Source: Alphaproteobacteria bacterium | Lineage (GTDB): Bacteria > Pseudomonadota > Alphaproteobacteria > Rhizobiales > Devosiaceae | Direction of reading: 5' to 3' | Assembly (NCBI GenBank): GCA_018828145.1 | Contig: JAHJWO010000017.1 | Location: forward strand, 62,001-126,000 | DNA: 64,000 nt | Part shown: positions 1-64,000 of the stretch, piece by piece | Layout of the letters: every line of letters starts with the position of its first letter | How positions within the stretch are numbered: position 1 is the first letter of the stretch | Translations under genes and position numbers: made by a program | The notes under the pieces: generated by a model | Database searches by the model: none | Told to the model about the DNA's origin: nothing | What the model saw: only the letters and a program-made list of their open reading frames with translations

Positions 1-1475
1 AGAACGTCGCCATCGCCCAGCCCATGCACATGGCCCATATTCAGCGTAGTGGTGAGGAACAGCTTGAAACCAATGGCCTCCATGGCCCGGCTGGCAAAGG
101 CCCCGTCCGGCGTCGCGCCCCACAGATTGCCACCCATGATGACGGCACTGTCGATCTCGCCCGCTTCGGCCGCCTTGAGGCAGGCCATGGTGTCAAAGCC
201 CTTCTCCTCGGGGAACTTCACACCGAACTCCGCCTCCATCTTCGCCAGCACATCCTTGGCCAGCACCGGCTTGACCCCGATCGTGCCGATGCCCTGCACA
301 TTGGAATGCCCGCGCAGCGGCAGCAGGCCCGCATAGCGCTTGCCCACCATGCCGCGCAGAATCGCGAGATTGGCGATGGCCTCCACATTGGCGACGCCAT
401 GGATGTGGTGCGTCATGCCCATGCCCCAGGCGAACACGACCCGCTTGGCCTCACCGTATCGGGTGGCGATATGCCTGATCTCATCGACCCCGATGCCGCA
501 TGCGGCCGTGATCTCGTCCCAGCCGAGCGCCTTGAGATCCGCCTCGAAGCCGGCAAAGCCGCTGCTGTAGGCCGCGATGAACGCGCGGTCCTCATAGCCC
601 ATGTCCAGCACCGCCTTGGCGATGCCCTTCATCAGGGCAATATCCGAACCGATGCGCGGCTGCACATAGTGCGAGGCAATCTCGCTGCCACCCTTGAGCA
701 TCGAGCTGGGCGACTTGGGCACCGCGAACTTGACCAGCCCCGGCTCCTTTGCCGGGTTGATGACGATAACCTCGCCACCCCGCTCGCGACAGTTCTTGAG
801 CATGTGGATGAAGCGGGGATGGTTGGACGATGGATTGGCGCCGATGACGAAGATCAGGTCCGCGCCAGTCAGGTCCTCCAGTTCGACGCTGGACGTACCC
901 TTGCCGATCGTCGTGGCCAGCCCTTCGCTGGTCGCCTGGTGGCAATAGTAGGAGCAGTTGTTGACATTGTTCGTGCCGTAAGCCCGGGCCAGCAGCTGGA
1001 AGATGAATCCCGCCTCGTTGGATGACCGCCCCGACGAGTAGAAGAAGCTCCGCTTCGGGTCGGTCGCCGCCAGTTTCTTGGCCGCGTGGTCGATGGCAAA
1101 GTCCCAGTCCACCGGCACATAGCGGTCCGCGCCGGCCGCCTTCCACAGCGGCGTGCCCAGCCGCCCCAGATGCTCCATCTCGCGACCGGTCAGCTCCTGC
1201 AGGTCGGCAAGCGGATGCGCGAATATCTCATGCGGAATGGCCGGCTGGATATCGGTCGACTGCGCCTGCACGCTCTTGTTGCAGACCGAGGGAAACTCAT
1301 CGAGTTCATTGGTCATGCCGCCGCGCTGCCCGCCCATGCCATAGGCACAGGCCTTGCAGGCATTCTTGGCGGTCAGCGCCTTGCCCGCCTTGCCCACGCC
1401 CATGCGGGCAATGGTGGCCAGCGTATAGAGAACCTTCTTGGGTCCGCCTCCGACGATATGGCTGGTATCGGCCAA
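1..1475 (-). CDS. FdhF/YdeP-type molybdopterin oxidoreductase, 3' end outside window
   Basis: Molybdopterin-dependent oxidoreductase related to formate dehydrogenase H and YdeP. About 491 N-terminal residues are present and the frame stays open to the window edge, so it is partial; the family is usually about 760-780 residues. Visible motifs are the N-terminal KNACKACAYGMGGQRGG, with one CxxC pair rather than a full 4Fe-4S set, then NNCSYYCHQATSEGL, where the Cys before His-Gln sits at the expected metal-ligand position, and IFVIGANPSSNHPRF, a typical cofactor-binding stretch. No ATG gives the conserved N-terminus. TTG at 1473-1475 is preceded by GGAG with 7 nt spacing and is the best start. 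The substrate cannot be read from sequence; formate is only one possibility. Confidence 0.85.
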   Translation of the reverse strand, partial: MADTSHIVGGGPKKVLYTLATIARMGVGKAGKALTAKNACKACAYGMGGQRGGMTNELDEFPSVCNKSVQAQSTDIQPAIPHEIFAHPLADLQELTGREMEHLGRLGTPLWKAAGADRYVPVDWDFAIDHAAKKLAATDPKRSFFYSSGRSSNEAGFIFQLLARAYGTNNVNNCSYYCHQATSEGLATTIGKGTSSVELEDLTGADLIFVIGANPSSNHPRFIHMLKNCRERGGEVIVINPAKEPGLVKFAVPKSPSSMLKGGSEIASHYVQPRIGSDIALMKGIAKAVLDMGYEDRAFIAAYSSGFAGFEADLKALGWDEITAACGIGVDEIRHIATRYGEAKRVVFAWGMGMTHHIHGVANVEAIANLAILRGMVGKRYAGLLPLRGHSNVQGIGTIGVKPVLAKDVLAKMEAEFGVKFPEEKGFDTMACLKAAEAGEIDSAVIMGGNLWGATPDGAFASRAMEAIGFKLFLTTTLNMGHVHGLGDGDV

Positions 1476-1561
1476 TGCACTGCTCCGGCTTGCTGCCCCT
1501 GCATTGTCTGGCGACGTCGCGCGACAAGCAAGCCGCGCAACGTCACATTCTGCCCTGGCGT

Positions 1562-2704
1562 CTAGTTGCCCTCGGGCGCCACGCGGATCAGCCGCCCATT
1601 GTCCGCGTCGGTCAGCAGGTAGATCGCCCCGTCCGGCCCCACCCGCACGTCGCGGATGCGGCCAAGCTGGCCGGCAAACAGCCGCTCCTCGCCCACGATC
1701 TCGTCGCCATCCATATCAAGCCGCACCAGCACCTGCCCGCTGAGGCCGCCCGACAGCAAGTCGCCTTCCCAGCCCGGGATCAGCTCAGCCTCGTAGAAGT
1801 CGAGGCCCGACGGCGAAATGGATGGGTCCCAGTAATGCAGCGGCTGCTCGAGCCCCGGCTTTTCCGTGCCCTCGCCGATGGGAATGCCCGAATAGTCCAC
1901 GCCATAGGTGATGACGGGCCAGCCATAGTTGGCGCCCGGCTGGGGCATGTTGACCTCGTCGCCGCCCCGCGCGCCGTGCTCGACCGTGAACAGCGCCCCG
2001 TCCGCCCGCAGCGTCGCCCCCTGCGGATTGCGATGACCCTTGCTCCACAGCTCGGGCGCCCAGCCCTCCGGCGTGGGATTGTCGGCGGGCACCGAACCAT
2101 CCGGTGCGATGCGCACGATGGCGCCGGCCAGATCACCCAGGTCCTGGGCGCGATCCTGGTCGCCGCGATCGCCCAGCGTCACGAACAGGTTGCCGTCATT
2201 GCCGATCACCACCCGCGAGCCGAAATGCCGGTTCGAATTGGTGAAGCGGTTCATGCGGAAGATCACCTGAGGGTCTTCCAGCCGTCCCCCGTCACCCTCC
2301 AGCACCAGCCTCGCCGACAGTAGCGCCGTACCCTGCCCGCGCTGCTGGCCGGCATCCTGGGCGCGCTCGGCAAAGGTAAGGTAGATCCGGCCACTGGTCT
2401 CGAAGTCCGGCGCCAGCGCCAGGTCGAGCAGGCCGCCCTGCCCCTGGTCATAGACATCGGGCACGCCTGCAATGGGCTCCCCGACGATGCCGTTGTTGAT
2501 GACCCGCAATTGCCCGCTCCGCTCGGTGACCAGCACGCGGCCATCCGGCAGGAAGCCCAGTGCCCAGGGATGATCCAGCCCCTCGGCAATCACCGTGGCA
2601 CTGAGATTGCCCGCACTGGACTCCACCGTCTGCGCCTGCGCCGGCATGGCCAGCGCGAGGGTTGCAAGGGCAGTCGCGACGGCGACGGAAACATGATCGG
2701 TCAT
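1562..2704 (-). CDS. PQQ-dependent soluble aldose sugar dehydrogenase (Asd/YliI family), secreted
   Basis: Periplasmic quinoprotein of the glucose/sorbosone dehydrogenase family, 380 residues, expected to oxidise aldoses using PQQ. The ATG at 2704 begins a clear signal peptide (hydrophobic core ending AMPAQAQ) and has AAAGG 8 nt upstream. The frame is open further upstream but that part lacks a signal peptide. Family motifs are GLDHPWALGFLPDGR, SKGHRNPQG, VEHGARGGDE and GANYGWP, in the six-bladed propeller arrangement. It lies just downstream of the FdhF-like gene on the same strand, with 86 bases between them. A second family member is at 27036. No PQQ biosynthesis genes are in the window, so the cofactor would have to come from elsewhere. 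Confidence 0.88.
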   Translation of the reverse strand: MTDHVSVAVATALATLALAMPAQAQTVESSAGNLSATVIAEGLDHPWALGFLPDGRVLVTERSGQLRVINNGIVGEPIAGVPDVYDQGQGGLLDLALAPDFETSGRIYLTFAERAQDAGQQRGQGTALLSARLVLEGDGGRLEDPQVIFRMNRFTNSNRHFGSRVVIGNDGNLFVTLGDRGDQDRAQDLGDLAGAIVRIAPDGSVPADNPTPEGWAPELWSKGHRNPQGATLRADGALFTVEHGARGGDEVNMPQPGANYGWPVITYGVDYSGIPIGEGTEKPGLEQPLHYWDPSISPSGLDFYEAELIPGWEGDLLSGGLSGQVLVRLDMDGDEIVGEERLFAGQLGRIRDVRVGPDGAIYLLTDADNGRLIRVAPEGN

Positions 2705-2908
2705 CGTTGGGGCCTTTCGACGCTTGGAGTCCCAAAACTTGAATGCGGGTGTGGACATGACCATCTTCATGACGACACCGCTTGACCGGAACGCGGCAGG
2801 CGGGCAATTTGGGCGCATCTCCCCGCAAAACTAATCGTGAAGCGCACGCCGAACGGATTTTGGCTGGGGATAGCTATTGAACTGCCGTGCCGATTGGAGG
2901 CGACGATA

Positions 2909-3382
2909 ATGGAAAAGATCCCGATGACGGTTGGAGGCCAAAAGGCCCTGGCCGCCGAATATGAGCACCGCACTGCCAGCGAGCGCCGTCGCATTGTCGA
3001 GGCGATCTCGGAAGCGCGTGCCCATGGCGATCTGTCCGAAAACGCTGAATATTCGGCCGCCAAGGAACAGCAGAGCCTCAACGAGGGCCGCATCAAGGAA
3101 CTCGAGACCATCCTCGCGCTCGCCGATGTCATCGACGTCAGCAAGCTGTCGGGCGACCAGGTCAAGTTCGGCGCCACGGTCACCTATATCGACGAGGACA
3201 CCGAGGAAGAAAAGACCTACCAGATCGTGGGCGATCCCGAAGCCGATGCTTCGGCCGGCCGCATCTCGATCTCCTCGCCCATCGCCCGCGCGATGATCGG
3301 CAAGTCGGTGGGCGATTCGTTCGAGGTTGCCGCTCCAGGTGGTGCCCGGAGCTACGAAATCATCAAGATAAAGTATGCGTGA
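2909..3382 (+). CDS. greA: Transcription elongation factor GreA
   Basis: GreA, 157 residues, rescues backtracked RNA polymerase by stimulating transcript cleavage. The N-terminal coiled coil carries the conserved tip [18 protein letters not shown], whose acidic residues reach into the polymerase channel, followed by the FKBP-like C-terminal domain. The ATG at 2909 has a strong GGAGG at 2896-2900 with 8 nt spacing, so the longer upstream frame is rejected. A CTTGAC at 2781-2786 resembles a rhizobial -35 box but has only a weak -10. A perfect 8-bp hairpin at 3391-3410, without a T-run, follows the stop. The order greA, trxB, lsrB is typical of Rhizobiales. Confidence 0.96.
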
Positions 3383-3518
3383 CGCTGAAAACTTGGGCAT
3401 TTGCCCAAGTCGGGTGTGACATTTCGGTCTGTTCCACAGGACTTGTCCAGCGGCGGAACAGTTTGCCTTGAAAGACTACTCCTTCGCCCTTTAACTAGCG
3501 GCCGAGGAGTACTCGCTT

Positions 3519-4487
3519 TTGTCGGAGAGCGTTGCGATGCACGCGAAAGTCATCATCATCGGTTCCGGTCCGGCCGGCTACACCGCTGCGATCTACGCGG
3601 CGCGCGCCATGCTGGAGCCCGTGATGATCCAGGGTCTGCAGCCCGGCGGCCAGCTGACCATCACCACCGATGTCGAGAACTATCCCGGCTTTGCCGACGT
3701 CATCCAGGGCCCCTGGCTCATGGACCAGATGAAGGCCCAGGCCGAGCATGTCGGCACCAGGATCGTCAATGATCTCATCGTCAGCGTCGATCTCGACCGC
3801 CGTCCCTTCGTGCTGACCGGCGACAGCGGCGACATCTACACCGCCGACAGCCTGATCATCGCGACCGGCGCCCAGGCCAAATGGCTGGGCCTGCCCAGCG
3901 AGCAGAAGTTCCAGGGCTTCGGCGTGTCCGCCTGCGCCACCTGCGACGGCTTCTTTTATCGCAACAAGGAAGTTCTGGTGGTCGGCGGCGGCAATACCGC
4001 GGTCGAGGAAGCCCTGTTCCTAACCAATTTCGCCTCCAAGGTGATTCTGGTGCATCGCCGCAGCGAATTCCGCGCCGAGCGCATCCTGCAGGATCGCCTG
4101 TTCAAGCATGCCAAGATCGAAGTGCGCTGGAACACCGAGATCGCCGATATCGGCGGCTCTGCGATGCCACCCTCGGTCAATTCGGTGACCCTGCGCGACA
4201 TTGCGGCCAACCGCACCTATGAGCAGCCCATCGACGGCATCTTCATCGCCATCGGCCACGCACCGGCCACCGCGATCTTTGCCGGCAAGCTCGACATGAA
4301 GCCGGGCGGCTACCTGCAGGTGAAGGCCGGGACCACCGAAACCAACGTTCCCGGGGTCTTTGCTGCCGGTGATGTGACTGATGATGTTTACCGTCAGGCA
4401 ATCACTGCCGCAGGCATGGGTTGCATGGCGGCGCTGGAAGCCGAACGATACCTGGCCGAACACGAACTTGCCGAAGCGGCGGAGTAG
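3519..4487 (+). CDS. trxB: Thioredoxin-disulfide reductase
   Basis: Cytoplasmic flavoenzyme passing electrons from NADPH through FAD to thioredoxin. The 322-residue length is normal. Motifs in order are the FAD-binding GSGPAGYTAA near residue 15, the redox pair CATC followed by DGFFY near residue 150, the NADPH-binding VGGGNTAVEEA, and the C-terminal GVFAAGDVTDD. Start choice is open: TTG at 3519 has GAGGAG at 3504-3509 (9 nt spacing) and the in-frame ATG at 3537 has only GGAG. The TTG is used here for its better ribosome site. The neighbour lsrB encodes a regulator linked to redox stress in rhizobia. Confidence 0.95.
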   Translation: MSESVAMHAKVIIIGSGPAGYTAAIYAARAMLEPVMIQGLQPGGQLTITTDVENYPGFADVIQGPWLMDQMKAQAEHVGTRIVNDLIVSVDLDRRPFVLTGDSGDIYTADSLIIATGAQAKWLGLPSEQKFQGFGVSACATCDGFFYRNKEVLVVGGGNTAVEEALFLTNFASKVILVHRRSEFRAERILQDRLFKHAKIEVRWNTEIADIGGSAMPPSVNSVTLRDIAANRTYEQPIDGIFIAIGHAPATAIFAGKLDMKPGGYLQVKAGTTETNVPGVFAAGDVTDDVYRQAITAAGMGCMAALEAERYLAEHELAEAAE

Positions 4488-4603
4488 ATTGCCAGGATGT
4501 GCGATCCACGCCCCACTCATTTTGCATCCTGCCATGTCTCCGCCGTGATGGCGGGCAAGGTTCCGCACCCCGGCTGATCGACAAGTAGAAAGCGTCAAGA
4601 AAA

Positions 4604-5497
4604 ATGCTCGACTGGGACAAGCTCCGGATCTTCCACACCGCCGCCGAGTCGGGCAGTTTCACCCATGCCGCCGAAAAGCTCGGCATGAGCCAGTCGGCCG
4701 TGTCCCGCCAGATTTCCGCGCTGGAAGACGATCTCGGCCTCAAGCTCTTCATCCGCCATGCCCGCGGCCTCGTCCTCACCGAAGTCGGTGAACAGCTGTT
4801 CCGCACTGCGCACCGCATGCATTGGGAGCTGCAGCAGGTCGAAACCCAGATGTCCGAAAGCCAGGATGTCCCGACCGGCCCGCTCATCGTTACCACCACT
4901 GTAGGTATCGGCTCGACCTGGCTGTCGTCGCGGCTCGACGAATTCCTCAAGCTCTATCCGCTGATCCAGCTCGAAATCCGCCTGAACGACGCCGAGCTCG
5001 ACCTGGCCATGCGCGAGGCCGACGTGGCTATCCGCCTGCATCGCCCCAACCAGTCGGAAATGATCCAGCGCAAGCTGTTCACGGTGCACAACCACTTCTA
5101 CGCATCCAATGCCTATATCGACGATCACGGCATGCCCTCGAGCGCCGAACAGCTCGACAATCACCGCATCATCAGCTTCGGCGAGCCGGTGCCGTCCTAT
5201 CTGGGCGACATCAACTTCCTCGAGCGCATGGGGCGCACCGATTCCAGCCCGCGCCGCGCCGCCCTCAAGGTCAATGCGATCTACGGCATGATGCAGGCCT
5301 GCCGCGCCGGCATCGGCATCGCCATGCTGCCCGACTATGTCACCGAAAAGGAAGACGATCTCATCCAAGTCCTCCCCGAGATCGAGCTGCCTGCCTACGA
5401 AGCCTATTTCGTCTATCCGCCGGCCCTCAAGAACTCCAAGCGGGTCGGCGTCTTCCGCGACTTCCTCGTCGCCAAGGCGAGAGAGTGGAGCTTCTAG
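4604..5497 (+). CDS. lsrB: LysR-family regulator of the LsrB/VtlR group
   Basis: LysR-type transcription factor, 297 residues. The N-terminal winged helix begins MLDWDKLRIFHTAAESGSF and contains SQSAVSRQISALEDDLG, closely matching the LsrB (Sinorhizobium) and VtlR (Brucella) group. The rest is a periplasmic-binding-protein-like effector domain. The assignment is strengthened by its place directly after trxB. Established knowledge: Brucella VtlR activates the small RNA abcR2. Inference here: one gene downstream lie three small-RNA promoters sharing a T-N11-A dyad of the kind LysR proteins bind, so this protein is the best candidate activator. Orthology is judged by eye from the N-terminus and gene order. 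Confidence 0.88.
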   Translation: MLDWDKLRIFHTAAESGSFTHAAEKLGMSQSAVSRQISALEDDLGLKLFIRHARGLVLTEVGEQLFRTAHRMHWELQQVETQMSESQDVPTGPLIVTTTVGIGSTWLSSRLDEFLKLYPLIQLEIRLNDAELDLAMREADVAIRLHRPNQSEMIQRKLFTVHNHFYASNAYIDDHGMPSSAEQLDNHRIISFGEPVPSYLGDINFLERMGRTDSSPRRAALKVNAIYGMMQACRAGIGIAMLPDYVTEKEDDLIQVLPEIELPAYEAYFVYPPALKNSKRVGVFRDFLVAKAREWSF

Positions 5498-5500
5498 CAG

Positions 5501-5566
5501 TCCCGCAGTGCAAATCGCGCCAGTGGCACGATTTGAGGCTGGAAGGCCATGAGGCCTATGGCCGAA
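5501..5566. repeat. Dispersed palindromic element, family B, copy 1
   Basis: About 65 bp between lsrB and the HAD gene. It starts TCCCGCAG, then has the imperfect palindrome AAATCGCGCCAGTGGCACGA extended by TTT, then a GGCC-rich tail. A close copy lies at 7161-7217 and the palindrome core recurs at 31259-31284. It has no coding content and resembles a REP-type extragenic element. Confidence 0.7.
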
Positions 5567-5604
5567 TGACGGAGCACGTCCTTCCATAAGCAAGGGTCAC
5601 GCCC

Positions 5605-6324
5605 ATGCCCATCACCACCATCGCCCTCGATGCCGATGACACGCTCTGGCAGAACGAGCAGTTCTTCCGCCTGACCGAGCAGCGCTTCGCCGATCTGCTC
5701 AGGGACTATACCGACGCACCCGATCTCACCGACCGGCTGATCGCCTCCGTCACCAGGAACCTCTCCTTCTATGGCTTCGGCATGAAGGGGTTTGCCCTGT
5801 CCATGGTGGAGACCGCGCTCGACGTAACCGACCATCGCGTGCCCGGGACGGTGATTGCCGAAATCCTCGCCGCCGGACGCGAACTGCTGACCTACCCCAT
5901 CGAGACCCTGCCCTATGTCGACCAGACACTCGACCAATTGCAGCAGACCCATCGCCTGATCCTGGTCACCAAGGGCGATGTATTCGACCAGGAGCGGAAA
6001 TTGGCCGCCTCCGGCCTTGCCGACTACTTCGCCGCCATCGAGATCGTTGCCGACAAGAACGCCGCCACCTATGCGCGCATCTTCGAGCGCCATACCGATG
6101 GGCCGAAACACACCGTCATGGTCGGCAATTCCCTGCGGTCCGATATCCTGCCCGCATTGGAGGCCGGCAGCTTTGCCGTCCATGTCCCGCACGACCTGAC
6201 CTGGTCCTACGAACATGCCGAGGAACCGGTCGACGAACCCCGCTATGCCAGAATCGACCATCTGGGCGAGCTCGCAGGCGCCCTTGCCGGCTTCGAGGCA
6301 AAGGTCCAGGCCGCCAGGGTTTGA
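5605..6324 (+). CDS. HAD-superfamily hydrolase
   Basis: Predicted cytoplasmic phosphatase of the haloacid dehalogenase superfamily, 239 residues. Motif I is ALDADDTLW near residue 9 (nucleophile Asp), motif II is LVTKGD, and the acidic motif IV is VGNSLRSDILPALEAG. A helical cap lies between motifs I and II. The substrate is not recognisable. It lies between lsrB and the small-RNA array on the same strand. The next feature downstream is the first small-RNA promoter region, about 70 bases past the stop. Confidence 0.85.
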   Translation: MPITTIALDADDTLWQNEQFFRLTEQRFADLLRDYTDAPDLTDRLIASVTRNLSFYGFGMKGFALSMVETALDVTDHRVPGTVIAEILAAGRELLTYPIETLPYVDQTLDQLQQTHRLILVTKGDVFDQERKLAASGLADYFAAIEIVADKNAATYARIFERHTDGPKHTVMVGNSLRSDILPALEAGSFAVHVPHDLTWSYEHAEEPVDEPRYARIDHLGELAGALAGFEAKVQAARV

Positions 6325-6396
6325 TCCCGCAAGGATCGACGATTTCGTCCATAGTCGTTTGATTTATCACGATTATTCCAAATCGCATGCACTCGC

Positions 6397-6451
6397 TGCA
6401 TAGCTTGTATGCTGCCTGCCCAATTGTTGGGCACGATCAACCCTCCTATAT
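6397..6451 (+). promoter_or_regulatory. Promoter of small RNA A with LysR-type T-N11-A dyad
   Basis: The dyad GCATA-GCTTG-TATGC at 6398-6412 is a perfect inverted repeat. T6397 and A6409 give a T-N11-A LysR signature. It is followed by TTGTTG at 6424-6429, a 16-nt spacer and CTATAT at 6446-6451. The first T of TGCATAGC lies exactly 51 nt before the A of ATAT, the same distance as in the promoters at 6594 and 7265. Proposed activator: LsrB. Confidence 0.65.
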
Positions 6452-6457
6452 GCCCGC

Positions 6458-6575
6458 ATACACAGCGGGTGCGTTCTCCTCCCTCCCTTGCGCCCTGCTG
6501 CGTTCCCTCCTTGCGGGACCTGTTCCCGCAACTTTGTGGCTCCGCTCTCCCCTCGAGCGGGGCCACATTTTTTTC
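6458..6575 (+). ncRNA. AbcR-like trans-acting small RNA (RNA A)
   Basis: Predicted transcript of about 117 nt from the CTATAT promoter to the terminator. Hairpin 1 pairs GGGTGCG (6467-6473) with TGCGCCC (6489-6495), extended by CAGC/GCTG, and exposes the loop TTCTCCTCCCTCCCT, an anti-Shine-Dalgarno sequence. A single-stranded TTCCCTCCT follows at 6503-6511. Hairpin 2 pairs TGCGGGA with TCCCGCA (6512-6530), then comes the terminator. The length, two CU-rich anti-SD segments and three stem-loops fit the Rhizobiales AbcR (alpha-r15) family, which is Hfq-dependent and represses ABC transporter mRNAs. The nearness of lsrB supports this, since the Brucella orthologue VtlR controls abcR2. The family call is by architecture, not alignment. 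Confidence 0.7.
6536..6574 (+). terminator. Intrinsic terminator of RNA A
   Basis: The stem GTGGCTCCGCTC pairs with GAGCGGGGCCAC (12 bp, one G-U pair) around a 7-nt loop, followed by ATTTTTTT. Confidence 0.88.
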
Positions 6576-6593
6576 TCGGCCCCGTGCACCAAC

Positions 6594-6649
6594 TGCATGG
6601 CTGACATGTCAGACATTGTATTGTCGACTGGCCCGATAGAGTTCATATT
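6594..6649 (+). promoter_or_regulatory. Promoter of small RNA B with the shared dyad
   Basis: TGCATGGC-TGACATGT at 6594-6609, with half sites GCATG and CATGT and T6594-N11-A6606. Then TTGTCG at 6621-6626, a 17-nt spacer and CATATT at 6644-6649. The distance from the first T to ATATT is 51 nt, identical to the promoters of RNAs A and C. Confidence 0.65.
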
Positions 6650-6654
6650 AACGG

Positions 6655-6843
6655 GGTCGCTGAGGCGTGCTCCGTATCCTCCTCCCTCGGACCCCGTATC
6701 GCGACACCGAACCGAGATCGTATCCTCCTCCCTCGATCAAGGTTCACTGGCAGAGCGCATATCCTCCTCCCTTGCTCTCTGCCCCACTTTGGATTTGGCT
6801 TCGGCCCAGTCATCAGCCCTGTCTTCGGACAGGGCTTTTTTTT
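6655..6843 (+). ncRNA. CCUCCUCCC-motif small RNA with three motif loops (RNA B)
   Basis: Predicted transcript of about 190 nt. The 13-nt loop TATCCTCCTCCCT occurs three times, each closed by a different stem: TCCG/CGGA (loop 6675-6687), GATCG/CGATC (loop 6721-6733), and GCA/TGC extended by GGCAGAG/CTCTGCC (loop 6760-6772). Stem bases differ while loops are identical, so the loops look selected. A GGC-TTCG-GCC tetraloop hairpin and a terminator follow. CCUCCUCCC loops are the hallmark of the CcsR/cuckoo small RNAs first described in Rhodobacter, which usually have two such loops. RNA C at 7326 is a paralogue with the same layout. Likely role: masking ribosome binding sites of target mRNAs. Confidence 0.85.
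6815..6843 (+). terminator. Intrinsic terminator of RNA B
   Basis: AGCCCTGTC-TTCG-GACAGGGCT is a perfect 9-bp stem with a TTCG loop, followed by seven further T residues. Confidence 0.93.
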
Positions 6844-6952
6844 GCTCATCACGCGACGCCGGGGCCTATTCGCGCTTGGGGGGGGGCAGCAACGCAACGA
6901 TCTGCTCACGAGCGCGTTACCGAACGCGCGATCCATGCGCCTGGAGAATTCC

Positions 6953-7120
6953 GTGGGCACTTCCGTCCTTATCAGCATCCTGATCACCTTCCTGGTGATC
7001 GTCCTCATCCTCTGGCTGGTTCAGCGCCTGCCGGTCGAGGCCAAGATCCGCCAGATCATTCAGATCGTGGTCATCGTCATCGGCATCATCGCCATGCTGA
7101 AGTATCTCGCCGTCTTCTAG
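6953..7120 (+). CDS. Small single-domain membrane protein (Thivi_2564-like)
   Basis: A 55-residue protein, mostly two hydrophobic helices (ISILITFLVIVLILWLV and IIQIVVIVIGIIAMLKYL) around a short charged turn RLPVEAKIRQ. The pattern resembles the small Thivi_2564-type inner-membrane proteins, whose function is unknown. The GTG at 6953 has GGAG at 6943-6946 with 6 nt spacing. An in-frame ATG at 6935 lacks a good ribosome site. The gene lies between RNAs B and C on the same strand. RNA B has its own terminator, so this gene probably needs its own promoter, which I could not identify. Confidence 0.7.
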   Translation: MGTSVLISILITFLVIVLILWLVQRLPVEAKIRQIIQIVVIVIGIIAMLKYLAVF

Positions 7121-7160
7121 GCGACGCCAAGACTGAATTCGCTCCGTGAACCTGGAGTCA

Positions 7161-7217
7161 TCCCGCAGGGCAAATCGCTCCACTGGAGCGATTTGAAGCC
7201 TCTGGCCGTATGGGCCG
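7161..7217. repeat. Dispersed palindromic element, family B, copy 2
   Basis: TCCCGCAGGG followed by the perfect palindrome AAATCGCTCCA-CTGGAGCGATTT arranged as two arms, then a GGCC-rich tail, matching copy 1 at 5501. It lies directly upstream of the RNA C promoter. Confidence 0.72.
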
Positions 7218-7264
7218 GGGCCCGCCCCCAGCGCGTCGGCTTGACAATTTGTCGCTGTGCAAAA

Positions 7265-7319
7265 TGCATGGCAGTCATGTTGACCTATGCATTGCTGACC
7301 AAACGGTCAAAACCTATAT
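7265..7319 (+). promoter_or_regulatory. Promoter of small RNA C with the shared dyad
   Basis: TGCATGGC-AGTCATGT at 7265-7280, with half sites GCATG and CATGT and T7265-N11-A7277. Then TTGCTG at 7292-7297, a 16-nt spacer and CTATAT at 7314-7319. The first T is again 51 nt before ATATT. Confidence 0.65.
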
Positions 7320-7325
7320 TGCCAA

Positions 7326-7521
7326 TGTCGCTGGTGAAGCCGCTCCGTATCCTCCTCCCTCGGACCCGCTTCTTGCGACACCGGATCTCGGCCGTATCCT
7401 CCTCCCTCGGCCTGGGTCCAACCGGTTCGGCGCATATCCTCCTCCCTTGCGCTGGGCCATACTTACGATTTGGCTTCGGCCCTATCATTAGGCTCCAACT
7501 TCGGTTGGAGCCTCTTTTTTT
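7326..7521 (+). ncRNA. CCUCCUCCC-motif small RNA with three motif loops (RNA C)
   Basis: Predicted transcript of about 196 nt and a paralogue of RNA B. The same loop TATCCTCCTCCCT appears three times: 7348-7360 closed by TCCG/CGGA with an outer GAAGC/GCTTC, 7395-7407 closed by GGCCG/CGGCC, and 7435-7447 closed by GCGCA/TGCGC. The region GATTTGGCTTCGGCCC before the terminator is identical in RNAs B and C. Stems have diverged with base pairing retained while loops are unchanged, which argues for duplication followed by selection on the loops. Confidence 0.85.
7490..7521 (+). terminator. Intrinsic terminator of RNA C
   Basis: AGGCTCCAAC-TTCG-GTTGGAGCCT is a perfect 10-bp stem followed by CTTTTTTT. 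Confidence 0.93.
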
Positions 7522-7536
7522 GCCCATTTGCGAATC

Positions 7537-7591
7537 TGCATGGCAGCACTTCCCATTGCGCGTTTGTGCGTTTCCACCCGGCATAGGATAG
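7537..7591 (+). promoter_or_regulatory. Possible promoter of small RNA D with a half dyad
   Basis: TGCATGGCAG at 7537-7546 matches the left half of the dyad before RNA C, but the right half (ACTTC) has diverged and the T-N11-A rule fails. TTGTGC at 7563-7568 and GGATAG at 7586-7591, with 17 nt between, are possible -35 and -10 boxes. This is weaker than the other three promoters. Confidence 0.35.
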
Positions 7592-7597
7592 TGGCTT

Positions 7598-7703
7598 TGA
7601 CCAGTTTAGCGGCGGTCGTGGCGCCGCTCCTCCAAGGTCAGTCGCTTCGGCTGCTGACCCCTGGGCCCTGCCCATCCCCTCGGGCGGGGCCTTTTCTATT
7701 TTT
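7598..7703 (+). ncRNA. Possible fourth small RNA of the array (RNA D)
   Basis: Predicted RNA of about 105 nt. Hairpin AGCGGCG/CGCCGCT lies at 7608-7628, a single-stranded CTCCTCC at 7627-7633, hairpin GGTCAG/CTGACC with an inner GC-TTCG-GC at 7636-7659, and a terminator at 7664-7703. It has no TATCCTCCTCCCT loops but keeps a CUCCUCC anti-SD element. No gene precedes the terminator, so an RNA gene is the simplest reading. It could instead be a leader remnant. Confidence 0.5.
7664..7703 (+). terminator. Intrinsic terminator of RNA D
   Basis: GGCCCTGCCC pairs with GGGCGGGGCC (10 bp, one U-G pair), followed by TTTTCTATTTTT. Confidence 0.82.
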
Positions 7704-7839
7704 CGGCAGCATTTTCGCCCCGCCCCGGCAAATTCTGCCGCGCGACGGTGCAAACGCCCCGACTTTCCCTTGATTCATCAGCGTTTTTTGTCGGCACGCA
7801 GCTTGCAAGGCGGTCTCTGACCGATCGCAGGAGCGTCCG

Positions 7840-8949
7840 ATGGTTGCCATCAATACGGGCTATTCAACCAACACCTATTATCAGGCAGCGGCTTCGAACC
7901 AGGCGGCCGCCACCGCCGCCAGCGCCAAGACCGCGACAACGGCCACGACCACCACCGAGCAGGCCGCGACATCGGTCACCCTCTCCGACGCCGCACTGGC
8001 GGCCCTGGCGACAAAGGACTTTGCCACTGTAGTGGCCGACGCCCGCGCCAAGCTGGCCACGCTGCTGACGGAGGCTGACCGCACCTCGCCCCTGCAGGAC
8101 GACAAGCTGGCGCTCGACCTCTCCAGTCTCGATGCCCGCGAACTCTTCGCCATGGCGAGCGACGACAGCTTCACCGAGGACGAGCGCACGGCTGCCGGCC
8201 TCGAAATGCAGCGCCGCTTCGAGGCAGCCCTTGCCGGCCCTGCCGCTCTCGCCAAGGTCACCGGCAATCTCACCGGACTTTACAAGGCCGCCGCGGAATA
8301 TCTCGATAGTCTGGGCCCCGAGGAAAAGGCCGGTGCTGACTGGATTGCCGGCCGCGCTGCCGTCACCGACGCGCTCAAGCAGTTGCAGTCCGATCCCAAG
8401 ACCATGCCCGATGCCGGCGAAGAGGACCCCGTGGCGCTCTACCTCGCTCTGGTCGAGGCCGGCGAGACCATCAAGCCCACCGACATCGCCGATGTCGCCG
8501 CCACCGCCCGCAAGACGCTGGACAGCCTCTATGCCGACGCGATCAAGGCCGGCAAGGCGCCCACTTTCAACAAGACGACCACCGTCGGCACCTACATCGA
8601 CCTGTCAAAGTTCGACAGCCGCAGCCTCTCGGCCATCGCGCTCAATACCGGCGACAAGTTCACCACCGAAGAAGTCCGCCACGCCGAGGCAGCCCTGCGC
8701 AGCAAGAGTGGCGCCGCCCTGCTGGCCGGCTTCCAGAACGCCGCCAAGTCCAGTGATCCCACGGCCTTCAGCCAGAACATCATGGCCATCTATGCCTCGA
8801 TGAGCGCCGAGGAACGCCAGGCCGCCGGCTGGAGCGACCAGTTCTACCAGGCCGCCGCGGCCAGCTACGAATCCACCAACCAGCTGCTGCAGATGTTCGC
8901 TGACGCCGGCGGCGACAGCACCGGATTCTTGAGCTGGATGGGAAAGTAG
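7840..8949 (+). CDS. Hypothetical protein, Ala/Thr-rich N-terminus, helical
   Basis: I do not recognise this 369-residue protein. Residues 1-50 are low-complexity Ala/Thr/Gln, followed by an acidic, helix-rich body. There is no signal peptide, membrane segment or Cys-rich site. Phrases such as LSSLDARELFAMASDDSFT and LSKFDSRSLSAIALNTGDKFT look like internal homology: each has Leu-Ser, then aspartate, then Arg-rich and Ala-rich parts followed by an acidic run and an ER-hand-like segment, suggesting two related halves. The ATG has AGGAG 7 nt upstream. The gene follows RNA D and has no evident operon partner. Confidence 0.8.
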   Translation: MVAINTGYSTNTYYQAAASNQAAATAASAKTATTATTTTEQAATSVTLSDAALAALATKDFATVVADARAKLATLLTEADRTSPLQDDKLALDLSSLDARELFAMASDDSFTEDERTAAGLEMQRRFEAALAGPAALAKVTGNLTGLYKAAAEYLDSLGPEEKAGADWIAGRAAVTDALKQLQSDPKTMPDAGEEDPVALYLALVEAGETIKPTDIADVAATARKTLDSLYADAIKAGKAPTFNKTTTVGTYIDLSKFDSRSLSAIALNTGDKFTTEEVRHAEAALRSKSGAALLAGFQNAAKSSDPTAFSQNIMAIYASMSAEERQAAGWSDQFYQAAAASYESTNQLLQMFADAGGDSTGFLSWMGK

Positions 8950-8958
8950 GCCTTCTTT

Positions 8959-8982
8959 CACCTCTCCCTTTGGGGGAGAGGT
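8959..8982. repeat. Dispersed palindromic element, family A, short copy
   Basis: CACCTCTCCCTTTGGGGGAGAGGT lies as two arms between convergent genes. The same core recurs at 15669-15793, 31179-31231 and 50021-50145. It may also act as a bidirectional transcription stop. Confidence 0.7.
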
Positions 8983-8992
8983 AAAGGCACCG

Positions 8993-11321
<2,329 letters not shown>

Positions 11322-11363
11322 ACTTGCTTCCTCTTGCCGATACCGATCGCAATAGCACGTTTT

Positions 11364-11460
11364 TTGTATCGGTTCAATTTTCGCTTGACTCAACCCCGCT
11401 CGCAGAGTCAGATTGAACCGATTCAAGACGCCTTCCCGGCTGTTGATTGAATCGATTCAA
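11364..11460. promoter_or_regulatory. Three LacI-type operators
   Basis: TTGTATCGGTTCAA at 11364-11377, TTGAACCGATTCAA at 11413-11426 and TTGAATCGATTCAA at 11447-11460. The last is a near-perfect palindrome around the central CG typical of LacI operators. The second and third are 34 bp apart centre to centre, and the third ends 4 bp before the GGAG of the divergent ORF, a position suited to repression. Confidence 0.82.
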
Positions 11461-11474
11461 GATTGGAGCAAGAC

Positions 11475-11669
11475 ATGATCCCCGCCAGCTATCTGTTCAA
11501 GGACATCTATCACCAGCATTGGGAAGAGGCCCCGGAAGCTTCGGCCCATATCGAAAAGAACCACCGCTTCATCGATGGCCTGATGACGCCTATCGCCAGC
11601 GCCATTGCCGCCGTCCTGGCCCGCCGCGAAAACCACCGCGCCGTGCCGCATCGCCACGTCTATGAATGA
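11475..11669 (+). CDS. Small ORF of 64 residues under LacI operators
   Basis: A 64-residue ORF starting MIPASYLFKDIYHQHWEE, with an aromatic/His-rich N-terminus and a hydrophobic stretch GLMTPIASAIAAVLARR, ending in a His-rich tail. GGAG at 11465-11468 is spaced 6 nt from the ATG. It is not a family I recognise. Its position directly downstream of three operators makes it the likely target of the divergent LacI regulator, which is unusual because such targets are normally transporters or catabolic enzymes. The next gene is convergent, so it is monocistronic. Confidence 0.65.
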   Translation: MIPASYLFKDIYHQHWEEAPEASAHIEKNHRFIDGLMTPIASAIAAVLARRENHRAVPHRHVYE

Positions 11670-11696
11670 AACCCGCGCAAGCGTCCGGCCTGCGGC

Positions 11697-12116
11697 TCAA
11701 ATGCCCAGGCCGGCCTCCTTGCGCAGCGCCACGCTCTGCAAGCGCCAGCCTTCGCCCGGCTCGTCGGCCAGCTGATAAAGCGCCTCATAGAGGCTTTGGT
11801 CACGCCCCACGAAATTCACCACCTGCAGCACGGCCGTGTCGCTGACCTTGTTGAATTCGCCAAAGCTGTGCGACCGGGACTCGGCGATGGCGCCATAGCC
11901 CGATGCCAGGATGGCTCCCAGGAACACCTCCGGCTGCCCCTCGAACTGCGTCTGGAACCCCTGCCCGGCAAAGCTCAGGGCCGCCTCGCCATCCCCGGCG
12001 CGGAACGCCTCGACCTGCCCGGTAATGGTCGCCTGCCAGGGCGCGGCATCATCCTGAGCCAGGGCCGGAGCGGCCAGTGACACGATCAGGACCATCATTG
12101 CGAAAAGCACGCGCAT
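11697..12116 (-). CDS. DUF4864-type secreted protein
   Basis: 139 residues with an N-terminal signal peptide (MRVLFAMMVLIVSLAAPALA). The mature part resembles DUF4864 proteins, small alpha/beta NTF2-like folds: WQATITGQVEAFRAGDGEAA, then an FQTQFEGQPEVF segment and VNFVGRDQSLYEALYQL. Function unknown. The ATG at 12116 has a strong AAGGAGG. The gene is convergent with the small ORF at 11475 and divergent from the membrane protein at 12260. Confidence 0.8.
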   Translation of the reverse strand: MRVLFAMMVLIVSLAAPALAQDDAAPWQATITGQVEAFRAGDGEAALSFAGQGFQTQFEGQPEVFLGAILASGYGAIAESRSHSFGEFNKVSDTAVLQVVNFVGRDQSLYEALYQLADEPGEGWRLQSVALRKEAGLGI

Positions 12117-12259
12117 ATCCGCCTCCTTGCCGCCGATTTCGTCCGGCCGCCACAGTTTCGCCTTCAAATGGTACCCGTCCGACCAGATTCGACCCAAACT
12201 CGAACCGCATTCACATGGCTAAGTGCAGCCAACGTGATGAGCAGGAAGACGGCGATCCC

Positions 12260-12562
12260 ATGCATAAATCTACGTCTCCCCGGCGGAAAAGTTTCAAGCG
12301 CTTCGCCATTGCCACGACGCTCCTGCTATCGGGCGGCGCTGCCGCGGCCCTGATGGCTGGGGTCACCCCCGCGACGGCCGCCAACCTAGCCGCACAGCCG
12401 GACGCTCAGATTGCCGTATTCATGGTGCCGCTGACCATTCTGGTGGTCGCCGTCTTGTATGAAGTTGCGCGCATTGCCCTGCGCGGCACCCTGCCGGACG
12501 AGACAACCCCGACGCGCCGGCGCCCCCTCCGCCACTGGTCCCCCGTCCAGCGCGAAGGCTGA
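12260..12562 (+). CDS. Small membrane protein of 100 residues
   Basis: A basic N-terminus (MHKSTSPRRKSFKRF) leads into a hydrophobic helix (ATTLLLSGGAAAALMAGV), then a second helix (IAVFMVPLTILVVAVLYEVARIAL) and a basic, Pro-rich tail. It may be exported or anchored by both helices. It matches no family I recognise. The start is uncertain: ATG at 12260 has GGAAG about 11 nt upstream, and ATG at 12215 lacks a ribosome site. Confidence 0.55.
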   Translation: MHKSTSPRRKSFKRFAIATTLLLSGGAAAALMAGVTPATAANLAAQPDAQIAVFMVPLTILVVAVLYEVARIALRGTLPDETTPTRRRPLRHWSPVQREG

Positions 12563-12695
12563 CCTTCAGTTTCCTGACCAAAGTCACTTATGGGTCGGCC
12601 TCGCGCCGGCCCTTTTCTTTGCCGTCTCCTCAGACGATCAGCCTATTGCCGCCCGCCTGCGACAGGTCCACACTCTCGCCAAGGAGGACTTCAGC

Positions 12696-13124
12696 ATGCT
12701 TGTCGATACCATCCTGCAAACCAAGGGCGCCGCTGTCCACACCCTGCCTGATACTGCCACCCTGGCTCAGGCTGTCGCCGCGCTCAACGCCCACAATATC
12801 GGTGCCTTGGTGATCGTCGGCGCAGATGGCGCCATCACCGGCATCCTGTCCGAACGCGACATCGTCCGTCGCATCGGCGAGGACGTGTCCAGCGCCCTTG
12901 CCCTGCCGGTCGCCGACTGCATGACGCGCGGCGTCATCACCTGCACGCGCACCACCGAAATCGCCGATGTCATGGAGCGCATGACCCGCCTTCGCATCCG
13001 CCACATGCCGGTCACCGAAAACGGCAAGCTGGCCGGCATCGTGTCGATCGGCGACGTGGTCAAGCGCAAGATCGAGGAGGCCGAGCACGAGGCCGAAGTG
13101 CTCAAGGAATATATCGCCAGCTAG
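12696..13124 (+). CDS. CBS-domain pair protein
   Basis: 142 residues comprising two CBS motifs, a Bateman module. The first covers about residues 10-60 (AVAALNAHNIGALVIVGADG, then ILSERDIVRRI) and the second about residues 75-130 (IADVMERMTRLRIRHMPVTENG, then GIVSIGDVVKRKIEEAE). Such modules bind adenine nucleotides and regulate partners. A charged helix forms the C-terminus. The ATG at 12696 has AAGGAGG with 8 nt spacing. The stop codon overlaps the stop of the convergent acetyltransferase by four bases. Confidence 0.93.
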   Translation: MLVDTILQTKGAAVHTLPDTATLAQAVAALNAHNIGALVIVGADGAITGILSERDIVRRIGEDVSSALALPVADCMTRGVITCTRTTEIADVMERMTRLRIRHMPVTENGKLAGIVSIGDVVKRKIEEAEHEAEVLKEYIAS

Positions 13125-13570
13125 GGCGCCAGCCGCATCAGCCCTGCCGCCGTCGGCCCGAAGCCGGCCTTGCGGTAGAAGGCTTCCAGATGCGGCTCGA
13201 AATCGACATGCAGCCACTGCGCGCCGCGCTGTCGCGCCAGCTCCGCCGCTCGCGCGACAAGCCGGAGCGCGATGCCCCGCTGGCGGTAGTCGGGGTCGAC
13301 ACAGGTATCGAGGATGAAGGCGTGAATGCCGCCGTCCCAGGCGACATTGACGAAGCCGATCAGCCTTGACCCGTCCTGGGCGCAGACATGGGCGAGGCTG
13401 CGCGCCAGAATGGGCTGAAAGCTCGCCGGCCCTGCGTCACCCCAGGCCGCCAGCCACAGGCGGCGCATCGCCTCATCGTCGGGAAATGGATCGTCGACAA
13501 TCTCCTGCACGGGCGCACCCTCCCTTACCAATGTGACCAAGTCTTCATGCGCCCGCAAGGTCGTGACCAT
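13121..13570 (-). CDS. GNAT-family N-acetyltransferase
   Basis: 149 residues in the chosen frame. The acetyl-CoA site is visible as VDPDYRQRGIALRLVARAAE (motif A, with Q/RxxGxA), followed by FEPHLEAFYRKAGFG, the usual motif B ending. The substrate is unknown. The start is uncertain. MVTTLRAHEDL at 13570 gives a normal-length domain but has no clear ribosome site; upstream ATGs in frame would extend into the next gene on the other strand. Confidence 0.82.
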   Translation of the reverse strand: MVTTLRAHEDLVTLVREGAPVQEIVDDPFPDDEAMRRLWLAAWGDAGPASFQPILARSLAHVCAQDGSRLIGFVNVAWDGGIHAFILDTCVDPDYRQRGIALRLVARAAELARQRGAQWLHVDFEPHLEAFYRKAGFGPTAAGLMRLAP

Positions 13571-13628
13571 GTGGCGCCCGCTAGTGTCCTCATACCGGAT
13601 CACCCGGCTCCCATGCAAAGGACCTACC

Positions 13629-14258
13629 ATGAAGACGCTTCCCATGACCGCCATTGTGGCCCTGATGACCGCAACCATTGGCCTCACCGCCATTGCGCCC
13701 ACCTATGCCCAGCAGATGGCTGCGCCCGCGCAGGCCGAAGCTCAGGGCAATTTCCGCCATCACAATGACGGCCCCCGCCAGGGTGGCCGCATGGGCGGCG
13801 GCGACGTCCTCGGCTTCGAGCGTGGTGCCGAAGCCATCGAGATCGCCCTTGTGCGCCTCAGCCACGCCATCGAGATGACTGACGAGCAGCAGGGCCTGTT
13901 CGACACTCTCAAGACCGCCGCCCTCGGCGCCGCTGCAGATTTCGCGACTGCCACGGACTCCCTGCGCCCCGCCGCGCCGGTTGCCGGCCAGACGGCCGAG
14001 CTGCCCGACATGTCCGAGCGCCTCGAAAACCGCATTGCCTTCGAGACCGCCAAGCTGGCCGCCCTTGAGGCCGTGCAGCCGGCAGCCACCGCCTTCTTCG
14101 ACAGCCTCACCGACGAGCAGAAGGCCGAACTGGCCCCGCAGCGTCCCGGCCGCGATGGCATGCCCGGCTTCGGCAAGGGCAACATGCGCCACCAGGGCAT
14201 GCACAAGGGCCCGATGGGCGCGCCCGCGACCGCTCCGGAAGCCCCGACCAACGGCTAG
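13629..14258 (+). CDS. Periplasmic LTXXQ / Spy-CpxP-like protein
   Basis: 209 residues with a signal peptide ending IAPTYAQ. The mature protein is helical and contains the LTxxQ-type segment SLTDEQKAELAP near the C-terminus and MTDEQQGLFDTLKTAALGAA earlier, as in the Spy/CpxP family of periplasmic chaperone and stress proteins. The C-terminal tail is rich in Gly, Met, His and Pro (FGKGNMRHQGMHKGPMG), possibly metal-binding. The ATG at 13629 is the only start giving a signal peptide. An intrinsic terminator follows at 14350. Confidence 0.82.
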   Translation: MKTLPMTAIVALMTATIGLTAIAPTYAQQMAAPAQAEAQGNFRHHNDGPRQGGRMGGGDVLGFERGAEAIEIALVRLSHAIEMTDEQQGLFDTLKTAALGAAADFATATDSLRPAAPVAGQTAELPDMSERLENRIAFETAKLAALEAVQPAATAFFDSLTDEQKAELAPQRPGRDGMPGFGKGNMRHQGMHKGPMGAPATAPEAPTNG

Positions 14259-14349
14259 CCGCTTCGGGTTCGCTGCCGCTTGCCGACCTCCTTCTCGGCT
14301 GCGGACCCGCCAGACGACGCCTGTCGCCCCCGAGCAGGCGTCGGGCAGG

Positions 14350-14380
14350 CCCCGGCCCTCAACGGCCGGGGTTTGCTTTT
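14350..14380 (+). terminator. Intrinsic terminator after the LTXXQ gene
   Basis: CCCCGGCC-CTCAAC-GGCCGGGG forms an 8-bp stem, followed by TTTGCTTTT. Confidence 0.8.
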
Positions 14381-14426
14381 GTCCGCTCATCCTCTACCAA
14401 TCGGCGACCCACCGACTGGATATTGC

Positions 14427-15659
14427 ATGACCACCCTGCCCCTCGATCCGGCCCGCATCCGCGCGCTATTCCCGGCCTTTGCCGAACCATCCCTGCGCGG
14501 CCAGGCCTTCTTTGAAAATGCCGGTGGCTCCTATACGTCCCAGGCGGTTCTCACCAGGCTCGACCATTACTATCGCGCCACCAAGGTGCAGCCCTATGGG
14601 GTCTACCCGGCCTCCCATGAAGCCGGCGCCGCGATGGATCTCAGCTACGAGCGCCTCGCCCAGGCCCTCAACGTCACTGCCGACTGGATCCATTTCGGTC
14701 CCTCCTCCTCGGCCAATACCTATGTGCTGGGCAATGCCTTTGCCGGTTGGCTGAAGCCGGGCGACGCGATCATCGTCACCAATCAGGATCACGAGGCCAA
14801 TACCGGCGCCTGGCGCAAGCTGGCCAAGGCCGGCATCGAAGTGCGCGAATGGCTGGTCGATCCGCAGACCGGCCGCCTGTCGCTCGCCGCCCTCGATGCC
14901 CTGCTCGACAGCAAGGTCAGGCTGATCGCGGCGCCGCATTGCTCCAACGTGGCGGCCGAGATCAATCCCATCGCCGAAATTGCTGCGCGCGCCAAGGCGA
15001 TCGGTGCCGTCACCGCCATCGACGGCGTCAGCTATGCCCCGCATGGCCTGCCCGATCTTCAGGCGCTCGGCGCCGACATCTATTTCTTCTCCGCCTACAA
15101 GGTCTATGGCCCGCACCAGGGCATCATGGCCATCCGCCCCGAACTGGCGCAGGCCTTGCCCAACCAGGGGCACTACTTCAACGACGCCAAGCTGCGCTAC
15201 CGCCTGACCCCGGCCGGTCCCGACCACGCCCAGATCGCCGCCTGCTCGGGCATTGTCGACTATCTCGAAACCGTCGCTTCTATTGCCGGCGACAGCGTCG
15301 AAGGCGCCGATCCCTTCCGCCGCGCTCACGCCGCCATGCGCGCGCAGGAAATCGCCCTGGCTACGCCCCTGCTCGATTATCTGCGCCAGAAGAACTCCAT
15401 TCGCATCATTGGCCCCGACAATCCCACCAGCCGGGCCCCCACCATCGCCCTGGGCCTCTCCGAACCCGGCGCCGCCGTCGCTGCGCGACTGGCCCGCCAC
15501 GGCATCATGGCCGCCGGCGGCCACTTCTACGCCTACCGCCTGCTCGAGGCCCTTGGCATCGACCCCAATCACGGCGTGCTGCGACTATCCTTCGTGCACT
15601 ACACCAGCGCCGAAGAGATCCAGCAGCTCATCGCGGCGCTGGATGCGGAACTGAAGTAG
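14427..15659 (+). CDS. Cysteine desulfurase-like class V aminotransferase
   Basis: 410 residues of the class V PLP fold (NifS/SufS-like). Motifs are FFENAGGSYTSQAV at the N-terminus, TNQDHEANTGAWRKL, AIDGVSYAPHGL with the PLP-contacting Asp, and the Schiff-base Lys in FFSAYKVYGPHQG. The variant SAYK in place of the usual SxHK is typical of the cysteine-desulfurase-like subgroup of unassigned substrate. There is no nearby Fe-S or sulfur-transfer gene, so an iron-sulfur role is not supported by context. The start ATG is the first after the terminator at 14350. Confidence 0.87.
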   Translation: MTTLPLDPARIRALFPAFAEPSLRGQAFFENAGGSYTSQAVLTRLDHYYRATKVQPYGVYPASHEAGAAMDLSYERLAQALNVTADWIHFGPSSSANTYVLGNAFAGWLKPGDAIIVTNQDHEANTGAWRKLAKAGIEVREWLVDPQTGRLSLAALDALLDSKVRLIAAPHCSNVAAEINPIAEIAARAKAIGAVTAIDGVSYAPHGLPDLQALGADIYFFSAYKVYGPHQGIMAIRPELAQALPNQGHYFNDAKLRYRLTPAGPDHAQIAACSGIVDYLETVASIAGDSVEGADPFRRAHAAMRAQEIALATPLLDYLRQKNSIRIIGPDNPTSRAPTIALGLSEPGAAVAARLARHGIMAAGGHFYAYRLLEALGIDPNHGVLRLSFVHYTSAEEIQQLIAALDAELK

Positions 15660-15668
15660 ACCCCTCTT

Positions 15669-15793
15669 CACCTCTCCCTTTGGGGGAGAGGTCGGCCGAA
15701 GGCCGGGTGAGGGGGCCTTTCCATCACACCGCAGCAAGGCCCCCTCACCCGACCCGAAGACGGGTCGACCTCTCCCCCAAAGGGAGAGGTGAA
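15669..15793. repeat. Dispersed palindromic element, family A, large inverted pair
   Basis: Two copies of the CACCTCTCCCTTTGGGGGAGAGGT-type unit, facing each other over about 125 bp. Each carries a GGGTGAGGGGGCCT or AGGCCCCCTCACCC arm, and the left unit contains CGGCCGAAGGCCG and the right CGACCCGAAGACGGGTCG as internal hairpins. The region can fold as one long hairpin. It is non-coding. Confidence 0.8.
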
Positions 15794-15825
15794 GTGCCCG
15801 ATCCCTTTCTGACAAGGCGATTCCA

Positions 15826-16731
15826 ATGTCCCGCCCTCTCGCCGCCCTTATGCTTCTGGTCTGCACCATGCTGTGGGGCTTTGCCTTCGTGGCGCAGAAA
15901 TCCGCCATGGATTCCATGGGTCCGCTGACCTTTGCCGGCGTCCGCTATCTGCTGGGCGGCTTGCTGGTGCTGCCGCTGGCCCTGTGGGAACGCCGTCGCC
16001 GCCCCACGCCGCTGAGCTCCACCCATTGGGCGCTGATCATCGCCATGAGCCTGGTCTTCTTCATCGGCTCCTGGCTGCAGCAGACCGGTCTGGCCACCAC
16101 CACCGCCACCAATGCCGGTTTCCTCACCGGGCTCTATGTCTTCTTCGTGCCGCTGCTCGGCTTCCTGATCTTCCGCAGCCGCCCGCATCCGATCATCTTC
16201 GCCGGCGTGCCGCTGGCCCTGGTCGGCATCTACTACCTCAATGGCGGCGGCCTCGACAGCTTCAATGGCGGCGACGGTCTCATCGTCATCAGCGCCGTGT
16301 TCTGGGCCATGCATGTGATCCTGCTGGGCCACATTGCGCGGGCCACCGGCCTGCCGATCTTCGTCTCCGCCATCAGCTTCCTGTTTGCCGGCGCGGTGGC
16401 GCTGGGCCTCGCCTTCGTCATCGAAACGCCGACGCTGCAAGGCATCGGCGCTGGCTGGCTGGAGATCGCCTATGCCGGCATCCTCTCCACCGCCGTGGCC
16501 TTCACCTTCCAGGCCATCGGCCAGCAATATGTGCCGCCGGCCAATGCGGCCATCATCCTCTCGGCCGAGAGCCTTTTCGCCGCCATCGGTGGCGCGCTGC
16601 TGCTGGGTGATCGCCTGCCGCCCATCGGCTATGCCGGCGCGGCGCTGATCTTTGCGGCCATTGTCGCCGTCGAAGCCATCCCCCCGCTCTGGTCAAGGCG
16701 ACAGGCGCATATGGCGAAGACGACCAACTGA
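15826..16731 (+). CDS. EamA/DMT-family transporter
   Basis: Inner-membrane transporter of the drug/metabolite superfamily, 301 residues with about ten predicted helices in two EamA repeats. It starts MSRPLAALMLLVCTMLWGFAF, the typical helix 1, with GVRYLLGGLLVLPLALWERR in the first repeat and PPANAAIILSAESLFAAIGGALLLGDRLP in the second. It probably exports a small metabolite, but the substrate cannot be inferred. It follows a palindrome cluster and is convergent with the DUF2147 gene. A second, distinct EamA protein is at 56418. Confidence 0.9.
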   Translation: MSRPLAALMLLVCTMLWGFAFVAQKSAMDSMGPLTFAGVRYLLGGLLVLPLALWERRRRPTPLSSTHWALIIAMSLVFFIGSWLQQTGLATTTATNAGFLTGLYVFFVPLLGFLIFRSRPHPIIFAGVPLALVGIYYLNGGGLDSFNGGDGLIVISAVFWAMHVILLGHIARATGLPIFVSAISFLFAGAVALGLAFVIETPTLQGIGAGWLEIAYAGILSTAVAFTFQAIGQQYVPPANAAIILSAESLFAAIGGALLLGDRLPPIGYAGAALIFAAIVAVEAIPPLWSRRQAHMAKTTN

Positions 16732-16757
16732 CTGAAAAGGAGGAAATGGGGGCCGCC

Positions 16758-17138
16758 CTACTCCTGATAGCGATACATCTGGTAGGTCTTGCAGATCACG
16801 AAGGCCACGCAGCCCTTGAGCGTGATCTGGTCCTCGCTCACCTGGGTGATCGTGCCGCCCGCCGTCTGCCCATAGATATGCAGGTCACCCTTCCACTGGT
16901 TGGGCTTCACCTGCCGCGCATGGTCGATCATCAGCGTGTTGAGATAGGGCAGGTTTTCCGCATTGTCGGCGCCATTGCCCAGCCAGATCAGCGTGCCGCA
17001 CAGCGCGGTGCCATCGCCGCACAGCTCCACGCTATAGCGGGAATCGCGCATTTCGATTTCCCAGGTCCCCTCGGGCGAGGCCATCGCCGGCTGGGCCAGC
17101 ATGGCCAATACACCACCAACAAGAACCGCTTTCCGCAT
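16758..17138 (-). CDS. DUF2147-type secreted protein
   Basis: 126 residues starting MRKAVLVGGVLAMLAQPAMA, a signal peptide. The mature domain begins SPEGTWEIEMRDSRYSVELC and contains ALCGTLIWLG, the recognisable DUF2147 core found in many alphaproteobacterial periplasmic proteins. Four Cys residues occur in the mature part. Function unknown. The start at 17138 has GGAG 8 nt upstream. The frame is open well upstream, but those residues would precede the signal peptide. Confidence 0.82.
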   Translation of the reverse strand: MRKAVLVGGVLAMLAQPAMASPEGTWEIEMRDSRYSVELCGDGTALCGTLIWLGNGADNAENLPYLNTLMIDHARQVKPNQWKGDLHIYGQTAGGTITQVSEDQITLKGCVAFVICKTYQMYRYQE

Positions 17139-17461
17139 CGCAACACACTCCATACCGGGGATGATCAGCTTGCCGTCGCCAAGCTGAACTGCAGCTGAAC
17201 GGCCGCCAGCAAACAGCGTCATGCCCACGTCATACAAGCCCGCTAGCGTCATCGTGTTCCCGGCCTCCCCCACTCGGCCCGGACCCCGCCGCGCCCCACG
17301 TCCCCAACGTCGCGCCCGGCCTTTTGGAGAGCTCGGCCGCCAACCCCGGCTCTCCGCCGATTTGATCGGCATCTTTGGCCGCCCCGGTTGGGCGGCCTCT
17401 TTTTTGTGGAGCGCCCGTCTTTCCGCTCGCGCACCGCCATCCGCTCCGGCACAACGTGGCC
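17139..17461. other. Gene-free stretch with an orphan terminator
   Basis: 323 bases between divergent genes (DUF2147 on the minus strand, tdk on the plus). Apart from an orphan plus-strand terminator at 17377-17405 there is nothing I can assign. The promoter of the DUF2147 gene must lie near 17140-17200. Confidence 0.6.
17377..17405 (+). terminator. Orphan intrinsic terminator, possible small RNA end
   Basis: GGCCGCCC-CGGTT-GGGCGGCC forms an 8-bp stem followed by TCTTTTTT. It faces plus, yet the nearest upstream plus-strand gene ends at 16731 and a minus-strand gene intervenes, so an unannotated RNA may end here. Confidence 0.8.
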
Positions 17462-18055
17462 ATGGCCAAGCTCTACTTCTCCTATGCGGCGATGAATGCC
17501 GGCAAGTCCACCTTGCTGCTGCAGGCTGCCTATAACTACCGCGAGCGCGGCATGCGGCCGCTGCTCTATACGTCCTCGCTCTATGTGCAGGATGGTGTCG
17601 GCCTCATCTCCTCGCGCATCGGCATTTCCGAGCCGGCCGCGCTCTATGCGGCGGGCGACGATCTCTATCAGTCGATACGCGACGAGCAGGAAGCCGGCAA
17701 GGTCGATTGTGTCTTTGTCGACGAGGCCCAGTTCCTCACCCCCGAGCAGGTCTGGCAGCTGGCCCGCGTCAGCGACCGACTGCGCATTCCCGTCATGTGC
17801 TTTGGCCTGCGCACCGACTTTGTGGGCAATCTCTTCCCCGGCAGCCAACAGCTGCTTGCCATTGCCGATGTGCTGCGGGAAATTCGCACCATCTGCGAAT
17901 GCGGGGCCAAGGCCACCATGGTGGTGCGCCAGAACACCGAGGGGCGTGTGCTGACCGACGGCGATCAGGTGTCGATCGAAAAGTCCGTCTATGTCTCGCT
18001 CTGTCGCAAGCATTGGGAAGAAGCCGTCGGCCGCTGGCCGGTGAAAGGACCTTGA
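17462..18055 (+). CDS. tdk: Thymidine kinase
   Basis: Type II thymidine kinase, 197 residues, phosphorylates thymidine in the salvage pathway. The P-loop is AAMNAGKSTLL near residue 12, the Mg-binding DEAQFL is near residue 88, and the zinc site uses Cys in TICECGAKATM and SLCRKHW. The length is normal. The ATG at 17462 comes right after the orphan terminator, with no obvious ribosome site. The thioesterase gene follows with a 2-bp gap, so the two are probably co-transcribed. Confidence 0.95.
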   Translation: MAKLYFSYAAMNAGKSTLLLQAAYNYRERGMRPLLYTSSLYVQDGVGLISSRIGISEPAALYAAGDDLYQSIRDEQEAGKVDCVFVDEAQFLTPEQVWQLARVSDRLRIPVMCFGLRTDFVGNLFPGSQQLLAIADVLREIRTICECGAKATMVVRQNTEGRVLTDGDQVSIEKSVYVSLCRKHWEEAVGRWPVKGP

Positions 18056-18057
18056 TC

Positions 18058-18450
18058 ATGCAGCCTGCCGCCACCGAGCCCACCGGCGCCCTCACGATCC
18101 GCACCCTGGCCATGCCCGCCGATACCAATCCCGCCGGCGACATCTTCGGCGGCTGGGTGATGAGCCAGATGGACATCGCCGGCGCCATCGCCGCCGTCGA
18201 GCGCAGCCAGGGTCGCGTCGTCACCGTGGCCGTCGAGGCCATGACCTTCATCGCCCCGGTCAAGGTCGGCGACATCCTCTGCGTCTACACCACCGTTGAG
18301 CGCGTCGGCACCACCTCCATCACCATCAGCATGGAAGCCTGGGCCCGCCGCAACCGCATCGCCGACCGCGTCAAGGTCACCGACGGGCGCTTCGTCTATG
18401 TCGCCCTTGCCGAAGACGGCTCCAAGCGCCGGATCGAACCAGGCGCCTGA
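18058..18450 (+). CDS. Acyl-CoA thioesterase, YciA family
   Basis: Hot-dog fold thioesterase, 130 residues. Family features are RTLAMPADTNPAGDIFGGWV with the catalytic Asp, MDIAGAIAAVERS and VTVAVEAMTFIAPVKVGD. It probably hydrolyses short- to medium-chain acyl-CoA in the cytoplasm. The ATG at 18058 has AAAGGA 8 nt upstream and lies 2 bp after the tdk stop. It is the last gene before the SH3 cluster, which has its own putative regulatory site. Confidence 0.9.
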   Translation: MQPAATEPTGALTIRTLAMPADTNPAGDIFGGWVMSQMDIAGAIAAVERSQGRVVTVAVEAMTFIAPVKVGDILCVYTTVERVGTTSITISMEAWARRNRIADRVKVTDGRFVYVALAEDGSKRRIEPGA

Positions 18451-18458
18451 ACAAATCC

Positions 18459-18486
18459 GTTCAGACAGCGTTCAGCTAGCGTGTGG
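18459..18486 (+). promoter_or_regulatory. GTTCAG direct repeats, putative OmpR-type regulator box
   Basis: GTTCAG-acagc-GTTCAG-ctagc-GTGTGG: 6-bp half sites spaced 11 bp apart, one helical turn, as bound by OmpR/PhoB-type response regulators. GTTCAG-ctagg-GTTCAT occurs at the same kind of position before the SH3 gene at 54637 (54559-54575). Confidence 0.55.
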
Positions 18487-18535
18487 TCAAAGCACGTAAG
18501 GTCAAATTTGGCCGTTTAGTTTCGGAGTATTGTCC

Positions 18536-19153
18536 GTGAAACCGGTTCGCATTGGTCTCTTTTCCGCCCTCATGGTGCTCGCTGGCACGGCTGTCGCCAT
18601 GGCGCAGCAGACTGTCACCATCACCGCCAACACCAACGCCTACAAGGGCCCGGGTTTCGAAACCGGCTATGCCGGGACCATCCGCGCGAATACGCCCGTC
18701 ACGCTCGATCACTGCGAAAGCAATTTCTGCATGGTCTATTACGGGACCCAGACGATCTGGGTCGAGCAGCAATATGTTGCCCAGGCGCCCCAGCCACAGC
18801 CGCAGCCACAGCCTCAACCCCTGCCGCAGCCCCAGCCCAATCCCAGCTGGCCCTGGCCGAATCCGCAGCCACCGCGTCCGACCCCTCCCCCGGTGGTCGA
18901 TGACGCCCCCGGCGCATGCTTTTATAGTGAGCGCAATTTCCGCGGCACGAGCTTCTGCATCGACGAGGGCGAATCCTTCACCCGCCTTCGCAACTGGGAC
19001 AATATGATCCGTTCGGTGGAAGTGTTCGGCGGCGCCCGCGTCGATCTCTGTTCGGATTCCAACTATCGCGGCTACTGCGTGACCTTGCGTCGCGACACGT
19101 CGCGCCTGCCGAGCGAGCTTGATCGCAGGGCATCGTCCATCGACGTGTATTAA
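18536..19153 (+). CDS. Secreted SH3-domain and crystallin-like (I36) protein
   Basis: 205 residues. The GTG at 18536 has GGAG 8 nt upstream and begins a signal peptide ending AVAMAQ. A bacterial SH3-like domain (TITANTNAYKGPGFETGY, LDHCESNFCMVYY) is followed by a PQ-repeat linker near residues 85-120, then a beta/gamma-crystallin or peptidase-inhibitor I36-like domain (CFYSERNFRGTSFCIDEGES, LCSDSNYRGYCVTL). Likely periplasmic. It is the first of three tandem genes of this design. Confidence 0.85.
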   Translation: MKPVRIGLFSALMVLAGTAVAMAQQTVTITANTNAYKGPGFETGYAGTIRANTPVTLDHCESNFCMVYYGTQTIWVEQQYVAQAPQPQPQPQPQPLPQPQPNPSWPWPNPQPPRPTPPPVVDDAPGACFYSERNFRGTSFCIDEGESFTRLRNWDNMIRSVEVFGGARVDLCSDSNYRGYCVTLRRDTSRLPSELDRRASSIDVY

Positions 19154-19289
19154 CCCCGTCAGAGCAATTTCCGGGGAGCCGGAACTCTTTCATCTGACTC
19201 CCCGTTTCTTAGACAAACAAGGCTGGTTCCGGTCACCAAGCGTCGTCCCGCCCCGGGACTGGCCGGCCCAGCGCAGAGGAGCGCCTGAA

Positions 19290-19946
19290 ATGAACCGCCA
19301 TACCCGCAAGATGTTGCTGAACATCGCCACCGGCGTCGCCGTTGCCGCCACCGCCGTCGTGGTCTTCCTGCCTGCCGCCAATGCGGCGCCGGGCACCGTG
19401 ACCGGCAATGTCAACGTGCGCTCCGGCCCGGGCACCAATTACGGCGTGGTCGATACCGTGCGTCGCGGCACCACCGTTGACGTGCAGCAGTGCCAGGGCT
19501 CCTGGTGCTATATCGCCAAGCCCGGTCCTGATGGCTGGGTCTCGGCCAACTATTTGAGCGCTGGCGGCGGTGCACCCGTCAATCCGCAGCAGCCCGGCCT
19601 CTCCTTCGGCTTCTCGACCGGCCCGGGCGGCCCGACCTTCAATTTCGGCATCGGCCAGCAGCCGCAGCCGCCTGTCATTCGTCCGCCGGTCGTCCAGCCG
19701 ACCTTCGGCGAAGCCTGCTTCTATGATCGCACCCGCTTCCGCGGCGCCAGCTTCTGCCTCGAAGAGGGTGAGAGCATCCGCAACCTGGGTGACTGGGCCG
19801 ACCGGATTTCCTCGATCGACAACCAGGATGGCCTGCAGGTCCAGGTCTGCTCCGAGAGCAGCTTCCGCAACTGCCGCACCTACACCACCAGCGCATCCTC
19901 GCTGGGCGATTTCGACGACTATGTCGTCTCTGTTCGCGTGCGCTGA
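19290..19946 (+). CDS. Secreted SH3-domain and crystallin-like (I36) protein
   Basis: 218 residues. The signal peptide (VAVAATAVVVFLPAANA) precedes an SH3 domain with GNVNVRSGPGTNYGVVD and DVQQCQGSWCYIAKPGPDGW. A Gly/Pro-rich linker leads into an I36/crystallin-like domain (EACFYDRTRFRGASFCLEEGES, VCSESSFRNCRTYT). AGAGGAG precedes the ATG. Its SH3 part is very close to that of the gene at 54637, closer than to its neighbour at 18536. A terminator follows at 19966. Confidence 0.88.
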   Translation: MNRHTRKMLLNIATGVAVAATAVVVFLPAANAAPGTVTGNVNVRSGPGTNYGVVDTVRRGTTVDVQQCQGSWCYIAKPGPDGWVSANYLSAGGGAPVNPQQPGLSFGFSTGPGGPTFNFGIGQQPQPPVIRPPVVQPTFGEACFYDRTRFRGASFCLEEGESIRNLGDWADRISSIDNQDGLQVQVCSESSFRNCRTYTTSASSLGDFDDYVVSVRVR

Positions 19947-19965
19947 TCCAGCGCTCCGGACCAAC

Positions 19966-19994
19966 AGGGCGCAGCCTCGGCTGCGCCCTTTTTT
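19966..19994 (+). terminator. Intrinsic terminator
   Basis: AGGGCGCAG-CCTCGG-CTGCGCCCT forms a 9-bp stem followed by a T-run. Confidence 0.92.
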
Positions 19995-20059
19995 GTCCCC
20001 TATGAGGCCAGCCCTTCCCGCGATAGTGTAAACACCCATCAAGGCACAGGATTATTGCG

Positions 20060-20644
20060 ATGCGTCACTTCGGCCGCCTGCTGACCGCCCTTACCGGCTT
20101 CCTGTTCATCCTCGCTCTCGGCCAGGCACCGGCCATGGCCGCGTCGCTGTCAGGGACCCACGCCTGGAGTACCGACACGCTGACCCTGCGCAATGGACCG
20201 GGCATGGCCTATGACCTGACGGGCGAGATCGCCGGAAAGCTCGAGATCAAGGTGCTGCGCTGCCAGCGGCTGTGGTGCCTGGTCGATGGCCACGGCGGCC
20301 GTGGCTGGACCTACAAGCGGCACATTTCCTTCGGCAAGACGCCCACCCCCTGGCCCGGCGGCGTCAATCCCGATTACCCGTCCGGCGGCCCGGGCAGTGT
20401 CTGCTTCTACCAGGGCACCAATTATACCGGCACCGCGCTGTGCGTCGGCTCTGGTCGTGTCATCCAGGATCTGGCTTTGCTCGGCCTCGACAACGGCTTC
20501 TCCTCGGTCCGCATCGACGGCAACGTTTCCGCCGCCGTCTGCCGCGACCGCTTCTTCCAGAGCTATTGCGAGCGCATCATCACCTCCCAGCCGGTCCTCG
20601 ACCGCTACCTTCGCCGCAGCCTGTCCTCCATCCGGGTCTACTAG
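20060..20644 (+). CDS. Secreted SH3-domain and crystallin-like (I36) protein
   Basis: 194 residues. The signal peptide ends LGQAPAMAAS. The SH3-like domain has TLTLRNGPGMAYDLTGEIAG and LRCQRLWCLVDGHGGRGW. A short PTPWPGGVNPDYPSGG linker precedes a C-terminal I36-like domain with paired Cys (SVCFYQGTNYTGTALCVGSG, VCRDRFFQSYCERI). It is transcribed separately from its neighbour, because the terminator at 19966 lies between them. Its role, perhaps envelope or inhibitor function, is unknown. Confidence 0.85.
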   Translation: MRHFGRLLTALTGFLFILALGQAPAMAASLSGTHAWSTDTLTLRNGPGMAYDLTGEIAGKLEIKVLRCQRLWCLVDGHGGRGWTYKRHISFGKTPTPWPGGVNPDYPSGGPGSVCFYQGTNYTGTALCVGSGRVIQDLALLGLDNGFSSVRIDGNVSAAVCRDRFFQSYCERIITSQPVLDRYLRRSLSSIRVY

Positions 20645-20827
20645 TCAGCCTCGCCCACACTCGGGGGCGGCACGGCAGCCGCCCTCCACAGCCTGCCCGA
20701 TGTGACTGCGCTGGCACAGCACCCAGAATCGACCATCTTCCACCCGCCCCGCGACGGCGCTAGCTTCTGCTGGTGCGCCCGAGTCGCCATCCTGGCGCCT
20801 CGCGCCATCAAGGGGGGATTACTCAGC

Positions 20828-21232
20828 ATGCCAGGACTGTCACATCTCTACTTTCGCAGCGCCATTGTGTTCCTGATTGTCGGCATCAGCGTCGGCATCC
20901 ACATGTCGGTCAGCGGCAATCACAATGTCATCGGCGCCCACGCCCATATCAACCTGCTCGGCTGGGTCACCAGCGCCCTGTTCGGCGGCTATTATGCGCT
21001 GAACCCGGCCAAGGCCACCGGCCGCCTGCCCATGGTGCAGTATTTCATCTACACCATTGGCGTCGTCATCATGGGCGTCTCTCTCTACCTGCTCCTGCAG
21101 GGCAATCTGGGCATGGAGCCCATCGTGGCCGCCAGCTCGCTGATCACCTTCGCCGGCGTCCTGCTCTTCGCCTGGGTGGTGTTCATGCCTGCCGGCGCTG
21201 GGGTTCACGCCACCCCGCGGGCAGCCGAATAG
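20828..21232 (+). CDS. Four-helix membrane protein resembling heme-copper oxidase subunit I N-terminus
   Basis: 134 residues, about four transmembrane helices. MPGLSHLYFRSAIVFLIVGIS is followed by GNHNVIGAHAHINLLGWVTS. The HAHINLLG motif resembles the heme-ligand helix of cytochrome oxidase subunit I, and small proteins of this type are often annotated cytochrome-c oxidase. At 134 residues it cannot be a complete subunit I. No other oxidase gene is near. The ATG lies 6 bases after GGGGGG. It lies upstream of the arsenic operon but appears separate from it. Confidence 0.78.
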   Translation: MPGLSHLYFRSAIVFLIVGISVGIHMSVSGNHNVIGAHAHINLLGWVTSALFGGYYALNPAKATGRLPMVQYFIYTIGVVIMGVSLYLLLQGNLGMEPIVAASSLITFAGVLLFAWVVFMPAGAGVHATPRAAE

Positions 21233-21292
21233 CTGCACCGATGCAGGCGGAATGCCCGCCTGCATCCCCATCCTCCCGCCCATCAGCCCGTC

Positions 21293-21328
21293 TTGACACC
21301 TCACATATATCGATTAATCTCGATATAT
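21293..21328 (+). promoter_or_regulatory. arsR promoter and operator overlapping the start codon
   Basis: TTGACA at 21293-21298, a 16-nt spacer and TAATCT at 21315-21320. The inverted repeat ATATATCGA-TTAATC-TCGATATAT at 21305-21328 spans the -10 and reaches the arsR ATG at 21327. The expected start of transcription is close to that ATG and no Shine-Dalgarno is present, so the mRNA may be leaderless. Confidence 0.75.
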
Positions 21329-21683
21329 GGAATCCAGCATCGCCATCGACATCTTCGCCGCCCTGTCCCAGCCCACGCGCCTCGAGGCCTTCCGGCTCAT
21401 CGTGGCGCAGGAGCCCGAGGGCCTGCCGGCTGGCGAGATCGCGCGCCGGCTCGATGTGCCGCAGAACACGATGTCCACCCATCTGGCCATTCTCACCCGC
21501 GCCGGCCTGATCGAGGCCGATCGCCAGGGCCGCTCAATCGTCTATCGCGCCGTCATCGACCGGGTGCGCGAGATCGCCAGCTTCCTGGTCCAGGATTGCT
21601 GCGGCGGCCGGCCCGAGCTGTGCGAACCCCTGGTCGCCGATTTCACCCCATGCTGTCCGCCAAAGGTCTCCAGCCATGCCTGA
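21327..21683 (+). CDS. arsR: ArsR-family metalloregulator
   Basis: 118 residues, winged-helix repressor of the operon. The fold is visible in ALSQPTRLEAFRLIVAQEP and VPQNTMSTHLAILTRAGLI. The C-terminus has CC near residue 91 and further Cys (QDCCGGRPELCEPL and TPCCPP) that could bind As(III), unlike the classical CxC in the recognition helix. It overlaps arsC by 8 bp. Its operator covers its own promoter, so autorepression is likely. Confidence 0.9.
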   Translation: MESSIAIDIFAALSQPTRLEAFRLIVAQEPEGLPAGEIARRLDVPQNTMSTHLAILTRAGLIEADRQGRSIVYRAVIDRVREIASFLVQDCCGGRPELCEPLVADFTPCCPPKVSSHA

Positions 21684-22203
21684 GCGCATCTACAACGTCC
21701 TGTTTCTCTGCACCGGCAACTCCGCCCGCTCGATCCTGGCCGAGGCGATCATGAACCATCTCGGCAAGGGGCAATTTCGCGCCTTCTCCGCCGGATCGTG
21801 CCCCAAGGGCGACGTGCATCCCCTGACGCTCGAAGCGCTGCGCACCGCCGGCATCGCCACCAACGGCCTGCGGTCCAAGGCCTGGGACGAGTTCGCGACG
21901 CCCGACGCTCCGAACATGGATTTCGTCTTCACCGTCTGCGACAATGCCGCGGGCGAAACCTGCCCGGTATGGCCCGGCCAGCCGATGACCGCCCATTGGG
22001 GCATCGAGGACCCCGCCGCGGTTCAGGGCACGCCCTTCCAGCAGCAGGCAGCCTTCGACGCCGCCCTCCGCTTCATGCGCAACCGCATCACCGCCTTCAT
22101 GAGCCTGCCTTTGTCCAGCATCGACCGCCTGACCATGGCCTCGAGGCTCCGCAACATCGGCGCCATGGAAGGCACCACCGGCAGCCATGGGGAAGTCGCT
22201 TAG
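21676..22203 (+). CDS. arsC: Arsenate reductase, thioredoxin-coupled (low-MW phosphatase fold)
   Basis: 175 residues, reduces As(V) to As(III) in the cytoplasm. The catalytic P-loop CTGNSARS follows NVLFL near residue 13, and the second redox pair is in VCDNAAGETCPVWPG. The C-terminal third (residues 125-175) extends beyond the catalytic fold and ends in low-complexity GTTGSHGE. The gene starts inside the 3' end of arsR and is followed 3 bp later by acr3. Confidence 0.92.
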   Translation: MPERIYNVLFLCTGNSARSILAEAIMNHLGKGQFRAFSAGSCPKGDVHPLTLEALRTAGIATNGLRSKAWDEFATPDAPNMDFVFTVCDNAAGETCPVWPGQPMTAHWGIEDPAAVQGTPFQQQAAFDAALRFMRNRITAFMSLPLSSIDRLTMASRLRNIGAMEGTTGSHGEVA

Positions 22204-22206
22204 TCC

Positions 22207-23261
<1,055 letters not shown>

Positions 23262-23265
<4 letters not shown>

Positions 23266-23684
23266 CCGTCACCATCTACCACAACCCCGATTGCGGCACC
23301 TCGCGCAACACCCTGGCCATGATCCGCCAGTCCGGCGTCGAACCGGTCGTGGTCGAATATCTCAAGACCCCGCCCAATCGCGAGCGCATCATGCAGCTGG
23401 TGACCGACGCCGGCATGCGCCTGCGCGACGCCATCCGCCAGAAGGACACGCCCTATGCCGACCTGGGCCTGGCCGATCCCGCTTTGGGCGACGATGCCCT
23501 GCTCGACGCCATCGCGGCCCATCCCATCCTGCTCAACCGGCCCTTCGTCGAAACCCCGCTGGGCACACGCCTCTGCCGGCCCTCCGAAGTCGTGCTCGAT
23601 ATCCTCGAAAATCCCGCCATCGGCCCCTTCACCAAGGAAGATGGCGAAGTCATCATCGACGCGACCGGCCGGCGCCTGGTCTGA
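23262..23684 (+). CDS. Arsenate reductase, glutaredoxin-coupled
   Basis: 140 residues, ArsC/YffB fold. The catalytic Cys is in [13 protein letters not shown] near residue 11 and the family Arg motif is [20 protein letters not shown]. This is a second, mechanistically different arsenate reductase (glutaredoxin-dependent) in the same operon as the thioredoxin-type enzyme at 21676. It shares its start codon with the acr3 stop. The GGDEF gene is convergent 3 bp downstream. Confidence 0.92.
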
Positions 23685-23687
23685 CCG

Positions 23688-25583
23688 TCAGGCCGCCGTG
23701 CGATCCTTGCCGATGATCCGCGTGCCCACCACGCGGTCGCGGCCGGCCGCCTTGGCCCGGTACAGCGCCTCATCGGCCGTGCGCACCAGCTCCAGCGGGT
23801 CGCGGTGCAGGTTTTCTGGCGGATAGGTGGCCACCCCGACACTGGCCGTCACATAGCCACGCTCGATCGACTCATGCGGCAGCCGAGACTCCGCCAGCGC
23901 CCTGCGGAAGGCCTCGGCAATCTGCTGGGCGCTCTCGGCATCGGTATCGGGCAGGATGGCGGTAAACTCCTCGCCGCCATAGCGCGCGGCAAGGTCGGTC
24001 GGCCGCCTGATGCTGGCCTTGAGATGCTGGCTCACCAGCCGCAGGCATTCGTCGCCCGCCGGATGGCCATAGCGGTCATTGAAGGCCTTGAAGTGGTCCA
24101 CATCCACCAGCAACAGGCTGAGCGCCGTGCCCGCCCGGGCGCTGCGCCGTGTCTCGGTCTCGATGGCTTCGTCGAAAGCCCGGCGGTTGAGCAGGTCGGT
24201 CAGGCTGTCGGTGCGCACCAGTTCCTTGAGCTGGTTGGTCGTCGTGTGCAGCGCCAGCTCGGCCAGCTTCATGCGCGTTACATCGGCGATGACCACCATG
24301 GTCGAGCCCGAACTGGTCGGCCGCGTGCGCAGTTGCAGCCAGCGGCCATCGAACAGGTTGATCTCCTCCTCGCTCTCCACCGCGAGGTTGGCGACAATGG
24401 CGTCGATCCACGCCTCCGGGTTGTGCCGCGGCACGGTGATCTGCTCCCCGGTCTCCACCACCGCCTGCAGGATATCGCGCAGATAGGCGCCCGGCTGCCG
24501 CAGCCTGCCGGTATGGGGAAAACAGGCGCGATACTGCTCGTTGCAGAACACCAGCCGCCCCTCGGCGTCGAACATGGCCAGCCCGTCGCTCATCTCCGCC
24601 AGCGCATAGGATAGCGTATCCCGGCTCTCGACCAGTTCCTGGCGCAGCGTCTTGTCCACCGTCACGTCCCGCGTCACGCCGGCTAGGCCGATGATCTGCC
24701 CGGCCGCATTGTGCAACGGCACCTTGGAGGTGGAAAACCAGCGCTCCCGCCCGCTCTTGTCGACAAACAATTCCTCGAAATCCACCCGCGGTTTCTCGCC
24801 GCTGAGGATTTCCCGCTCATGCGCCGACAGCATGCTGGCCCGCTCGGGTGTGGTCAGGTCGAAATCGGTCTTGCCGACCATTTCGGCCGGCCGCGTAAAG
24901 CCGTTGAATTCGGCGACCGTATTGTTCACCGCGGCAAAGCGCCCATGCCGGTCCTTGATATAGTTGAAGTCGGGCGATTGGGCCAAGGCGGCGGCCAGCA
25001 GGTCGCGCTCCGCCGAGCGCCGCCGCGCCTCGAGCACCACCATGCCGGCGAGCCCCGTCGCGACCACATTGAGCAGCATCTGCGGCACGCTGATATTGAG
25101 CAGCAGCGGCACGATGGGCCCCTGCGAGACCGCCACCAGCGCCCCGATCCAGACCAGGGCCGCAACGCCCCCCGCCACGAGGCAATGCCATACTTTCGTT
25201 CTGCGACGGCCGATCAGCAGCCGTCCAACGAGGCCCACCAGCACGAACAGGGTGATGACCACGATGCCCGGCACCATGCCGGCGCCACCCATGCCGATGC
25301 GCCAGCCCAGCGCCAGCAGACCGCTGATAACAGCCGCCAGCGGGCCCCCGAACAGGCCGGCAACCACCAGCAGCGTCGCCCGCATGTCCACATACATGCC
25401 CGGCTCGAATTCCACCGACATGGCCATGGTGGCAATGGCGCCAACGCCCATGGTCGCGCCAAACAGCGCGCCGCGCATCGCGCCGGACAGGCCAAAGAGC
25501 CGCGAGCGGGCATAGCCCCAGCCGAATACGACCAGCATCACCACGGCGACATTGCCGATCAGGATTTGCCAAGTGGACGTCAA
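23688..25583 (-). CDS. Membrane-bound PAS-GGDEF diguanylate cyclase
   Basis: 631 residues. The first 190 residues form about six helices of the 5TMR_LYT type. Two PAS domains follow, at about 200-310 (QSPDFNYIKDRHGRFAAVN) and 330-440 (MSDGLAMFDAEGRLVFCNE). The GGDEF domain is at about 465-625 with RTDSLTDLLNRRAF and active YGGEEF. It should make cyclic di-GMP. TTG at 25581-25583 begins a hydrophobic segment and has AGGTG about 10 nt upstream; no ATG is available in this position. It is convergent with the arsenic operon. Confidence 0.93.
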   Translation of the reverse strand: MTSTWQILIGNVAVVMLVVFGWGYARSRLFGLSGAMRGALFGATMGVGAIATMAMSVEFEPGMYVDMRATLLVVAGLFGGPLAAVISGLLALGWRIGMGGAGMVPGIVVITLFVLVGLVGRLLIGRRRTKVWHCLVAGGVAALVWIGALVAVSQGPIVPLLLNISVPQMLLNVVATGLAGMVVLEARRRSAERDLLAAALAQSPDFNYIKDRHGRFAAVNNTVAEFNGFTRPAEMVGKTDFDLTTPERASMLSAHEREILSGEKPRVDFEELFVDKSGRERWFSTSKVPLHNAAGQIIGLAGVTRDVTVDKTLRQELVESRDTLSYALAEMSDGLAMFDAEGRLVFCNEQYRACFPHTGRLRQPGAYLRDILQAVVETGEQITVPRHNPEAWIDAIVANLAVESEEEINLFDGRWLQLRTRPTSSGSTMVVIADVTRMKLAELALHTTTNQLKELVRTDSLTDLLNRRAFDEAIETETRRSARAGTALSLLLVDVDHFKAFNDRYGHPAGDECLRLVSQHLKASIRRPTDLAARYGGEEFTAILPDTDAESAQQIAEAFRRALAESRLPHESIERGYVTASVGVATYPPENLHRDPLELVRTADEALYRAKAAGRDRVVGTRIIGKDRTAA

Positions 25584-25876
25584 ACCACTTCACCTCGCGC
25601 ACCGGACCGCCACGGCCCGCATGGCCCGGGCAAGACCCGGGCTAGCCTGCATGAGTATCATTGAAGTGTTCGCTATTCCTAAACCAGACCGTGCTCATTC
25701 GAGCAAGCGAGGCATGCAGTAATCGCTGTTGGCGAACCACATCGCGACGTGCCGACAACTTGGAACCGCGCCAAGCCGTCCGTCCCGGACCGGGCCTCGC
25801 CCGGCATCTTCCGGAAGCCGTCCGGCTTCGGCTGGTTAGTGCGCCCACAGGGGCGAATTCAGTCGGCGAAACACCC
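25584..25876. other. Gene-free stretch upstream of the GGDEF gene
   Basis: About 290 bases hold the presumed promoter of the GGDEF gene and the end of the GFA transcript. The short IR-rich string AGCCGTCCGGCT near 25820 is the only structure seen; nothing assignable. Confidence 0.5.
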
Positions 25877-26413
25877 CTACCCCCGCAGCTCGACCTCCGG
25901 CGTATCCAGCGCCAGCGCCGGCGACTTGAAACCCATCGCCGCCCAGGCCAGCAGCAGGCCCAAGTAGAATTTCGTCGTCTCCCAGCCGCCCGCCGGCACG
26001 CTGTCATCCAGCGTCACGCCCGCCGGCACATTGCCGGTCTGGGTGCGCAGGTCGGGCGCCGGCAGCGTCCCGGCCGGCCACAGATTGCCGTAGAGGCTCG
26101 CCCAGTGGCCACCCTGGAATTCGGTCAGCACCGGCGTATTGCAGCAGCTGGCGATCACCCGCCGCGTATGCGACTTGGGCCCGAGCCGGAAATTGCGCAG
26201 CCATTCCTTGCCGGCCACGATGCGCACGCGATCCTTGCGATAGAGCACGTAATGCGAGCCGCCGTTCCGGCCCGCCACCCTGGGTGCACCGGGCAGCGCC
26301 TCCATGCGTCGCTTCGCCTCGCGGCAGGACGTGCAGTGGCATTCCGCCACGATGATCGGCGCCTCGCGCACGTCCAGATGCACCTTGCCGCAGCCGCAAT
26401 GCAGGTCGGTCAT
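25877..26413 (-). CDS. GFA-family zinc-binding protein (DUF6151-like)
   Basis: 178 residues. The N-terminus carries the Cys-rich zinc site: LHCGCGKVHLDV then CHCTSCR near residues 6-35, and a later ASCCNTPVL. This is the pattern of the glutathione-dependent formaldehyde-activating (GFA) superfamily. The C-terminal region has a short hydrophobic stretch (FYLGLLLAWAAMGF). Reaction unknown. Its ATG overlaps the DoxX stop codon (ATGA), so the two are translationally coupled. Confidence 0.82.
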   Translation of the reverse strand: MTDLHCGCGKVHLDVREAPIIVAECHCTSCREAKRRMEALPGAPRVAGRNGGSHYVLYRKDRVRIVAGKEWLRNFRLGPKSHTRRVIASCCNTPVLTEFQGGHWASLYGNLWPAGTLPAPDLRTQTGNVPAGVTLDDSVPAGGWETTKFYLGLLLAWAAMGFKSPALALDTPEVELRG

Positions 26414-26796
26414 GCCAGTTCCCCCTTCTTGATCACTGGAAACACGGCCCGGACCTTGGTGTCGCGCAGCCACAGCGCCAGCCACACCGCCGCCCCCAGA
26501 TAGATGGAGAACAGAGTATGGCTGAACAGCGGATTGTCCACCCGCAGATTTGCCGCCAGCGTGCCGCCCAGCAGCCCCGTGGTCAGCACCGCGCCGAGCA
26601 GCGCCGTTCGCGGGATCAGGAACAGCACCATGCATCCCAGCTCGATCAGGCCGATCAGCACCAGGTATTTTGCCGGCCACCCCACCACCTCCATGGGCTC
26701 TCGCGCCACCGCCAGACCCAGCAATTTCGGCGCCGCGGAGGCCCCCGCCAGGAACAGGCCGATCAGCCCGCTCAATACCCATCCCGCTGTTTTCAT
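26410..26796 (-). CDS. DoxX-family membrane protein
   Basis: 128 residues with four helices: TAGWVLSGLIGLFLAGASAAPK, YLVLIGLIELGCMVLFLIP, ALLGAVLTTGLLGGTLAANL and TLFSIYLGAAVWLALWL. This is a typical DoxX-like fold. The role is unknown; family members act near quinone or thiol redox chemistry. The second ATG at 26796, 6 nt after GGGAG, is favoured over the first at 26802, which touches that sequence. It forms an operon with the GFA gene. Confidence 0.85.
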   Translation of the reverse strand: MKTAGWVLSGLIGLFLAGASAAPKLLGLAVAREPMEVVGWPAKYLVLIGLIELGCMVLFLIPRTALLGAVLTTGLLGGTLAANLRVDNPLFSHTLFSIYLGAAVWLALWLRDTKVRAVFPVIKKGELA

Positions 26797-27035
26797 CGTC
26801 ATCTCCCGACCGGCAGCCCATGCCGCCCTCTGCCTCCACGACGACCGGCCCCCGCCGCCTTCGACACGCCCCACCCAAATTCCTTCGGCGGCCCAGCAGC
26901 GGCGCCTGCGCCCGTTCGAGGATTAGTGATCGCCGGCGCTGCAACGGACCGCGCCCTCACGCCTTAGGTCTCTCACACGCTGCATGCAGCGACTGCCAAA
27001 GCCCCTCAATTTGATGATTCCGGATAGGATATATC

Positions 27036-28328
27036 ATGCTGAAGACCTCACGCCTTCTGGCCGGCACCGCACTTTCGGTGGCCCTGCTGGTCACTCCCGC
27101 ATTGGCGCAGACCGATGCGACGTCTCCTGAAGCACCAGTCGAAGGCAGCGCACCTGCCGAAGGCGATGCAGCCCCGGCGGGCGAACCCGTCGAGACCCAG
27201 CCTGCCAATGCCCCCGATCAGGTTCCGGCCTTCCCCGGCCAGACCCGCGCTCCCCAGCCGGCCGACTTGGTGGAGACCACCAGTGAAGTGGTGGCTGAAG
27301 GCCTGCCGCAGCTCTGGGCCATGGAATTCCTGCCCGATGGGCGCATGCTGGTCACCGCCAAGCAGGGCACGCTGCACATTGTCGGCGAAGACGGCGAGCT
27401 TGGCCCGGAAATCCCAGGCGTGCCCGAAGTCGATGCGCGCGGCCAGGGGGGCTTGCTCGACGTGGCGCTGGCGTCTGATTTCGACAGCTCGGGCCGCATC
27501 TTCCTGTCCTATGCCGAGCCGCGCGATGGCGGCAACGGCACCGCGGTTGCCAGCGCCACATTGGCCCTCGACGATGCCGGCGGCGGCACGCTCGAAGATG
27601 TCTCCGTCATTTTCCAGCAGCAGCCCACCTATGACGGCGACAAGCACTTTGGCTCCCGCATCGTCCCGACCGATGATGGTTCCCTTTACATCACCGTCGG
27701 CGAGCGCTCCGATGAGGTGACGCGCGTCCAGGCCCAGGAACTGGCCAGCGGCTTCGGCAAGGTGTTCCATGTCGATCTCGAGGGCCAGCCCATGGCGGAC
27801 AACCCCTTTACGGATACCGAGGGCGCCCTGCCCGAAATCTGGAGCCTCGGCCACCGCAATGTGCAGGCTGCGGCGCTCGATGGTGACGGCCGCCTGTGGC
27901 TTGTCGAACACGGCGCGCGCGGCGGCGATGAGCTGAACCGGCCCGAGCCCGGCCTCAACTATGGCTGGCCCGATGTCGCCTATGGCATCGAATATAGCGG
28001 CGAGGCGATCGGCGAGGGCATCACCGCCGATGCCGACACCCAGCAGCCGGTCTATTACTGGGATCCGGTCATCGCCCCATCGGGCATGGCCTGGTATGAG
28101 GGCGAGGAATTCCCCGAATGGAATGGCGCCTTCCTCATCGGCGGTCTGGTGGCGACCGGCATTGTCGTTACGCATCTTGAGGGTGACCGCGTCGCCTTCG
28201 AGGAACGTGTGCCGCTCGACGCCCGTGTCCGCGACGTGCGCGTCGGCCCCGATGGCGCCGTCTATGCCGTAACCGAGGACCCCGAAGCCGGCACCTCGAC
28301 CATTGTCCGCGTCACCCGCGCCGACTGA
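27036..28328 (+). CDS. PQQ-dependent soluble sugar dehydrogenase, secreted
   Basis: 430 residues, paralogue of the enzyme at 1562. The signal peptide ends LVTPALAQ and is followed by a Pro/Ala/Glu-rich linker of about 50 residues not present in the paralogue. The propeller begins near residue 80. Motifs are LPQLWAMEFLPDGR, EIWSLGHRNVQ, LVEHGARGGDELN and GLNYGWPD. The paralogue has HRNPQG where this has HRNVQA, a change next to the active-site His-Arg. AGGATA precedes the ATG. Confidence 0.88.
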   Translation: MLKTSRLLAGTALSVALLVTPALAQTDATSPEAPVEGSAPAEGDAAPAGEPVETQPANAPDQVPAFPGQTRAPQPADLVETTSEVVAEGLPQLWAMEFLPDGRMLVTAKQGTLHIVGEDGELGPEIPGVPEVDARGQGGLLDVALASDFDSSGRIFLSYAEPRDGGNGTAVASATLALDDAGGGTLEDVSVIFQQQPTYDGDKHFGSRIVPTDDGSLYITVGERSDEVTRVQAQELASGFGKVFHVDLEGQPMADNPFTDTEGALPEIWSLGHRNVQAAALDGDGRLWLVEHGARGGDELNRPEPGLNYGWPDVAYGIEYSGEAIGEGITADADTQQPVYYWDPVIAPSGMAWYEGEEFPEWNGAFLIGGLVATGIVVTHLEGDRVAFEERVPLDARVRDVRVGPDGAVYAVTEDPEAGTSTIVRVTRAD

Positions 28329-28527
28329 CCCCACGCGGGCTGCTGCCACCGTCTGTCAGCAGCCCCCGTTCCCTCTCCGTTCGAGACCCGTTATGCTGCC
28401 GGGACATTGCACAACCGCGCCTCGTTCCCCATCTGAGTCGCCTTATCCAGCGCTGGAGCGCTTCCAGGTAAAGTGGTGACCGGTCATCCGGTTCGGAAGC
28501 GCGACAACTCGAACGCGAGCAATCCCC

Positions 28528-31170
<2,643 letters not shown>

Positions 31171-31178
31171 CTCCCTCT

Positions 31179-31231
31179 CACCTCTCCCTCTGGGGGAGAG
31201 GTCGACCCGAAGGGTCGGGTGAGGGGGCCTT
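31179..31231. repeat. Dispersed palindromic element, family A
   Basis: CACCTCTCCCTCTGGGGGAG and its arm, followed by a GGTCGACCCGAAGGGTCG hairpin and GGGTGAGGGGGCCTT. It matches the left half of the pair at 15669 and lies just after uvrB. Confidence 0.78.
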
Positions 31232-31258
31232 GTACCGAACCGGCCGCCTCTGGCGGCA

Positions 31259-31284
31259 AGATCGCTCCGGTGGAGCGATTTCAG
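31259..31284. repeat. Dispersed palindromic element, family B, core only
   Basis: The palindrome ATCGCTCCGGTGGAGCGAT matches the cores at 5511 and 7171, but the flanking TCCCGCAG and GGCC tail are missing. Confidence 0.6.
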
Positions 31285-31384
31285 GTGACTTCGCCGGTGA
31301 TCTGCGCAGCAGATGCTTTTCGGGAAGACCGAAAAACTTATCCCCGCTTCTGAGGCCGGGCGCATAATGAACCCATCCCCGCCA

Positions 31385-31610
31385 TTCACGCGGTGCCGAC
31401 GAAGCATCGGGCGGGGGGACTGGCAGCCGGGGTCGCCTGGCACCGGCGTGTATGCTGACCACCGGCCGGTCTGGCGTGTGGGGAACTGCGGCTCCTTGCA
31501 GAAAGGAGGTCCGTGATGGCTTCGGCCTGATTGGCAACCGCCCCACCTCGCCGGGCCCAACCCCGAAAGATCGGGTGGCCGCTCGATGCGTGCGCCGGAA
31601 AAACCGGATC
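31385..31610 (+). other. Strongly structured gene-free region, candidate RNA
   Basis: About 220 bases with no credible protein gene. Helices that include G-U pairs, and so favour the plus strand: GCATCGGGCGG (31404-31414) with CCGCTCGATGC (31579-31589), GGTCTGGCG (31468-31476) with CGCCGGGCC (31549-31557), and GTGGGG (31478-31483) with CCCCAC (31541-31546). Smaller hairpins are CTCCTT/AAGGAG and CCCGA/TCGGG. Another helix, CACGCGGTGCC with GGCACCGGCGTG, encloses one arm of the first and would make a pseudoknot or a switch. AAAGGAGGT is followed by ATGGCTTCGGCCTGA (MASA, stop). I do not know the family. Confidence 0.4.
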
Positions 31611-31685
31611 GTGTGAAGCGGCTTTCGCCTCTTCAAACTGAACAAATTGGCGGCGCAAGCCGTCGGGGCGAAAGCCGCTTCATAC
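31611..31685. repeat. Long perfect inverted repeat
   Basis: GAAGCGGCTTTCGCC (31615-31629) and GGCGAAAGCCGCTTC (31667-31681) are perfect 15-bp arms, extended to 19 bp if G-U is allowed, around a 37-bp spacer. It could be a miniature element or a hairpin between uvrB and the SH3 gene. No T-run follows, so it is not a classic terminator. Confidence 0.75.
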
Positions 31686-31758
31686 CGTGAAACCGCAGGC
31701 GCCCGCGCCGTGCGTCGTCGCGCCATGCCTTGAAACCGCCGCCTGCCCGATGCATGAC

Positions 31759-31779
31759 TCCGGAACCCCGTTTCCGGAG
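31759..31779 (+). promoter_or_regulatory. Hairpin sequestering the ribosome binding site of the SH3 gene
   Basis: CTCCGGAA-ACCCCGT-like loop-TTCCGGAG: arms 31759-31766 and 31772-31779, loop ACCCC-G. The GGAG used by the ATG at 31786 lies entirely in the 3' arm, so folding would mask it. Confidence 0.55.
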
Positions 31780-31785
31780 CCCCTG

Positions 31786-32109
31786 ATGCGCGCGATCCTC
31801 GCTGTCCTCGCCTGTATGCTGCTCGTGGCGCCCGCTTTGGCCGCGCCCACTGCGCGGGTCAGCGGCGGCAATATCGCGGTGCGCACCGGACCGGGCTACC
31901 ACTATCCCGCCATCGGGCGCCTCGCCAATGGCAGCGAGGTGACGCTCGATTACTGCACCCGCGACGACCAGTGGTGCTTCGTCACCGGAACCGGCTGGGT
32001 GCTGAGTTCCTATCTCGTCGGCTGGTCCGCCAAGATCCCCGTCACCCCGCCCACCTTCAGCGGCCCCCTGCTCGGCCCGGACGACGACGACAGCTTCTTC
32101 GGCTGGTAA
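31786..32109 (+). CDS. Secreted SH3-domain protein
   Basis: 107 residues with a signal peptide (MRAILAVLACMLLVAPALA) and one SH3-like domain: GGNIAVRTGPGYHYPAIGRL and LDYCTRDDQWCFVTGTGW. It is shorter than the SH3/I36 genes at 18.5-20.6 kb and lacks the crystallin-like domain. It ends in an acidic tail (GPDDDDSFFGW). The ribosome site GGAG sits in a stable hairpin, so its translation may be controlled. Confidence 0.82.
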   Translation: MRAILAVLACMLLVAPALAAPTARVSGGNIAVRTGPGYHYPAIGRLANGSEVTLDYCTRDDQWCFVTGTGWVLSSYLVGWSAKIPVTPPTFSGPLLGPDDDDSFFGW

Positions 32110-32261
32110 CCCGGCTCACCCCCGGGTCCACCCCCGCGAGCGATCCACCACCGCGACCGCCTCCTCGCCGCCGCCCCCTCGCCTCCCACTCGCCGCCGCC
32201 GCAGATATACCCACCCGCAAATACCCCTCCCTCCCCCTTGACTCCCACCCAACCCCTGCTG

Positions 32262-32292
32262 TTAATACGCATAACTTGCTAATACGCATTAG
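32262..32292. promoter_or_regulatory. Two LacI-type operators of the sugar cluster
   Basis: TTAATACGCATAA at 32262-32274 and CTAATACGCATTAG at 32279-32292, both built on AATACGCAT with near-palindromic TAAT/ATTA flanks. They lie just upstream of the LacI gene. The same core is at 34979. Confidence 0.78.
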
Positions 32293-32321
32293 CGCATGGA
32301 ACCGGGATCGGGGAGGATCAC

Positions 32322-33371
32322 GTGGCCGCCGTCAAACGCCTCACACAGCGCGATATCGCCCGCCTCGCCGGCGTCAGCCAGGCCACCGTCTCGCTGGTGC
32401 TCAACGGCGCCAGCTCCGCCGAAGGCCGCATCCCGGCCGAGACGCGCGACCGCGTCATCAAGGTCATCCGCGAAACCGGCTATGTCGCCGATCCGGTGGC
32501 CCGCCGCATGGTCAAGGGCCTCAACCGCATCCTCGGCGTCTTCACCTACGAACCCGCCTTTCCCTCCGCCCAGGCCGATTTCTACACCCCCTTCCTGCTC
32601 GGCATCGAGGAGGCGGCCGAGCAGTTCGGCTATGACCTGCTGCTGATGACCGGCGCCGGCCGCGACGCCGCCGGCCGCAAGCGCATGTTCGGCGACAACA
32701 GCCGCCTGCGCCTCGCCGATGGCTGCCTCATCCTGGGCGCCCAGTTCGATCCCGACGAACTCGCCCAGCTGGTCGCCAGCGACTATCCCTATGTCGCCGT
32801 CGGCCGCCGCGACGATGCCGGCGGCCCGGTGCGCTATGTCGGCGCCGACTATGTCACCGCCACCGCCGCCCTGGTCGAACGCGCCCTCGCCATGGGCCAC
32901 CGCGCCTTCGCCTTCATCGGCCAGACCGACATCAGCGAATCCGTCCGCGACCGCTGGCAGGGTTTCAAGACCGCGCTGCAGGGCCAGGGGCAATTGGTGC
33001 ATTTGGACAGCCGGACCGGTTCCGCCCCCCAGGCGCAACTGGCCGCCGTTCGGCAGGCCGGCGCCAGCATCGTCTTCTTCGGCGAACTGGCCGACGCCAT
33101 TGCCTTTGATGATTGCGCCCGTGCCAGCGGCCTGTCCGTCCCGGGCGATCTGTCCATCGTCGCGCTCGGCAGCAGCCTGCGCATCGAACGCAACCGCCGC
33201 GCCTTCGCCAGCTATGCCATCCCGCGCGAAGACATGGGGCGCCAGGCCACTGCCATGCTGATCCAGACCCTGGTCGATCCCACCATCGTGCAGCAGACCC
33301 TGCTCGATTGCGCGCTCGTCCCCGGCGAAACCCTCGCGCCACCCACAACCACGAAAGATTTCCCGAATTGA
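32322..33371 (+). CDS. LacI-family regulator of the sugar transport cluster
   Basis: 349 residues. The N-terminal HTH is TQRDIARLAGVSQATVSLVL and the hinge is ADPVARRMVKGLNRILGV, followed by a periplasmic-binding-like sensor. GTG at 32322 has GGGGAGG. Its stop overlaps the TTG start of the FAD oxidoreductase (TTGA at 33368). Operators upstream of this gene and before the substrate-binding protein gene point to self-regulation and control of the transporter. The inducer sugar is unknown. Confidence 0.9.
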   Translation: MAAVKRLTQRDIARLAGVSQATVSLVLNGASSAEGRIPAETRDRVIKVIRETGYVADPVARRMVKGLNRILGVFTYEPAFPSAQADFYTPFLLGIEEAAEQFGYDLLLMTGAGRDAAGRKRMFGDNSRLRLADGCLILGAQFDPDELAQLVASDYPYVAVGRRDDAGGPVRYVGADYVTATAALVERALAMGHRAFAFIGQTDISESVRDRWQGFKTALQGQGQLVHLDSRTGSAPQAQLAAVRQAGASIVFFGELADAIAFDDCARASGLSVPGDLSIVALGSSLRIERNRRAFASYAIPREDMGRQATAMLIQTLVDPTIVQQTLLDCALVPGETLAPPTTTKDFPN

Positions 33372-34978
33372 CCGAATACCATGCTGATATCCTGGTCGTC
33401 GGCGGCAGCCTTGGCGGCGTCGCGGCGGCCCTTGGCGCCCTGCGCAATGGCCGCACCGTCATCCTGACCGAAGAACACAACTGGATTGGCGGGCAACTCA
33501 CCAGCCAGGCCGTCCCCCCCGACGAACACAGCTGGGTCGAGCAGTTCGGCGTCACCGCCAGCTACCGCGCCCTGCGCGAAGGCGTGCGCCAGTATTACCG
33601 CGACCACTATCCGCTGACCGATGCCGCCCGCGCCAATCCCACGCTCAATCCGGGCAATGGCAATGTGTCCCGCCTCTGCCATGAACCGCGCGTGTCGCTC
33701 GCCGTCATGCAGGCCTGGCTCGCACCCTATGCCGCCGGGGGCAAGCTGACCATACTCAAGCCCTACCGCGCGGTGTCGGCCGATGTCGATGGCGACAAGG
33801 TCCGCGCCGTCACCCTGCGCCACCGCGACACCGGCCGCACTGTCACCTGCTCGGCCCACTATGTCATCGACGCCACCGAACTGGGCGACCTGCTGCCGCT
33901 GACCGGCACCGAATATGTCACCGGCTTCGAGGCCCAGTCCGAAACCGGCGAACCCAACGCGCCGGCCGAGGCCCAGCCGCACAACCAGCAGGCCGTATCG
34001 ATCTGCTTTGCCGTCGACCATGTCGATGGCAATCACACCATCGACAAGCCGGCCAAATATGAGCACTGGCGTGCTGTCGCTCCCGATTTCTGGGGCGGCC
34101 CGCTGATCGATTGGAACTCGCCCAATCCGCGCACGCTCGAGCGCAGCCGCCGCTCCTTTGACCCCAACCCGGTCGAAAGCGGCGCGCGCATGGTTGCCGA
34201 TCAGCGTCGCGATGCCGGCGACATGAGCCTGTGGATCTTCCGCCGCATCGCCGCGCGCAGCAACTTCCGCCCGGGCGCCTACAACAGCGATATCTGCCTC
34301 GTGAACTGGCCAATGATTGACTATTTCGAGCAGCCCATCATCGATGTCAGCGAGCAGCAATATGCCGAGCGCCTCGCCGATGCGGCAAGCCTGTCCTATT
34401 CCATGTTCTACTGGATGCAGACCGAAGCGCCGCGTCTCGATGGCGGCCAGGGCTTTCCGGGCCTGCGCCTGCGCGGCGATATCACCGGCACCGAGCATGG
34501 CCTTGCCATGGCTCCCTATATCCGCGAAAGCCGACGTATCCGCGCCGTAACCACGGTCGTCGAGCAGGACCTGTCCCTGGCCGTGCGCGGCGATCGCGGC
34601 GCCGTCCGCTATCGCGACAGCGTCGGCGTCGGCATGTATCGCATCGACCTGCACCCATCGACCGGTGGCGACAACTATATCGACGTCGGTGCCTGCCCCT
34701 TCGAGATCCCGCTGGGCGCGCTCATCCCACGCCGCATGACCAACCTGCTGGCGGCCTGCAAGAATGTCGGCACCACCCACATCACCAATGGCTGCTACCG
34801 GCTCCATCCGGTCGAGTGGAACATCGGCGAAGTCGCCGGCATGCTGGCCGCCCATTGCCTCGACGCCGGCACCACCCCGCACAGCGTGCAGGCCGACGAT
34901 GCACGGCTCTCCGAATTCCAGTCTCACCTCGAATACCAGGGCGTCGAACTGCACTGGCCCGATATTCGCGGCTACTAG
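33368..34978 (+). CDS. FAD-dependent oxidoreductase (PF12831-like)
   Basis: 536 residues. The dinucleotide-binding motif is ADILVVGGSLGGVAAALGAL near residue 8, followed by TEEHNWIGGQLTSQAVPPDEH, typical of the FAD_oxidored group. A second conserved segment near the C-terminus is LGALIPRRMTNLLAACKNVG with STGGDNY nearby. Such enzymes often sit in carbohydrate uptake clusters and may oxidise sugars or polyols, but the substrate is unknown. TTG at 33368 overlaps the LacI stop; the frame is open upstream but that part is antisense to nothing and overlaps LacI. No signal peptide. Confidence 0.85.
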   Translation: MTEYHADILVVGGSLGGVAAALGALRNGRTVILTEEHNWIGGQLTSQAVPPDEHSWVEQFGVTASYRALREGVRQYYRDHYPLTDAARANPTLNPGNGNVSRLCHEPRVSLAVMQAWLAPYAAGGKLTILKPYRAVSADVDGDKVRAVTLRHRDTGRTVTCSAHYVIDATELGDLLPLTGTEYVTGFEAQSETGEPNAPAEAQPHNQQAVSICFAVDHVDGNHTIDKPAKYEHWRAVAPDFWGGPLIDWNSPNPRTLERSRRSFDPNPVESGARMVADQRRDAGDMSLWIFRRIAARSNFRPGAYNSDICLVNWPMIDYFEQPIIDVSEQQYAERLADAASLSYSMFYWMQTEAPRLDGGQGFPGLRLRGDITGTEHGLAMAPYIRESRRIRAVTTVVEQDLSLAVRGDRGAVRYRDSVGVGMYRIDLHPSTGGDNYIDVGACPFEIPLGALIPRRMTNLLAACKNVGTTHITNGCYRLHPVEWNIGEVAGMLAAHCLDAGTTPHSVQADDARLSEFQSHLEYQGVELHWPDIRGY

Positions 34979-34989
34979 CTAATACGCAT
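34979..34989. promoter_or_regulatory. Third LacI-type operator
   Basis: CTAATACGCAT just after the oxidoreductase stop and 20 bases before the substrate-binding protein ATG, matching the operators at 32262 and 32279. It suggests an internal controlled promoter for the transporter genes. Confidence 0.7.
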
Positions 34990-35008
34990 GAACAGGGAGG
35001 AAACAACC

Positions 35009-36271
35009 ATGCGCAGGACTATCCTAGGCTCTACATTCGCCGCCTTGGCGATCACCACCGGGCTCACCGCCCCCACCTTCGCGCAGGACGCAATCAACCT
35101 GCGCATGACCATCTGGAGCGCCAACGAGGCGCATCTGGCCATGTTCAACGAGATTGCCGAGGGCTTCAAGGCAAGCAACCCCGATGTCAGCATAGCCTTC
35201 GAACCCATACCGTTCGAGAACTATACCACGACGCTGACCACCCAGATCGCCGGCGGCAACCCGCCCGATCTGGCCTGGATCCTGGAATCCAACGCCGCCG
35301 ACTTCGTCAATTCCGGCGCGTTGGCCCCGCTGACCGAAGCCTTCACCGCTACCGAAGGCTATGACATGGCCGATGTCAGCGAGCAGGCCACGGCGCTCTG
35401 GCAAAAGGACGGCCAGCTCTACGCCTACCCCTTCTCCACCTCGCCCTTCGCCATCTTCGTCAACAACGACGTCATCAAGGCCGCAGGCGCAAAGACCCCG
35501 GCCGAGCTGATCGCCGAGGATGCCTGGACCTGGGACAATGCTTTTGCCACTGCGGCAACCGTTGGCCAGTCCGGCAAGACGGGCCTCGTCGTCCGCGACT
35601 TCAAGTATCAGGTCTGGCAGAACATGGCGTCGATCTGGAACGCCTGGGGCGCCACGCCCTGGAGCGCCGATGGCAAGACCTGCACCTTTGCCGACCAGCC
35701 CATGGTCGACGCCATGACCGCCATCCACAAGGCGATCTTCGTTGACGGTGCCATGCCCGGTCCCGGCGAGGATATCGACTTCTTTACCGGCGAGACCGGC
35801 ATGACCATCACCCAGATCAGCCGCGCCTCGCTGCTGCCCAAGGAAGATCCCTTCGATTGGGATCTGGTCCCACTGCCCAGCGGCCCGGTCGGCACCTATG
35901 CCGTGGTGGGCCAGGCCGGCGTCGGCGCTTTCGCCGCCAGCCCCAATGTGGAAACGGCCGTTGCCTTTCTCGGCTACATGACCAATCCGGAAAACAGCCA
36001 GAAGCTGGCCCAGTTCTTCCCGCCTGCCCGCGCCAGCCTGCTCAACGCCCAGACCTTGGGCGCCACCAATCCCCTGCTCTCAGCCGAGCAGATCGAGAAC
36101 GTGGTGATCGATGGCATTTCCTATGGCATGGTCCTGCCCGGCCATACCAACTTTGCCCAGATCCAGCAGACCGTCCGCTCCTCGCTCGACGCGCTCTGGG
36201 TCGCCGATGCCGACGTTCCTGCCGTCCTGCAATCGGTCTGCGACAGCGTCGGCCCACTGCTCGCGCGCTGA
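35009..36271 (+). CDS. Carbohydrate ABC transporter substrate-binding protein
   Basis: 420 residues, family 1 sugar-binding protein. The signal peptide is RTILGSTFAALAITTGLTAPTFA. The mature N-terminus reads AINLRMTIWSANEAHLAMFN, and the domain II hinge resembles NPPDLAWILESNAADFVNSG. The ATG at 35009 has GGGAGG 10 nt upstream. An upstream in-frame ATG at 34988 overlaps the operator and is not favoured. It is followed by a strong hairpin, two permease genes and the ATPase gene, forming a complete sugar importer. Confidence 0.93.
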   Translation: MRRTILGSTFAALAITTGLTAPTFAQDAINLRMTIWSANEAHLAMFNEIAEGFKASNPDVSIAFEPIPFENYTTTLTTQIAGGNPPDLAWILESNAADFVNSGALAPLTEAFTATEGYDMADVSEQATALWQKDGQLYAYPFSTSPFAIFVNNDVIKAAGAKTPAELIAEDAWTWDNAFATAATVGQSGKTGLVVRDFKYQVWQNMASIWNAWGATPWSADGKTCTFADQPMVDAMTAIHKAIFVDGAMPGPGEDIDFFTGETGMTITQISRASLLPKEDPFDWDLVPLPSGPVGTYAVVGQAGVGAFAASPNVETAVAFLGYMTNPENSQKLAQFFPPARASLLNAQTLGATNPLLSAEQIENVVIDGISYGMVLPGHTNFAQIQQTVRSSLDALWVADADVPAVLQSVCDSVGPLLAR

Positions 36272-36281
36272 TCGCAAACTC

Positions 36282-36310
36282 GACACCCTCCCCACACAGG
36301 GGAGGGTGTC
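36282..36310 (+). other. Intercistronic hairpin after the substrate-binding gene
   Basis: GACACCCTCCCC-ACACA-GGGGAGGGTGTC, a perfect 12-bp stem between binding-protein and permease genes. Similar hairpins commonly stabilise the upstream mRNA and reduce read-through. A second one occupies the same place in the peptide operon (44174). Confidence 0.75.
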
Positions 36311-36396
36311 CCGAAGGGTCGGGCGTGCATGCAAGCCCTACACTCCTGGCTGCCACCTCTGCCCCTCAGGAAAAGAAGACGCTGGAACCACCGAAA

Positions 36397-37317
36397 ATGA
36401 GCCTGATGACAGAGACACCCCCAAGAAAACGTCCCTTCTGGACGATGGCGCGCCGTGACGCCGCTGCCGGCTATCTCTTCATCGCGCCGCAGCTCATCGG
36501 CATCATCGCCTTCGTGCTGATCCCGCTTTGCCTGGTGTTCTACTATTCGCTGCACGAGTGGAACGTGCTCGCCAACACCTTCAATTTCGTCGGCGCCGCC
36601 AACTACCAGATGCTGCTCGCTGACCGCGCCCTGCCGCAGGTCTTGCTCTCCTCGGCCATCTTCTCGGTGGGCCTCGTCGTGCTGAATATGAGCCTAGCTC
36701 TGCTGCTGGCCGTGCTGCTCGACCAGAAGCTCAAGGGCATCACCGTCTTCCGCACCCTGTTCTTCTCGCCCGTTGTGGTGTCGCTCGTCGCCTGGACAAT
36801 CGTCTGGAGCTTCCTGCTGCAGAACAATGGCGGCATCAACGGCATGCTCGCCATGATCGGCGTCGAAGGCCCCAATTGGCTGCGCAATCCCACAACCGCG
36901 ATGATCTCGGTCATCGTCGTCCAGGTGTTCAAGAATGTCGGCCTGAACATGATCCTGTTCCTCGCCGCGCTGCAGGGCGTGCCCAAGGAACTCTACGAGG
37001 CCGCGCGCGTCGATGGCGCGGGGCACTTCAAGCAGTTCCGCCGCATCACCCTGCCGATGATTTCGCCGACCATCCTGTTGACCTCGATCATCACCATTGT
37101 CGGCTCGCTGCAGGTCTTCGCGCAGATCGCCGTGCTGACCCAGGGTGGCCCGGGCATGACCACCACCGTGCTGGTCTACTACCTCTATCAGCAGGCCTTC
37201 CAGTTTCACTTCTTCGGTTATGGCTCGACCCTGTCGATCCTGCTTTTCGTGATCGTGGCGGTCCTCACCTTCGTCCAGTGGCAGATGCGCAAGCGGATCG
37301 TCTTCTATGAAAACTGA
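36397..37317 (+). CDS. Sugar ABC transporter permease (MalF-type)
   Basis: 306 residues with six predicted helices. The EAA loop is PKELYEAARVDGAGHFKQFRR. N-terminal helix AAGYLFIAPQLIGIIAFVLIPL matches MalF/UgpA-type permeases. The ATG at 36397 follows the hairpin. It overlaps the next permease gene by 11 bp. Confidence 0.93.
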   Translation: MSLMTETPPRKRPFWTMARRDAAAGYLFIAPQLIGIIAFVLIPLCLVFYYSLHEWNVLANTFNFVGAANYQMLLADRALPQVLLSSAIFSVGLVVLNMSLALLLAVLLDQKLKGITVFRTLFFSPVVVSLVAWTIVWSFLLQNNGGINGMLAMIGVEGPNWLRNPTTAMISVIVVQVFKNVGLNMILFLAALQGVPKELYEAARVDGAGHFKQFRRITLPMISPTILLTSIITIVGSLQVFAQIAVLTQGGPGMTTTVLVYYLYQQAFQFHFFGYGSTLSILLFVIVAVLTFVQWQMRKRIVFYEN

Positions 37318-38149
37318 CCTCTCCCCCCGCCTGCGGGTCGCGCTTTACGGGCTGCTCTGCGTGCTGCTCATCCCCTTCGTCTTCCCGACCTGGTGGATGC
37401 TGACCTCCTCGGTCAAGCCGATCAGCGACATCTTTGCCTTCCCGCCCGACCTCTGGCCGCGACGGTTCGATTTTTCCACCTATGCCAAGGTGTTCGAGCT
37501 GCAGCCCTTTGCCCGGCAATACTGGAATTCCGCCTATATCGCCGCCATCGTCACCCTTGGCACGATGGTCGTCTCGTCCATGGCCGGCTACGCCTTCGCC
37601 CGGATCAAATTCCCCTTCAGCAATACCATGTTCATGATTGTGCTGCTGGGCCTGCTGATCCCCTCCGAGGTGACCATCGTCCCATTGTTCCAGATGTTCC
37701 TGGGCTGGGGCATGATCAATACGCATTGGCCGCTGATCCTCGTGCCGGTATTCGGCGCGCCTTCGGTCTTTGCCACATTCGTCATGCGCCAGTTCTTCAT
37801 CGCCCTGCCTGGCGAGCTGGAGGAAGCCGCCCGCGTCGATGGCCTGGGCCGGTTCAAGATCTTCTGGCTCATCGCCCTGCCACTGGCCAAGCCGGCGCTC
37901 GGCGCCGTGGCCATCTTCACCTTCCTCCATTCCTGGAACCTCTATCTCGAACCCATCGTGTTCCTGTCCTCGACCCAGATGTTCACTCTGCCCCAGGCCC
38001 TGACCCAGTTCACCGACGCCTATGGCGGCGCGATGTGGAACATCCAGCTCGCGGCCGCCACCATGACGGCCATTCCCGTGCTGGTCGTCTTCATCATCGC
38101 CCAGAAGCAGTTCGTCGAGGGCCTCGCCCATACCGGCCTCAAAGGCTGA
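37307..38149 (+). CDS. Sugar ABC transporter permease (MalG-type)
   Basis: 280 residues, six helices. The EAA loop is PGELEEAARVDGLGRFKIFW and the N-terminus is LRVALYGLLCVLLIPFVFP. It pairs with the permease upstream to form the membrane channel. Its start codon lies inside the previous gene, consistent with translational coupling. Confidence 0.93.
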   Translation: MKTDLSPRLRVALYGLLCVLLIPFVFPTWWMLTSSVKPISDIFAFPPDLWPRRFDFSTYAKVFELQPFARQYWNSAYIAAIVTLGTMVVSSMAGYAFARIKFPFSNTMFMIVLLGLLIPSEVTIVPLFQMFLGWGMINTHWPLILVPVFGAPSVFATFVMRQFFIALPGELEEAARVDGLGRFKIFWLIALPLAKPALGAVAIFTFLHSWNLYLEPIVFLSSTQMFTLPQALTQFTDAYGGAMWNIQLAAATMTAIPVLVVFIIAQKQFVEGLAHTGLKG

Positions 38150-38162
38150 CAAGGAGATTGCC

Positions 38163-39209
38163 ATGGCTCCCGTAAGCCTCAGATCCATCAAGAAGAACTA
38201 CGGCAACGTCGCCACCATTCACGGCGTCGATATCGATATTGCCGACGGCGAATTCGTCGTGCTGGTCGGCCCCTCTGGCTGCGGCAAGTCCACCCTGCTG
38301 CGGATGATTGCCGGCCTTGAAACCATCACCGAGGGCGAACTCTCCATCGGTGACCGCGTGGTCAACGAACTCGAGCCCAAGGACCGGGACATCGCCATGG
38401 TGTTCCAGAACTACGCGCTCTACCCGCACATGACCGTCGCCACCAACATGGCCTTCTCGCTGGAGCATCGCGGCGCCAGCAAGGCCGAAATCGCCGAGCG
38501 GGTAAACTGGGCCGCCGACATTCTGGGCCTCAAGCCCCTGCTCGATCGCTATCCCCGCCAGCTGTCCGGCGGCCAGCTCCAGCGCGTTGCCATGGGCCGC
38601 GCCATCGTGCGCAATCCGCAGGTCTTCCTGTTCGACGAGCCGCTTTCCAACCTCGATGCCAAGCTGCGCGTCGTCATGCGCGGCGAAATCAAGGGCCTGC
38701 ACCAGCGCCTCGGCGTTACCACGGTCTATGTCACCCATGACCAGATCGAAGCCATGACCATGGCCGACAAGATCGTGGTGATGAATGCCGGCCGCGTCGA
38801 ACAGATCGGGGCCCCGCTCGATCTCTATGACCGGCCGGCCAATCTCTTCGTCGCCGGCTTCATCGGCTCGCCCGCCATGAACTTCATCGGCGGCAGGATC
38901 ACGCCCGAAGGCTTCGCCGCGGCCGGCATCACCCTGCCCCTGCCCGCCGGCAACCTGCCCGCCAGCAATGCCGTCTATGGCATCCGCCCCGAGCATTTCG
39001 CGCTGACCGATGCCGGTATCCCCGCTACCGTCCTGCTGGTCGAGCCCATGGGCTCGGAGACCCAGGTCAGCATGCAGATCGGCGAGCACCAGGTCATCGG
39101 CATCTTCCGCGAACGCCTCCGCGCCAGGCCGGGCGAAACCATTCACGTCCTGCCCGATCTCGACCTGGTCCACCTGTTTGACGCCGACACGGGCCAGCGC
39201 CTCAACTAG
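38163..39209 (+). CDS. Sugar ABC transporter ATP-binding protein (UgpC/MalK-type)
   Basis: 348 residues. Walker A GPSGCGKST, Q-loop VFQNYALYPHMTV, signature LSGGQLQRVAMGRA, Walker B FLFDEPLSNLDAKLR and a C-terminal TOBE-type regulatory domain. It energises the importer. Its stop overlaps the stop of the convergent Lrp-family gene by four bases. Confidence 0.95.
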   Translation: MAPVSLRSIKKNYGNVATIHGVDIDIADGEFVVLVGPSGCGKSTLLRMIAGLETITEGELSIGDRVVNELEPKDRDIAMVFQNYALYPHMTVATNMAFSLEHRGASKAEIAERVNWAADILGLKPLLDRYPRQLSGGQLQRVAMGRAIVRNPQVFLFDEPLSNLDAKLRVVMRGEIKGLHQRLGVTTVYVTHDQIEAMTMADKIVVMNAGRVEQIGAPLDLYDRPANLFVAGFIGSPAMNFIGGRITPEGFAAAGITLPLPAGNLPASNAVYGIRPEHFALTDAGIPATVLLVEPMGSETQVSMQIGEHQVIGIFRERLRARPGETIHVLPDLDLVHLFDADTGQRLN

Positions 39210-39682
39210 AGCGGTAGCACCCGCGAATACTTCACCTGCCCCAGCGAGAAGCTGCTCTCGATGGACGCGACACCCTCCACCTGCGTGAGCTTCTCGCGCA
39301 GGAAATGCTCATAGGCCTCGAGATCGGCGCAGACGACACGCAGCAGAAAGTCGAACTGCCCGGTCATGAGGTAACACTCCATCACCTCCGGCCACCGGCT
39401 GATCGCCGCCCCGAAGGCATCCAGCTCATGCGCCCGCTGCCGCTCCAGCTTGATCGAGATGAACACCGAGACCGGCAGCCCCACCGCCTTCTGGTCCACC
39501 GTGGCGCTATAGCCGGCGATGATCCCCGCCGTCTCCATCTGCCGGATCCGCCGCAGGCAGGGCGAGGCACTGAGCCCCACCCGGTCGGCGATGGCCTGTA
39601 CGGTCATCCGCCCATCCTCCTGCAGCGCCCGCAGGATCTTCCGGTCAATGGTCGTCAGCTCGATCTTGGAGGTTTCCGCCAT
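39206..39682 (-). CDS. Lrp/AsnC-family regulator
   Basis: 158 residues, N-terminal HTH (DRKILRALQEDGRMTVQAIADRVGLSASPCLRRIRQ) and a C-terminal ligand-binding RAM domain with EVMECYLMTGQFDFLLRVVC. It is divergent from the E1-type transketolase gene. An Lrp-type regulator next to an mdeB-like gene recalls Pseudomonas putida MdeR, but no methionine gamma-lyase gene is present here. It probably senses an amino acid or oxo acid. Confidence 0.9.
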   Translation of the reverse strand: MAETSKIELTTIDRKILRALQEDGRMTVQAIADRVGLSASPCLRRIRQMETAGIIAGYSATVDQKAVGLPVSVFISIKLERQRAHELDAFGAAISRWPEVMECYLMTGQFDFLLRVVCADLEAYEHFLREKLTQVEGVASIESSFSLGQVKYSRVLPL

Positions 39683-39795
39683 TTTCGTGCTCCGAACTGT
39701 TCAAATCCTGCGCAAACCTGCGCTTGAAGGGTCAAAATAGACGAGAACTGCCATTGGACAAGGCGCAAAGTCAGGACAATGACTGGGGAGGTCTC

Positions 39796-42186
39796 ATGGA
39801 TAGCGGCGGCATTGGCGGATCGACGGACACGCGTATCGCTTCCATCGCGGCGCTGACCAGGAAGGCCCTGTGGCTCTCCAACTGGATGGTCCATCACGCC
39901 AACCACATCCGCCCCAATGTCGACGGCGTCAAGGTCGGCGGCCATCAGGCCAGTTCCGCCTCCATGGCCGCGATCATGGCCGCGCTCTATTTCGGCGTGC
40001 TCAGGCCCGAGGACCGCGTCGCCGTCAAACCGCATGCCGCGCCGGTCTTCCATGCCATCCAGTATCTCTTCGGCAAGCAGACTCTGGAAAAGCTGGAAAA
40101 CTTCCGCGCGTTCGGCGGCGCGCAGTCCTATCCCAGCCGCACCAAGGATACCGACGACGTCGACATCTCTACCGGCTCGGTGGGCCTGGGCGTGGCCTTC
40201 ACCGCCTTCGCCTCGCTGATCCAGGACTATGTCCGCGCCAAGCCCTGGGCCGACAAATCCCGTCGCGAGGGCCGCATGGTGGCGCTTGTCGGCGATGCCG
40301 AACTCGACGAGGGCAACGTCTACGAATGCCTGCTCGAAGGCTGGAAGCACGGGTTGCGCAACACCTGGTGGGTCATCGACTACAACCGCCAGAGCCTCGA
40401 TGGCGTCGTCCGCGAGGGCCTCTACGACCGCATCGAAGCCATCTTCCGTGCTTTCGACTGGGATGTCGTCACCCTCAAATACGGCGCCCTGCAGCGCGCC
40501 GCCTTCGCCGAACCCGGTGGTGACAAGCTCAAGGCGTGGATCGATGCCGCCCCCAACGCCATCTATTCAGCCCTCATGTTCCGCGGCGGCGCCGCCTGGC
40601 GCGAGCGCCTCAATGACGAGATCGGCGACCAGGGCGACGTGTCTTCCCTGCTGGCCCGCCGCAGCGATGCCGAGCTCGCCGAACTCATGGCCAATCTCGG
40701 CGGCCATTGCACAGAGAGCCTGCTGGAACAGTTCGAAGCCGCCGGCAGTGACAGGCCCACCGTCTTCATCGCCTATACCGTCAAGGGCTGGGCGACGCCG
40801 CTCGCTGGGCACAAAGACAATCACGCCGGCCAGATGACCGGCGCGCAGATCGATACCCTGCGCCAGTCGATGCATGTCCGCCCCGGCCACGAATGGGACA
40901 AGTTCGAAGGCATGGCTGACCCGGCCGGCATCGAACGCTTCCTTGCAGAAGTGCCCTTCAACACCACCGAAGGCCGCCGCCACACCTCGCCCGCCGTGGC
41001 CACCATCGGGCCGCAATTCGTCGGCACTGGCGCCACCTCGACCCAGACCGCCTTTGGCAAGATCCTCGACGCCATCGCCAAGACCGACAGCGATCTCGCC
41101 CGCCGCATCATCACAACCTCGCCCGACGTGACCGTCTCGACCAATCTCGGCACCTGGGTGAACCGCCGCAATCTCTACGCTGCCCGGGAAATGGTCGACG
41201 TCTTCCAGAAGGAAGCCATTCCCAGCGCTCAGAAATGGCGCTTCACGCCCGAAGGCCAGCATCTCGAACTCGGCATTGCCGAGATGAACCTCTTCCTCGC
41301 CCTCGGCGCCGCCGGCCTCAGCCATTCTCTCTTCGGCGAGCGCCTGCTGCCTATCGGCACGCTCTACGACCCCTTCATCTCGCGCGGCCTCGATGCGCTC
41401 AACTATGCCTGCTACCAGGATGCCCGCTTCCTGCTCGTCGCCACGCCCTCCGGCGTCTCGCTGGCCGGCGAAGGCGGCGCGCATCAGTCCATTGCCAGCC
41501 CGCTGATCGGGATGGCGCAGGATGGCCTCGCCAGCTTCGAGCCCGCCTTTGCCGACGAACTTTCCATCATCATGGATTGGGCCTTCGACTACATGCAGCG
41601 CTCCGGCGATGCCCGCCCCGACCTGGCCGACTGGCCGCGCGACGTCACCGGCGGCTCGGTCTATCTCCGGCTGTCCACCAGAAGTATCGAGCAACCGTCC
41701 CGCAGGGTGGATAAGTCTCTGTCGGATGGCATCATCCGCGGCGCCTATTGGCTCAATCCGCCCACCCCGCAATGTGAAGTCGTCATCGCCTATCAGGGCG
41801 TCCTTGCCAACGAAGCGATCGAGGCCGCTGCCCGCATTGGTGGTGACCGCCGCAACGTCGCCGTTCTCGCCGTCACCTCCGCCGATCGCCTCAATGCCGG
41901 CTGGCACGCCGCCCAGCGCGCGCGCCTCCATGGCGAGCCCGCCGCCCGCAGCCATATCGAGATCCTGCTCGCCGATATCCCCTTCCGCGCCGGCCTTGTC
42001 ACCGCCATCGACGCCCACCCCGCCACAATGGGCTGGCTCGGCAGCGTACTCGGCCACCGCACCATCACCCTTGGCGTTGAACACTTCGGCCAGACCGGCA
42101 CCGTCAACGACCTCTACGCCCATTTCGGCATCGACGCCGCCGCCATCGAGACCGCCGCGCGCAGCGTGATCGCTCGCCCCAGATGA
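39796..42186 (+). CDS. Homodimeric E1-type thiamine-diphosphate dehydrogenase (MdeB-like transketolase)
   Basis: 796 residues, similar to homodimeric pyruvate dehydrogenase E1 and to P. putida MdeB, which acts on 2-oxobutyrate. Visible are VGGHQASSASMAAIMAALYF at the N-terminus, the ThDP-binding VGDAELDEGNVYEC then NTWWVIDYNRQSLDGVV, and a C-terminal pyrimidine-domain part with LELGIAEMNLFLALGAAGLS. No E2 or E3 gene lies nearby, so partners would be shared. ATG at 39796 has GGGGAGG. The divergent Lrp-type gene probably controls it. Confidence 0.85.
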   Translation: MDSGGIGGSTDTRIASIAALTRKALWLSNWMVHHANHIRPNVDGVKVGGHQASSASMAAIMAALYFGVLRPEDRVAVKPHAAPVFHAIQYLFGKQTLEKLENFRAFGGAQSYPSRTKDTDDVDISTGSVGLGVAFTAFASLIQDYVRAKPWADKSRREGRMVALVGDAELDEGNVYECLLEGWKHGLRNTWWVIDYNRQSLDGVVREGLYDRIEAIFRAFDWDVVTLKYGALQRAAFAEPGGDKLKAWIDAAPNAIYSALMFRGGAAWRERLNDEIGDQGDVSSLLARRSDAELAELMANLGGHCTESLLEQFEAAGSDRPTVFIAYTVKGWATPLAGHKDNHAGQMTGAQIDTLRQSMHVRPGHEWDKFEGMADPAGIERFLAEVPFNTTEGRRHTSPAVATIGPQFVGTGATSTQTAFGKILDAIAKTDSDLARRIITTSPDVTVSTNLGTWVNRRNLYAAREMVDVFQKEAIPSAQKWRFTPEGQHLELGIAEMNLFLALGAAGLSHSLFGERLLPIGTLYDPFISRGLDALNYACYQDARFLLVATPSGVSLAGEGGAHQSIASPLIGMAQDGLASFEPAFADELSIIMDWAFDYMQRSGDARPDLADWPRDVTGGSVYLRLSTRSIEQPSRRVDKSLSDGIIRGAYWLNPPTPQCEVVIAYQGVLANEAIEAAARIGGDRRNVAVLAVTSADRLNAGWHAAQRARLHGEPAARSHIEILLADIPFRAGLVTAIDAHPATMGWLGSVLGHRTITLGVEHFGQTGTVNDLYAHFGIDAAAIETAARSVIARPR

Positions 42187-42554
42187 TGCACGAAATCGCC
42201 CTTCGCAACGGTGTCACGAAAGCGGGAACCTCGCTTTTGTACGCCCGTGTCCTGAACAGCAGGTGGGGCCTTCGCGGGAATGGCTCGGCGGCCAACGCAA
42301 GCCACACCACCGCGACCCTTTGCCCATTTCCACGTCGCCCCACCGCTGAGGCATAGGAAATGAGCACTCTATCCACAGACCGCCTTGCCAACCCCATTCG
42401 CATTTGTCAGACATATGTCATTGGACAGATTTCGAGGGGAAATCGATCTGTCGAACGCAGCTCTGCTGCACGCAGAATGACCGGCCCCATGGCAAGGGAC
42501 CGGCGCATGGGAAACGTCCAAGAACTGGCTCTGCAACAAGGAGGGAGTCTCTAA
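42187..42554. other. Gene-free stretch with a GACATATGTC palindrome
   Basis: 368 bases before the peptide operon. The perfect palindrome GACATATGTC at 42410-42419, flanked by TTGTCA and ATTGGACAG, is a possible operator for the GntR regulator at 49284; GntR boxes often resemble this but the match is not specific. The rest holds nothing assignable. Confidence 0.4.
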
Positions 42555-44159
42555 ATGAACCTAACTCTGAAGATCACCGCGGCACTGGCTGTCGCCACGG
42601 CCCTGACCATACCGGCGCTGGCCCAGACCACCATCGTCGCGCCCGGACAGTCCACGTCCGGCACCTATATGGACTACATGAAGACGGTCTATGCCCGCGC
42701 GACTTTCGCCGAATTGCTGCAGGTGCCGATCGCGACCTTCGACAAGGAATTCGAGCTCACGCCCATGGCGGCCGAAAGCTGGAGCCAGTCCGAGGATGGC
42801 CTGACCTGGACCTTCAAGCTGCGCCCGGGCCTCGTCTGGTCCGATGGCGAGCCGCTGACTGCCGAAGACTATGTCTTCGCCCTGCAGCGCGCCGCTACCA
42901 CCGGCTATGACTTTGCCTGGTATTGGGACTTTGCTGGCGGCATCAAGGGCTGGAAGGAAGTCACCGAAGGCACTGCCGACGTGTCCACCCTCGGCCTCAA
43001 GGCCGTCGATGACCTGACCATCGAGGTCACCACCGTCGCGCCCAAGCCTTACCTGCCCTCTGTCACCAGCCTCTGGTACCCCGTGCCCAAGCACAAAGTG
43101 GACGAGCTCGGCGATGACTGGGCTGTCAATGTCGACACCATCGTCTCCTCCGGCCCCTTCGATCTCGAGAGCTGGGAAAAGTCCAACAACTCGGTCGTGC
43201 TGACCAAGTCCGAGACCTATACCGGTCCCTGGCAGGCCCAGATCGACCGTCTCGAAGTCGATCCCACCCTCGGTGCTCCCGAAGTCGGCCTGCCGGCCTT
43301 CCTCGCCGGCGATGCGGATTATTCCTTCCTCAATACCGGCCAGGTGCCTGTGGCGACGCAGCGCTATCCCGATGGCATCCGCAAGAATGCCGTTTTTGCC
43401 ACCTCGTATATCTCGTTCGACCTCGACTCCGAGCCGTTCAACAATGTCGATGTGCGCAAGGCCTTCTACTATGCCGTCGACCGAGCCGAGCTGACCTCGA
43501 CCGTGCTCAAGGACATCGCCATCCCGGCTGGTTCCATCCTGCCGCCCGGCTATCCTGGCTACAATGAAGAGGTCGTCGCCCAGGCCGTGTTCGACCCTGC
43601 CAAGGCTGCCGAGCACATGGCTGCTGCCGGCTTCCCCGGTGGCGAAGGCTTCCCCGAGATCGAGATCTGGTATCGCGAAGAAGGCGGCTATAACGGCGCC
43701 ATCATCCCGGCCATGGCGCAGTATCTGCAGGCCGAATTCAAGGAAGTTCTGGGCATCACCATGAACATCCGCGTCCTGCCCACTCAGGACTGGATGCAGG
43801 GTCTCCTCAACAAGGAGAACAACATCTTCATCGCGCCCTATGAATACGACTATCTCGATCCGTCCAACTTCTACGGCATCTTCTACAATGGCGGCCGTCA
43901 CGACCACCACATCGCAGCCTATGACGAACTGGTCGCCGCCGCCGACTCCAACCCCGTCTGGGAAGAGCGCTACGACCTCTATGCCCAGGCCGAGCAGGTG
44001 CTGATCGACAACGCCTCGATCGTCCCGCTCGTCCACCCCATCACCATCGCCGTCATCTCCGACGAACTCGGTGGCGATGCCTCGACGCCCAACGCTCTGG
44101 GCTTCACCTCGCTCGATCGTCTCGGCCACTACTTCTTCACGCACCTGACGAAGCAGTAA
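42555..44159 (+). CDS. Peptide ABC transporter substrate-binding protein
   Basis: 534 residues, OppA/DppA-type (family 5). The signal peptide ends ALTIPALAQ. The mature start shows MDYMKTVYARATFAELLQVP and DGLTWTFKLRPGLVWSDGEPLTAED, typical of the family, with DVRKAFYYAVDRAEL later. GGAGGG precedes the ATG. It is the first gene of a five-gene operon and is followed by a hairpin. Confidence 0.93.
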   Translation: MNLTLKITAALAVATALTIPALAQTTIVAPGQSTSGTYMDYMKTVYARATFAELLQVPIATFDKEFELTPMAAESWSQSEDGLTWTFKLRPGLVWSDGEPLTAEDYVFALQRAATTGYDFAWYWDFAGGIKGWKEVTEGTADVSTLGLKAVDDLTIEVTTVAPKPYLPSVTSLWYPVPKHKVDELGDDWAVNVDTIVSSGPFDLESWEKSNNSVVLTKSETYTGPWQAQIDRLEVDPTLGAPEVGLPAFLAGDADYSFLNTGQVPVATQRYPDGIRKNAVFATSYISFDLDSEPFNNVDVRKAFYYAVDRAELTSTVLKDIAIPAGSILPPGYPGYNEEVVAQAVFDPAKAAEHMAAAGFPGGEGFPEIEIWYREEGGYNGAIIPAMAQYLQAEFKEVLGITMNIRVLPTQDWMQGLLNKENNIFIAPYEYDYLDPSNFYGIFYNGGRHDHHIAAYDELVAAADSNPVWEERYDLYAQAEQVLIDNASIVPLVHPITIAVISDELGGDASTPNALGFTSLDRLGHYFFTHLTKQ

Positions 44160-44173
44160 TCCCGATCGCGCAT

Positions 44174-44203
44174 GCGCTTCCCGGCGTCCAGGCCGGGAAG
44201 CGC
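44174..44203 (+). other. Intercistronic hairpin after the peptide-binding gene
   Basis: GCGCTTCCCGGC-GTCCAG-GCCGGGAAGCGC, a perfect 12-bp stem, in the same place as the hairpin at 36282. Confidence 0.75.
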
Positions 44204-44229
44204 CCCCACACCCCAAAGTCAGGTTGCCC

Positions 44230-45987
44230 ATGCCCCTCGTGGAAATCGAAGATCTCAAGGTCAGCTTCAGCCAGTATGGCGGCCAGGTCGACGCGGTCCG
44301 CGGCGTGAGCTTTTCCGTCAATGAAGGCGAGAGCCTTGGTATTGTCGGCGAATCCGGGTCCGGTAAGTCGGTCAGCTGCAGCGCGCTTTTGCGCCTCTTG
44401 CCCGCCACTGCCAGGGTCAGCGCCAAAAAGATCACCCTCGACGGCATCGACGTCCTGAAGGCCGGCAAGGAAGACCTCATTCGCCTGCGCGGTCGCACCG
44501 CCGCCATGATCTTCCAGGATCCGATGACCGCCTTCGATCCGGTCTTCACCATCGGCCACCAGATTGCCGAAACCATCCGCGCGCACCGCCAGGTCAGCCA
44601 GCGCGAAGCCCTCGCCGAAGCCGAGCAGCTATTGCTCCGCGTCGAGATCAAGAACGCCAGGGACATCCTTGGCTATTACCCCCACCAGCTCTCCGGCGGC
44701 ATGCTGCAGCGGGCCATGATTGCCATGGCCCTCTCCTGCCGCCCCAAGGTGCTGATCGCCGACGAGCCCACCACCGCGCTCGACGTCACCATCCAGGCGC
44801 AGATCCTCCAGCTCATCAAGAAGGTGCAGGCCGAGTTCGGCATGGCCCTGATCATGATCACCCATGACCTGGGCGTCATTGCCGAAACCGTCGACCGCGT
44901 CCTGGTCATGTATGGCGGCGAGGTGATGGAAGAAGGCCCGGTGCAGCAGATCTTCGACGCACCCCGGCACGACTATACCAAGGCCCTCCTCGCCAGCCTC
45001 AACACCAGTTTCGATCCCTCGCGCGGCGACGATACCGCTCCCGCGCCCGCCCTCGAATTGCGCGGCCTTGCCAAGGCCTATCGCATCAAGCGCCGCTCCG
45101 GGTTTTTCACCACCTACACCGATTTCCACGCCGTGCGCCCGGTCGACATCGTGCTGCCCCGCAACAGCATTGTCGGCCTCGTCGGCGAATCCGGCTCCGG
45201 CAAGACCACCACCGGCATGATGGCCATGCGCCTCACCGAACCCAGCACCGGCCAGATCCTCGTCGACGGCGCTGACATCTCCGGCCTCGGTCCCGACGAA
45301 CTCAAATCCTTCCGCCGCCGCATGCAGATCGTCTTCCAGGACAGCTATTCCGCTCTCGATCCGATGATGACGCTGAGCCAGATCATCGCCGAGCCGCTGC
45401 ATATCCATGGCATCGGCTCGGCCCGCGAGCAGACCGAGAAGGCCCTCGACTGGCTCGAACGCGTCGGCCTGCCGCGCAATTTCGGCTCGCGCTACTCGCA
45501 CGAACTGTCCGGCGGCCAGCGCCAGCGTGTCGCCATCGCCCGCGCCCTGATCCTGGGCCCCTCCGTCCTCGTCGCCGACGAGCCGACCTCCGCCCTCGAC
45601 GTCACCGTCAAGGCGCAGATCATCGGCCTCCTCAAGGAACTGCAGGCCGAGATGGGCCTCTCCATCCTGTTCATCAGCCATGACCTGTCGACGGTCAAAT
45701 CGCTCACCGACAGCGTCGTCGTCATGTATCGCGGCCGCGTCGTCGAGCAGGCGCCCACCGAGCGCATCTTCTCGGATCCCCAGCACCCCTATACCCGCGC
45801 TTTGCTCGACGCGATCCCGGCCGCCAATCCGCGCGACAAGCGCGAACGCACCTTCCTCGCCGCCGGCGACCTCGAGGCCCAGACCCCGCGCTACACCACC
45901 ATCCAGACCGGCCTCGCCCCCAACGCCACCCCGCAACTGGTCACCATCGCCCCCGGCCACCGCGTCGAAGCCGTGGTGACGACATGA
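44230..45987 (+). CDS. Fused oligopeptide ABC ATPase (OppD-OppF)
   Basis: 585 residues made of two ATPases in one chain. The first (about 1-270) has Walker A GESGSGKS, signature LSGGMLQR and Walker [13 protein letters not shown]. The second (about 275-560) has [16 protein letters not shown] and [12 protein letters not shown]. Each carries the ABC-specific Opp-type C-terminal extension. Most systems encode these as separate dppD/dppF genes. ATG at 44230 is preferred to TTG at 44224. It supplies both nucleotide-binding sites of the transporter. Confidence 0.94.
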
Positions 45988-46015
45988 GGGAAGAACAGAT
46001 GCCCCCTGCCCTCAG

Positions 46016-46138
46016 CTCACCCCCTCCCACCCTCCCCCATCAAGGGGGAGGTGCCGTTCCGTGGCTGGGGCTCTATAGCGTTCTGGAATTGGAGAGAAAC
46101 CTCTCTCTTGATGGGGGAGGCAGGAGGGGGTGGAGCCA
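46016..46138. repeat. Large palindromic element inside the peptide operon
   Basis: CTCACCCCCTCCCACCCTCC continuing to CATCAAG at the left, and CTTGATGGGGGAGGCAGGAG ending GGGTGGAG at the right, form arms of about 25 bp with a 60-bp centre. It sits between ATPase and permease genes and could fold in the mRNA. Confidence 0.75.
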
Positions 46139-46168
46139 CGCGCTCGAAACAGTGGAGCGACTGACACA

Positions 46169-47098
46169 ATGATCCTCTTCATCCTCCGCCGCCTCGTCTC
46201 GGTCGCCGTCACCTTCTTCGTCGTCTCGCTCATCATCTTCTTCATGATGCACGCCATTCCCGGCGGCCCCTTCGACGGCAATGACATGCCGGTCTCCCAG
46301 GCCGTGCGCGACAAGCTGATGGCCCGGCTCGGCCTCGATCAGCCGCTCTGGGTGCAATACACCCGCTACATGTGGGGCGTACTGCAGTTCGATTTCGGCG
46401 TGCCCTACCAGAGCCCCGGCGAAACCGTCACCCAGCTGCTCTCCCGCGCCTGGATTCCGAGCCTGGTCCTCGGCGGCCTGGGCGTGCTCATTGGCGCGCC
46501 GCTCGGCATCCTGCTCGGCATGGCCGCCGCCCTCAACCGCAATACCTGGATCGACTATTTCGCCTCGACCCTGGCGACGCTGGGCCTCACCATCCCCGTC
46601 TTCGTCACCTCCATGCTGCTGATCCTGGTCTTTGCGGTGTGGCTCGGCTGGCTCCCCGCCAGCGGATGGGGCAAGCCCGAGCGCTGGATCCTGCCGATCA
46701 CCGCCTATGCGCTGATCCCGCTGGCCACCTATGCCCGCTATACCCGCTCGGCCATGCTCGACACGCTCAACAAGCAGTTCGTCACCGTGCTGCGCGCCAA
46801 GGGCCTCAGCGAAAGCCGCATCGTCTTCCAGCATGTGTTGCGCAATTCGGCCATCCCCCTGGTCACCGTCTTCCTGCCCATGTTCATCGGCACCGCCACC
46901 GGCTCGATCTTCGTCGAAGCCATGTTCCGCGTGCCGGGCCTCGGCGCCTATTTCGTCTCCTCCATCGAGACGCGCGACTACCCGCTCGAAATGGCCCTGA
47001 TGCTGATGATCACCTTCATGTACTGCATCGCCTACCTGCTCAGCGACGTGGTCTACGCCCTCATCAATCCCCGCATCCGCGTCGGAGGCGGCCAATGA
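46169..47098 (+). CDS. Peptide ABC transporter permease (DppB-type)
   Basis: 309 residues, six helices. The N-terminus MILFILRRLVSVAVTFFVVSL and HAIPGGPFDGNDMPVSQAV are typical of DppB/OppB. The EAA-like segment is VLRAKGLSESRIVFQHVLRN. GGAG lies about 11 nt before the ATG. Its last codons overlap the next gene (ATGA at 47095). Confidence 0.92.
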   Translation: MILFILRRLVSVAVTFFVVSLIIFFMMHAIPGGPFDGNDMPVSQAVRDKLMARLGLDQPLWVQYTRYMWGVLQFDFGVPYQSPGETVTQLLSRAWIPSLVLGGLGVLIGAPLGILLGMAAALNRNTWIDYFASTLATLGLTIPVFVTSMLLILVFAVWLGWLPASGWGKPERWILPITAYALIPLATYARYTRSAMLDTLNKQFVTVLRAKGLSESRIVFQHVLRNSAIPLVTVFLPMFIGTATGSIFVEAMFRVPGLGAYFVSSIETRDYPLEMALMLMITFMYCIAYLLSDVVYALINPRIRVGGGQ

Positions 47099-47982
47099 CC
47101 GTGGATAGTGCCGCCATCGCCCCGAAATATCGTCAGCGCAACCCGCTCTGGTTCGCCTGGCAGCGCTTCATCGGCAACAAGGCCGCCATCGCCGCCGGCG
47201 TCGTCCTGGCCATCCTCATCCTGATGGCCATCTTCGCCCCGCTGATCACCCCCAGCCCGCCCGAGGCCCAGCTCTTCCTCACCGAAGCGCTGGCCTTCCC
47301 CTCGGCGCAGCACTGGTTCGGCGTCGACGATCTGGGCCGCGATTTCTATACCCGCGTTGTCTATGGCGCCCGCGTCTCCCTGACCATCGGCTTCACCGCC
47401 GCCCTGTTCAGCGTCCTCATCGGCATTCCGCTCGGTGCGCTGGCCGGCTATTTCGGCGGCAAGACCGACTGGTTCATCATGCGCGTCATCGAGCTGTTCT
47501 CGGTGGTCCCGCCACTGCTGGCTGCCATGCTGCTCGGCGCCCTCACCCGCGGTGGCTACTTCACCATCGTGCTCATCGCCGCGCTCTTCGGCTGGGTGCA
47601 GGTGTGTCTCCTCGTCCGCGCCCAGATCAAGGCCTTCCGCGAGAAGGAATTCGTCCGCGCTGCGCAGGCCTTGGGCGCCTCGCCCTGGTACATCATCCGC
47701 CGCCACCTGATCCCCAATTCGATCTCCCCGATCATTGTCGGCTTCGTGCTCGCCATCCCCCTGGCCATGATGCTCGAAGCCAGCCTCAGCTTCCTCGGCA
47801 TCGGCGTGCCCCCGCCCACCCCGACCTGGGGCCAGATGATCAACGAAGGCATCGATTTCATGTTTTTCTATTGGCACATGGCCGTCTTCCCGACAGCTGC
47901 GCTCGCCATCACCGTATTGGCGACCACGCTCTTCGGTGACGGCCTGCGCGATGCCCTCGACCCGACTTTGAAAGGCCGCTGA
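47095..47982 (+). CDS. Peptide ABC transporter permease (DppC-type)
   Basis: 295 residues, N-terminal hydrophilic segment then about six helices. SAQHWFGVDDLGRDFYTRVVYGARVS is the DppC/OppC hallmark; EFVRAAQALGASPWYIIRRHL is the EAA loop. It pairs with the DppB-type permease. The aminotransferase gene starts 2 bp after its stop. Confidence 0.92.
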   Translation: MTVDSAAIAPKYRQRNPLWFAWQRFIGNKAAIAAGVVLAILILMAIFAPLITPSPPEAQLFLTEALAFPSAQHWFGVDDLGRDFYTRVVYGARVSLTIGFTAALFSVLIGIPLGALAGYFGGKTDWFIMRVIELFSVVPPLLAAMLLGALTRGGYFTIVLIAALFGWVQVCLLVRAQIKAFREKEFVRAAQALGASPWYIIRRHLIPNSISPIIVGFVLAIPLAMMLEASLSFLGIGVPPPTPTWGQMINEGIDFMFFYWHMAVFPTAALAITVLATTLFGDGLRDALDPTLKGR

Positions 47983-47983
47983 A

Positions 47984-49183
47984 GTGTCTGAAAATCTCGC
48001 CCGGCAGTTCCTCATTCGCGAGGACGTCGTCTTCCTCAACCATGGCTCCTTCGGCGCATGCCCCCGCCCGGTCTTTGCCGCCTATCAGAACTGGCAGCTC
48101 GAACTCGAGCGCCAGCCGGTGGAATTCCTTGGCCGCAACCTGACCGAGACCATGCGCCAGCCCCGCATTGCGCTGGCCGCCGAACTGGGCACCGTGCCCG
48201 AGAACATCGTCGGCCTCACCAATGCCACGCTCGGCCTCAACATCGTCGCCCAGTCGCTCGATCTCAAGCCTGGCGACCAGATCCTCACCACCGACCACGA
48301 ATATTCGGCCCTCGAAAAGACCTGGGCCTATGTCGCCCGTCGCACCGGTGCCGAGATCGTCGTGGTCAAGATCCCCATGCCGCTGACCACCGAGGCGCAG
48401 TTCACCGATACGGTCATCGCCGGCATGACCGACCGCACGCGCGTGCTGTTCCTCAGCCATATCACCTCGCCCACCGCCTTGCTCTTCCCCATCGATCGGT
48501 CCATCGCCGAGGCCCGCAAACGCGGCATCTGGAGTGTCATCGACGGCGCCCATACGCCCGGCCATATCAAGCTCGAACTCGATGCTCTCGGCGCCGATTT
48601 CTATTCCGGCAATTGCCACAAATGGATGATGGCCCCCAAGGGCTCCGCCTTCCTCCATGCCCGTCCCGAAGTCCAGGGCCTGATCAATCCGCTCGTCATC
48701 AGCCACGGCTGGACCGCCAACTCCAAGGAACCCGGCGCCAAGGGCGCCTTCGGCAATTCCCCCTTCATCGATGAACTCGAAATGCAGGGCACCCGCGACC
48801 CCGCCCCCTGGCTCACTGTCCCTGCCGCGCTCGCCTATCGCCGCGACAATGACTGGCCCAGCGTCCAGGCCCATTGCCACGCTTTGGCGCAGGACACCGC
48901 CCGGCGCCTGGGCGAACTGACCGGCCTCGCCCCGCTCAGCGCGCCCGAATTCTGCGCCCCGCAGATGGTGGCCATGCCTGTGCCCGATTGCGACGTCGAC
49001 GCCATCAAGGATGCCCTGCTCGACAAATACAGCATCGAAATCCCCGTCTTCAGATGGCAGGACACCTGCATCGTCCGCCTGTCGGTTCAGGGCTACAATT
49101 CCAAGCCGCAGATGGACCTGCTGCTCACGGCCCTGACCGATCTGCTGCATCTCGAGGGCGCCGCAGAGCGCCGGGTTTCATAG
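47984..49183 (+). CDS. Class V aminotransferase (isopenicillin N epimerase-like)
   Basis: 399 residues, PLP-dependent. FLNHGSFGACPRPVFAAYQNWQ at the N-terminus, TDHEYSALEKTWAYVARRTG, SVIDGAHTPGHI with the PLP Asp, and the Schiff-base Lys in YSGNCHKWMMAPKGSAFLH. The CHKW variant is the isopenicillin N epimerase/CefD-like group. In this operon it may racemise or transaminate an amino acid released from the imported peptide. No penicillin pathway gene is present. GTG start with AAAGG upstream. Confidence 0.87.
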   Translation: MSENLARQFLIREDVVFLNHGSFGACPRPVFAAYQNWQLELERQPVEFLGRNLTETMRQPRIALAAELGTVPENIVGLTNATLGLNIVAQSLDLKPGDQILTTDHEYSALEKTWAYVARRTGAEIVVVKIPMPLTTEAQFTDTVIAGMTDRTRVLFLSHITSPTALLFPIDRSIAEARKRGIWSVIDGAHTPGHIKLELDALGADFYSGNCHKWMMAPKGSAFLHARPEVQGLINPLVISHGWTANSKEPGAKGAFGNSPFIDELEMQGTRDPAPWLTVPAALAYRRDNDWPSVQAHCHALAQDTARRLGELTGLAPLSAPEFCAPQMVAMPVPDCDVDAIKDALLDKYSIEIPVFRWQDTCIVRLSVQGYNSKPQMDLLLTALTDLLHLEGAAERRVS

Positions 49184-49283
49184 CGAGGCTGACAAACGGC
49201 GCGAACTGTGGTGTGTGTCGTATCGATTGCATGGCACAGCTATTGGCGCGGTTCGGTGAACCGCTCCCGGAGGATATGGCGCA

Positions 49284-50009
49284 GTGAGACAAGGGGCATT
49301 GAGCTATCTTGAGCCGCTCGAAACCCGCACCAGGGGGGTCGCGGTGCTCGACGCGCTGGCTGATATGGTTGAGCGCTCCGGCCTCAAGATCGGCGATCGC
49401 CTGCCGCCCGAAGTCTCGCTGGCCGCCACGCTCGGCGTTGGCCGCTCCACCATTCGCGAGGCGCTCAACCGCTGGGAAGGCCTCGGCATCATCCGCCGCC
49501 GCCGCGGCGACGGCACCTACCTCTCGGCCCGCGTCCAGACCTCGCGCGGCCTCGTGCCCACCATGGTGCGGCTCGAAGGCGAAGCCCTGCTCCGTCTCAT
49601 GGAAATCCGCCGCACGCTGGAAAACGACGTAGTCCGCAAGGCCACGATCAATGCCACCGCCAGCCAGCGCCGGCAGATTTCCGAGCTCTGCGACCTGTTG
49701 CTGATGGAGGTCAATGCCGGCCGCCCCTGGCGCAAGGCTGACCACGCCTTCCACGGCGCCATCTATGACGCCTCGGGCAATCCCATGTATGGGCAATTGC
49801 TGGTCAATCTCGACCACGCTCTGGAGCGCGGCGGCACCTCGCCCTTCGCCGCCGACAATTTCGGCCTCGAATCCTTCCCCATCCACCGCGAACTGGCCGA
49901 TGCCATCTTCGCCGAGGACGCCGAGCAGGCCGTCGCAGCCATCAACCGCCTGCTCGACACGGTGGAAGTGGAAGTCAAAGCCATCATCGAGGGCGGCAAG
50001 CTGATCTGA
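49284..50009 (+). CDS. GntR/FadR-family regulator with FCD domain
   Basis: 241 residues. N-terminal winged HTH with LKIGDRLPPEVSLAATLGVGRSTIREALNRW, then a helical FCD ligand-binding domain with ADHAFHGAIYDASGNPMY carrying the metal-binding His. GTG at 49284 has GGAGGAT about 9 nt upstream. It is the last gene of the peptide-transport region and probably regulates it. A palindrome at 42410 may be its target. Confidence 0.9.
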   Translation: MRQGALSYLEPLETRTRGVAVLDALADMVERSGLKIGDRLPPEVSLAATLGVGRSTIREALNRWEGLGIIRRRRGDGTYLSARVQTSRGLVPTMVRLEGEALLRLMEIRRTLENDVVRKATINATASQRRQISELCDLLLMEVNAGRPWRKADHAFHGAIYDASGNPMYGQLLVNLDHALERGGTSPFAADNFGLESFPIHRELADAIFAEDAEQAVAAINRLLDTVEVEVKAIIEGGKLI

Positions 50010-50020
50010 GACATCTTCTT

Positions 50021-50145
50021 CACCTCTCCCTTTGGGGAGAGGTCGACCCGCCTAAGGGTCGCGTACTTGGCATCATCGCGCCCGCCCACCGCGCGGTCTC
50101 TCCCCCTTTGAGGGGGAGGCTAGGTGGGGGCCTCCGATCCCTCGG
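50021..50145. repeat. Dispersed palindromic element, family A
   Basis: CACCTCTCCCTTTGGGGAGAGGT near 50021, then CTCCCCCTTTGAGGGGGAGG near 50098 and a CTAGGTGGGGGCCTCC arm. It lies between convergent genes, resembling the pair at 15669 but with diverged units. Confidence 0.7.
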
Positions 50146-50191
50146 CAGTAGCCGCCGTTTGCGGGCCAGCATCAGCTGAATTTGCGACCGC

Positions 50192-51217
50192 TCAGAGCCA
50201 GCCGCTCAATTCCCGCCGCACCATCGCCTCGATCATGTCCATGCCCGCCGGGCTGTCATTGAGGCACGGAATATAGGCGAACTGCTCCCCGCCCGCCTCC
50301 ATGAAGGTTTCCTTGCCCCCCATGGCGATCTCTTCCAGCGTCTCGATGCAGTCGGCCGAAAAGGCCGGCGCCAGGATGGCGACTTTCTTGATGCCCTTGC
50401 CCGGCAGCGCTTCCAGCGTCTTGTCGGTATAGGGCTCCAGCCACTTGGTCGGGCCGAAGCGCGACTGGAAGGTCACCATCAGCTTTTCCTTGGGCCAGCC
50501 GAGATATTCGCGCACCAGTCGCGTCGTCTTGTAGCACTGGCAGTGATAGACATCGCCGCGCTCGAGATAGGTCACCGGCATGCCGTGATAGCTGGTCAGC
50601 ACCACGTCCGGCTCGAAGTCCAGCGCCGCCACGCCGTCGCGGATCGAATTGCCAAGCGTCTCGATATATTTGGGGTCTTCGAAATAGGCCGGCGCCGTAC
50701 GCACGGCGGGCTGCCAGCGCATGGTCTTGAGCACATCGAAGGCCTTGTCGTTGGCCGTAGCCGTCGTCGTCGCCGAATTCTGCGGGTAGAGCGGCACCAG
50801 CAGGATCTTACTGCAGCCCTCCGCATGCATCCGCTCCAGCACGCTCTGCGTCGACGGATTGCCATAGCGCATGGCAAAATCCACCATGACATTGTCATGC
50901 CCGGCCAGCCGCTCGGCCAGCGCCGCCGTCTGCCGCCGCGTGATCACCAGCAGCGGGCTGGCATTTTCCTGCTTGTCCCAGATCTGCGCATAGGCATGGC
51001 CGCTCTTTTGCGGCCGCACCAAGAGGATCACCAGGTTCAGCAGCGGCCACCACAGCCATTTCGGCGTCTCGATGACGCGCGGATCGCTGAGGAATTCCTT
51101 GAGATAGCGCCGCACGCTCCAATAGTCGGTAGCGTCGGGCGTCCCCAGATTGAGCAGCAGCACGCCGATCTTGGGCGCCTTGACGACGGGGTGGTTGGGC
51201 GGCAGGTGATCGGACAT
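50192..51217 (-). CDS. hemH: Ferrochelatase
   Basis: 341 residues, inserts Fe(II) into protoporphyrin IX in the last step of heme synthesis. Motifs: VLLLNLGTPDATDYWSVRRY, the catalytic TSYHGMPVTYLERGD with the conserved His, and QSRFGPTKWLEPYT; the C-terminal IPCLNDSPAGMDMIEAM is the usual end. The start at 51217 keeps the family length and omits 21 upstream residues. No other heme gene is adjacent. Confidence 0.95.
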   Translation of the reverse strand: MSDHLPPNHPVVKAPKIGVLLLNLGTPDATDYWSVRRYLKEFLSDPRVIETPKWLWWPLLNLVILLVRPQKSGHAYAQIWDKQENASPLLVITRRQTAALAERLAGHDNVMVDFAMRYGNPSTQSVLERMHAEGCSKILLVPLYPQNSATTTATANDKAFDVLKTMRWQPAVRTAPAYFEDPKYIETLGNSIRDGVAALDFEPDVVLTSYHGMPVTYLERGDVYHCQCYKTTRLVREYLGWPKEKLMVTFQSRFGPTKWLEPYTDKTLEALPGKGIKKVAILAPAFSADCIETLEEIAMGGKETFMEAGGEQFAYIPCLNDSPAGMDMIEAMVRRELSGWL

Positions 51218-51311
51218 GGATTGCCAGTTTGGAGGGGTTCTAGGCTGGCCGCACCATAGCGTCTCCCCCGCCAACCGCAAGGCGGCGATGGGTCGCGCAT
51301 GCCTGGGTGAT

Positions 51312-52967
51312 CTAGAGGCTCGCGATCAGCAGAAGCACGCCAAACGCCAGCACGGCCACCGCCGCCAGCAGTTCCACCCACCAGACCACGGCGGCCGTCA
51401 GCGGATTGTCCACGCCCCCGATCCGGCTTGCCAGTCCCTTGGCCGTCACGGCGATCGTCGCCAGCACCGCCACGGTAATCGCCGTCCCTACGCCCATCAG
51501 AAACACCGCCGCGATGCCAGCCGCCAGCAGCCCCTGCGACAGCGCGAACACCAGCACTACCAGCGCCCCCGAACAGGGCCGCAGCCCCACCGCCAGCACC
51601 ACGCCTAGCTGTTCACGCAGGCTGCCCGTGGTCGCCTGCGGCGTCACCACATGCACATGCTCGTCATGGTCGTGGTGATGATGGGCATGCTCGTGCGCAT
51701 GGTCGTGATGGTGGTGTTCATCGGCATGCAGATGCGCATGCGCCTTGTCGGCCAGGTCGTGGCCATGGTGATGGCCCCAGCCAAACACCTTGCGCGCCAC
51801 CAGCCACAGGCCCAGCAGCGCCACCAGAGCGTAGGAGGCAATGCCGATCCAGTTGGCCGCGTCGCCCATCGCCACGCTGGTCATGCCCAGCAGCCCCGCG
51901 GCGATCAGCACGAAGACTACCGCAACCAGCGATTGCAGCAGCGCCGACACCACGCTCAGCGTAACGCCGCGCCGCAGCTGCGTTTCATTGGCCAGCATAT
52001 AGGACGAGATCACCACCTTGCCGTGGCCGGGCCCCGCCGCGTGGAACACGCCATAGAGAAAACTCAGCCCGCCCAGTACCCAGAAGGCTGTCCAGTCAGT
52101 GCGCAGCGCGTCGAGCGAAGTGGTCATCGCCCCATAAAAGCTGCGCTGCTGGTCCTGCAGCCAGCCGAAAAAGCCGGTGCGCGGAAGGTTGAGGCCGGGC
52201 TCGGCCGGCGGCCCCCCAAATGGCAGGCTGGGTCTCGCCTGCGCCACCTCTTCCGTGGCCTCCAGCGCCGTGGCCGGTACCTCGGCAACAGCGCCATCAC
52301 AGGTCACCACGATCAGCCCCTGGGTGCCGCGCATCGCAGCGGCGAGGTCCGGCGGCAGTTCCAGCACTTCAGGCCCCAGCGCATAGAGCCGCTCTTCCAC
52401 GGCCGGGTCCATCGGCTTGGGCGGTTCGAGTTCGGCGCGGCAGGCAGCAGGCGCATTGTCCAGCGTCACCGCGCTCACATCGGCAAAGCTGATCGCCACG
52501 TAATATTCCGGGTCATAGACCGCCAGCTCGAAGCGCCCCGTAACCGGCAGCGGCGTTTCCGCCGCGACCGAATAGGACAGCGTCACCCGCCCGTCCTCAT
52601 AGACCATGCGCTGGTCGCCAGATGGGGTGAACGCCATCAGCGCGTCCCCCTCCCCGGCATAGGTATAAAAGCCATAGTCGGCCAGCCCGACCATGTTCTC
52701 GTCCGCCAGGCCCTGCAGCTCTTCCGGGCTGGTCTGCCGGTCGCCATTGGTGTCCAGCCCTTGGATCATCCAGGCCGAAAAGGCGGTGTCGAAGCTCCAG
52801 TCATGCCGCAGCCCCGTGACGGCGCCATTGGGGTCAAACATCACCGCGACCTTGGCATCGATCAGAATATGCGGATGCGCCAGTGCCGGTGCCGTCAGGC
52901 AAAGCAGACCGAGTGCCCCGGCGACCAGCCGCCGTCCCATGCTGCGAGTATTCAAGTCATGCCCCAA
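51312..52967 (-). CDS. DUF1007-NicO fusion metal transporter
   Basis: 551 residues. A signal-peptide-like N-terminus is followed by a DUF1007 domain (HPHILIDAKVAVMFDPNG, about residues 30-215) and a NicO/RcnA-type permease with about six helices from residue 290. The pore motif HAAGPGHGKVVISS and the later GLRPCSGALVVLVFAL are typical of nickel/cobalt transporters. A loop at about residues 399-439 has more than fifteen His residues, as expected for metal binding. Substrate, probably Ni or Co or Zn, cannot be fixed. The start may be 52967 or the ATG at 52940. Confidence 0.9.
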   Translation of the reverse strand: MGHDLNTRSMGRRLVAGALGLLCLTAPALAHPHILIDAKVAVMFDPNGAVTGLRHDWSFDTAFSAWMIQGLDTNGDRQTSPEELQGLADENMVGLADYGFYTYAGEGDALMAFTPSGDQRMVYEDGRVTLSYSVAAETPLPVTGRFELAVYDPEYYVAISFADVSAVTLDNAPAACRAELEPPKPMDPAVEERLYALGPEVLELPPDLAAAMRGTQGLIVVTCDGAVAEVPATALEATEEVAQARPSLPFGGPPAEPGLNLPRTGFFGWLQDQQRSFYGAMTTSLDALRTDWTAFWVLGGLSFLYGVFHAAGPGHGKVVISSYMLANETQLRRGVTLSVVSALLQSLVAVVFVLIAAGLLGMTSVAMGDAANWIGIASYALVALLGLWLVARKVFGWGHHHGHDLADKAHAHLHADEHHHHDHAHEHAHHHHDHDEHVHVVTPQATTGSLREQLGVVLAVGLRPCSGALVVLVFALSQGLLAAGIAAVFLMGVGTAITVAVLATIAVTAKGLASRIGGVDNPLTAAVVWWVELLAAVAVLAFGVLLLIASL

Positions 52968-52973
52968 CGTCGC

Positions 52974-53873
52974 CTAATGGATAGGATGAACCTGGAACCA
53001 CTCAACCAGGTGGTCGATCAGCGCCCGCACCTTGCCGGCCAGATGCCGCCGATGCGGATAGACCGCCTGCAGCGTCTGCCCGGTCGGCAGGAAGTCCTCC
53101 AGCACCGAAACCAGTTCCCCGCTCGCCACGGCGGGATCGGCCAGATAGGACGGCAATACGACAAATCCGAGACCCATTATCGCCGCCTTGCGCGCAGCAA
53201 GCGGCGAATTGACCCGCAGCGGTCCATTGACCGGCACCGATATGGTCTTGCCATCCTCGATGAAGCGCCAGTTCGATTGTCCCTGCAGGTTCACATCGAC
53301 AATGCATGGCAGGTGCCGGAGGTCTTCGGGATGCTTGGGCACGCCATGCTGCTTGAGCAGTTCCGGCGCGGCGCCGGCCACCACATGCATATCGGCAATC
53401 TTGCGCGCGATCAGCGATGAATCGGCCATCGTCGATATCCGCAGCGCCACATCGATCCCTTCATCGACCAGGTCGACATAGCGATCCTCCAACCGCAGAT
53501 CGAGCGTCACCTTGGGATGCTTCTTGAGATAGTCGTAGATCGCCGGCGCCAGCGTCGTCTCGCCGAAATTGCGCGGCGCCGACACCCGCAGCAGGCCACG
53601 CGGTTCGGCCGTCTGGTCGGTGATCGTGGCATCGAGATCGTCCAGCTGCTGCAGTAGAGCGCTTGCTTCGCGGTAATAGGCCTCGCCCGCCTCGGTCAGG
53701 CTGAGTTTGCGCGTGGTCCGGTTCATCAGCCGCACGCCGAGATAATCTTCCAGGTCGGTGACATATTTGCTGAGCAGCGCCTTGGAGCGGCCATGCTGCC
53801 GCGCCGCAGCAGAAAACCCGCCAGAATCAAAGACCTGGACGAAAGCACGGATGCGGGCGAGGTCCTGCGTCAT
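52974..53873 (-). CDS. LysR-family regulator
   Basis: 299 residues. HTH contains SAAARQHGRSKALLSKYVTDLEDYLG, then RLMNRTTRKLSLTEAGEAYYREAS, the AaeR/CrgA-type pattern, and a substrate-binding effector domain. It lies 6 bp upstream of the NicO-type gene in the same orientation, so it is probably co-transcribed and may regulate it. The start ATG at 53873 gives a standard length. Confidence 0.88.
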   Translation of the reverse strand: MTQDLARIRAFVQVFDSGGFSAAARQHGRSKALLSKYVTDLEDYLGVRLMNRTTRKLSLTEAGEAYYREASALLQQLDDLDATITDQTAEPRGLLRVSAPRNFGETTLAPAIYDYLKKHPKVTLDLRLEDRYVDLVDEGIDVALRISTMADSSLIARKIADMHVVAGAAPELLKQHGVPKHPEDLRHLPCIVDVNLQGQSNWRFIEDGKTISVPVNGPLRVNSPLAARKAAIMGLGFVVLPSYLADPAVASGELVSVLEDFLPTGQTLQAVYPHRRHLAGKVRALIDHLVEWFQVHPIH

Positions 53874-54072
53874 GATGTTCCGTTCACATGAGCAAGGCGC
53901 GAAACGATGCGAAACGGCCTTTCGCTTGCAACCCTGCGACCCAAAACCAGGAGCCGACGACATGATTTAGTCAAATCGCATAAGGCTCTAGCGGCGTAAG
54001 GGACGCATAACTCATCTGCATGGAGCGAACAATAACTGGTCTTGGTCCTTCCTCGATTAACGATAGGATGGA

Positions 54073-54540
54073 ATGGCCAATCGACGTCCCCAAGGAGTTC
54101 GGACTATTTTCCCGCTCATGTCCAGACCTTCATCCCGTTCCACACTCTACCGGCTGATCGAAGCCGGGCAGCTCGCGCACAAGGCGCTGCTGCTGCCTTT
54201 GCTCGAACGGGGCCTCGAACCCGGTGATGACGCCATCCTGTTCGAGCTGGGCCGGGCCGGGACGACCGAGATCGAGCTCGCGGCCGAGCTGGGCCTCGAC
54301 GAAGTCGCCCTCACCATCCGCCTGTCCCGGCTGCTTGATCGCGGCCTTGTTACCCGCCAGGCGGTCGGCCCCGAACTGGCCCCCGGCGTGGCGCTGACCG
54401 AGCGCGGCGTTCGTATCCGCAATGGCCTTGCCGATCACTGGACCCAGCTCGAGGAAGCCCTGATGGGCGAACTCAAGCCGAAGAGCCGCAAGAAGCTGGG
54501 CGAGCGTCTCAAGCGCTTTGTGGAACTGCTGCGTCTCTGA
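54073..54540 (+). CDS. MarR-like winged-helix protein
   Basis: 155 residues if started at 54073, 140 if at 54118. LYRLIEAGQLAHKALLLPLLERGL precedes a winged-helix domain with ELGLDEVALTIRLSRLLDRGLVTRQ and ALTERGVRIRNGLADHW, then a C-terminal helical dimer part. This is the MarR pattern, though divergent. AGGA at 54065 supports the first ATG. The next gene, an SH3 protein, has its own regulatory site. Confidence 0.72.
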   Translation: MANRRPQGVRTIFPLMSRPSSRSTLYRLIEAGQLAHKALLLPLLERGLEPGDDAILFELGRAGTTEIELAAELGLDEVALTIRLSRLLDRGLVTRQAVGPELAPGVALTERGVRIRNGLADHWTQLEEALMGELKPKSRKKLGERLKRFVELLRL

Positions 54541-54558
54541 TCGAATTCTGAGCGGACC

Positions 54559-54575
54559 GTTCAGCTAGGGTTCAT
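54559..54575 (+). promoter_or_regulatory. GTTCAG direct repeat before an SH3 gene
   Basis: GTTCAG-ctagg-GTTCAT, half sites 11 bp apart, matching the site at 18459 before the first SH3 gene. Confidence 0.5.
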
Positions 54576-54636
54576 CCGCAAAGTTGTCTTCTGGGCTCAC
54601 AGGCATTTGGTGCCCAACAGGCAAAGGAGATCTACT

Positions 54637-55095
54637 ATGGCATTGAGCAAGAAACTCATGGCTGGTGGCCTCGCAGCGCTGGCGCTTCTCGCGACGACTG
54701 CAACGGCCTTCGCGGCCCCGGCCTACGCGACAGGGAACGTCAATGTGCGCTCGGGCCCCGGCACGCATTACAGCCGCGTCGATACGCTTCAGCGTGGCGA
54801 ACGCGTCGATGTGCAGCAGTGCCGCGGCAGCTGGTGCTATGTCGAAAAGCGCGGCCCCGATGGCTGGGTGTCGGCCAACTATCTCAGCCGCACCGGCTGG
54901 GATGACGATTGGGATCGCCCGCCCCACTGGAACCCCGCGCCCCCGCGCCCGCCGCATTGGAATCCGCGTCCCCCGCGTCCGCCACACTGGAACCCGCGTC
55001 CGCCGCGTCCCCAGCCCTGGCCGGGCTACGGTGGTGGTAGTGGCGGCAGCGTCTGCTTTAACGGCCCCAACGGCTACTTCTGCGTCGGCAATTAA
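54637..55095 (+). CDS. Secreted SH3-domain protein with PPHWNP repeats
   Basis: 152 residues. The signal peptide ends TTATAFAAPA. SH3 domain GNVNVRSGPGTHYSRVDTL and DVQQCRGSWCYVEKRGPDGW is nearly identical to that at 19290. It is followed by tandem PPHWNPRPPRP repeats (three) and a short Gly-rich Cys pair (SVCFNGPNGYFCVGN). AAGGAG precedes the ATG. It lacks the I36-like domain. A terminator follows at 55111. Confidence 0.88.
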   Translation: MALSKKLMAGGLAALALLATTATAFAAPAYATGNVNVRSGPGTHYSRVDTLQRGERVDVQQCRGSWCYVEKRGPDGWVSANYLSRTGWDDDWDRPPHWNPAPPRPPHWNPRPPRPPHWNPRPPRPQPWPGYGGGSGGSVCFNGPNGYFCVGN

Positions 55096-55110
55096 GCGCC
55101 GCCAAACATG

Positions 55111-55134
55111 CGCCGCCCTTCGGGGCGGCGTTTT
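55111..55134 (+). terminator. Intrinsic terminator of the SH3 gene
   Basis: CGCCGCCC-TTCG-GGGCGGCG is an 8-bp stem followed by TTTT. Confidence 0.85.
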
Positions 55135-55199
55135 CACGTCCCGCGCAACCTGCTCCTGCCTTTTTCGTTGTCCAACCAACCAGCAGGAAGGATTGCCCC

Positions 55200-55931
55200 A
55201 TGGCCACCGCCGCAACCACCGACGACAAGAAGCCCGCCCGCCGCGCCGCGACCAAGACTGCCAGCGCCAAGCCCGCCAGCAGCAAGTCCGCCAGCGCCAA
55301 ATCGTCCAGCACCACCAAGGCCGCGACAGCCAAGCCGGCCACCAAACCGGCGGCGTCCAAGCCCAAGACTGCCAAGTCATCCAAGCCCGCCGCGGCCAAT
55401 CGTGCCGCCCAGCCCGCCAATCGCCAGTCCCGCGATTCCAGCATGACCGGCAAGGAACATGACGATCACGTCGATCGCGTCTGGGAACTCGCCAAGCGCA
55501 TCGGCATCGCCATGTTCGTGACCTGGGATGGCAAGGAACAGCGCGCCCGCCCGCTGGCCGCCACCGTCGAAAAGGACGAAGGCGCCATCTATTTCCTCAT
55601 CGACGTGAATGGCGAAAAGGACGATCAGCTCGCCGAATTCCCCCATGTCAGCGTCAGCTTCGCCGATCACAAGCACTCCAAATATGTGGCGCTCTCCGGC
55701 AAGGCGACTGTCTCCAATGACCGCGCCCGCATCAAGGAGCTCTGGACCCCCTTCGCCAAGGCATGGTGGGACAGCCCGGAAGATCCGGCCATCCGCGTCA
55801 TCAAGATGGTCCCGCAGGATGCCGAATTGTGGGATAGCCCGGGCCGCATCGTCACGACGCTGTCCATGCTGACCGCCGCCGTGACCGGCCGTTCGCCCAA
55901 GATCGGCGAAAACGCCAAAGTCGTCTTGTGA
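55200..55931 (+). CDS. FMN-binding general stress protein with histone-H1-like tail
   Basis: 243 residues. Residues 1-78 are a low-complexity Lys/Ala/Ser/Pro segment (DDKKPARRAATKTASAKPAS, AKPATKPAASKPKTAKSSKP) like the H1-type tails of bacterial nucleoid proteins. From about residue 85 it is a pyridoxamine-phosphate-oxidase-like fold: VWELAKRIGIAMFVTWDGKE, ARPLAATVEKDEGAIYFLID, and VSVSFADHKHSKYVALSGKA, as in general stress protein 26. The combination suggests DNA or polyanion binding plus a flavin or redox role. The start ATG is chosen as it precedes the tail. Confidence 0.85.
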   Translation: MATAATTDDKKPARRAATKTASAKPASSKSASAKSSSTTKAATAKPATKPAASKPKTAKSSKPAAANRAAQPANRQSRDSSMTGKEHDDHVDRVWELAKRIGIAMFVTWDGKEQRARPLAATVEKDEGAIYFLIDVNGEKDDQLAEFPHVSVSFADHKHSKYVALSGKATVSNDRARIKELWTPFAKAWWDSPEDPAIRVIKMVPQDAELWDSPGRIVTTLSMLTAAVTGRSPKIGENAKVVL

Positions 55932-55937
55932 TCTTCC

Positions 55938-56008
55938 CGCCGGGGTGATGCGTAACAAAAGCCAATGGCCAGCATCTGCTGGATGACGATTGGCCCATCA
56001 CCCCGGCG
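55938..56008. repeat. Long hairpin between stress protein and DUF2177 gene
   Basis: CGCCGGGGTGATG and CATCACCCCGGCG arms (13 bp) enclose GCCAAT/ATTGGC and CCAGCA/TGCTGG helices. Several stems align to one long rod of about 70 nt. The GGAG of the DUF2177 gene lies just after the 3' arm. No T-run follows. Confidence 0.75.
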
Positions 56009-56021
56009 CGGAGACTGCATA

Positions 56022-56417
56022 GTGACCAAATACCTGATCCTCTACGCGGCCTGTGCTGTCGTATTCTTTCCGCTTGATTTCATCTGGCTATCCACCATGG
56101 GCAAGACTTTCTATCAGCGTGAACTGGGCAGCCTGCTCCTGCCCAATCCCAATCTCGTCATTGCCGGCCTGTTCTACCTCGCCTACCTCGTCGGCGTGGT
56201 GGCCCTTGTTGTCGCGCCCGCCGAAGGCGATGTGCTCAAGGCCCTGCTGTTCGGCGCCGTCCTCGGCTTTGTCGCCTATGGCACCTATGACCTCACCAAC
56301 CTGTCGACCGTCAACGGCTTCACCCCCGCCGTTGCCATGGTGGACATGGCCTGGGGCACGGCCCTCACCGCCGTCAGCGCGGCGGGTGGCGTCTGGATCG
56401 CCAAGTTTTTCGCCTGA
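56022..56417 (+). CDS. DUF2177-type membrane protein
   Basis: 131 residues with four predicted helices and motif KTFYQRELGSLLLPNPNLVIA between helices. DUF2177 proteins have unknown function. GTG at 56022 has GGAG about 9 nt upstream; it follows the long hairpin at 55938-56008. The next gene is convergent. Confidence 0.85.
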   Translation: MTKYLILYAACAVVFFPLDFIWLSTMGKTFYQRELGSLLLPNPNLVIAGLFYLAYLVGVVALVVAPAEGDVLKALLFGAVLGFVAYGTYDLTNLSTVNGFTPAVAMVDMAWGTALTAVSAAGGVWIAKFFA

Positions 56418-57341
56418 TCATTCCTTCCCCGGCAGGCGCGGGTCGGCCACCACCGGCACGCGCCTGATCCGTTCCCGCGCCATCACCACCAGTCCCGCCG
56501 CCACGATGATGGCGGCGCCAATCAGCGAGATCGGGTCAATCCAGTGATTGAACACCACCGCGCTCAGCACGATGGCCCAGGGCAGCGAGAAGTAGTTGAA
56601 CGGCTGCACCACGCTGGCCGGCGCCATGGACAGCGCAAAGACCATCAGGCCGTGCCCGGCGCAGGTCGTGCCCATGATGGTGACCACCAGCAGGACATCG
56701 CCCCAGCCCATCGGCTGCCAGAAGAACACCCCGACCATGCCAGACAGCACCAGCCCGATGATCGAGACATAGGTCATGCTGGTCGCCGCGCTGTCATACT
56801 GGCTGACCTTGCGGGTGATGACGATATAGATGGCATAAAGCGTCGCCGAACTCAGCGCGAACACCACGCCCCAATCCAGCGGCAGCCCGCCCGGCCGCAC
56901 GATGACCAGCGCACCAACGAACCCCACCGCAACCGCGACAAAGCGGAAGATGCCGACCTTCTCCCCCAGGATGGGAATGGCAAACAGCGTCACCAGCAGC
57001 GGATAGACCACCGTAATGGCCTGCAACTCGCCCAGCGGCACCGACTTCAGCGCCAGCGCGAACAGCCAGATATCGGCCATCAGCAACACGCCGCGCAGCA
57101 CCTGCCACAGCGGCACCTTCGAGTTCAGCGCCTGGCGCAGCGGCGCCTGCCGCATCACCAGCACCAGCGAAAAGGCCGCAAAGCCCCAATAGCGCATCAT
57201 GGTGATCTGGAATGGCGAATAGGTCTGCACCAGCACCTTGGAAACCGCGTCCTGCACGCCGAACACGCCAATGGTGATCAGGGTCAGAACAATGGCCCGG
57301 CCGACATTGTCGGTGCGGCTGTCGGCAATGGAAGAGGACAT
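56418..57341 (-). CDS. EamA/DMT-family transporter
   Basis: 307 residues with ten helices in two EamA repeats: TLITIGVFGVQDAVSKVLVQ and YWGFAAFSLVLVM in the first, and VVQPFNYFSLPWAIVLSAVVF in the second. Similar to the RhtA/YdcZ-like exporter group; substrate unknown. It is divergent from the genes at 57.9 kb only through the small gene at 57418, and its stop abuts the DUF2177 stop. Confidence 0.9.
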   Translation of the reverse strand: MSSSIADSRTDNVGRAIVLTLITIGVFGVQDAVSKVLVQTYSPFQITMMRYWGFAAFSLVLVMRQAPLRQALNSKVPLWQVLRGVLLMADIWLFALALKSVPLGELQAITVVYPLLVTLFAIPILGEKVGIFRFVAVAVGFVGALVIVRPGGLPLDWGVVFALSSATLYAIYIVITRKVSQYDSAATSMTYVSIIGLVLSGMVGVFFWQPMGWGDVLLVVTIMGTTCAGHGLMVFALSMAPASVVQPFNYFSLPWAIVLSAVVFNHWIDPISLIGAAIIVAAGLVVMARERIRRVPVVADPRLPGKE

Positions 57342-57363
57342 GTGTGTGCAATCGGCTGGACAT

Positions 57364-57395
57364 GAAAACGCCCCGACCCTTCAGGGTGCCGGGGC
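57364..57395 (-). terminator. Intrinsic terminator of the gene at 57418
   Basis: On the minus strand CGCCCCG-GCACCCTGAAGGGT-CGGGGCG is followed by TTTTC. Inner ACCC/GGGT extends the stem. Confidence 0.75.
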
Positions 57396-57417
57396 GCCAG
57401 AAGCGCTATCGCAAAGC

Positions 57418-57738
57418 TCAGGCTTTGGCCATGCTCGACTTGATGAGGCCGGCAATGGCGGTCAGGATGCCGCCCCCGACCAGGCCCGTCACGCCCTGAC
57501 CCGCCAGCGCGCCGAAGTCGAGCCCGCCGGCCGCACCGGCCGCGCCCGCAGTCGCCCCCACCAAGCCATCAAGCCCCGGAATCATCGCGGCCAGCCAGGT
57601 CGCGGCAATGCCGCCGACGGCGCCGACAAGCGAATTGCCGGTCGTCCCGAGGCTGAGCGATTTGGAGAGTTGTGCAAGGATGTTGCCGCCGACGCCGCCG
57701 GCAACCAGCTGCACGAGAATAGGCACGATGACTTCCAT
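57418..57738 (-). CDS. Small hydrophobic glycine-rich protein
   Basis: 106 residues, Gly/Ala/Leu-rich: MEVIVPILVQLVAGGVGGNI, then LVGAVGGIAATWLAAMIPG and QGVTGLVGGGILTAIAGLIK. It may be membrane-associated. Similar small glycine-zipper-like proteins are common in Rhizobiales but I know no function. GAGGGGG about 7 nt before the ATG supports the start. It has its own terminator. Confidence 0.72.
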   Translation of the reverse strand: MEVIVPILVQLVAGGVGGNILAQLSKSLSLGTTGNSLVGAVGGIAATWLAAMIPGLDGLVGATAGAAGAAGGLDFGALAGQGVTGLVGGGILTAIAGLIKSSMAKA

Positions 57739-57928
57739 TTGAGTCCCCCTCATGGATGCCGCTTGGCCGTCAGCCTTGCGGCGACACCGCGAGTTTACGC
57801 CTAAATTTTGTGCAACAAAAGGACAAGCCTGCTGTCCGATCCTGTCAGCAGGAGCCCCTAAATCCGGGCTTCCCGGCATTGAAGAACCCCGCCAAAGCAG
57901 CCTATGGTCCGGCCACAAGGTCCCCGTC

Positions 57929-58714
57929 ATGTCGAATCGTTCCGCCTCCCCATCGCCATCCCAGCCCGTCGCGCTCGTCACCGGAGCCAGCGACCGCATC
58001 GGCGCGGCCATTGCCCTGGCCCTGGCCCGCGCCGGCCATGCCGTGGTCATCCACTATCGCTCCAATGCCGAAGGCGCCCGCGCCGTGCGCGCCGCCATCC
58101 GCGCCAATGGCGGCCAGGCCGAGATGGTCAAGGCCGATCTCGCCAAACGCCCCCAGCGCGCCGCCCTCATCGGCAAGGCGGCCGGCTATTTCGGGCCGCT
58201 GACCGTCCTGGTCAATAATGCCTCCCTCTTCGACCCCGACAGCGCCCGCGATGTCGATGAAAAGCTCTGGGACCAGCATTTCGCCATCCATGCCGAGGCG
58301 CCCATCTTCCTCGCCCGCGACTTTGCTGCCCAGCTCCCCCCGGGTCAGCTCGGCAATATCGTCAACCTCGTCGACGAGCGTGTGCTGCATCCTACGCCGG
58401 CCTATTTCAGCTACAGCCTGTCCAAGTCCGTGCTGTGGACTGCCACCCGCACCCTGGCGCAGTCGCTGGCCCCGTCCATCCGCGTCAATGCCATCGGCCC
58501 GGGCCCCGTCCTGCCCCATAGCCGGCAGAGCCAGGCCGAGTTCGACAAGTCCGTTGCCGCCCTGCCGCTGCAGCGCCATGCCGGGCCCGATGCCATTGCC
58601 GATGGCGTCATAATGTTGCTCAACACGCCCGCCATGACCGGCCAGATGCTCGCCCTCGATGGTGGCGAACATCTCGAATATCTGCCCAAGAGCAAGCCGA
58701 CCCCGCGCGCATGA
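57929..58714 (+). CDS. SDR-family oxidoreductase
   Basis: 261 residues. [19 protein letters not shown] (NAD(P)-binding TGxxxxIG), [12 protein letters not shown], and the catalytic YSLSK in [13 protein letters not shown] with Ser in the preceding loop. The motif set resembles pteridine-reductase-like (FolM/PTR1) SDRs. It overlaps uvrC by four bases (ATGA at 58711), so the two are co-translated. The exact substrate is unknown. Confidence 0.88.
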
Positions 58715-60591
58715 CCGACGACGCCACACCCAAGCCCAGCGGCCACGAGGTCATTCGGGCCTTCGTGCGCACCCTGCCCGCCGCCCCGGGCGTCTATCGC
58801 ATGCTCGATGCGCAGGGCGAGGTCATGTATGTGGGCAAGGCCCGCAACCTCAAGGCGCGCGTCACCAACTATACCCGCCCCGACGGCCTCGAAATCCGCC
58901 TCCAGCGCATGATCGCCGCCACGGTCAGCATGGAATTCGTGCGCACCGAGACCGAGTCCGAAGCGCTGCTGCTTGAAGCCAATATGATCAAGCGGCTCAA
59001 GCCGCGCTTCAACGTGCTGCTGCGCGACGACAAGAGCTTCCCCTATATCCTCATCGCCACCGATCACGAGGCCCCCGAGCTTACCAAGCATCGCGGCACC
59101 CGGCGCCGCCAGGGCCACTATTTCGGCCCCTTCGCCTCGGCCACCGCCGTCGGCCGCACCATTGCCAGCCTGCAAAAGGCCTTCCTGCTCCGCAACTGCT
59201 CGGACAGTTTCTACGCCGCCCGCACCCGTCCCTGCCTGCAGTTCCAGATCAAGCGCTGCGCCGCCCCCTGCACCCGCGAGATCAGCCTCGAAGGCTATGC
59301 CGAGTTGGTCGAGGATGCCCGCCAGTTTCTCTCCGGCAAGTCGCAGGGCGTGCGCGACCACCTGCAGCGCGACATGAACCAGGCCGCCGAACAGCTCGAT
59401 TTCGAACGCGCCGCCCTGCTCCGCGATCGCCTCTCGGCCCTGGCCCTCATCCAGTCCCAGGGCGATGGCACCGCCAAGACCGTCGAGGAGGCCGACGTCT
59501 TCGCCATCCATCACGAAGGCGGCCAGTTCTGCGTGCAGGTCTTCTTCTTCCGCGCCTTCCAGAACTGGGGCAATTACCCCTATCGTCCGCGCGCCGATGC
59601 CAGCCTCACCGATGCCGAAGTGCTCGAGGCCTTCATCGGCCAGTTCTACGAAAATCGCACCCCGGCCCGCCTCGTGCTGATCAGCCACGAGCTGGCCGAG
59701 CACACCCTGATGGAAGAGGCCCTCTCCACCCGCGCCGGCCGCCGCGTCTATATCGAGCAGCCCCGGCGTGGCGAGAAACGCGACCTGGTCAATCACGCCC
59801 TCAACAATGCCCGCGAGGCCCTGGGCCGCCAGCTTGCCGAGGGCGCCACCAACCGCACCCTGCTTGAAGGCGTCGCCGAGACCTTCGGCCTAGATTCCGT
59901 GCCACGCCGCATCGAGACCTATGACAATTCCCACATCTCGGGCACCAACATGGTCGGCGCGATGGTCGTGGCCGGCGAGGAAGGCTTCGCCAAGAAGTTC
60001 TACCGCACCTTCAACATCAAGTCCGACATCGCCGCCGGCGACGATTTCGGCATGATGCGCGAAGTGCTGACCCGCCGCTTCACCCGCCTCGCCAGTGAAA
60101 GCGATGATGACGCCGAGGATGAAGCCACCGGCATGCCCGACTGGCCCGACGTGGTTTTCATTGACGGCGGCGCCGGCCAGCTCAATGCGGTCCGCGAAGT
60201 CATCGCCGAGCTCAACCTGCCCAAGGAAGTGACCTTCATCGGCATCGCCAAGGGCGAGGAGCGCGACGCCGGCCGCGAAAAATTCCACATGGAGGGCCGG
60301 GAACCCTTCATGCTGCCCCATCGCGATCCTGTCCTCTATTACGTCCAGCGCCTGCGCGACGAGGCCCACCGCTTCGCCATCGGCACCCACCGTGCCAAGC
60401 GCAAGAAGGACCAGATCAAGAACCCGCTCGACGAGATCGAGGGCATAGGCCCCACCCGCAAGCGCGCCCTGCTCAACCACTTCGGCTCCGCCAAGGCCGT
60501 CGGCCGCGCCTCACTCGCCGACCTCGAGGCCGTCCCCACCATCTCCAAAGCCATGGCCCAGCTGGTCTACGACCACTTCAACCGGGCCTGA
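58711..60591 (+). CDS. uvrC: Excinuclease ABC subunit C
   Basis: 626 residues, makes both incisions in nucleotide excision repair. GIY-YIG domain near residue 26 ([22 protein letters not shown]), UVR domain near 200, the RNase H-like catalytic domain with [21 protein letters not shown] and [17 protein letters not shown], and tandem HhH at the C-terminus ([20 protein letters not shown]). uvrB is at 28528, elsewhere in the window. Coupled to the SDR gene. Confidence 0.97.
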
Positions 60592-60610
60592 GCCCCCACG
60601 CTCGGGGCCC

Positions 60611-60672
60611 AACCTCCCCCGCCTGCGGGGGAGGGGGACCGCCAACAGGCGGTGGAGGGGGGAGCCGCTTGC
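60611..60672. repeat. GC-rich palindromic element after uvrC
   Basis: AACCTCCCCCGCCTGCGGGG and its arm, then ACCGCC-AACA-GGCGGT and a GGAGGGGGG tail. Similar in makeup to family A elements. Confidence 0.6.
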
Positions 60673-60796
60673 CCAAGGGCCCCGATAATCCGCCTGCGCG
60701 TGATAGATCGCTGGTACTTTTTCGCTGGGTGCTTGGCAGACTGTCGAAATTCACCCCGCCCATTCGTCGCCAGGTTGAACACACCGGAGCAGAGCC

Positions 60797-61150
60797 ATGA
60801 AGTTCATCACCTTCGTCACCACCACCAATCCAGCCGAAGCCGGCCCGCCCCCGCCGGCCCTGATGCAGGCCATCATCGCCCTCGGCATGGAGGCCGGCGC
60901 CGGCCTAGTTGAATCTGGCGGCATGTCCGACACCGCCACCATCAAGGTGCGCAGCAGCCAGCTCATCACCGACGGTCCCTTCACCGAGGCCAAGGAACTG
61001 GTTGGCGGCTACGCCATCTACGACCTGCCCAGCCAGGCCGACATCGTCTCCTGGACCCAACGCTTCGCCGACCTCCACCGCCAGCACTGGCCCCAATGGG
61101 AAGGCGAAATCACCATCCAGCAACTGCACGCCTTCAGCATGCCCGGCTGA
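60797..61150 (+). CDS. YciI-family protein
   Basis: 117 residues, dimeric alpha-beta fold of the YCII/DGPF group. GPPPPALMQAIIALGMEAG and ITDGPFTEAKELVGGYAIYD are the diagnostic segments. Some members act as small hydrolases or dehydrochlorinases; function here is unknown. An operon link to the gene at 61435 is unlikely because a promoter-attenuator region lies between. Confidence 0.87.
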   Translation: MKFITFVTTTNPAEAGPPPPALMQAIIALGMEAGAGLVESGGMSDTATIKVRSSQLITDGPFTEAKELVGGYAIYDLPSQADIVSWTQRFADLHRQHWPQWEGEITIQQLHAFSMPG

Positions 61151-61215
61151 ACTGTCCCTCCATGACTCGATCGCCCCCCAGGCGGCGCTTCCGCGCGCCC
61201 CTACCAAAGTCAGAG

Positions 61216-61244
61216 TCGACAACCTCAGAATCCCGCGCTACACA
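61216..61244 (+). promoter_or_regulatory. Promoter of the DAHP synthase leader
   Basis: TCGACA (61216-61221), a 17-nt spacer, TACACA (61239-61244). The expected transcription start falls at about 61251-61252, on the first base of the leader ATG. Confidence 0.55.
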
Positions 61245-61251
61245 TCTCGCC

Positions 61252-61329
61252 ATGATCCGTTCCGTCGCCACCGTTTCGTTTTGGTTTAGCTATCCGCTCC
61301 CGGCGGAGGCTACCGTGCGCTTGATCTGA
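61252..61329 (+). CDS. Leader peptide of DAHP synthase, 25 residues
   Basis: MIRSVATVSFWFSYPLPAEA then TVRLI. The run Phe-Trp-Phe-Ser-Tyr (61279-61293) contains all three aromatic amino acids. No Shine-Dalgarno precedes the ATG, and the putative promoter places the transcription start at the ATG itself. The sinorhizobial trpL is known to be leaderless in this way. It lies just before the attenuator and the first gene of aromatic biosynthesis. Confidence 0.72.
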   Translation: MIRSVATVSFWFSYPLPAEATVRLI

Positions 61330-61387
61330 TCTTCCAAAGATACGACCAAACCCGAAGCCAGCCGCCCCCACCCGAGGCGGCTTTTTT
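61283..61387 (+). promoter_or_regulatory. Transcription attenuator of the DAHP synthase gene
   Basis: Pause hairpin: GGTTTAGCTATCCGC (61283-61297) pairs with GCGGAGGCTACC (61303-61314). Antiterminator: GGCGGAGGCT (61302-61311) with AGCCAGCCGCC (61356-61366). Terminator: AGCCGCC (61360-61366) with GGCGGCT (61376-61382), then TTTTTT. Stalling on the aromatic codons in the first arm would free the antiterminator and allow read-through. Confidence 0.72.
61360..61387 (+). terminator. Attenuator terminator
   Basis: AGCCGCC-CCCACCCGA-GGCGGCT followed by TTTTTTG. Confidence 0.85.
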
Positions 61388-61434
61388 GTTGGCCGCCTCC
61401 CCAGAATTCGACAAGTTCCCGAGGAGACCATCAA

Positions 61435-62508
61435 GTGCTCAAATCCACCGACGACCTTCGCATCACCGCCATCAAGCCGCTGACCACCCCGATCGAGGTG
61501 ATGCGCCAGCATCCGCGCACCGACGCCGCCACCCGCACCGTGCTCAGCGCCCGCCACGCCTTCCATAATATCCTTGCCGGCAATGACGACCGCCTCGCCG
61601 TCGTCGTCGGCCCCTGCTCCATTCACGATCCCGCCGCGGCGCTGGACTACGCGAAACGCCTCGTGGCGCTGCGCGAGACCCTGGGCGACCGGCTTGAGAT
61701 CATCATGCGCGTCTATTTCGAAAAGCCGCGCACCACGGTCGGCTGGAAGGGCCTGATCAACGATCCTAACCTCGACGGCAGCTTCGACATCGATACCGGT
61801 CTCCACACCGCCCGCGCCCTGCTGCTCGACATCGCCAATCTCGGCCTGCCCGCCGCCTGCGAATTCCTCGACATGACCACGCCGCAATACATTGCCGATC
61901 TCGTCAGCTGGGCCGCCATCGGCGCCCGCACCACCGAAAGCCAGATCCATCGCGAGCTGGCTTCCGGCCTCTCCTGCCCGGTCGGCTTCAAGAACGGCAC
62001 CGACGGCAATGTGAAGATCGCGCTCGATGCGGTGAGTTCGGCCAGCCAGCCGCACCATTTCCTGGCCGTGACCAAGGACGGCCGCTCGGCCATCGCCGCC
62101 ACCACCGGCAATGAGGATTGTCACATCATCCTGCGCGGCGGCAAGACCACCAACTACGACGCCGCCAGCATCGATGCCGCCGCAGCCGCGGCCGAGAAGT
62201 CCGGCCTGCCGCCCGTCATCATGATCGACGCCAGCCACGCCAATTCGTCCAAGAACCCGGAAAACCAGCCTCTGGTCCTCGCCGATATCGGCGCCCAGAT
62301 GGCCGCGGGCGACCGCCGCATCATCGGCGTCATGGTCGAATCCAACCTGGTCGCCGGCCGCCAGGACCTCGTCGAGGGCCGGAGCCTCGTCTACGGCCAG
62401 TCCATCACCGACGGCTGCATCGACTGGGACACGACGGTGACTGCGCTTGAGGCTTTGGCCGAAGCCGTCACCGAACGCCGCGCGGCAACCAACCAGGCCG
62501 TGGCGTGA
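61435..62508 (+). CDS. 3-deoxy-7-phosphoheptulonate synthase (DAHP synthase, class I)
   Basis: 357 residues, first enzyme of the shikimate pathway: phosphoenolpyruvate plus erythrose-4-phosphate to DAHP. The type I alpha motifs are VVGPCSIHDPAAALDYAKRL, KPRTTVGWKGLINDPNLDGS and DASHANSSKNPENQ. GTG at 61435 has GAGGAG 8 nt upstream. An aromatic-rich leader peptide and attenuator precede it. It is aroG/F/H-like; which feedback type cannot be told. Confidence 0.95.
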   Translation: MLKSTDDLRITAIKPLTTPIEVMRQHPRTDAATRTVLSARHAFHNILAGNDDRLAVVVGPCSIHDPAAALDYAKRLVALRETLGDRLEIIMRVYFEKPRTTVGWKGLINDPNLDGSFDIDTGLHTARALLLDIANLGLPAACEFLDMTTPQYIADLVSWAAIGARTTESQIHRELASGLSCPVGFKNGTDGNVKIALDAVSSASQPHHFLAVTKDGRSAIAATTGNEDCHIILRGGKTTNYDAASIDAAAAAAEKSGLPPVIMIDASHANSSKNPENQPLVLADIGAQMAAGDRRIIGVMVESNLVAGRQDLVEGRSLVYGQSITDGCIDWDTTVTALEALAEAVTERRAATNQAVA

Positions 62509-62526
62509 TTGCACTCCTACCACCAG

Positions 62527-62640
62527 CTCCCCTTCTCCCCTCGTGGGAGAAGGTGGCGCGCAGCGCCGGATGAGGGGGCTTTGATCGCAGCAAGGGCCCC
62601 TTCACCGCCCTTCGGGCACCCTCTCCCCCAAGAAGAGGTG
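62527..62640. repeat. Dispersed palindromic region after DAHP synthase
   Basis: CTCCCCTTCTCCCCTCGTGG and GAGAAGG-type arms and a GGCCCCTTCACCGCCCTTCG to CACCCTCTCCCCCAAGAAGAGG second unit. Non-coding, similar in style to family A. Confidence 0.6.
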
Positions 62641-62677
62641 GGTTGACCCCCCACCCCCATTCCTGTTCTCTCCCCCC

Positions 62678-63244
62678 ATGGCCAGAAACCCGCTTCTCCT
62701 CGTTCCAAACCTGATCACCATTGCCCGCATCCTGGCGATCATTCCCATCGTCTGGCTGGTCATGCAGGGCGATATTGTCCTGCGCCTGGTCGCCTTGATC
62801 ATCTATGTCATCGCCGCCGCCAGCGACTGGCTCGATGGCTATCTGGCCCGCGCCTGGAACCAGTATTCCCCGCTCGGGCGCATGCTGGACCCCATAGCCG
62901 ACAAGCTGCTGGTCGGCATTCTCATCGCCGCCCTCGCCTGGGACGGCAGCTTTTCGGGCTGGGACATGATCCCCGCCTGCGCCATCCTGTTCCGCGAATT
63001 CTTCATCCCCGGCCTGCGCGAGTTCCTCGGCAATACCCAGGTCGTGCTGCCGGTCAGCTGGCTGGCCAAGTGGAAGACCACCCTGCAACTGGTGGCTCTC
63101 GCCATCGTGCTGTTCGAGCGCATCGTCCCGGGCTTCGGCCTCGCCAGCGACATCGTGCTCTGGGTCGCCGGCGCACTCACTCTGTGGACGGGCTGGCAAT
63201 ATCTCCGCGCCAGCTGGCCGCATCTGGTCGACGAAGCGAAATGA
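62678..63244 (+). CDS. pgsA: CDP-diacylglycerol-glycerol-3-phosphate 3-phosphatidyltransferase
   Basis: 188 residues, multi-pass membrane enzyme making phosphatidylglycerophosphate. The CDP-alcohol phosphatidyltransferase motif is SDWLDGYLARAWNQYSPLGR then MLDPIADK. N-terminus LVPNLITIARILAIIPIVW. The start ATG lies after a repeat. Its stop overlaps the moaD start (ATGA at 63241). Confidence 0.94.
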   Translation: MARNPLLLVPNLITIARILAIIPIVWLVMQGDIVLRLVALIIYVIAAASDWLDGYLARAWNQYSPLGRMLDPIADKLLVGILIAALAWDGSFSGWDMIPACAILFREFFIPGLREFLGNTQVVLPVSWLAKWKTTLQLVALAIVLFERIVPGFGLASDIVLWVAGALTLWTGWQYLRASWPHLVDEAK

Positions 63245-63492
63245 AGATCCTCTATTTCGCCTGGCTGCGCGAACGCCTCAATCGCGGCGAGGAAGAGGTG
63301 TCACCCCCCGCCGAGGTCGCCACCGTGGGCAACCTGATCGACTGGCTCGCCGCCCGCGACGAGGCCTTCGCCCTTGCCGTCGGAAAGCGCGCCCTGATCA
63401 AGGCGGCGGTCGACGCCAGACTGGTGAACCATGATGCCCCCATCACCGGAGCCAGCGTCGTGGCGCTTTTCCCGCCCATGACCGGCGGCTGA
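63241..63492 (+). CDS. moaD: Molybdopterin synthase small subunit
   Basis: 83 residues with a ubiquitin-like fold; ends in Gly-Gly (PPMTGG), the thiocarboxylated sulfur carrier. MKILYFAWLRERLNRGEEEV and VVALFPPMTGG fit. It overlaps pgsA and is followed 1 bp after its stop by moaE, so all three are one unit. The molybdoenzyme at 1 would be one client. Confidence 0.93.
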   Translation: MKILYFAWLRERLNRGEEEVSPPAEVATVGNLIDWLAARDEAFALAVGKRALIKAAVDARLVNHDAPITGASVVALFPPMTGG

Positions 63493-63493
63493 C

Positions 63494-63940
63494 ATGACTG
63501 TCCGCGTAGAGACTGCCCGCTTCGATCCCGGCGCCGAAACCAACGCCTTCCTGGCCGCCGGCAAGGGCGCGGGCGCCGCAGTCACCTTCACCGGCGTGGT
63601 ACGCTCGCTGCCCGATGATCCGATCACCGCGCTAACCCTCGAATGCTATCCCGAGCTGGCCATCAACCAGCTCACTGCCATCGTGGAACAGGCCACCGCC
63701 CGCTTCGGTCTCCTCGCCGCCACGGTGATCCACCGCTATGGCACCCTGTTGCCGGGCGAACCCATCGTCCAGGTCATGACCCTCTCGCCTCACCGCGAAG
63801 CCGCCTTCCGGGGCGCCGAGTTCCTCATGGACTACCTCAAGACCGACGCCCCCTTCTGGAAACAGGAAACCGGCCCTGGGGGAACGCATTGGGTCGAAGC
63901 CAAGGCTGAGGACGATGTGGCAAAGGCGCGTTGGGAATAA
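63494..63940 (+). CDS. moaE: Molybdopterin synthase large subunit
   Basis: 148 residues. GVVRSLPDDPITALTLECYP, VIHRYGTLLPGEPIVQVMTL and APFWKQETGPGGTHWVEAKA with the catalytic Lys in FWKQE. It partners with MoaD to add the dithiolene sulfurs to precursor Z. It lies directly after moaD. A bidirectional terminator follows. Confidence 0.95.
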   Translation: MTVRVETARFDPGAETNAFLAAGKGAGAAVTFTGVVRSLPDDPITALTLECYPELAINQLTAIVEQATARFGLLAATVIHRYGTLLPGEPIVQVMTLSPHREAAFRGAEFLMDYLKTDAPFWKQETGPGGTHWVEAKAEDDVAKARWE

Positions 63941-63942
63941 AC

Positions 63943-63970
63943 AAAAAAGCCGGGCACTTGGCCCGGCTTC
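63943..63970. terminator. Bidirectional terminator
   Basis: GCCGGGC-ACTTG-GCCCGGC with AAAAAA before it (a T-run on the minus strand) and TTCTTC after it on plus. Best in the minus orientation, so a minus-strand gene likely ends just beyond. Confidence 0.75.
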
Positions 63971-63988
63971 TTCAGAACTTGATTCCGC

Positions 63989-64000
63989 CTATTCGGCCGC
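63989..64000 (-). CDS. Possible end of a minus-strand gene, mostly outside window
   Basis: On the minus strand the last bases read GCG-GCC-GAA-TAG (Ala-Ala-Glu, stop). With the terminator at 63943 facing minus, this could be a gene's C-terminus. Only four codons are visible, so it is weak. Confidence 0.25.
   Translation of the reverse strand, partial: AAE

Follow-up and report, generated by a model that had tools for sequence, protein, structure and literature searches.

Downstream of a putative lsrB gene in a Devosia-group bacterium, a LysR-type dyad recurs ahead of several short, independently terminated stretches of DNA, which raises the question of what RNAs are encoded there and whether a single activator governs them. 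We analysed this locus computationally in a 64,000-nucleotide stretch of the genome (hereafter the window) and find that four predicted small RNA genes form a row beside lsrB, a gathered arrangement that is new. The features under discussion are as follows, the 5′ ends of the four RNAs being predicted ones.

3519..4487, + strand: trxB, thioredoxin-disulfide reductase, synteny marker (TIGR01292, 402.9 bits; cut-off 343.45)
4604..5497, + strand: putative lsrB/vtlR orthologue, LysR-type regulator of 297 aa (PF00126 and PF03466)
5605..6324, + strand: HAD-superfamily hydrolase ORF separating lsrB from box 1 (PF00702, E 2.2e-10)
6397..6412, + strand: LsrB box 1, TGCATAGCTTGTATGC (GCATA-N5-TATGC; direct reading, script, genome-wide pattern)
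6423..6451, + strand: promoter 1, −35 ATTGTT (6423–6428), 17 nt, −10 CTATAT (6446–6451), TTG at box +27
6458..6574, + strand: RNA1, AbcR-type sRNA (fold −57.3 kcal/mol, z −9.1; terminator)
6594..6609, + strand: LsrB box 2, TGCATGGCTGACATGT (GCATG-N5-CATGT; direct reading, script, genome-wide pattern)
6620..6648, + strand: promoter 2, −35 ATTGTC, 17 nt, −10 TCATAT
6656..6843, + strand: RNA2, alpha-r14-like sRNA (fold z −4.87; covariation; ar14 31.7 bits)
6953..7120, + strand: small membrane protein ORF of the Thivi_2564 family, start uncertain (NF041949, 45.8 bits; cut-off 33)
7265..7280, + strand: LsrB box 3, TGCATGGCAGTCATGT (GCATG-N5-CATGT; direct reading, script, genome-wide pattern)
7291..7319, + strand: promoter 3, −35 ATTGCT, 17 nt, −10 CTATAT
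7327..7521, + strand: RNA3, second alpha-r14-like sRNA, three CCUCCUCCC hairpins (fold z −6.40; covariation)
7537..7544, + strand: left half-site of an LsrB box, ahead of RNA4, TGCATGGC (direct reading, script)
7563..7591, + strand: promoter 4, −35 TTTGTG, 17 nt, −10 GGATAG, TTG at +27 and A at +51 of the half box
7598..7697, + strand: RNA4, short RNA (fold z −3.65; terminator)

The Thivi_2564-family ORF sits between RNA2 and RNA3 and is no part of the RNA array.

Direct reading and a script both locate the three dyads with 51-nt spacing that a sequence-only reading of this DNA had described: boxes 1–3 are all T-N11-A, and ATAT follows at 6448, 6645 and 7316, each time 51 nt past the T of its own box. 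The four intrinsic terminators and the fourth promoter with the left half site only (at 7537) are likewise present; the terminator stems end at 6567, 6836, 7513 and 7692, and since shuffles of 5500–8500 yield a mean of 2.0 (sd 1.3), a count of four is by itself unremarkable. Each of the four promoters, even the one with a half box, has TTG at +27, the −10 A at +51 and a −35/−10 gap of 17 nt; a scan for sigma-70 promoters of the Escherichia type found none. Box 2 fits the published VtlR box GCAT-N3-TG-N3-T, boxes 1 and 3 are each one base off, and RNA4 has a half box only, so that the array offers naturally occurring promoters with a full box, a one-base variant or half a box on which LsrB activation could be measured.

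GCATR-N5-YAT dyads occur 13 times in the window against 8.0 per 64 kb expected from 60 first-order Markov copies, and those with ATAT at +51 occur three times, exactly the array’s three, against 0.017 in such copies (n = 60). A looser pattern, box plus floating −10, matches 10 places in the genome, three of them within the array; we replaced it with the fixed geometry of box, TTG at +27 and AT of the −10, whose three matches in the 4.43-Mb genome all fall inside the array (reversed pattern, 0). Across 41 genomes of the genus, 115 of 137 such sites lie within these arrays and the reversed control gives none, which supports the proposal that one regulator serves the array. Arrays with this pattern are found in 39 of the 41 genomes, 38 of them sharing the fetched stretch with lsrB and the last (G061) lying on a 3.7-kb contig that has no lsrB; one stray additional copy, also lacking lsrB, was excluded from the count. 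The box with TTG at +27 is moreover present in 71/71 named Devosiaceae loci whose sequence extends 3 kb or more past lsrB (nine of the 80 named loci fell short), a set that overlaps the unnamed genus genomes and is not independent of them. The conservation of dyad and spacing in relatives, on which the sequence-only reading had made its case depend, is thus borne out.

Which regulator reads these boxes? LsrB, proposed as being encoded just upstream, does lie upstream of the array (4604–5497) but is not directly adjacent, as the HAD-hydrolase ORF (5605–6324) intervenes before box 1. The protein carries LysR helix-turn-helix (HTH) and substrate domains, with trxB upstream of its gene and the AbcR-type RNA downstream; PMC12595884 places a thioredoxin-disulfide reductase gene upstream of vtlR in Brucella too. 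Synteny and the HTH thus identify it as the probable LsrB/VtlR. Of 36 same-genus genomes, 35 encode an orthologue with 87–97% identity; the next best protein in its own genome reaches 31%.

An alternative is that the RNAs are real yet controlled by another LysR-type regulator, or by LsrB with NtrC or another factor, lsrB being a mere neighbour. The genome holds 22 matches to the LsrB protein at E ≤0.001, lsrB included; in S. meliloti, NfeR1 is repressed by NtrC (PMC10746234); and the two redox cysteines reported in A. tumefaciens LsrB, C144 and C273, correspond to V141 and V270 here. We consider this unlikely, however, given that the boxes resemble published LsrB/VtlR sites, that their geometry recurs beside lsrB in other families (see below), and that the HTH, with 40–50 of 64–65 residues identical to those of 16 other-family proteins, is better conserved than the remaining protein. 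Furthermore, the single exception among the 36 same-genus genomes, G032, lacks the lsrB orthologue, the boxes and the CCUCCUCCC pairs all together. LsrB therefore remains the likely, if putative, regulator, in agreement with the sequence-only reading. The cysteine pair occurs in none of 35 genus proteins and one of 16 other-family proteins, and we read it as one lineage’s sensing feature rather than a family-defining one.

Among 52 other-family genomes, which we chose, mostly one per family, from 136 with an lsrB match, 21, representing 17 of 40 families, have the box with TTG at +27 no farther than 800 nt from lsrB, against 0.015 boxes per set in letter shuffles that preserve base composition only; no box was found within 800 nt of lsrB in 25 of the 52, or within 3 kb in 22. 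Because of these 21 genomes, the box/−35 promoter unit beside lsrB looks ancestral. Two LsrB properties thereby appear separable: the sRNA promoter unit is found again in many of the order’s families, whereas the putative redox-sensing cysteine pair is absent from 15/16 other-family and 35/35 genus proteins.

The predicted fold of RNA1 consists of three stem-loops with two unpaired CU-rich anti-Shine-Dalgarno motifs, the features that define AbcR RNAs in PMC7143759; RNA1 is encoded beside lsrB and has an LsrB box at −61 to −49 of its predicted start. The Rfam ar15 model (RF02345) has no match in the genome and none in 6300–7800 at E values up to 10. Our own model of RNA1 (R1), built from 24 of the 39 genus arrays, scores at least 69 bits in 38 of those 39 and recovers seven other-family loci that ar15 also finds. 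We therefore call RNA1 a probable AbcR homologue below Rfam detection rather than an ar15 member, since it misses the RF02345 gathering score, yet its model finds seven RF02345 loci. Like AbcR1/AbcR2 of Sinorhizobium, Agrobacterium and Brucella (alpha-r15), it lies downstream of lsrB/vtlR with a box at about −61 to −49 and the same stem-loops and motifs; unlike them, it escapes Rfam, is separated by the HAD gene and is joined by three further RNAs, two of another type.

Besides its three CCUCCUCCC hairpins, RNA2 has a small fourth one and a terminator, and in both RNA2 and RNA3 three hairpins each expose an unpaired CCUCCUCCC on variable stems, with an LsrB box ahead of a sigma-70 promoter. 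The Rfam search suggested earlier returned no family at gathering score in the window, though it gave sub-threshold ar14 (RF02344) scores of 31.7 bits for RNA2 and 33.0 bits for RNA3 and a CcsR1 score of 32.8 bits, likewise below gathering, for RNA3; as the ar14 gathering score of 58.8 is not reached, we label both alpha-r14-like. We discarded sub-threshold matches to suhB/mmgR, anti-hemB, SorX/SorY, NsiR1 and others, attributing them to similarity of terminators or C/U-rich stretches. NfeR1 and its alpha-r14 relatives share the hairpins with CCUCCUCCC loops, the variable stems and the LsrB-type box upstream; here, by contrast, two copies stand beside lsrB instead of at a remote locus, score below the Rfam cut-off, and place the third motif in its own hairpin before a separate terminator, whereas the other-family loci examined carry it in the terminator loop. 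Within this comparison, the computation upholds the claim that the array combines an AbcR-type RNA with CCUCCUCCC-loop RNAs.

Open frames run across RNA2 and RNA3, and both might also encode small peptides with SYPPPS-like repeats, as small ORFs have been reported for VtlR targets in other genera. This seems very improbable, as the stems carry compensatory substitutions (18 of 28 pairs changed on both sides; 93.9% of cells paired against 80.1% in shuffled alignments, neither value being reached in any of 500 shuffles) and the distances between CCUCCUCCC motifs vary by single bases, 45–49 and 38–41 nt, so that reading frames are broken. Nor do we favour the reading that processing of a longer mRNA releases the CCUCCUCCC RNAs in the manner of CcsR RNAs; in Rhodobacter, CcsR1–4 arise in this way from the DUF1127 (ccaF1) transcript. 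The operon there has an RpoHI/RpoHII promoter (PMC10253847). The CcsR1 score on RNA3 fits such processing, as do the many CCUCCUCCC hairpins outside the family that sit 3′ of DUF1127 ORFs, and CcsR or cuckoo RNAs (CIN1 loci) do share the hairpins. The predicted array transcripts, however, include no DUF1127 gene, and each RNA has its own promoter-like sequence and terminator; the genome’s four DUF1127 matches lie on contigs C12, C16, C48 and C61 and none on the window contig, C8, and the two loci inspected (C12, C48) show no CCUCCUCCC within 800 nt 3′. Processing is thus a poor candidate, and we retain independently transcribed alpha-r14-like RNAs.

RNA4, which is preceded by a half box, we class as an AbcR-like derivative: a single-stranded CUCCUCCAAGG lies between two hairpins, followed by a terminator, and its model (R3) scores at least 44.7 bits in 37 of the 39 genus arrays. 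R1 also resembles the 3′ parts of RNA2/3 and RNA4 at 21–42 bits in many arrays, which suggests paralogy; C-rich loops and terminators may explain these scores, and we do not count them as proof.

The sequence-only reading took such an array to connect two families that it knew solely as separate systems. That link is already in print: from pull-down, EMSA and reporter-fusion experiments in S. meliloti, PMC10746234 reports that LsrB activates NfeR1 (alpha-r14, three CCUCCUCCC loops) and states the co-activation of AbcR1 and NfeR1, and PMC8844928 reports that LsrB binds and activates abcR1. VrsA and atu1667 of A. tumefaciens, activated by VtlR, share the VtlR box (PMC7486931), with other products and other genomic places described. 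What is new is the presence of both RNA kinds in one lsrB-linked array in Devosiaceae: a CCUCCUCCC triple occurs in 61 of the 71 named loci, every one of which has a box of its own for one or more of its triples. In the order sample, alpha-r14-like matches outside the family lie elsewhere, near lsrB in none of nine genomes; those searches were strictly filtered and scored few candidates per genome, so that absences in them are lower bounds. Two mostly separately studied sRNA families are thus physically joined in Devosiaceae, with promoters of identical geometry in most of the family’s members, so that their common origin and division of labour could be tested in one deletion.

A wider reading is that LsrB is at root a dedicated anti-Shine-Dalgarno RNA switch in Hyphomicrobiales rather than a redox regulator. 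A rigid promoter unit (box, TTG at +27, −10 at +51) would drive AbcR and alpha-r14 RNAs, paralogues from tandem copying beside lsrB that stay together in Devosiaceae and are scattered elsewhere; in some families LsrB boxes would also precede DUF1127 mRNAs ending in CCUCCUCCC hairpins, and the disulfide switch would be a later gain in one lineage. Evidence outside the family is mixed. Of 11 other-family CCUCCUCCC loci in nine genomes, five (G175, G058, G105, G164, G146) have a plausibly placed box-like dyad upstream, none with TTG at +27, and six show no dyad or one without promoter geometry. Among 30 DUF1127 loci fetched, eight genomes have the ORF followed by at least two CCUCCUCCC, with a box in three (G105, G164, G146) and none in five (G058, G131, G082, G182, G159). 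Given this mixed evidence, we hold the wider reading as a tentative possibility, and a rather doubtful one.

For the array itself, we propose that it gathers the LsrB (VtlR) regulon in one place as four LsrB-activated sRNAs that block ribosome-binding sites, an account that, taken as a whole, we regard as highly probable. It builds on observed sequence, geometry, conservation, predicted structure, covariation and synteny; LsrB activation, transcription and target pairing we infer by analogy with rhizobial relatives. LsrB, as a LysR-type activator, would bind the GCATR-N5-YATGY dyad some 61 to 49 nt before each start, recruiting sigma-70 RNA polymerase from a class I position to three promoters, the fourth possibly being activated through its half site. 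The products would be four independently terminated sRNAs, RNA1 of AbcR type, RNA2 and RNA3 of alpha-r14 or cuckoo type and RNA4 an AbcR-like derivative, whose unpaired C/U-rich stretches would act as anti-Shine-Dalgarno sequences, pairing with ribosome-binding sites and blocking translation of mainly transporter and metabolic mRNAs. The target prediction is tempered by a search for ATG start codons behind the full GGGAGGAGG, which gave five places against two for the reversed pattern; one of the five belongs to what we take, by its look, to be an ABC sugar-transporter permease.

Re-reading of the window sequence placed the dyads and spacings described in the sequence-only reading at exactly the positions it had reported, and bore out its observation of a compact array with four intrinsic terminators in 1.3 kb.

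Features of the locus (window positions)
3519-4487, + strand: trxB, thioredoxin reductase gene, 5' of the regulator gene
4604-5497, + strand: LysR-type regulator gene (lsrB)
5605-6324, + strand: HAD-hydrolase ORF, between regulator gene and array
1.3 kb, + strand: array of putative small RNAs with predicted 5' ends and four intrinsic terminators, 3' of the HAD-hydrolase ORF
6458-6574: RNA1; box (GCATR-N5-YATGY dyad) 6397-6412, -35 ATTGTT, -10 CTATAT
6656-6843: RNA2; box 6594-6609, -35 ATTGTC, -10 TCATAT
about 6953-7120, + strand: small membrane-protein ORF, Thivi_2564 family, between RNA2 and RNA3
7327-7521: RNA3; box 7265-7280, -35 ATTGCT, -10 CTATAT
7598-7697: RNA4; half box 7537-7544, -35 TTTGTG, -10 GGATAG
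7840-8949: 369-aa ORF, 3' of the array, with no Pfam or NCBIfam match at E 0.001

All four array promoters, the half-box promoter included, carry TTG at +27 and the -10 A at +51, counted from the box T, and thus a 17-nt gap between the -35 and -10 elements. The sigma-70 promoter of abcR1 is given as CTTGAC-N17-CTATAT, with the LsrB box at -61 to -49 (PMC8844928); box 1 would lie at the same -61 to -49 if RNA1 starts at the inferred 6458, and with the remaining starts placed 7-8 nt past the -10 the box position would be about equal. A first-order Markov model of the window predicts 8.0 GCATR-N5-YAT dyads per 64 kb versus 13 seen, and 0.017 with ATAT at +51 versus three seen. Box, +27 TTG and -10 AT together match three times in the 4.43-Mb genome, always in the array, and 137 times in 41 genomes of the genus (115 inside arrays, 22 elsewhere), with no match in either reversed control. 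Dyad and spacing are thus conserved in relatives, the 115 in-array matches falling in 39 of the 41 genomes: three per array in 35, four in one and two in three. The other two have no match; both G032 and G064 lack paired CCUCCUCCC motifs, the loop motif of RNA2 and RNA3, and in G032 the lsrB orthologue is missing as well, the best match being 30% identical. The array shares its sequence stretch with lsrB in 38 of 39 cases, that of G061 lying on a 3.7-kb contig without lsrB. Across the position of the Thivi_2564-family ORF, the first motifs of RNA2 and RNA3 are about 300 to 1020 nt apart among genomes. At one locus, L092, RNA3 is the last CCUCCUCCC RNA and is followed by what we take to be the start of an insertion-sequence transposase, with RNA4 about 1 kb beyond it.

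The proposed identity of the regulator as LsrB is well supported: the protein combines a LysR HTH and a substrate domain, 35 of 36 genomes of its genus encode an orthologue with 87-97% identity (two as partial sequences), and the best own-genome paralogue reaches 31%. Across the order, 142 of 150 sampled genomes hold one match each at E 1e-80 or better, and 40-50 of 64-65 HTH residues of the window protein recur in each of 16 other-family proteins. Brucella vtlR is also preceded by a thioredoxin reductase gene (PMC12595884). The proposed redox switch of A. tumefaciens LsrB, C144/C273 (PMC11975290), aligns with V141/V270 in the window protein, whose sole cysteine is C233; by alignment the pair occurs in none of 35 genus proteins and is missing from 15 of 16 other-family proteins, the exception being that of G058, a genome we take as a Rhizobiaceae member on the strength of its 127-bit Rfam ar15 score.

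The RNA types named in the sequence-only reading, AbcR-like and CCUCCUCCC-loop, are likewise well supported. RNA1 is predicted to form three stem-loops (z -9.1), the first loop holding one anti-Shine-Dalgarno motif and another lying unpaired behind it, which is the AbcR layout described in PMC7143759. It went undetected by Rfam ar15. With a model trained on 24 sequences of the genus, 38 of 39 genus arrays score no less than 69 bits, and 52 other-family stretches yield 18 matches of 11.7-27.4 bits (E up to 5 in one search, up to 1 in another), seven of which coincide by coordinates with ar15 matches (two in G058, one each in G045, G098, G113, G137 and G151). In another family, three evenly spaced C/U-rich units adjoin lsrB with no recognisable box (L189 of G088, 139-606), two of them weakly matched by the RNA1 model. 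RNA2 and RNA3 are each predicted to fold into three CCUCCUCCC-loop hairpins, a small fourth hairpin and a terminator, which is the alpha-r14 design (PMC10746234; similar RNAs in PMC3927594). Rfam ar14 gives just 31.7 bits for RNA2 and 33.0 for RNA3; across 31 sequences, 93.9% of cells pair versus 80.1% in shuffles, both-sided changes occur at 18 of 28 pairs, and pairing drops to 50 or 36% when the strands are slid by one. RNA4 is predicted to fold into two hairpins, leaving CUCCUCCAAGG single-stranded, and a terminator. The RNA4 model, derived from 28 arrays, scores at least 44.7 bits in 37 of 39 genus arrays and also matches RNA1 in many, so that RNA4 looks like an AbcR derivative.

Among 80 lsrB loci of named origin (Devosia, Pelagibacterium, Maritalea, Arsenicitalea, Cucumibacter and relatives identified to order or class level), we counted the 71 with at least 3 kb downstream of lsrB. 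A box with TTG at +27 is present at every one of these 71; 61 carry a CCUCCUCCC triple, in every case at least one with its own box, and ten have none, including two Maritalea porphyrae, Cucumibacter and three Devosia metagenome genomes. Under strict filters, 15 of 150 genomes sampled from the order match the RNA2/3 model. All six genomes from the own family are among them, with one or more matches adjoining lsrB in every case (G181 has one more elsewhere); in the nine from outside the family no match lies near lsrB (other contig or more than 1.4 Mb off). Additional CCUCCUCCC RNAs away from lsrB occur in two genus genomes (L111 of G006, 2551-2720; L164 of G181). We chose 52 genomes from 40 other families; in 27 of them a box lies no more than 800 nt from lsrB, and TTG lies at exactly +27 in 21 genomes of 17 families (22 of 30 boxes); letter shuffles predict 1.45 boxes and 0.015 with the TTG per set. 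The other 25 lack a box in that range, and the geometry is therefore common, not universal. Because it recurs beside lsrB in other families, the promoter unit looks ancestral, and the Devosiaceae speciality seems, from these comparisons, to be the gathering of alpha-r14-like RNAs into an lsrB-linked unit. One CCUCCUCCC RNA of G156, with a fourth motif in its terminator loop, is an intermediate to the other-family form.

LsrB is reported to bind and activate both abcR1 (PMC8844928) and NfeR1, whose co-activation is discussed (PMC10746234); the VtlR protein of Agrobacterium activates abcR1, vrsA and the small ORF atu1667 (PMC7486931), that of Brucella AbcR2 and three DUF1127 genes (PMC12595884). 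The link between AbcR and CCUCCUCCC RNAs, presented in the sequence-only reading as new, is therefore already published; novelty is below what was claimed there, and a bold evolutionary reading may still hold. Literature on Devosia with AbcR/sRNA and with LsrB yielded no description of the array among the matches listed. We infer from rhizobia that LsrB may activate the array and that its RNAs may pair with targets: LsrB, bound at a class I position, would most likely recruit RNA polymerase, and the RNAs would most likely mask ribosome-binding sites via C/U-rich stretches. A simple scan for targets by sequence motif ahead of start codons gave five places, versus two with the motif reversed.

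Loci that combine DUF1127 genes with CcsR-like RNAs go by the name CIN1 (PMC10253847); our literature search found no paper with DUF1127 and CCUCCUCCC together. Besides five genomes with DUF1127 ORFs and CCUCCUCCC motifs and no box, G105, G164 and G146 line up a box-like dyad, without TTG at +27, ahead of DUF1127 ORFs and CCUCCUCCC hairpins (L153, L154, L156, L219, L220, L222), with up to nine motifs after the ORFs.
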